IMG/VR virus record: IMGVR_UViG_3300009790_000069 | Span: 1-23,948 of that record | Length of the DNA stretch: 23,948 nucleotides | Direction: 5' to 3' (one strand) | From: a virus | Shown: positions 1 to 23,948 of the stretch, piece after piece | Layout of the letters: each line of letters opens with the position of its first letter | Position numbering within the stretch: the stretch's first letter is position 1 | Notes under the pieces: model-generated | What the model was told of the DNA's origin: nothing | Databases searched by the model: none | Seen by the model: only the letters and a program-made list of their open reading frames with translations | Position numbers and translations under genes: made by a program

Positions 1-3000
1 AACCCTTAAAGTATGAATTTTCCATACCAGTTGTTAAATCAGATGTGTTTCTATGATGCGTTGGTAAATAACCATTTAATGGTGTTACCTGTATAATTGT
101 TCCATCATTATCAACTTGACCAACTGAACTTGCTAATGAACCAGATGGTGAAGTGAATGATATTATTGTTTTTGTTCTTACCGCTGATTCTGATACAATT
201 GTTCCTAATGAACTATCCAATGGATTTAATTGTACCTTTTGTTTAAATTTCTTTTCTTTTTTAACAACCCAAACTCTTAATTTTTCTTTTTTGTAATTAT
301 TAAAATTATCTCTTGTAGTTCTTATAATAAATCCATTTGTTGCTGGTCCAATACCAAATCCTGCTCTTGTTATTCCATCTGGGTCTAATCCAATAATTTG
401 ACTATTATTAAATTCTAATTCTGTCATTAGTGATTGTGACTCTTGTGTTTCTACAAATACTTCATAATCTAATCTACTACTTGAAAGTATTGTATCTTTT
501 GTATCTGAAATAGTAGCATTATAATCTTTAAAATCAGCTTCTACTTCTTGTACCAATCCATCACTAATAGTTGAATCATATTGTGGAAGAGTTTCTTCAA
601 ATACAATTAAATTTGATAAATCTAAATTACCATCTTTATGTTCTACTGAAGAATTGATGTGAATAGCAGAACCTCTTGATACATCATATAATCCTTCTTT
701 GGATTCCATAAGTTCTGCTTCAGGTGCCTCTCTTCTTTCTTTGTTTCTTTCTAAGAAGTGAGGTTCTATTAGTAAACCATCCATTGTTTTAACCCTTGCA
801 GGTATCATTTGTTTAATTGTTTCAAACAAAGATTTATCAATATATTTTATAATGTTAATATATTCGTATATGTTTAGATTATACCTTCCAAATACATACT
901 TCCTTAAACCAAGTAAATCAGGATAATCATCCATATATTGATGACTTGGGTCTCCTATGTAATCATCAATTATAAAATCAGGTAAAGATTTTATAATATC
1001 CATATTTAATTCTTTAGTAGGTGATAAGAATATACCTAATTGATTTGAGTCTAAAGGAGCAGTATCAAAAGTTTTCTTTGTAGCTCTTTGTCTATAAGAT
1101 AGATTTTGAACTAATGATGCAGATTCAAATCTAAACTTATCAGCTGGACCAAATCCCATAGAAGGAACTTTCGCAGTTACTTGTCTATCGTATACTTCAT
1201 AATGATATGGATAAGTCTGATTATCATCAAATAAACTTGCAGTTGCTGAAGATGCGTATCTGATTGTTCCGTTTGAACCAGTATCAGGTGCTACATTTGG
1301 TATTACAGTATTTGTATTTAAATTTTTAGGTTTTTCAAAATCTAACCTTAACATTAAATCTTCAGTTGATGAAGATATATGGTTACCATTTATTTTTTCT
1401 GGAAATAAAGTATGGTCCTCAACTACTGATGATGATAATGATGAACTCCATATTCTAAACTCATCTATAGAGCCAGTAAATCCACCACCAATTGTAAGTT
1501 GTGAACCACTAAAGAATGTATTAATAGAAGAAGTAAAGTCAGCTGAAGAACTAAGTCTTAATCTAATTCTACTTTGAAAATCTTGCATAGCAATTAATTC
1601 TATAGATTCAGAAGTTCCATTTTCAGATGCCGAGTGGTGATTTACATTTACTACAAGTTGTGTAAATTCATTGTTAAATAGTGAACCACTTTCAGTTTCT
1701 AATTCACCAAATGAAGATGAAAACTTTAAGATACCAATATTTCCTCTTTGATGTTCTAATTGTAAATTCCAATGTGGTTCATTTTCAATAAGTGATTGAG
1801 ATTGTTGTTGATTTGTTTTAAATCTCACTTCTACTGCATGGGATGAAGAGACACCATTTTCTAATTTCCAATCAACTAATAACTTAGCATCATCAGTTGC
1901 ATTTGGGAATACAAGTGCGGATGTTCTATCATCAAATGTAAATGTAGTTGTTTGTGATTCTTCTTGTCTTGGACCACCAAACTCCATTATTGTAAGAAGT
2001 GATGATGGGATACCATATGTTGTTAAAACTGCACTTAATCCTCTTCTTGTACCTTTATGTTTTAATAGATATGGAAGGTTATTTAAAATTCTTCTCCATA
2101 TTGTACTTTCATATTCTTTACCACTTTTTACAAGTTTTGAAGTTTGTTTTGAATCTCTATATCCTAAAACATACTCCCATAATCTTTTAGTTGATTGTGA
2201 TGAGTGTGGAATCCAACTATAATTTTTTAAGATATGTTTTAACATATCATCGCTTATACCAACTCTCTGATTTTCTTCTATCTTAGTATTTCTTTTTAGT
2301 GCCCTAACATATGACCACAATATATCGAAGTGTGAACCAATCATATCTAAAAATAATATGAAATCGGTTTGTTCATCATCATTTTTAATATACTGAGGAA
2401 TGTTGTTTGCTAAATAATCTACATTATTTCTATCATATGCAGATGAAGATACTAATAAGGTATCATACCAAGCTACTGCATCTGTACTACCCGTTGATTG
2501 TAGTGATGTACCATCTGATTCTTTTGGAAATGCTAATGATGATGTTGAATCTGTTAAGAAGTGTTCATATCCATCAAAGTTAGCTTTTACATCATTTATT
2601 TTCTTTTGTAATGATTCTTTTTCTCTAAGTAAAGATAACGAACCAGTAGATGAACCACTACCACTTTCTATTGTAGCTATACCATTTTTATAAGTTTCTA
2701 ATAAGGATACTTTATAGAAAAAGTTTCTTGCTTTTTCTTCAGCTGAACCAAAGTGTATGAAGTTATCAAATCTATATTCTTCATTTACTGTACCATCCAC
2801 TGTATATCCATACTCTGTTTCTATAAAATCAAATGAAGAAGATACATATTGTATATCTAATTTTTTAGTATCAATACCAGAAGATGAAACAAATGTATCA
2901 ATTAGTTTAGCTGATGATTGTGAACCGCTTGCTACCAATTCATCAATTAATTCAAATCCAGTATCAGCCGGTGAACCACATTCGTTTACATTAAAGTTTG

Positions 3001-5848
3001 GTCCTTTAAGTGGTACACAATATTCTTCAGAATCATCTACAATTGATATTTCATCAATTATTGGTTGTGTTATTACTTTTGAAATAAATAATTCTTGGTT
3101 TGGTTCTACCTCCTTACCAAGTGGCTCATACATTTTAAGTACTAATGAATTGAAACCACCTTTAGCATATTCAGGTATAAGTTTTTGTCTTAACTCATCT
3201 AATTTAAAGTTTCTAAATGTTACATCATCAGTTTCCCAATTAGCTATAAGTTTATTTTTACCTTCACCTAAATGTATTAAGTGTGTCAAATACTTTGATG
3301 TATCATCATCAAATAATGTTGTATTAAAATCAAAAGCATTACATAATTTGTCAATAGTAGTACCTCTCGGTAGTTCTATATCAGATTTACTGAAATTAAT
3401 TGTTATTGATTCTATCTTTCCCTTGACTTCTTTAGATGTTGAAGTATTGTGAGGTTGTAATAGTATGTTAAATGTTAATGTATCAGCGTCCTCTTTTACT
3501 TTTGCACCAAGTTTTCTTGCTACTTTTAAAACATTAAATCCTACACTTTGATTCGGTGAAAACTGTCCATATGGTATACTTGTATCATTTAAATATATTT
3601 TTACAAAGTTAGTATTAATTGATTGATATGATACATTAAAGTCTACATCAAGACCTTTAAAATCAGCTCCTCTTAATTGCTCCGGATAATTTATGTTTAC
3701 AATATCTGGTGTTGAAACTTCAACCTCGTTGATTACCGTTATTACAAAGTATTTTGGTGTACCTTGTCCATATGATGAGTTTGATGGTACAACATATCCC
3801 TTATATTGTCCGACACCACTATTGAACATTCTATTACTGATGTTGAAAACACCGGATTCAACGGTTTCACTTAGAGTTGTTTTGTTAAGTCTAAATGTTA
3901 TTGTATCTGCATTATCAGAATCGTATCCAAGAGGTATTTGTGTTGGATTTGCTAGATTATATTTAAATGATGTACCACTAAGTGTGACAGTTGGAACTAC
4001 AACAGGTACTACTTTTTCAAAATCTATTATAATAGTAGTTGGTTGGTCTATTGTAATGTTAAGTTCTTGAACACCATAAGGTAGGAAACCTTTTGTATTT
4101 GGAGTATCAGTAATTCTTCCTCTTAAAACTTTATATCCTGTTATTTTGTATTTACTTGGTTGCTTAGCTTGTAGTGTAACTTGAAATACATCTTTTGATT
4201 TAAATGTATCTGTACCTATTTGTACTACATTAGTACCATTTACTGCGGCTGCATAAAAGCTACTTAGATTATCATCAACTGTATCATTTTCACATAATAT
4301 TAATAGTTCAGGTTTCGGCCTTGGTTTTGGGTCTGGCTTAGTTGGGTCTGTTGGAGTAACATCATCATTTGGTGTGTCCTTTATATCATCATTAGGTACA
4401 ATTACCTCAGTAAAGTTAAACCTTGCATTATATTGTTGTTGAGGTACGGCCGCTGAGGAATTTATAAGTTTACCACCTTTATAGTATTTCCATTCAATTA
4501 TAGTTTTTTCTACAGTTTTTACTATAGTTTTGAATTTCGGTTGGTAAGCTCGGTTTTGTACCGTAGCTCTATTCCTCATTTCATAAGCCTGTCTTTGAAT
4601 ATTACCAAACTCATTACCAGGTCCAATACTAAACCTATTTTGTTCAAATGGTCTTAATCCAGCTCGTTCAAAACTTGGTTCGATAAAATCATCTGGTGGA
4701 ATTGGTACTTTATTTTCAATCGTTTCGGTCTTTACTACTGCTTTAAGTGTATAATATTCATCACTCTTATACTTGTTATGTTCCGCAGTAAAAGTTTTAC
4801 CAGCACCTAACAACGATTTTATGTTGTATCTTCTCGAAGCAGGTGACCGAGTTCCATCGTTGTTTCCATTTTCTTTTAGAATTACACCACCAATTGATTT
4901 TCCATTTAAAAATGTAGTTCCACTAACTACGACATCTTTTGGATTAGATGGTACAGTAGGGGATGGAACAGGTCTTGGTGGGTTTTTAATTCTTTCTAAG
5001 TTATCCCCATATCGATTACCTAGTGGTATATCTCTATCACCTCCACCAGCTAATATTAAATCTCTATCTCTTATGTTAAAGTCATTACCACCACGAGTGT
5101 ATTGGTCTCGCTCTACTGCTCTTTCTGCAAGTGATTGTGTTATGAAAGATTGAGGTACATTAGCTCCTCTAAATCCTCCAGATACTTCATTACCTAATAG
5201 TGGACCAGATTGAGCTCTTTGTCTACCAATTTGGATTTGTTCGGTCATCCTTGTACCTCGTTCTCGCATTGAAGCCAAGTAGTCTACTGCATCATCTACT
5301 CCTCTTGGTTGTATCCCAACACCACTAGCTCTTACAGATACTGGACTTGTTCTTGGAGTATTAAATGGAGCTCCATACGAAGGTGGTACTGGATTTGTTG
5401 CCCTTGTAAACCCCCTATCTCTTTTATTTCTTTTAACTGGAGGAGTTACCGGTTTAGGAATTACTCTCTTAACTACAGTTGACCTGCCTCTTCTATTTCC
5501 TACGGTCGTTCTTACTACAGGTTTAGTCTTTGGCCTTGGTGGTGTTGCAGTACCCCTACCATATGGTATTGGGAATTTTGGGATATATACATTGGTTTTT
5601 TTTACACTCGAATTTATTTTTGCTCGTGTGGTTCTTGTTATAGCTTTTGGAGCAATCGGAGCTTTACGAGAAATAGGTGTTTTTATTCTTGCAATAGTTC
5701 TTCTTATAGTTGTAGGTGTTTTTCTTTTTCTACCACCTCTTGTAGCAACTACTCTTGACTTGTTTCTGGCTCTCTTTTTGGAGGCAGCACTCATTGATGA
5801 AAATGATGGCCTTCTTGTTCTACTTGTAGTTCTTCTCCTTCTTCCCAT
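1..5848 (-). CDS. Giant tail/baseplate structural protein, C-terminus beyond window (at least 1949 aa)
   Basis: One uninterrupted minus-strand frame runs from the ATG at 5848-5846 off the left edge. Residues 1-150 are extremely Arg/Lys/Thr/Pro-rich, starting MGRRRRTTSRTRRPSFSS, and look disordered. A Pro/Asp/Lys linker (TPTDPTKPDPKPRPKPE) lies near residue 500 and is followed by beta-rich segments to about 800. Residues 1030-1047 (FIHFGSAEEKARNFFYK) and 1137-1180 (NNIPQYI, FLDMIGSHFDILW) resemble segments I associate with large phage tail proteins. Residues 1250-1290 (RRILNNLPYLLKHKGT then YGIP) recall the KGT region of P2 gpI-type tail proteins. Residues 1300-1485 look like a LamG/concanavalin-A-like domain, with the hallmark GSIDEFRIWSSSL. 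The gene starts two bases after the preceding stop and has an AGAGGAGG Shine-Dalgarno-like stretch. Position after gp25-gp6 suggests a baseplate-periphery or fibre-attachment role. The exact T4 counterpart is uncertain. Confidence 0.85.
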   Translation of the reverse strand, partial: MGRRRRTTSRTRRPSFSSMSAASKKRARNKSRVVATRGGRKRKTPTTIRRTIARIKTPISRKAPIAPKAITRTTRAKINSSVKKTNVYIPKFPIPYGRGTATPPRPKTKPVVRTTVGNRRGRSTVVKRVIPKPVTPPVKRNKRDRGFTRATNPVPPSYGAPFNTPRTSPVSVRASGVGIQPRGVDDAVDYLASMRERGTRMTEQIQIGRQRAQSGPLLGNEVSGGFRGANVPQSFITQSLAERAVERDQYTRGGNDFNIRDRDLILAGGGDRDIPLGNRYGDNLERIKNPPRPVPSPTVPSNPKDVVVSGTTFLNGKSIGGVILKENGNNDGTRSPASRRYNIKSLLGAGKTFTAEHNKYKSDEYYTLKAVVKTETIENKVPIPPDDFIEPSFERAGLRPFEQNRFSIGPGNEFGNIQRQAYEMRNRATVQNRAYQPKFKTIVKTVEKTIIEWKYYKGGKLINSSAAVPQQQYNARFNFTEVIVPNDDIKDTPNDDVTPTDPTKPDPKPRPKPELLILCENDTVDDNLSSFYAAAVNGTNVVQIGTDTFKSKDVFQVTLQAKQPSKYKITGYKVLRGRITDTPNTKGFLPYGVQELNITIDQPTTIIIDFEKVVPVVVPTVTLSGTSFKYNLANPTQIPLGYDSDNADTITFRLNKTTLSETVESGVFNISNRMFNSGVGQYKGYVVPSNSSYGQGTPKYFVITVINEVEVSTPDIVNINYPEQLRGADFKGLDVDFNVSYQSINTNFVKIYLNDTSIPYGQFSPNQSVGFNVLKVARKLGAKVKEDADTLTFNILLQPHNTSTSKEVKGKIESITINFSKSDIELPRGTTIDKLCNAFDFNTTLFDDDTSKYLTHLIHLGEGKNKLIANWETDDVTFRNFKLDELRQKLIPEYAKGGFNSLVLKMYEPLGKEVEPNQELFISKVITQPIIDEISIVDDSEEYCVPLKGPNFNVNECGSPADTGFELIDELVASGSQSSAKLIDTFVSSSGIDTKKLDIQYVSSSFDFIETEYGYTVDGTVNEEYRFDNFIHFGSAEEKARNFFYKVSLLETYKNGIATIESGSGSSTGSLSLLREKESLQKKINDVKANFDGYEHFLTDSTSSLAFPKESDGTSLQSTGSTDAVAWYDTLLVSSSAYDRNNVDYLANNIPQYIKNDDEQTDFILFLDMIGSHFDILWSYVRALKRNTKIEENQRVGISDDMLKHILKNYSWIPHSSQSTKRLWEYVLGYRDSKQTSKLVKSGKEYESTIWRRILNNLPYLLKHKGTRRGLSAVLTTYGIPSSLLTIMEFGGPRQEESQTTTFTFDDRTSALVFPNATDDAKLLVDWKLENGVSSSHAVEVRFKTNQQQSQSLIENEPHWNLQLEHQRGNIGILKFSSSFGELETESGSLFNNEFTQLVVNVNHHSASENGTSESIELIAMQDFQSRIRLRLSSSADFTSSINTFFSGSQLTIGGGFTGSIDEFRIWSSSLSSSVVEDHTLFPEKINGNHISSSTEDLMLRLDFEKPKNLNTNTVIPNVAPDTGSNGTIRYASSATASLFDDNQTYPYHYEVYDRQVTAKVPSMGFGPADKFRFESASLVQNLSYRQRATKKTFDTAPLDSNQLGIFLSPTKELNMDIIKSLPDFIIDDYIGDPSHQYMDDYPDLLGLRKYVFGRYNLNIYEYINIIKYIDKSLFETIKQMIPARVKTMDGLLIEPHFLERNKERREAPEAELMESKEGLYDVSRGSAIHINSSVEHKDGNLDLSNLIVFEETLPQYDSTISDGLVQEVEADFKDYNATISDTKDTILSSSRLDYEVFVETQESQSLMTELEFNNSQIIGLDPDGITRAGFGIGPATNGFIIRTTRDNFNNYKKEKLRVWVVKKEKKFKQKVQLNPLDSSLGTIVSESAVRTKTIISFTSPSGSLASSVGQVDNDGTIIQVTPLNGYLPTHHRNTSDLTTGMENSYFKG

Positions 5849-5850
5849 GA

Positions 5851-7674
5851 CTAATACCCTCCTCTTCTATAACCTGTAAATGTGTTACCTGGTGTAAACC
5901 TATTTTGTATTTGGCCTGAACCAAATCCACTACCTTGTGGAAGTCCAATTCCTCCACCGCCACCACTCCTTGCAGGAACTGGTACTCTTGGACCAGCACT
6001 ACCACCTAATTTTATTTTTGATAATTTATTCAAATCAATTACCGGTCTATTAATAACTACAGGTGGAACATTCGGTCTAACTGGTATCCTTGGTGGAGTT
6101 AATTTACCCAAATTACTAAATGGATAATTAAACTTTATTGGTGGAAAGGTTTTTTCAATATTCTTTCTTATTTGTTCAGCAATATCATCACCTAAAGGTG
6201 GTATAGGAAATTTTATTTTACCATCTGAGTCAAATGGGTTAAATATTGGTGGTAAATCTACAGGCTTGATAAGTGGTTTTTTTGGTTTTGGCAATGCAAA
6301 TACTGGTACAGGCGTATCTTCTGCACAAAGAGCTTTTTTAGTAACTGTCGCTTTAGCCAATATAGTTTTTACAGTACCTTCTTCGGCACATATTGTAGTA
6401 GATTTTCCAATTGGTATATTAAAACTTACCTCCTCACCTTCCATGTTTTTATATCTTACATGAGTATGTGGAATAGCTCCAAGTCCTATTCCACTTACAC
6501 TAACACTTCTTACATGATAAAAGTAATATCTTTTAGTAGGTTTTACTACTTTTACTGGTTTAGGTGGTGGTGGGTTTTCTTTAACCCTTGGTGATGCTCC
6601 AATCGTAACTGTTTTTGGAGCAATCTTTATTGGTTTTACTACTTTAACTGTTTGTGTAAACTTAGTGTCTATTTTTTTAGATGTACCAAATTTTTGAATA
6701 ATAGTATTGATTTTATCTTTTGATTCTAACTTTTTTAAAGTTGGTATATTATCAACTTGTAAATTTCTTTTTGGTAATAGTTTTCTTAAAGTATCACAAA
6801 TTATTTCATTAGTTTTATTTACTAAAGTTTTTATATCTAATCTTTGAGAGTTTGTTTTTCTTTTTCTTCCTCTTTTATTTCTTCTTTTTCTATCGCCTTT
6901 GGGTGCTTGTAAATCATCCATTAGTGGTTTACCATAATTTGCATTGTCGATTCTATATTCTCTATTACTAATATAATATCCTACTGCTTCTTTAACTTTA
7001 ATTGTTACATCAGTAATAAATTTGTCAAAATCTTGAATCTTAAATTCTCTTTTAACTTGGTCAATAAAGTCTTGTCCATATAAAGCAAATATTTTCTTTA
7101 CAACTTTATCTGCAGATATAGAATCAATAAATCCATCTAATCTATTTAGAACATCATCTTTAAATTCACCATTTTGTAAAAATATTTTATATCTATCTCT
7201 TAAATCTTTTCTTATTCTTCTTTCTGAAGATTTGATTGGTAACACTCTAATTTCTGTTCTTGAAGGAGATATTTCATGTATCCAAAGTTTATTTCCTTCG
7301 TGTTCACTCCCAATCCTTTTATTTAAAAGTGTAATTTGTGTTCTGAATAATCCATTTTTATATCCGGCTTCATTTATTAGTTTTTCTACATCTACAAAAT
7401 ATTCTGGTGATTTGTTTGAAACGGCACCTCTTGCTATTAATAAGTAATTTCTAATATTATCTACTTCAGATATGTTTATGTATCTTACTAATTTACCATT
7501 TTCACCTTGTGGTAATTGATTATTTCCATTATCATAAAGAACAAATTCTATAGTATCAGTTGAACCTCTCCCAAAGAAAGCTGGCATTCTTCCTCTTTCA
7601 AAGATTTTTCTATCTTTGATATCAACCCTTTTGGCTTCTTTTTGTAATATGTCTTTAAAATCTTTTATAGCCAT
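5851..7674 (-). CDS. Basic, proline-rich baseplate-region structural protein (607 aa)
   Basis: The function is not assigned; I infer a virion protein from its place in the baseplate operon. Residues 1-245 look globular and include WIHEISPSRTEIRVLP (131-146), a segment I associate with phage tail structural proteins. A strongly basic cluster (KGDRKRRNKRGRKRKT) lies at 259-274. From about 340 on the protein is rich in Pro, Lys and Val, with PPPPKPVKVVKP around 368-379. A small beta segment at 382-450 carries two Cys-Ala-Glu motifs (CAEEG at 429, CAED at 450). The C-terminus, about 560-607, is Gly-rich and low in complexity, ending TGYRRGGY. Its ATG overlaps the upstream stop as TAATG, implying coupled translation. 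Mixed folded and disordered parts suggest a connector between the wedge and the giant next protein. A gp7-like role is possible but unproven. Confidence 0.85.
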   Translation of the reverse strand: MAIKDFKDILQKEAKRVDIKDRKIFERGRMPAFFGRGSTDTIEFVLYDNGNNQLPQGENGKLVRYINISEVDNIRNYLLIARGAVSNKSPEYFVDVEKLINEAGYKNGLFRTQITLLNKRIGSEHEGNKLWIHEISPSRTEIRVLPIKSSERRIRKDLRDRYKIFLQNGEFKDDVLNRLDGFIDSISADKVVKKIFALYGQDFIDQVKREFKIQDFDKFITDVTIKVKEAVGYYISNREYRIDNANYGKPLMDDLQAPKGDRKRRNKRGRKRKTNSQRLDIKTLVNKTNEIICDTLRKLLPKRNLQVDNIPTLKKLESKDKINTIIQKFGTSKKIDTKFTQTVKVVKPIKIAPKTVTIGASPRVKENPPPPKPVKVVKPTKRYYFYHVRSVSVSGIGLGAIPHTHVRYKNMEGEEVSFNIPIGKSTTICAEEGTVKTILAKATVTKKALCAEDTPVPVFALPKPKKPLIKPVDLPPIFNPFDSDGKIKFPIPPLGDDIAEQIRKNIEKTFPPIKFNYPFSNLGKLTPPRIPVRPNVPPVVINRPVIDLNKLSKIKLGGSAGPRVPVPARSGGGGGIGLPQGSGFGSGQIQNRFTPGNTFTGYRRGGY

Positions 7675-8726
7675 TATACAGTACCTTTTCTATTTTTTCT
7701 TATGTGTGCTGCAAATGTTACCGTTTCACCACCACCTTTTATTGTTACTTGTGCATGGTAATGTTTTGCTTTACCTATACCAGTTGGTCTTTTTCCTGCC
7801 ATAACACCCATATCAGGTTCGAAATCAACTGTTTTTGTTTCCCCTGAATTAATTGTTGTTCCAGCTGGTGCCTTTAACCATCTATCACTTGAGGTAAATG
7901 TAAATGCTATGGGCTCTTCACTTGTATTTAAAAGAACAACACCTGGTCCATTATATGATTTGAATTTTTTAGATTTAGCTGACTTCTTAGTTGTTATATA
8001 ATCTAAATCTTTGTGCTCTCCACCTTCTTGAGTTACAGTTGCAACCCTTGCAGTAAATGCACCTGATGAACTACCTCCAGCTGATGAATCTGCTCCTTGT
8101 GCTAGCTCATTAGACTTACCTTGGTATTGTTCTTCTAATTTAGAATATGCTTGTACCAAAGCTTCTTTTTGTGCGGTCAGTCCTTCTACTTGTGCTTCGA
8201 GTGAAACTCTTTCTATTGCTTCCGCAACTGATTTTTGAATTGCTTGTTGTAAGTCAATAGATGTCTGTGCAAATTTGTCAGCGGCTGCTTCTGATGAGTT
8301 TTCTGCTACTGCAATTCTTAATTCAGATGAATCAAGTCTAACTTTGAGCGCATCTATTTCAGCTTGGAGTTCTGATATTTTGGCTTGTGCATCAGCTAGT
8401 TGTCTCCTTAAATCTGCCTCTCTGGCTAAACAAGCATTTAATTGAGCTAATACATCTTCATATTCACTTCTTAATACTACATCTGGTAAATCCTTTGGTT
8501 TATCACCAATTAACTCATCTACAATAGTATCAACTGCTAATAATAATTGGTCCTCATCATACTTTGGTCTACGAAGTTTACCACTAACTTCACCATCCAT
8601 AGAACCATTTACTTCCTTCATTTGTTCGGCAAAATAATTGTGCCTCCCATATGGGTCAATAGATTTTATACCTTTAGAACCACTTGTGTTTAGTTCTTGT
8701 ATTCGTAATTCTTTTTCTAATGCCAT
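7674..8726 (-). CDS. Coiled-coil virion protein with C-terminal beta domain (350 aa)
   Basis: I recognise no named family. Residues 84-210 form a long heptad-rich coiled coil (for example LRRQLADAQAKISELQAEID) that is rich in Ala, Glu, Gln and Leu. A flexible Ser/Gly/Ala linker follows at 211-223, then a C-terminal beta-rich domain at about 255-345 (PGVVLLNTSEEPIAFTF ... HYHAQVTIKGGGETVTFAAHI). A rod plus a globular head is the usual plan of short fibres, trimeric collar or wedge-tip proteins, so I infer a fibre-like baseplate component. The coiled-coil codons look less AT-rich than the flanking genes. Stop-start TAATG overlaps join it to both neighbours. No signal peptide or membrane segment is visible. 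Confidence 0.85.
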   Translation of the reverse strand: MALEKELRIQELNTSGSKGIKSIDPYGRHNYFAEQMKEVNGSMDGEVSGKLRRPKYDEDQLLLAVDTIVDELIGDKPKDLPDVVLRSEYEDVLAQLNACLAREADLRRQLADAQAKISELQAEIDALKVRLDSSELRIAVAENSSEAAADKFAQTSIDLQQAIQKSVAEAIERVSLEAQVEGLTAQKEALVQAYSKLEEQYQGKSNELAQGADSSAGGSSSGAFTARVATVTQEGGEHKDLDYITTKKSAKSKKFKSYNGPGVVLLNTSEEPIAFTFTSSDRWLKAPAGTTINSGETKTVDFEPDMGVMAGKRPTGIGKAKHYHAQVTIKGGGETVTFAAHIRKNRKGTV

Positions 8727-9784
8727 TATTCAGTTACTTCAAATATATAATCATCATCAAAGTATTCAGATGAACCTGTTAGTTCTACCTTTAACTCTAC
8801 CTTATAACTTCTATTTACTTCAAAATTTGACAAGTCTAAACTAATTCTACTTTTGTTTCCATAAGTACTTAATTTAGAATAATCACTAAAAGGAATAATA
8901 ATATCATTACTTTCGAAATCTCTTATTTGGTAGAATGATGATGTTGGAAGTAAGCTGCCTGTGGAGTATCCGAATGTGTTTTGAAAAGTTTTTTGTGGAT
9001 ACAACTCTCTTGCGAATACTTCTATATCATATCTCCCACCAGCTCTATATGATTTTTTCAATCTTTTAAGTGATATTTTGTATTCTTCTGGTAATGCTTG
9101 TAATGAGCCAGTTTCGTATCTACTATCATCCCAACCAATTCTAATTTTTGGTTGATATATTGTATGAGTTTCTTTACTAAAGAATTTTAGTTGGCCATAA
9201 TCAGTATCGTTATTTTCTTTTTGTGATTCATGTTTGATAATAAATCCTTCGTTTGAATATCCATCATCTAACCAAAATGAAAGTGATGATGATACATCAA
9301 CAATCAAATCAGATGATTCATAATCATAAGAACGAGTAGATTGAGATGCAGTATACCACATACCACCCTTTCCATCAAACGAACCAGTTGCACTACCACT
9401 ATTAGGAACATTTGTTGGTAACCAATTAGAACCAGACACTCTATAATTCCAAGTACAACCTTCAACTGAGATATCATCAAATCGAGTTCCATTTCCCATC
9501 TCCCAACTTTGTGATATAGGATTTATCTCTAATGAATATGAAAGAGGAATTTCATTTGTTTCTGTTTCTCTTAAAACTAATTCAGCAACACTCATAGTTA
9601 CATCACCACTTGATAAACTAGCTGATAATGTATTTGTATCAAATTTTATAAGAGTTCTTGCAGTATCTTTTAAAGCACCATAGTAAACTTTAGATACTTC
9701 TAATACCTCATCTAACCCAGTATTCTGAGTTGGTTGTTGTTCAAATATGGTAGCATCTTTTGATGCAGTTAAAAAATAATACAT
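8726..9784 (-). CDS. DNRLRE/CBM96-like beta-sandwich baseplate protein (352 aa)
   Basis: The N-terminal 200 residues follow the pattern of DNRLRE/CBM96-type beta domains. They start with a 'tAskDATIfe...NTGLDEVLEV' opening, then ARTLIKFD near 42-49, then an aromatic/Gly segment (SWEMGNGTRFDD, then GCTWNYR, then NWL). In that family such folds bind polysaccharide or serve as rigid stalk modules. The C-terminal part (about 235-352) contains KRLKKSYRAGGRYDIEVFARELYP and acidic beta strands and is not recognised. It starts with MYYFLTASKDAT, its ATG overlapping the gp6 stop (TAATG). Coming directly after gp6, it occupies the place where T4 has wedge proteins gp7 and gp8. I infer a wedge-associated or receptor-contacting structural protein. 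The family link rests on motif pattern only. Confidence 0.85.
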   Translation of the reverse strand: MYYFLTASKDATIFEQQPTQNTGLDEVLEVSKVYYGALKDTARTLIKFDTNTLSASLSSGDVTMSVAELVLRETETNEIPLSYSLEINPISQSWEMGNGTRFDDISVEGCTWNYRVSGSNWLPTNVPNSGSATGSFDGKGGMWYTASQSTRSYDYESSDLIVDVSSSLSFWLDDGYSNEGFIIKHESQKENNDTDYGQLKFFSKETHTIYQPKIRIGWDDSRYETGSLQALPEEYKISLKRLKKSYRAGGRYDIEVFARELYPQKTFQNTFGYSTGSLLPTSSFYQIRDFESNDIIIPFSDYSKLSTYGNKSRISLDLSNFEVNRSYKVELKVELTGSSEYFDDDYIFEVTE

Positions 9785-11835
9785 TATACAACTCTCCCCC
9801 TTATATCCCTATCAGGATATTTTACTTCAAATACAGATGGGTCTAACGAAGGATAAATTTGTTTACTCTTCGTTGCTGCTTTGACATCATATGCATTTGG
9901 TGAATAACCTGAAGTACCTCCACATAAGTTTTTAAACTCTGTTTTTACTACGGATTGTACTCCTTCTATATTTCCTATCAACATTTCAACCTCACCAATA
10001 TTAATTGGCATATTGAAAGTCCACTTATCAATTTCAAAATAATCTTTTATTGCCGTTATGCAGTTTGTTAACACTTCTCTTTTATTGTAATCTCTATAAA
10101 CTCTAACTTCAAAGTCTAATCCTATATTGATTACAAATCCATCTAAAAGATTTACACCATCAGTTAACATTCTAAATTCGTTAAGATATGTTTTAAGATT
10201 TTCTTTGACTGCTTTGTTTAAAGATGTAAGTCTTTTATTTGTATCATATCCTAACACATATAGGTTTACTGCAAATGGGTTATTTTTTTCTTTTACATTT
10301 GATTTTTTATTTGATAAAAATTTAGAAACTTGTTGTTTAATTTGTTTATCAGTAAATTTCCTATCAACTATTAAATCTTGGACTAATTTAGAAAATTCAT
10401 TTAATGCAGTTGGTGAAGCTAAAATAGAACCAGGTGCATTGTCATCTAACTTACCATCTGCTACGCAAAAAGCTTTAGTTACATTACCAAACTTAGTTGG
10501 CATTGAAAGTGTTCTAACTTGATAATCTCTTGATGTTACTGCTCTGTTTTGTGAACCGAAGTTTGATATAGCATTTTCTCGTATCTCTTCTAATGTTTCA
10601 GAACCTCTACCACCAGTAGCTGGTTGGTCATTATCAACTGCTAATGAATTTTTTACAGTAGAATATAGATTTCTTGCCCCACCATCAAAAGCCGATAAAT
10701 CTTCATCAAATTCTACTTTAGTAATTCTTTGTATTTTGTTTTGTCTTACATTTGACTCTACACCCCCACCGACTAAATACTTTACAGTCATTGTAGTATT
10801 TTTTGGTGATTGACCATAAGATTTTGTCAATAAAAAATTTGAAGGGTCAAAGGATGCTCCTAATTTATCTATAGAATTTGTTAATCCTAATCCAACATTT
10901 TTAAATGTAGGTATTAATAATTCATCATTTTTACCACCATCTCCACTACCAAACTGAATAGTAGTTGTTCCGTTAGGATTTGTGACCACTTTAAATCTTC
11001 TTGGTGTTTTAATTAGTTTTAGTATTGATGGTACAGTATCTTTAAACTGAGATAAATCTTTGTCTTGACCTTCTGAGTTTGAATATTCTACATAAACCAT
11101 TTCTTGGCCCAAGTAAGGTACTTCGTAATATTTATTATTATTACCATCTCTTACATCGTATATACCAATTACATTATTATCAGGTATATCTATTCTTGCG
11201 TATTCCTCTTGAGATGAACCAAATGTAATTTCAACTCTTTTTTCTTCTGCAGAAATCACATCAACGAATTTTTTTACTAAATAAAATCTTGGATTATTTG
11301 TATCACTATCTCTTTCAAATACAGTAGTTTCTCTATCTTGTGCATCTGCAAAATCTAATAGTTCTGTAGTTCTAAAACTAACTCCATCTGCATCTAATTC
11401 CATTCCTTCTTTTATTCTAAGATAGTAATCAGTATCAGGCTCAAATGCTAAATCACCAGATGATATTGGATTTGTTACTCTTCTCGATGGTACTAATTGA
11501 AACACACTTGCTTTTGTAGTTGCAGGTGAAGTTACTTTGGGTCTATAACCCATCATCTTAGATAATTCAAATATATTTTCTCTATCTTGTGCAGTAGTTA
11601 ATAATGATTCTCTTAAAGTATCATCTATATAATATCCTAAAACATCTCCAACATAAGATGCCATCTCAATAAACATCATACCTGGTGATGATTCATTAAA
11701 GTCATTATATGTTGTTGGAAAATAAGTTTTAGCGAATTCAATTAAGTTGGTTCTGAAATCAACAAAATCTTTGTTTAGGTATTTAATATCTTTACCCTTA
11801 TCCTTAAAACTTTTTATTTGATTATTTAGTGCCAT
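9784..11835 (-). CDS. 6: Baseplate wedge protein gp6-like (gpJ family)
   Basis: This is the baseplate-wedge core protein that joins neighbouring wedges around the hub. The N-terminus carries the typical gp6 signature: an initial KxLNKDFxxFRxNLIEFAKTYFP segment, then NESSPGMMFIEMASYVGDVLGYYIDD and LFELSKMMGYRP-type residues between about 20 and 100. The middle holds VGGGVESNVRQNKI and an RAVTSRDYQVR segment near 430, which match the conserved core of the gpJ/gp6 family. The 683-aa length is close to T4 gp6 (660). It starts one base after the gp25 stop and ends in a TAATG overlap with the next gene. The gp25-gp6 order is the standard T4-like arrangement, which supports the call. No truncation or frameshift is visible. 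Confidence 0.93.
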   Translation of the reverse strand: MALNNQIKSFKDKGKDIKYLNKDFVDFRTNLIEFAKTYFPTTYNDFNESSPGMMFIEMASYVGDVLGYYIDDTLRESLLTTAQDRENIFELSKMMGYRPKVTSPATTKASVFQLVPSRRVTNPISSGDLAFEPDTDYYLRIKEGMELDADGVSFRTTELLDFADAQDRETTVFERDSDTNNPRFYLVKKFVDVISAEEKRVEITFGSSQEEYARIDIPDNNVIGIYDVRDGNNNKYYEVPYLGQEMVYVEYSNSEGQDKDLSQFKDTVPSILKLIKTPRRFKVVTNPNGTTTIQFGSGDGGKNDELLIPTFKNVGLGLTNSIDKLGASFDPSNFLLTKSYGQSPKNTTMTVKYLVGGGVESNVRQNKIQRITKVEFDEDLSAFDGGARNLYSTVKNSLAVDNDQPATGGRGSETLEEIRENAISNFGSQNRAVTSRDYQVRTLSMPTKFGNVTKAFCVADGKLDDNAPGSILASPTALNEFSKLVQDLIVDRKFTDKQIKQQVSKFLSNKKSNVKEKNNPFAVNLYVLGYDTNKRLTSLNKAVKENLKTYLNEFRMLTDGVNLLDGFVINIGLDFEVRVYRDYNKREVLTNCITAIKDYFEIDKWTFNMPINIGEVEMLIGNIEGVQSVVKTEFKNLCGGTSGYSPNAYDVKAATKSKQIYPSLDPSVFEVKYPDRDIRGRVV

Positions 11836-11836
11836 A

Positions 11837-12268
11837 TTATTCCTCTACCAAAAATGTTAGTGTATCTAATGTTTGGTCTCCCTCTTGTTTAAATTTTAAA
11901 GATACTTTAGCTTGATTGTTATCAGTCATTTCTTTACTAATATCAATATTAATATCTTCTACAATAACATAGGGTAACCATTTAGTTACTGCATCGTTAA
12001 TAGTGTTTTCCAAATCCTCTTCAAATTTCTCAGTAGCAGGATTGAATAACAAATCATGTAACCCACTTCCAAATTCAGGTTGTAATATTCTTTCACCTTT
12101 TTTGGTAAGTAATAAATTTTTTAAATTAGAACGAACTTGGTCAAATGTTTTAAATGATTGAGCAAAGTATCCATCACTACCTCTTTGTATTGGTAATGTA
12201 ATACCTACTGCATAGTTGTTAAACTCTTCAGTATCAATTACAATCTTTTTATTTAACTCATACGCCAT
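11837..12268 (-). CDS. 25: Baseplate wedge protein gp25-like (GPW/gp25 family)
   Basis: This small wedge component is homologous to T4 gp25, P2 gpW and the type VI secretion protein TssE. It sits at the sheath-baseplate interface and helps nucleate the sheath. The family's EPR-like core is visible at residues 58-75 (GERILQPEFGSGLHDLLF), preceded by SNLKNLLLTKK. The C-terminal half is an alpha/beta unit ending DTLTFLVEE. At 143 aa it matches the family length (about 130-145). The N-terminus, MAYELNKKIVIDTEEFNNYAVGITLPI, includes the short strand typical of marine T4-like gp25. It lies between the 181-aa protein and gp6 with a single-base gap on each side, so it is clearly co-translated with the wedge genes. 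Confidence 0.93.
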   Translation of the reverse strand: MAYELNKKIVIDTEEFNNYAVGITLPIQRGSDGYFAQSFKTFDQVRSNLKNLLLTKKGERILQPEFGSGLHDLLFNPATEKFEEDLENTINDAVTKWLPYVIVEDINIDISKEMTDNNQAKVSLKFKQEGDQTLDTLTFLVEE

Positions 12269-12269
12269 T

Positions 12270-12815
12270 TTACGATTCTACCTTTTTTCCCATCATAGCT
12301 TTAACTAATTGAGAATTATCTCTATTTAATATTTTATCTAAACCAGGTAATCCTGTTTGGACTCCCAATCCAGTTTTTTGTGGTTTACTTTGAACATGAC
12401 CCATTCCCATTTTAGACGCCATTTCTTGTCTAAATGATTCAACACCACTTACTCCAACAGGTGGTTGACCTTGTGCTGATTGGACATTGTGTGTTCCAAA
12501 AGTTAAAGTTTTATCCATTGGGTTAGTTTGTGGTTGATTTGCTGTTTGATTTAATACTTCATTCAGTATTGGGTTTTTTGTAAACACTTTTTTTTCTTCT
12601 ACTTGTGTTACTTCTCTATCCTTTTCTAAAACTGCCTCGGCTAAAGAAAAAGGGTCAACGCTAGGTGATTCCGATTTCTTAACTTCACCCAATCTCTTAT
12701 TGACTTCTTCCTCTAATATTTTAGGAAAAGTCTTTCTAAGAAAGGTTTCTTGTTTTTTGGCAACCTCGGCTTCAACTATTGTCTTAATTACTTTTATTAA
12801 TTTTTTAGAATTCAT
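12270..12815 (-). CDS. Unknown virion/assembly protein, 181 aa
   Basis: I do not recognise this family. I chose the ATG at 12815 (MNSKKLIKVIKTIVEAEVAKK) rather than an upstream in-frame ATG at 12884. The longer form would overlap the preceding gene and would translate a probable promoter. Residues 1-45 form a charged helix (EVAKKQETFLRKTFPKILEE). The middle is acidic and low in complexity. Residues 95-181 are Gln/Gly/Asn-rich with several Met-Gly motifs (SKMGMGH, AMMGKKVES at the end). A helical head and disordered tail fit a chaperone or small structural protein. It sits directly upstream of gp25 with a one-base gap and is preceded by an ATATTTATA element 18 bases upstream of the ATG. Confidence 0.75.
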   Translation of the reverse strand: MNSKKLIKVIKTIVEAEVAKKQETFLRKTFPKILEEEVNKRLGEVKKSESPSVDPFSLAEAVLEKDREVTQVEEKKVFTKNPILNEVLNQTANQPQTNPMDKTLTFGTHNVQSAQGQPPVGVSGVESFRQEMASKMGMGHVQSKPQKTGLGVQTGLPGLDKILNRDNSQLVKAMMGKKVES

Positions 12816-12833
12816 AATAGTTTTCTTGTTTAA

Positions 12834-12842
12834 TATAAATAT
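12834..12842 (-). promoter_or_regulatory. Candidate late-promoter element ATATTTATA before the 181-aa gene
   Basis: The minus strand reads ATATTTATA 18 bases upstream of the chosen start at 12815, in the only sizeable gap of the structural operon. The identical 9-mer also occurs at 15326-15334 and 15906-15914, both intergenic. Its reverse complement contains TATAAATA, the T4 late consensus, so the element is nearly symmetrical and its direction cannot be settled from sequence alone. Confidence 0.4.
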
Positions 12843-12862
12843 ACAATTATAATATTTTAGTC

Positions 12863-13660
12863 TTAGAATGGGATATTCCAACACCTTAATCCATTTTTTT
12901 CAGGATTTTGTGCTAGATAAAACTTACCTGCAGATTCTATAACATCACCTGTATTGTAAACATCATTTGGTGAAAATTTCTTTGGTGCAGAGTTTGGTGG
13001 TGCAAAAGCTAATGTTTGCCAATCAGATGTTGCAATTGTGTCATCATCATCACTACCATCATTACTGCCTCCTAATCTTCCACCAGGTATCACATACATA
13101 CTCCAAGATATCACACCAGGTCCTGGTATTGGGGATGGTGCTGATGGATAAAGTGATGTAGTATAAATCATTCCTTTCAATGTTAATAGGTGTATTTGTG
13201 CAACTAATACAAATGAATTGATGAAAAAATTAGGTGATTCTACTGGTGGTAATTCAAACTGTGCAATCCAAGTGCCAGGATTTATACAAATGTTTTGTGT
13301 TACAATAAGATTTTGGATTGAACCAGGTGCTGGTATTGGTGGTGTTGGAAATGGATTCATGGTTGCACCTGTCCAATATGCTTTTACCGCAGGTCCTAAT
13401 TCTTTTAGTATGGGCGATAGTGGTAATGGTTTGGGAGGTTTTTGTAAAGCAAAACATTTAGTCAATGCAAGAATTATTAACGCCTCCATTATATCTTTAT
13501 TACCTTTTTGTATTGTACATAGGTTTATTCCTTGAATACCCCTTCTCATGCACAAATCATATTCAGTAGTTAGTTTTTTGGCAAATGCATCGAGTGTAGC
13601 TACTCCAATAGGATTAGCCATATACCTTTTCATGTTTGACTTGAATATACCCCAACTCAT
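12863..13660 (-). CDS. Proline-rich baseplate-region protein with possible CBM5/12-like C-terminus (265 aa)
   Basis: The function is unknown. Residues 1-75 are helical, with MSWGIFKSNMKRYMANPIG at the start, and carry four Cys residues between about 37 and 69. Residues 73-115 are Pro-rich (KPPKPLPLSP, NPFPTPPIPAPGS). The middle is a hydrophobic beta-type region with another Pro/Gly stretch near 162-173, then an Asp/Gly run (SNDGSDDDDT) near 200. The last 37 residues (VYNTGDVIESAGKFYLAQ ... GLRCW) follow the Y-x-GD-V-x-x-x-G-x-x-Y-x-A...W spacing of chitin-binding CBM5/12 modules. That could let the tail tip touch a cell-surface glycan. The ATG overlaps the spike gene stop by one base (TAATG). 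The CBM assignment is a motif-level inference. Confidence 0.8.
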   Translation of the reverse strand: MSWGIFKSNMKRYMANPIGVATLDAFAKKLTTEYDLCMRRGIQGINLCTIQKGNKDIMEALIILALTKCFALQKPPKPLPLSPILKELGPAVKAYWTGATMNPFPTPPIPAPGSIQNLIVTQNICINPGTWIAQFELPPVESPNFFINSFVLVAQIHLLTLKGMIYTTSLYPSAPSPIPGPGVISWSMYVIPGGRLGGSNDGSDDDDTIATSDWQTLAFAPPNSAPKKFSPNDVYNTGDVIESAGKFYLAQNPEKNGLRCWNIPF

Positions 13661-14901
13661 TAGTCTACAAAATTTTTCTTACTAAGGATTGTATTTAGTT
13701 TACCTTGTATTGCAGTAAACTTAGCTGCATTTAGTGGAGGACTTGATGGGCCAGCTGGTGTTGCGTGATTCATAGCGACTATTTCACTTAATATTTCATT
13801 TAGTAAGCTGACAAGTGTATCACCCTTTGCCAATGGCTCTTCACTATTACCATTACCTATGTGTATTTCTGCATCACCAGTATCTAATCTAATGTCACTA
13901 TCATTTGTAGTAACAAATATGTCATCTTGAACATCTGCAATTATTCCTCCCTTGTTATCGATAGAAAGCCCACCATCTGAAATAAATCCGTAATTTCCTT
14001 TAGAATAAAAAATCATTTCAGATTCTTTGGATGATATAATTACTCTTCCACTATTAATTAAAATTTGGTCACCTTTTAATTCTGATGGATAATCATCAAA
14101 TGATTTTGGTTTTGTATCAAAGTTAGAAGAACCTTTATCACTAACGACACCAGGTTGAAAGTCTAATTTAAATTCACCAGATGTTAAAGAAACTATAGAA
14201 CCATCTTTATTTATATCTTCTTCTATATGTTCAGCTAAACCTAATTCATTTTGTGAATTATTATTTTCTCTATTTCTTATTATAATTGATGGGTGGAGTT
14301 TTCTTTCAGAATTATTATATCCACTAAATCTAATTGATTGTCCAAATCTCGATTGTATTACGGTATCACCTTCAAATAATTTAAGTTGGTGAATTGACTC
14401 ATTTTGTTCAGCTTCAAAATATTCACCAAAACCAGATGTTTCATCATCACCTGAATCTGTTTTATTTGCAATACCTGTATTGGATGTTGAGTTATATGAA
14501 CCTGCACTATTGTCAGATTCACCTTTTACTGTATTAAATATTTTTGAAAAAGTATCTCCTACTCCATCAGTATATGGTGATAAGGTAGAACTGTTTCTTC
14601 TATAAACATAACCAGTTGTAGTTTCCATAACATCAACTCTTTCGTTTTTAACTGGTATTGTATTAAAGTTTTTGTCATAGGGAGCTGCAAAGAATCCATC
14701 ACCAGCTGAAGAAAATTTCTTATTCATTGGAATAAATTGAATATATCCTATTCTACCAAAAGGTATTGTTCCATCCTCAACTAATGGATGTTCATTGTCA
14801 GTAATGACATCTTTTACAACTCCTTTAAATATAAAAGAAGCTTCTTGTTTTGGATTTCCAAATGAGCTACTTTTAACTCTATACTTTCTTTCTCTTGACA
14901 T
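13660..14901 (-). CDS. 5: gp5-like baseplate spike / hub protein, no lysozyme domain (413 aa)
   Basis: This appears to be the central membrane-puncturing spike at the tail tip. Residues 20-100 look like the N-terminal OB-fold (FIFKGVVKDV ... GRIGYIQFIPM ... VDVMETTTGYVYRR). A Ser/Asn/Gly-rich linker follows at 125-160, then a segment typical of spike proteins (LFEGDTVIQSRFGQSIRFSG, 175-194). Residues 275-350 form regular short strands (INSGRVIISSKES, DDIFVTTNDSDIRLD, AEIHIGNG) consistent with a beta-helix. The C-terminal segment has the usual GDTLVSLLNEI, GPSSPPLNAAKF and LSKKNFVD pattern. T4 gp5 has a lysozyme domain between OB-fold and helix; none is visible here. It overlaps the 141-aa gene by 23 bases. 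Confidence 0.82.
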   Translation of the reverse strand: MSRERKYRVKSSSFGNPKQEASFIFKGVVKDVITDNEHPLVEDGTIPFGRIGYIQFIPMNKKFSSAGDGFFAAPYDKNFNTIPVKNERVDVMETTTGYVYRRNSSTLSPYTDGVGDTFSKIFNTVKGESDNSAGSYNSTSNTGIANKTDSGDDETSGFGEYFEAEQNESIHQLKLFEGDTVIQSRFGQSIRFSGYNNSERKLHPSIIIRNRENNNSQNELGLAEHIEEDINKDGSIVSLTSGEFKLDFQPGVVSDKGSSNFDTKPKSFDDYPSELKGDQILINSGRVIISSKESEMIFYSKGNYGFISDGGLSIDNKGGIIADVQDDIFVTTNDSDIRLDTGDAEIHIGNGNSEEPLAKGDTLVSLLNEILSEIVAMNHATPAGPSSPPLNAAKFTAIQGKLNTILSKKNFVD

Positions 14902-15304
14902 TATCTACCTTTTGTTTTAATTCTTCAACTTCGTTTGTTAATTCATCAACTTGGATTTTTTCATCAGCTACTTCACCGACAACATCTTCTAATTGTTGTA
15001 GTAATTGTTCTTTTTCTTTGTCAGTTAGAAATCCATCCTCACCTAAAGTTTTATCTTTTGATGCAATCATTCTTTGTGCAATCGCTGCCATTTTTATAAG
15101 TGACTCATCGTTTCTTACTGAAGTATCTACTAAGTCTTTTATTATTGGACCAATAACTGCCATGTCACCAGAATGTCTAATTACTTTTTTCATTTCAGCA
15201 ATTAGTTCTGATATTCTTGTTTTTTTAGTTTGCTGGTTATCGTAGATATCTTTAAACAATCCACTTAAATTTTTACCAGGAAATAATTCAAAATCTGTAC
15301 TCAT
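14879..15304 (-). CDS. Helical/coiled-coil protein upstream of spike gene (141 aa)
   Basis: The function is unknown. I place the start at 15304 (MSTDFELFPGKNLSGLFKDI). A longer frame opens at 15373 but begins inside a transcription terminator, so it is rejected. Residues 1-20 have a compact FELFPGKNLSGLF opening. The rest is helical, with a strong coiled coil at about 100-138 (QLLQQLEDVVGEVADEKIQV, then EVEELKQKVDNVKRKK). It contains no Cys and no membrane segment. It overlaps the spike gene by 23 bases. This is the first gene after a terminator and carries the ATATTTATA element 21 bases upstream, so it probably opens the baseplate operon. A tail assembly or hub-associated role is possible from position only. 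Confidence 0.78.
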   Translation of the reverse strand: MSTDFELFPGKNLSGLFKDIYDNQQTKKTRISELIAEMKKVIRHSGDMAVIGPIIKDLVDTSVRNDESLIKMAAIAQRMIASKDKTLGEDGFLTDKEKEQLLQQLEDVVGEVADEKIQVDELTNEVEELKQKVDNVKRKKV

Positions 15305-15325
15305 AATTTTTATACATTGTCTAAC

Positions 15326-15334
15326 TATAAATAT
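15326..15334 (-). promoter_or_regulatory. Candidate late-promoter element ATATTTATA opening the baseplate operon
   Basis: The minus strand reads ATATTTATA between a terminator (15342-15370) and the start codon at 15304, which is exactly where a new promoter would be needed. This is one of three identical intergenic copies. I did not notice the 8-mer TATTTATA/TATAAATA inside genes when scanning by eye. Confidence 0.45.
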
Positions 15335-15341
15335 TGGAAAT

Positions 15342-15370
15342 AAAAAAACCTCCCATTTCTGAGAGGTTTT
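15342..15370 (-). terminator. Rho-independent terminator after the 78-aa gene
   Basis: On the minus strand a 10-bp stem (AAAACCTCTC with GGGAGGTTTT, one T-G wobble) encloses a 6-base loop. It is followed by a run of seven T (15348-15342). It lies 29 bases downstream of the 78-aa stop codon. Confidence 0.88.
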
Positions 15371-15398
15371 CATATCTTAACCGGTTATGGTTGTATTC

Positions 15399-15635
15399 CT
15401 AAGCTTTCTTTTTAAGAATGTGGTATAGAACTCCAGCACCTACTAATCCAAGTAGACCTTCGTTACTCAATCCACCCAATATACCCATAATGTTTTCCAC
15501 TACAGATACCTCAGGCCAGAAAGGAATCGCCGCACCTTTGAATAGTACTTCTAATACTACACCAAGAGCGATAACACTTATACCAATTTCAGTTAGATGA
15601 TTAGCCCAATCGCCAATCTTTTTAAGAAATTCCAT
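15399..15635 (-). CDS. Small membrane protein, holin-sized (78 aa)
   Basis: The 78-residue protein has an N-terminal amphipathic stretch (MEFLKKIGDWANHLTE) and a first hydrophobic helix at about 17-37 (IGISVIALGVVLEVLFKG). A Pro/Trp turn (IPFWPEVS) follows, then a Gly-rich segment (NIMGILGGLSNEG) and a second hydrophobic helix at about 61-73 (LLGLVGAGVLYHI) ending in KKKA. Two membrane segments, small size and a charged tail fit a class II holin or a small inner-membrane protein. The evidence is topology only. The gene has its own cassette: a consensus Shine-Dalgarno AGAGGAG (15642-15648) six bases before the ATG, and terminators on both sides. That implies strong, separately controlled expression. 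Confidence 0.85.
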   Translation of the reverse strand: MEFLKKIGDWANHLTEIGISVIALGVVLEVLFKGAAIPFWPEVSVVENIMGILGGLSNEGLLGLVGAGVLYHILKKKA

Positions 15636-15641
15636 ATATTA

Positions 15642-15648
15642 CTCCTCT
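15642..15648 (-). promoter_or_regulatory. Strong Shine-Dalgarno of the 78-aa membrane protein gene
   Basis: AGAGGAG lies six bases upstream of the ATG at 15635. Most starts in the window lack such a site, so this gene is marked for efficient translation. Confidence 0.7.
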
Positions 15649-15785
15649 GTTTAAAATTAATGAAAATAACTTTTCCATATTACAAAACATCGGACTTGTC
15701 CAACAATAACTATAGTATATATTTCTGAAAAAACACCTTTTTTATTTTCACACCCAATGGGCAAACAATATTAGGTGTCAAACAA
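15649..15785. other. Non-coding leader region of the 78-aa gene with inverted repeats
   Basis: No plausible gene is visible. The minus strand contains ACACC (near 15776) that could pair with either of two GGTGT copies (near 15751 and 15732), the second followed by six T. There is also a tight dyad GGAC-AA-GTCC near 15691-15700. An AT-rich TATATACTATAG stretch near 15707-15720 may hold a promoter, but it matches neither of the two promoter types found elsewhere in the window. Confidence 0.35.
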
Positions 15786-15901
15786 AAAACCCAACCTTAC
15801 GGGGGTTGGGTTTTATCCAATCACTTTGAATTACGACTGGTTGTTTAGAGCTACTAAGTTTGTCAATCTCCACACATCTGTCTACAATTGTTGAGCTCTA
15901 C
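15785..15901 (-). ncRNA. Candidate structured small RNA between carbamoyltransferase and terminator
   Basis: This non-coding stretch of about 115 nt lies between the carbamoyltransferase stop and a strong terminator. Just inside its 5' end TAGAGCT (15900-15894) is an exact inverted repeat of AGCTCTA (15852-15846), which would close a stem around 41 bases. The ATATTTATA element ends five bases upstream, about the distance expected from a -10-type element to a transcript start. The terminator hairpin (15786-15814) would form the 3' end. I see no tRNA-like T-loop or anticodon arm and no ORF. It could instead be just the structured 3' UTR of the carbamoyltransferase mRNA. Confidence 0.45.
15786..15814 (-). 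terminator. Strong hairpin terminator after the carbamoyltransferase / small RNA
   Basis: An 11-bp perfect stem (AAAACCCAACC with GGTTGGGTTTT) has a 7-base loop. On the minus strand it continues into a T run and then TTTGACACC. On the plus strand the stem also ends in TTTT, so it could work weakly in both directions. All genes here are on the minus strand, so I call it for that strand. Confidence 0.9.
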
Positions 15902-15905
15902 AATA

Positions 15906-15914
15906 TATAAATAT
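15906..15914 (-). promoter_or_regulatory. Candidate late-promoter element ATATTTATA before the small RNA
   Basis: The minus strand reads ATATTTATA, touching the last stop-codon base of the carbamoyltransferase and ending five bases before the inverted repeat that begins the candidate RNA. It is identical to the copies at 12834 and 15326. Confidence 0.4.
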
Positions 15915-17602
15915 TAGATTATTTTCTTAGAAATAAAAATATTTTCAATCACTAAGTAATCCATATCACAATTCATAAATGTATCTATTGCTTCTTGTGA
16001 ATCTCTAACCATAGTTTGGTCTTTAAGATTGAATGATGTATTGAGTAATATAGGATACTTTGTAATCTTCTGATATTCTTTTAGGAGTTTGTACATCTTA
16101 GGATTAAAATCTTCTCTAAGTGTTTGTACTCTTGCTGAACCATCAATGTGTGTAATAGCTGGTAACTTTTTTCTATACTTTGGATTAACTGAAACGATTT
16201 GATTCATATATGGTATTTCAATATTTGGTGTAAAAAAGTTTTTCATATCATCATAACAACACATAGGAGCAAATGGTCTAAATCCTTCTCTTTTCTTTAC
16301 AACCATATTTACTCTTCTTTTCATTTGTGGGTCTCTTGGGTCTGCCAAGATAGAACGGTTACCTAACGCTCTTGCACCAAACTCTAATTGACCACTAACC
16401 CAACCAATGATATTACCCTCAGATATTAGTTTAGCTACTTTAGGAAGTAACTCATTATCAGATAATGCTTCATAAAAAATCTTATTATCATTTTCTTTTA
16501 CTATACTTACTACATCTAATATTTTTTCTGATGGACCTAAGAAGGGTGATTTGTTTTGTTTCCTATCGTTTGTAATATGATTCCAATAATTAAGAGCTGC
16601 TCCAATAGCAGAACCAGCATCAGATGGCGCCGGTGGAATCCAAATATTTTTAAATGGAGTTTTACTTTGTATCTTACCATTAGCCGTTCCGTTATATGCA
16701 CATCCACCACTTAAACATAAGTTTTCAGATTTAGTTTTTTTATATAACTTATTTAGTAATTTAAAGAAATGCTTTTCATATGTGTATTGTAAAGCTGCTG
16801 ATATATTTTTGTGTATATCATTAATTGGTTCTTCGGGTAATCTATTTGGTATTTCTAATAGTTTAGATAATTTTGTATTGAACATAATCTTATCAGAATA
16901 GTGATAAGAGAAATATTCCATATTTAGTTCAAATCCATCTTCCGTTTCTTTTATTAGTTCATCAAACTTTTTATGATGAAATAGATGAGTACCATATGGA
17001 GCTAATCCCATAACTTTATACTCACCTTCGTTTGGTTTGAATCCTAAGAAAGCAGTAATTGTAGAATAAAGTAATCCCAATGAGTGTGGATATACTACTT
17101 CACTATGTCTTTTTATTATGTTATCTTTACCACTTGCTAATACAGTAGTATCCCATTCACCAACACCATCTACTGATAGTATAGCTGATTCATCAAAATC
17201 TGAGGTAAAGTATGAATATGCTAAATGAGATAGGTGATGATTACCAATGAAAACTTTAGCATTAGGAAATATGTAATCAAAATGTTCTAGTGGATTTGTT
17301 TTCTTTGGAAACTTAAATGGATTCTTCCAAAAGTATTTCCAATAAGATTTCCAATCTCTATCGTATTTTAGTTTTGGATTCTCATAGTAACATACTGCAG
17401 AAATATCTTTTCCATCAATATTGTTATTTTTCAAAATCCAATTAATAGAGTTTATTGGAAAACTATTATCGTGTTTTATACCAGTAAATCTCTCTTCTTC
17501 TACTGCGTTTAAAACTTGTCCATTCTGTATTAGTGCTACTGCAGAATCATGAAATCCATGTGAGATACCAATAATATATTTATCGTAGATGCTCTTCTTC
17601 AT
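15914..17602 (-). CDS. NodU/CmcH-family carbamoyltransferase
   Basis: The family transfers a carbamoyl group from carbamoyl phosphate, through a carbamoyl-adenylate, to a hydroxyl or amino group of a sugar or secondary metabolite. The N-terminal Kae1-like domain shows ISHGFHDSAVALI, EEERFTGIKHD, the metal-binding GNHHLSHLAYSYF and SVDGVGEWDTT. Further on are SLGLLYSTITAFLGF, GEYKVMGLAPYG, CLSGGCAYNGTANGKI and APSDAGSAIGAAL. The C-terminal YrdC-like part has GARALGNRSILADPRD and REGFRPFAPM. The length (562 aa) is normal. I prefer the ATG at 17602, which overlaps the sigma gene by 23 bases; an ATG at 17614 adds four residues. It is the last gene before a terminator. The substrate is unknown: surface sugar, virion glycan or modified nucleotide are all possible. 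Confidence 0.93.
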   Translation of the reverse strand: MKKSIYDKYIIGISHGFHDSAVALIQNGQVLNAVEEERFTGIKHDNSFPINSINWILKNNNIDGKDISAVCYYENPKLKYDRDWKSYWKYFWKNPFKFPKKTNPLEHFDYIFPNAKVFIGNHHLSHLAYSYFTSDFDESAILSVDGVGEWDTTVLASGKDNIIKRHSEVVYPHSLGLLYSTITAFLGFKPNEGEYKVMGLAPYGTHLFHHKKFDELIKETEDGFELNMEYFSYHYSDKIMFNTKLSKLLEIPNRLPEEPINDIHKNISAALQYTYEKHFFKLLNKLYKKTKSENLCLSGGCAYNGTANGKIQSKTPFKNIWIPPAPSDAGSAIGAALNYWNHITNDRKQNKSPFLGPSEKILDVVSIVKENDNKIFYEALSDNELLPKVAKLISEGNIIGWVSGQLEFGARALGNRSILADPRDPQMKRRVNMVVKKREGFRPFAPMCCYDDMKNFFTPNIEIPYMNQIVSVNPKYRKKLPAITHIDGSARVQTLREDFNPKMYKLLKEYQKITKYPILLNTSFNLKDQTMVRDSQEAIDTFMNCDMDYLVIENIFISKKII

Positions 17603-18314
17603 TCCAAAACTCATTTACATTATCTTCTATTACTTCTCCTTCTAAAAATGAATTTAACATTTTTTTCTGATGTTGTTTCATGACATTTACAACTTTTGTA
17701 ATGTAGTGAGTTTTACAATCGGTCATTTCTCTTATGAGTAAGTATAGATGTTTTTTGTTAAAATTTTCTATGTAATCTGCTCTTCTAAATAATTCTAATA
17801 CGGCATCTGCTATTTGGATATCTCTTTTCTTTGTAAATACAATAGTAAGATTTTTATCCCAATAATCTAACATTATTTTTCTAAACTCAGAATATTCTTC
17901 ATTTTGTTGAGCTTCATAATAATCATTTTGGGGATTCCAAGTTTGTGGCATTTCAGATATTAGTGCATTCTTTTGCCATCTTTTGTAATTACCATTGTTA
18001 TTTAAAATAAGATAATTTTTTGCTATAATTGTAAAATATGAAAAAGCTTTTCCTCTACCTTCTTTGAACATATGAATTTTTTCTACCATAGCAGATACTA
18101 CTTCTTTTTGTACATCTTTCTTTGGTACATCAAAGTATGTAAACTTAAATGTATTTAAAACATTTTCTGCTAACTTGTCAAAAGGATACTTTATACCTTC
18201 ATTGTATATTTTGTTTTTTTCCTTTTGGTCTGTACATTTATTGTATGCAATTATAGCCTCTTGAGCAGGCGAACCAAAATACATTTTGGATTTTTTTCTT
18301 CTTGGTCTTGGCAT
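17580..18314 (-). CDS. 55: gp55-like late-transcription sigma factor
   Basis: This is a T4 gp55-type sigma that redirects host RNA polymerase to late promoters together with a sliding clamp. The 244-aa protein starts basic (MPRPRRKKSKMYFG) and has the typical YPFDKLAENVLNTFKFTYF segment near 44-64. A sigma-region-2-like core follows (VVSAMVEKIHMF, GKAFSYFTIIAKNYLI, NNNGNYKRW) at about 88-140. The C-terminal half is helical and acidic at the end (EFWNEEEHLR), where T4 gp55 carries its clamp-binding tail. At 244 aa it is longer than T4 gp55 (185). It is three bases downstream of the 87-aa membrane protein and overlaps the carbamoyltransferase start. Its presence implies distinct late promoters elsewhere in the genome. 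Confidence 0.85.
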   Translation of the reverse strand: MPRPRRKKSKMYFGSPAQEAIIAYNKCTDQKEKNKIYNEGIKYPFDKLAENVLNTFKFTYFDVPKKDVQKEVVSAMVEKIHMFKEGRGKAFSYFTIIAKNYLILNNNGNYKRWQKNALISEMPQTWNPQNDYYEAQQNEEYSEFRKIMLDYWDKNLTIVFTKKRDIQIADAVLELFRRADYIENFNKKHLYLLIREMTDCKTHYITKVVNVMKQHQKKMLNSFLEGEVIEDNVNEFWNEEEHLR

Positions 18315-18317
18315 ATC

Positions 18318-18581
18318 CTATTTAAATTTTTCGTTTAAGTCTGTGACTATACCTTTGAGTTCTGTGAATACAGTACCTACCTCATCATCAGATTCAAATG
18401 AACCTCTAAGGTCTGCCTGTTTCATTTTTTCATTAGCTTCATTAATAGTTTGTACTACTCCACTAATCGTACCAACTAAGTCATCTTCTAATTGTTCGTT
18501 TTGTCTAAGTAGGTTTCTAACCCCAATCAACAGTCCTATATTTAAAACTGCTGATACTCCTAAAATTATTTCTATAACCAT
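18318..18581 (-). CDS. Membrane-anchored coiled-coil protein (87 aa)
   Basis: Residues 1-21 (MVIEIILGVSAVLNIGLLIGV) form a single N-terminal membrane anchor. The remainder is a soluble acidic helix with coiled-coil character (LLRQNEQLEDDL, INEANEKMKQ, ELKGIVTDLNEKFK). The architecture resembles a small spanin-like or inner-membrane accessory protein, but it has no lipobox or second component beside it. Its start lies immediately after a (TTTAA)5 repeat that replaces any Shine-Dalgarno, and its stop is three bases before the gp55-like gene. The function is unknown. Its position between a lytic enzyme and the late sigma is compatible with either lysis or replication-transcription roles. Confidence 0.8.
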   Translation of the reverse strand: MVIEIILGVSAVLNIGLLIGVRNLLRQNEQLEDDLVGTISGVVQTINEANEKMKQADLRGSFESDDEVGTVFTELKGIVTDLNEKFK

Positions 18582-18582
18582 T

Positions 18583-18607
18583 TTTAATTTAATTTAATTT
18601 AATTTAA
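18583..18607. repeat. (TTTAA)5 pentanucleotide tandem repeat across a gene junction
   Basis: Five perfect TTTAA units cover the last codons and stop of the transglycosylase-like gene (KLN then stop) and the ribosome-binding position of the 87-aa gene. A change in copy number would alter the C-terminus of the first protein and the A-rich initiation region of the second. Confidence 0.9.
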
Positions 18608-19163
18608 TATCGTATCCACTAAATAATTCCATATACGATGTTATCTTTGTTCCATAAGCATCTTTAAAAACTCTACCATTCTTAAAGTACCTTTTTACTG
18701 AACCTTGTCCTCCAAGATGTGCAGCTGCTAATATTCCACTTTCAGAAATATACATACCATTGACTATTTTTCCATCAAATACATCAATAAAAGGTTGTAG
18801 TTTTTCTTTGTTGTGTAATAATAAAGCCATCATAGCTTGTTCTTGTAGTTCTGGACTATTTAAGAATTCTTCTTTACTTACATCGAATCCTAGTCCTTTC
18901 AGAGTTTTTCTTCCAAATTGGTATTTACCCATATATCCCCAAGTGTTTGTAATATCATATCTATTACCACTTTCTCTGAATCCAACATCTTGTAAGAATC
19001 GTGTTAACTCATCTTCGTGATATTGTTTTATTCTTCTTTCTTCTTCCTGATGTTTTTGTAATTCAAGTTCAGCAAGGTCAGAAGGTTTGTTTAGTTCTGA
19101 TGAATCAATAATACCCATCGAACCTAATGTTAGCAAACTTGCTAGCAATATTAATTTTCTCAT
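18594..19163 (-). CDS. Exported lytic-transglycosylase-like peptidoglycan enzyme (189 aa)
   Basis: The protein starts with a signal-peptide-like sequence (MRKLILLASLLTLGSMG), followed by a charged helix (about 30-55). A compact domain then has a candidate catalytic Glu64 in FRESGNRYD, WGYMGKYQFGRKTLKGLGF at 75-93 and ILAAAHLGGQGSVKRYF at 144-160. The E-S-x-x-x-Y followed by G-x-x-G-x-Y-Q-F pattern is that of SLT/lysozyme-like transglycosylases, which cut the MurNAc-GlcNAc bond. An endolysin exported by the host Sec system or a virion-associated muralytic enzyme are both possible. It is the first gene after a Bacteroidetes-type promoter and has GGGAGA upstream of the ATG. The C-terminus ends inside the TTTAA repeat. 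Confidence 0.75.
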   Translation of the reverse strand: MRKLILLASLLTLGSMGIIDSSELNKPSDLAELELQKHQEEERRIKQYHEDELTRFLQDVGFRESGNRYDITNTWGYMGKYQFGRKTLKGLGFDVSKEEFLNSPELQEQAMMALLLHNKEKLQPFIDVFDGKIVNGMYISESGILAAAHLGGQGSVKRYFKNGRVFKDAYGTKITSYMELFSGYDIKLN

Positions 19164-19167
19164 ACGG

Positions 19168-19173
19168 TCTCCC
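19168..19173 (-). promoter_or_regulatory. Shine-Dalgarno of the transglycosylase-like gene
   Basis: The minus strand reads GGGAGA four bases before the ATG at 19163. It lies in a short leader of roughly 20-25 bases downstream of the TATATTTG box. Confidence 0.5.
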
Positions 19174-19190
19174 TTTTGATTAAACTATAA

Positions 19191-19222
19191 CAAATATACG
19201 AAAAATATTTAATATATCCAAA
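19191..19222 (-). promoter_or_regulatory. Bacteroidetes-type promoter TTTG-N20-TATATTTG (before the lytic/sigma genes)
   Basis: On the minus strand TTTG (19222-19219) is followed after exactly 20 bases by TATATTTG (19198-19191). This fits the Bacteroidetes sigma consensus TTG/TTTG and TAnnTTTG. The start codon of the transglycosylase-like gene is 28 bases downstream of the box. The 20 bases ending in the -7 box are identical to those of the promoter at 23519-23550. Confidence 0.8.
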
Positions 19223-19238
19223 TAAAATCTTGATTATT

Positions 19239-19493
19239 TTACGCTTTTCCTATTGGCCCCCAGTAAATGTCCAATAATTCCTCATCAGTTGGTTTAACCC
19301 TTTCTTTTAATTTATTAGCTTCGTTGATGAGATTTGCGAACTCTTTAGCTGTTTGTACAAACAACTTTTGATTATGTAACAACTTATCTTCTACCTCTTC
19401 TTGTGTAAGAATTTTCTTTTCAATCAATAATTCAATGACTGATTGATTAAGTAAGTTAACTTGTAATAAATTGTCCTTAATTTCTTTAAACAT
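19239..19493 (-). CDS. Small helical protein of unknown function (84 aa)
   Basis: I do not recognise it. It is almost entirely helical, charged and free of Cys. It starts MFKEIKDNLLQVNLLNQSVIELLIEKKILT and contains EEVEDKLLHNQKLFVQTAKE. The end (ELLDIYWGPIGKA) is the only aromatic and Gly-containing part. Its start overlaps the end of the 77-aa gene by eight bases, so the two are probably co-translated. It is the last gene before the promoter at 19191 and no clear terminator separates them. The role cannot be inferred beyond membership of the small-gene cluster around peptide deformylase. Confidence 0.75.
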   Translation of the reverse strand: MFKEIKDNLLQVNLLNQSVIELLIEKKILTQEEVEDKLLHNQKLFVQTAKEFANLINEANKLKERVKPTDEELLDIYWGPIGKA

Positions 19494-19719
19494 TTTTTAT
19501 GTCCTTTAACAAAGTTTTTATATCCTCTTTGTTATCTTCTAATTCACCAAAAGCTGCGTATATAGATTTTGGTGAATAACCTAACGAATGTGCTAATCTT
19601 ATGATGATTGCTTTGTATTCATTTATATTCATATCATCAGGTACATCAAACTTGATTTCGTTTGCTTCTCTGACATTTTGTTTCCATCCGTTGCTATACT
19701 TAAATATTAATTTTGCCAT
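19486..19719 (-). CDS. Small protein of unknown function (77 aa)
   Basis: This short alpha/beta protein has an N-terminal strand region (MAKLIFKYSNGWKQ, then EIKFDVPDD). A helix follows (NEYKAIIIRLAHSLGY), then the segment SPKSIYAAFGELED and a charged C-terminal helix. I recognise no family. It starts 14 bases after the peptide deformylase stop and overlaps the next small gene by eight bases. There are no membrane segments or Cys. Small acidic proteins in such clusters are often host-takeover factors, but nothing in the sequence shows that here. Confidence 0.75.
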   Translation of the reverse strand: MAKLIFKYSNGWKQNVREANEIKFDVPDDMNINEYKAIIIRLAHSLGYSPKSIYAAFGELEDNKEDIKTLLKDIKNV

Positions 19720-19733
19720 CTTTCCGTTCTTTT

Positions 19734-20354
19734 TTATACAATTTCATAACCTTTCTCAAGTAATGGTATGGCTTTTTTATACTTCATAAAGTCTGTATCA
19801 CCCTCTGGTGACTTTACCATTACCTTTTCATTTCTTCCAAATTTCTTTTCAGATACTCTTTGGATGTTGTATGCTCTAATAGAATCTGTAATTAATATTC
19901 CATCTAAATGGTCTATCTCATGTTGAGCCACAACACACTCTAATAATCCCTCATCAGCAAAGTAATTATGACCCTCAGTTCCAATCTTATCCTTTTCATC
20001 AGGTCCAAATTCTACTGTTCCTAAATTATCTGTTTCTACAGTAATAGATATACTCCTAACTGTATTCTTTGGTTTTCTCATTGTTTTAGGAAGAGATAAA
20101 CAACTTTCAATATACTGAACTGCTTCTTCACTTCTTTTAACAATTTTAGGATTAACCAATACCATTGGTTCTTTAATGTTAATAACACACATCCTTTTAT
20201 CCACACCAATTTGGTTTGCCGATAAACCAAATCCTTTTTCTTTTTCTAACGCTGTAAATAGTGCCGCTGATATAACTTCTTCTTCAGATTTGTTTTTAGG
20301 TAAATCCGTAACAACCTTTTGTAATTTTATTGTATCTGTAACTATCTTACTCAT
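19734..20354 (-). CDS. def: Peptide deformylase
   Basis: This metalloenzyme removes the N-formyl group from nascent proteins. All three family motifs are present: motif I GFGLSANQ (41-48), motif II ESCLS (83-87, metal ligand Cys85) and motif III HEIDH (145-149, two His ligands and catalytic Glu146). Motif II has Ser where the usual form is EGCLS. The core has an insertion at about 110-132 (GPDEKDKIGTEGHNYF). A C-terminal extension of about 45 residues (from 160) carries KFGRNEKVMVKSPEG and KYKKA. Phage deformylases in other aquatic T4-like phages are usually shorter, so the extension is notable. It overlaps the 80-aa gene by eight bases. Confidence 0.93.
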   Translation of the reverse strand: MSKIVTDTIKLQKVVTDLPKNKSEEEVISAALFTALEKEKGFGLSANQIGVDKRMCVINIKEPMVLVNPKIVKRSEEAVQYIESCLSLPKTMRKPKNTVRSISITVETDNLGTVEFGPDEKDKIGTEGHNYFADEGLLECVVAQHEIDHLDGILITDSIRAYNIQRVSEKKFGRNEKVMVKSPEGDTDFMKYKKAIPLLEKGYEIV

Positions 20355-20589
20355 TATTAAATAATTTTAATTGTTGTTTATCTGTTAATACTTCTCTTTC
20401 AGACACATCTTCTCCCATCTTTCTACGAGTGATAGTTTTACCACCATCAGGTGATTCATATATCCAAGCAGGATTATCTATGTACCTTTTTTGCAACTCT
20501 CTATTTTTCCAATACATTTCTCTAATTTTTTCACCGAGTTCCATATCATTGGGAGTTTCTTCTACTATTTTTTTTATTACTGAGTCCAT
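20347..20589 (-). CDS. Small conserved-type phage protein (80 aa)
   Basis: The function is unknown. Residues 1-36 are an acidic helix (MDSVIKKIVEETPNDMELGE ... MYWKNRELQKRYI). The second half has NPAWIYESPDGGKTITRRKMG, a Tyr-Glu-Ser-Pro-Asp-Gly-Gly-Lys segment that I associate with small uncharacterised proteins in marine T4-like phages. It is probably cytoplasmic. It starts one base after the methyltransferase stop and overlaps the deformylase start by eight bases, so the three are co-translated. Confidence 0.78.
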   Translation of the reverse strand: MDSVIKKIVEETPNDMELGEKIREMYWKNRELQKRYIDNPAWIYESPDGGKTITRRKMGEDVSEREVLTDKQQLKLFNNE

Positions 20590-20590
20590 G

Positions 20591-21145
20591 TTATATTTTC
20601 TTTACTAGGGTTTTTGTGTTTAATCTATTTTGATGTGGGTTCTTCCACAATTCTTTATTATCAAATTCATTCAATTGTTTGATTTCAGCATTTTGTATTG
20701 CTATAGGATGAAGTTTTTTAAACTCCTCTACGATAGAATTATTAATTAAAATATATCCACCTTCTATTAAGTAATCCCAAGCGTAATCAAATAAATCATA
20801 TCTTATGTTTTTATCAGTTGATACTGAACCTATATCAATATCACAATATGCGATGTTTCTTTTATGTGGTTCTTGTTTATATACATCAAAAGAAAATATT
20901 CTTGGATGATTTAGTGGGTTGAATATATCATATCCATATACTCTTTTACTTCCGTATAGTTCACATAACTTTTCAATGGTAACACCGACACCACAACCAA
21001 ACTGAATTATATCTCCTTCTTTTGGTATGTCTAATGTCGGTAGTAGTTCTGATGCTATTTTGTATGAATGATAATCGTAACCATATTCACTCCATATGGT
21101 ATTACCACCATCAAACCACTCTTTCCATTGTTTTTTATAACTCAC
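20591..21145 (-). CDS. SAM-dependent methyltransferase-like protein (184 aa)
   Basis: A Rossmann-type SAM site is visible: motif I IIQFGCGVGVTIEKL (46-60), followed by the acidic strand end VYGYDI (69-74, Asp73). A later strand and helix (DLFDYAWDYLIEGGYILINN) fit motifs III and IV. The protein is short, and the N-terminal 40 residues (KQWKEWFDGGNTIW, EYGYDYHSYKIA) probably form the cap. The target is unknown; beside a cupin and a nucleotidyltransferase a small sugar-like substrate is plausible. The start codon is GTG, sharing a base with the upstream stop (TAGTG), and no upstream ATG exists in frame because of that stop. The ending LNTKTLVKKI is basic. Confidence 0.8.
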   Translation of the reverse strand: MSYKKQWKEWFDGGNTIWSEYGYDYHSYKIASELLPTLDIPKEGDIIQFGCGVGVTIEKLCELYGSKRVYGYDIFNPLNHPRIFSFDVYKQEPHKRNIAYCDIDIGSVSTDKNIRYDLFDYAWDYLIEGGYILINNSIVEEFKKLHPIAIQNAEIKQLNEFDNKELWKNPHQNRLNTKTLVKKI

Positions 21146-21627
21146 TATACTGCTAAGTTATTAAATTTTTCTAGTAACCATGATGAAGATTGAACTTTCT
21201 TACCTAATCCCCATACCATATCAATACCCCATCCTTTACAAACATCTTCTTCTGTTGCAGGTACTTCACCAGCAACTCTATCACCACCATTACCAAACGC
21301 CATAATTCCTTCTTCCCACTTTCCACCATTGTCTCTCATATATTGATGTCTAGCTGCATCGATGAAATCACATGCGGTATCATCGTTGTGTATTCTTGGA
21401 TTCATAATATAAACCCAATCTACTCCTTTTATATTGTCCATTATAAAAGCTCTTTCTTTTTCTTTCATAAAAGATTTTCCTTTTTTTCTCCTTAACCAAC
21501 CATCGTTGTTAAGTCCAATCCAAACTTCATCTGCAAGTTCTCTTGCATTTTGGATACATTGTATATGACCTTTGTGGACGGGGTCAAATCCACCGCTAAT
21601 TAAAATTACTTTATACTTTTTACTCAT
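21145..21627 (-). CDS. Cytidylyltransferase-like nucleotidyltransferase (160 aa)
   Basis: This is a nucleotidyltransferase of the cytidylyltransferase/HldE-C family, which joins a nucleotide to a phosphorylated sugar or alcohol. It shows the N-terminal ISGGFDPVHKGHIQCIQNAR with the HxGH motif (HKGH), then NDGWLRRKKGKSFMKEKERAFIM. A later motif, FGNGGDR, is in place of the usual ISTSxxR-type region. I prefer the ATG at 21627 (MSKKYKVILISGG), which overlaps the cupin stop as ATGA. A longer frame to 21645 would overlap the cupin by 22 bases. Its neighbours, cupin and methyltransferase, suggest a short pathway for an activated sugar-like compound. The product is unknown. Confidence 0.87.
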   Translation of the reverse strand: MSKKYKVILISGGFDPVHKGHIQCIQNARELADEVWIGLNNDGWLRRKKGKSFMKEKERAFIMDNIKGVDWVYIMNPRIHNDDTACDFIDAARHQYMRDNGGKWEEGIMAFGNGGDRVAGEVPATEEDVCKGWGIDMVWGLGKKVQSSSWLLEKFNNLAV

Positions 21628-22007
21628 TTGTTTTCTGTTTTCCACTCCTCACCAAATGCGCCAACTTCTTTTCTATGTTCATCTGATGGGTCGTATTTCT
21701 GTGTTACATAATATGCTAAAATTGTTCCCGGCTCTAATGCCTTATAACCATGATACACACCTGGTGGTATCTCTAAGACTTGAGGATTCTTATCTGAAAG
21801 GTATTTGAATTCACAACCATCATCTTCGGTTGCCCATCCTACTTTAATACTACCTTTTAAACAAATCCAATAGTCAGTTTGCTTTTCGTGTTTGTGCCAC
21901 GCAACTATATGTTCAGTTGAATTTATATAAGATATATTTACTTGTCCTTTTTCTAAAGGAAATACATCTAATAATCTTTGTGCTCTATCATCTTCGTGAT
22001 AATTCAT
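21624..22007 (-). CDS. RmlC/FdtA-like cupin (127 aa)
   Basis: This small cupin resembles the RmlC/WxcM/FdtA sugar-nucleotide 3,5-epimerase and ketoisomerase superfamily. Visible parts are VNISYINSTEHIVAWHKHEKQTDYW with an H-x-H pair, LKGSIKVGW, IPPGVYHGYKALEPGTILAYY and the RmlC-like tail KYDPSDEHR. At 127 aa it is shorter than full RmlC (about 180), as in FdtA/WxcM types. Such enzymes act on dTDP-4-keto-6-deoxysugars, which fits beside thyA and a nucleotidyltransferase. The dTDP link is an inference and a non-enzymatic cupin is possible. It begins two bases after the thyA stop and ends in an ATGA overlap. Confidence 0.82.
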   Translation of the reverse strand: MNYHEDDRAQRLLDVFPLEKGQVNISYINSTEHIVAWHKHEKQTDYWICLKGSIKVGWATEDDGCEFKYLSDKNPQVLEIPPGVYHGYKALEPGTILAYYVTQKYDPSDEHRKEVGAFGEEWKTENK

Positions 22008-22009
22008 AA

Positions 22010-22918
22010 TTAATTGTTTAATGGTGCTTTAATGGTTGGGTGTGATTCATAATCAACAATCTCATAATCAAACTCACCCCCTAATATATCAATATTGGAT
22101 AATTTAATTTTTGGTAAATTATAAGAATCTCTTCTTATTTGGTCATGTGCCTGTTCCAAGTGATTTTTATATAAATGTACATCACCTAATGAACCAATCA
22201 ATTCACCTGGTTCTAAGTTAGTCTCTTCACATAACAATAAGAGTAAAGTACCATATGAGGCAATATTAAATGGTAATCCTAAAAATACATCTACACTTCT
22301 CTGATTCCACATTAATGATAATTTACCATCGTTTACATAACATTGGAATGAATAGTGACAAGGTGGTAAAGTCATCTCTTGTATCTCTGATACATTCCAA
22401 GATGATACCAAATGCCTTCTACTATCTGGTGTTTCTTTTAGAGATTTTATTAAATCTTTTATTTGGTCTATTCTGTAGGTAGGACTAGAACCAATTCTTT
22501 TACCAATCCTTCTCCATTGTTTTCCATAAATTGGTCCAAGTTCACCCCATGTACTTGCAAATAATTCATCTGTTTTTATTTTTTGTCTAAACTCATCAAT
22601 GGTAAGTTCATCTCTATCTAACTCATACAAACATGCTCTTTGATATTGTTTATATGCATCACCCGTCCAAATATCACATCCTTCTAACACAAGGTCTCTG
22701 ATATTAGTTTTTCCTTTCAAAAACCATTTGAGTTCAGTCATCATAGTTTTGATTGCCATTTTTTTTGTGGTTAGTAATGGAAATCCTTCTTTCATGTTAT
22801 GTCTGAATGTATCTCCAAAATAAGAAAGTGTACCTACACCAGTCCTATCTTTTTTTTCGTTTCCATACATAATTATTTTTCTAAGGAAACCTTGGTATTG
22901 TTTGTCTACTAAATTCAT
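22010..22918 (-). CDS. thyA: Thymidylate synthase (ThyA type)
   Basis: It methylates dUMP to dTMP using methylene-tetrahydrofolate, supplying phage DNA synthesis. All family blocks are present: DRTGVGTLSYFG (24-35), FPLLTTKK (46-53), IWTGDAY (83-89) and LGPIYGKQWR (127-136). These are followed by DSRRHLVSSWNV (165-176), the catalytic LPPCHYSFQCYV with Cys187, and VDVFLGLPFNIASYG (209-223). Asn218 in PFNIASY is the residue that marks dUMP specificity; dCMP hydroxymethylases have Asp there. So base hypermodification through this enzyme is not indicated. An insert near 95-125 is like that of lactobacillus-type enzymes. The ATG overlaps the stop of the 46-aa gene. Confidence 0.96.
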   Translation of the reverse strand: MNLVDKQYQGFLRKIIMYGNEKKDRTGVGTLSYFGDTFRHNMKEGFPLLTTKKMAIKTMMTELKWFLKGKTNIRDLVLEGCDIWTGDAYKQYQRACLYELDRDELTIDEFRQKIKTDELFASTWGELGPIYGKQWRRIGKRIGSSPTYRIDQIKDLIKSLKETPDSRRHLVSSWNVSEIQEMTLPPCHYSFQCYVNDGKLSLMWNQRSVDVFLGLPFNIASYGTLLLLLCEETNLEPGELIGSLGDVHLYKNHLEQAHDQIRRDSYNLPKIKLSNIDILGGEFDYEIVDYESHPTIKAPLNN

Positions 22919-23055
22919 ACTGTAATTAATCCATAAATAATTATACCTAATATAGTAATAAGTAATCCAAGTACAGAAATTCCTAATATTTTGTTATTAT
23001 TTTCTGTCTGTCTTTTACTTCTACCTTGTCTATACTCTTTATCTTCTTCGGTCAT
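22915..23055 (-). CDS. Tiny single-pass membrane protein (46 aa)
   Basis: The protein starts at the ATG 23055-23053 and its stop TGA is interlocked with the thyA ATG (ATGA). Residues 1-22 are highly polar (MTEEDKEYRQGRSKRQTENN). Residues 24-46 form one hydrophobic helix (LGISVLGLLITILGIIIYGL). A good Shine-Dalgarno (AAGGAG) lies about nine bases upstream. Tight coupling to thyA and a clear RBS make it a real gene in spite of its size. The topology suggests a cytoplasmic N-terminus and C-terminal anchor. The function is unknown. An antiholin, a membrane sensor and a superinfection-exclusion peptide are all possible. Confidence 0.75.
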   Translation of the reverse strand: MTEEDKEYRQGRSKRQTENNNKILGISVLGLLITILGIIIYGLITV

Positions 23056-23074
23056 TTTTAAATACTCCTTAGCG

Positions 23075-23500
23075 TTATTTTGAAAGTGTTTCATATGATT
23101 TTGATTTTCTATACCAATTTGGCTTCATAGCTATTTTCTCTGATATCCTTCTTCTTATTATATGTAAATCATTTAGATTTGGCATCCAATCATTATATAA
23201 CCCATTATCTTTAAAAATCTTTGTTGGAAATTTTCTTTCATTATCAGGCCTAAAACCTCTATTTTTCATTTCTGTTATAATGTCTTGATATCTGTTGTTT
23301 AGATACCTTCCTTTATCATAAAAAAAATATACATGCCCCGTATTGAGTGTATATCTTTTACTAATTTTTTCTTTCCTTAAACCAGTCTTACTATTTAATG
23401 TACGATTAAGTGCAGCAGGCACCATAGTAATTTCTCTGTATTCTGCTATCAAGTGTTGGTCTGTTAGTTCGGAGGGGTTTACTATGTTGATTCTAGTCAT
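23075..23500 (-). CDS. denV: Pyrimidine-dimer DNA glycosylase / endonuclease V (DenV)
   Basis: This is the T4 endonuclease V type repair enzyme, which cleaves the glycosyl bond at UV-induced cyclobutane dimers and nicks the backbone. The N-terminus (MTRINIVNPSELTDQHLIAE) closely follows T4 DenV. It keeps Thr2, whose amino group is the nucleophile, and Glu23, the catalytic acid, in AEYRE. The GHVYFFYDKGRYL segment and the C-terminal EKIAMKPNWYR also match the family. At 141 aa it is about the T4 length (138). It is the first gene after a promoter, with a leader of only about a dozen bases and no strong Shine-Dalgarno, so it is probably expressed early by the host polymerase. Confidence 0.94.
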   Translation of the reverse strand: MTRINIVNPSELTDQHLIAEYREITMVPAALNRTLNSKTGLRKEKISKRYTLNTGHVYFFYDKGRYLNNRYQDIITEMKNRGFRPDNERKFPTKIFKDNGLYNDWMPNLNDLHIIRRRISEKIAMKPNWYRKSKSYETLSK

Positions 23501-23518
23501 TATAAATTATTTGTTATA

Positions 23519-23550
23519 CAAATATACGAAAAATATTTGATAATTCCAAA
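23519..23550 (-). promoter_or_regulatory. Bacteroidetes-type promoter TTTG-N20-TATATTTG (before denV)
   Basis: On the minus strand TTTG (23550-23547), a 20-base spacer and TATATTTG (23526-23519) match the Bacteroidetes consensus. The spacer's last 12 bases and the -7 box are identical to those at 19191-19222. The denV ATG is 18 bases further on. Confidence 0.82.
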
Positions 23551-23554
23551 TTAT

Positions 23555-23948
23555 TTAATATGTTTTTTGTGTGAAATCTTCAGGATATTGTTTTTCTTTT
23601 ATATTTTTCATCCAATATCTTACTGCTTCGGTATCATTTTGCCAAAGCTTTTTAATCCTCCAATCAAATGAAGGGTGTAGATAATATGGTTGACCATCTA
23701 ATGCAACATTGTTTTCAGCAGCAGTTACAAGTGGTTCACCCATTTTAGTCAAAGATTCTTTTTCTTCTTTCTTTGTCATCTTTGGTTTAAATAGTTTATC
23801 TACATTAGGCAGTGGCTCTTCCTTTTCAGGTTTCTCATCATATAACTCTCTCTTACGAATTATTTTCTTTTTGTCTACTATACCCCTATCCACTTGTAAA
23901 GCGTTGTTAAACGCAACGACAAGAGTTACTGCAAGTGGGTCGAATACA
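23555..23948 (-). CDS. C-terminal part of a membrane protein, start beyond window
   Basis: The minus-strand frame is open to the right edge. A GTG at 23893 is the first start-like codon inside the window. Upstream of it the frame still encodes a hydrophobic segment (VFDPLAVTLVVAFNNALQ) typical of the last membrane helix in some phage proteins, so the true start is outside. After the helix come a highly charged region (DKKKIIRKRELYDEKPEKEE, KMTKKEEKE) and a C-terminal globular part (GQPYYLHPSFDWRIKKLWQND ... RYWMKNIKEKQYPEDF). I do not recognise the family. It precedes the denV promoter and no hairpin terminator is visible between them. Confidence 0.75.
   Translation of the reverse strand, partial: VFDPLAVTLVVAFNNALQVDRGIVDKKKIIRKRELYDEKPEKEEPLPNVDKLFKPKMTKKEEKESLTKMGEPLVTAAENNVALDGQPYYLHPSFDWRIKKLWQNDTEAVRYWMKNIKEKQYPEDFTQKTY

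Follow-up and report, generated by a model that had tools for sequence, protein, structure and literature searches.

Between a carbamoyltransferase gene and a holin-like gene, the minus strand of the window (the whole 23,948-nt stretch analyzed here, from IMG/VR virus record IMGVR_UViG_3300009790_000069) carries a promoter-like sequence, a 7-bp inverted repeat (stem 1), a further hairpin (hairpin 2) and an intrinsic terminator (Table 1). An initial annotation had read this stretch as a possible phage small RNA. The promoter-like element, the 7-bp repeat around 41 bases and the 11-bp terminator it described are all present on the minus strand where it had placed them, and its remark that the interval contains no open reading frame was borne out (none of at least 40 aa). 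Hairpin 2, which that annotation did not name, is the evolutionarily fixed heart of the element.

Table 1 Positions of the element's parts in the window and the basis for each
Feature	Position	Strand	Basis
Promoter core ATATTTATA	15906-15914	minus	Most enriched upstream 9-mer of related contigs
Extended promoter match ATATTTATATA	to 15904	minus	Continues the ATATTTATA core
Predicted small RNA, ~115 nt	15784-15900	minus	Kept order of parts; conservation above neighboring fourfold sites
Stem 1, 5' arm TAGAGCT	15894-15900	minus	Sequence; two compensated pairs in L221; shuffle p ~0.02
Stem 1, 3' arm AGCTCTA	15846-15852	minus	As for the 5' arm
Remnant, 3' end of deleted small secreted-protein gene	15844-15913	minus	Local alignment to L002
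Hairpin 2 CCAGTCGTAATTCAAAGTGATTGG, conserved core (CCAGTC / GATTGG around GTAATTCAAAGT)	15817-15840	minus	Pairing kept among relatives
Intrinsic terminator, 11-bp stem, T run to ~15784	15786-15814	minus	Ranks first in terminator list

ATATTTATA begins on the final base of the carbamoyltransferase stop codon (TAA, 15916-15914), and five bases (TATTG) separate ATATTTATA from the 5' arm of stem 1. The inferred start of the small RNA falls at ~15896-15902, and its end is placed at the T run of the terminator. Of 200 dinucleotide shuffles, 199 folded less stably than this stretch (z = -2.81). The terminator heads a list in which nine were found compared to 6.3 expected, and terminators at the same place are kept in relatives.

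On the downstream side, the 78-aa holin-like protein (15399-15635, minus strand) is 70-100% identical over very diverse contigs and had no match in Pfam, PHROG or INPHARED; the leader of its gene (GGACAGTCCGATGTTTTG...) is also conserved. Between the RNA terminator and this gene lies an inverted repeat, ACACCTAAT...ATTGGGTGT (15743-15779, minus strand), which is possibly an operator. In a related contig (L004), the same place reads ACACTCGAT...ATCGGTGT, with pairing kept through the changes. Elsewhere in the window, the gene at 17580-18314 (minus strand), presumably the late sigma gene of the initial annotation, gave no significant match to sequences in Pfam, PHROG or PDB, and its product is compatible with a gp55-like sigma factor by eye only. 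Among INPHARED phages we found no close match to the DNA of the region.

Promoter motif of the phage group

Using 137 upstream regions drawn from two large related contigs and the window, we identified ATATTTATA as the top enriched 9-mer, present in 40 regions compared to 1.05 expected, while its reverse complement was present in none of the 137. Genes behind the motif include those for the portal protein, head-tail adaptor, tail tube protein, baseplate hub, single-stranded DNA-binding protein (SSB) and nucleases. The window itself contains three sites, all on the minus strand, two of which precede genes while the third starts the small-RNA element. A T-rich stretch is usual 12-16 nt upstream of the motif; at the small RNA it is weak because the upstream DNA there is coding.

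The late promoter of T4-like phages is TATAAATA, with the form NATAAATA in cyanophage S-PM2 (PMC2984593). In gene orientation, the TATAAATA consensus occurred in 0 of the 137 upstream regions, and it was not enriched in the window. Both ATATTTATA and the T4-like late promoter are short, A+T-only elements upstream of structural and other genes, but this group uses ATATTTATA in gene orientation instead of TATAAATA. Judged on motif evidence, ATATTTATA is the promoter motif of this phage group, and it could be used for reading transcription units in these uncultured phages.

Relation to a small secreted-protein gene

Relatives of the window were fetched via the carbamoyltransferase and the 78-aa holin-like protein. 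In L002, L006, L008 and others, the carbamoyltransferase gene is followed by a promoter-like sequence and then by a gene whose product, ~116 aa long, looks secreted and whose final codons correspond to the window stretch TAGAGCTCAACAATTG...TAGCTCTAAA. Local alignment of the window remnant to L002 gave a score of 70, compared to 30 for the best shuffled sequence, and relative to L002 the remnant has an in-frame TAG stop and single-base gaps. The L002 flanks are 94-96% identical to the window on both sides, while L002 has ~340 extra bases at the element. Given this alignment and the extra bases between near-identical flanks, the window's lineage has lost most of the small secreted-protein gene. 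In gene-bearing relatives, the promoter motif lies inside the reading frame of this gene and the 5' half of the RNA is, by sequence comparison, derived from its 3' end. Before the small secreted-protein gene, L002, L006, L008 and L017 also carry TTAACA-like repeats at ~11 bp spacing that resemble a PHO box.

Hairpin 2, stem 1 and conservation among relatives

A search with a degenerate hairpin-2 pattern yielded 73 viral stretches, which together with earlier finds collapsed to 53 distinct sequences; we set aside three apparent chance matches in coding DNA, leaving 50 credible alleles. The motif ATAYTTAY was found 19-82 nt upstream of hairpin 2 in 46 of them, compared to a background of 3.1% of random 90-nt windows, and one of the four alleles without it is cut by the contig end. 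A terminator stands behind hairpin 2 in nearly all alleles, although its sequence varies. This motif-hairpin-terminator layout is found next to unrelated upstream genes (L007, L011), together with an intact protein gene and after excision of the protein gene (L046, L221 and group B). Two relatives, L156 and L167, lack the whole unit downstream of the carbamoyltransferase gene, including half of the terminator.

Across 21 sequences, 97.6% of the pair cells of hairpin 2 were kept. In six of the sequences one pair has both partners replaced (UA to CG), and at two pairs a single partner differs. Each related record carrying the element has one strong copy of the hairpin, and no further strong copies were found within the same records. 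When a 16-mer and an 18-mer of hairpin 2 were used as search patterns, the nine genome_contigs matches were at about chance level, as were some of the viral matches.

Stem 1 is weak evidence by comparison. The TAGAGCT/AGCTCTA pairing emphasized by the initial annotation is genuine in the window's subgroup, where it is only modestly unusual compared to shuffled sequence (p ~0.02 for the sequence common to the window and L004). L221, which also lacks the protein gene, has TAGAGTA/TACTCTA, that is, two compensated pairs, although 67 of 500 shuffles do as well as this single sequence. In other subgroups the stem is absent or not significant compared to shuffles. Because the compensated pairs rest on one sequence and the other subgroups show no significance, we treat stem 1 as supporting evidence only: it is neither universal nor the conserved core of the element.

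We next compared conservation of the element with that of neighboring sites. Positions 15817-15913 are 100% identical in L004, an exact match that may partly reflect recombination, and 94.8% identical in L003, while identity to the window at fourfold sites of the neighboring gene, taken over its last 233 codons, is only 74% (L004) and 73% (L003). The same pattern, with the element conserved over its neighbors, was found across many pairs in group B. Among twelve gene-less alleles of this group, the element is 79-100% identical, compared to mostly 43-79% at fourfold sites of the neighboring enzyme and 56-92% over the next 200 bases (ranges that set aside a few near-identical pairs).

Where the protein gene is still present, the codons that overlap the promoter and RNA start show no synonymous change among 17 gene-bearing alleles: TAT ACT TAT is found in 17/17, ATA in 16/16 and GAG in 16/16, with the invariance of TAT ACT TAT conditioned on how these alleles were picked and that of the following codons not so conditioned. 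Threonine codons elsewhere in the small secreted-protein gene are mixed. The initial annotation had held that, if the stretch were not conserved in related phages, it would be left as a plain 3' UTR; conservation was found, which favors a small RNA.

Interpretation and comparison with known RNAs

Pure gene debris was our initial conclusion. On that account the stretch is a plain 3' UTR in which a decayed gene end precedes an operon terminator, the stem arose by chance from former codons and nothing is transcribed separately. It would explain why the 5' half aligns, with a stop and single-base gaps, to the last codons of a protein gene, and why stem 1 coincides with codons that are protein-coding in relatives. 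We dropped it on the promoter-motif and conservation tests and now consider it improbable: a promoter motif stands directly ahead of the RNA, conservation is well above that of neighboring fourfold sites and the same layout recurs in lineages with different histories. Frequent change of the gene between the carbamoyltransferase gene and the unit, together with deletions that end near the motif, might instead point to an element acting as DNA and not as RNA, for example a recombination junction for swapping accessory genes. A promoter, hairpin and terminator that keep one order and orientation argue against this idea, as does hairpin 2 pairing that is kept through changes on both sides, and we give it very little credence.

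The usual location of the element, ~200 nt before the holin-like gene and on the same strand, would suit a cis-acting leader whose conditional terminator controls transcription into that gene. However, four alleles have 666-1217 nt between the two, and in three others the holin-like gene was not found within 2.5 kb downstream. Because these seven alleles have other DNA or genes next, and the element is thus not always directly upstream of the holin-like gene, a cis effect on that gene is unlikely on sequence grounds; a specific link to it is likewise unsupported, with other genes following the RNA in some relatives. In addition, the holin-like gene has, past the terminator, a conserved promoter-like sequence and leader of its own, terminator sequences change freely and no conserved alternative pairing was seen, all of which make a conditional leader a poor candidate. 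By eye, hairpin 2 of the window could pair with the terminator as an antiterminator, but the terminators are too changeable for such pairing to be conserved.

We favor reading the stretch as a small-RNA gene, carried by uncultured marine phages of a T4-like group, that has its own promoter and terminator and has outlasted a deleted protein gene; we estimate the probability of this reading at roughly 75%. The phage promoter ATATTTATA would start a ~115-nt transcript just past the carbamoyltransferase stop codon, and the intrinsic terminator would end it. This RNA would consist of a variable 5' domain, represented by stem 1 in the window's phage, and the almost invariant hairpin 2. In many relatives the 5' domain would lie within the 3' end of the small secreted-protein gene, with the promoter inside the reading frame, whereas the lineage of the window has had the protein gene deleted and has retained the RNA part alone. 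Sequence comparison establishes the parts, their constant order, their conservation and their origin. The short independent transcript proposed in the initial annotation thus has good comparative support, given the promoter motif, the motif-hairpin-terminator association in 46 alleles, the conservation and the survival of the unit through gene loss. Counting against our reading are the weak T-rich stretch at the window's promoter, the small extent of covariation (one doubly changed pair in hairpin 2 and, from a single sequence, two in stem 1), the absence or non-significance of stem 1 in other subgroups, the relatives that lack the unit (L156, L167), a target search that gave nothing above background and the possible share of recombination in the identity to L004.

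With regard to function, the RNA may act in trans, with an mRNA or a protein as the target of its invariant hairpin loop. Action in trans is the better guess because other genes follow the RNA in seven alleles. When base-pairing targets were sought in two related phages, none was better than those of shuffled RNAs; glycosyltransferase genes stood near the top of the ranking for both contigs, although below significance. We give even odds to the proposal that the element represents a new family of regulatory RNAs that act in trans and are common in this phage group. Such RNAs would center on a single, nearly invariant hairpin loop for binding a conserved partner, and would persist while the overlapping protein gene is repeatedly changed or lost. 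A Bacteroidota host is indirectly suggested by the signal-peptide style seen in the small protein and by baseplate similarity to phages of Flavobacterium; the list of baseplate similarities also includes a Microcystis phage.

A covariance-model search of the window with Rfam release 15 gave no match at the gathering score, the best matches in permissive Rfam searches of three alleles fell far below gathering scores and we found no description of the small RNA in the literature. Small RNAs described from lytic marine phages are few, and the Rfam collection contains no match to this one. An RNA gene that overlaps a protein gene's end, and is still there once that gene is lost, would illustrate with unusual clarity how a free-standing small RNA can originate.

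Bacteria are known to make small RNAs from the 3' end of a gene by means of a promoter within it. Like these type I 3' UTR small RNAs, the RNA proposed here would start from a promoter that lies within a gene or at its end, and would be short and finish at the gene's own terminator. Unlike them, it would belong to a lytic-type phage, in which several lineages keep the RNA unit without the protein gene. The nearest case that we found described in the literature is CfrI of cyanophage S-PM2, a ~225-nt RNA that runs antisense to both psbA and a gene for a homing endonuclease (PMC2984593). Both would be non-coding RNAs of marine T4-like phages, but the present RNA, as predicted from sequence, is ~115 nt long, intergenic and equipped with its own terminator.
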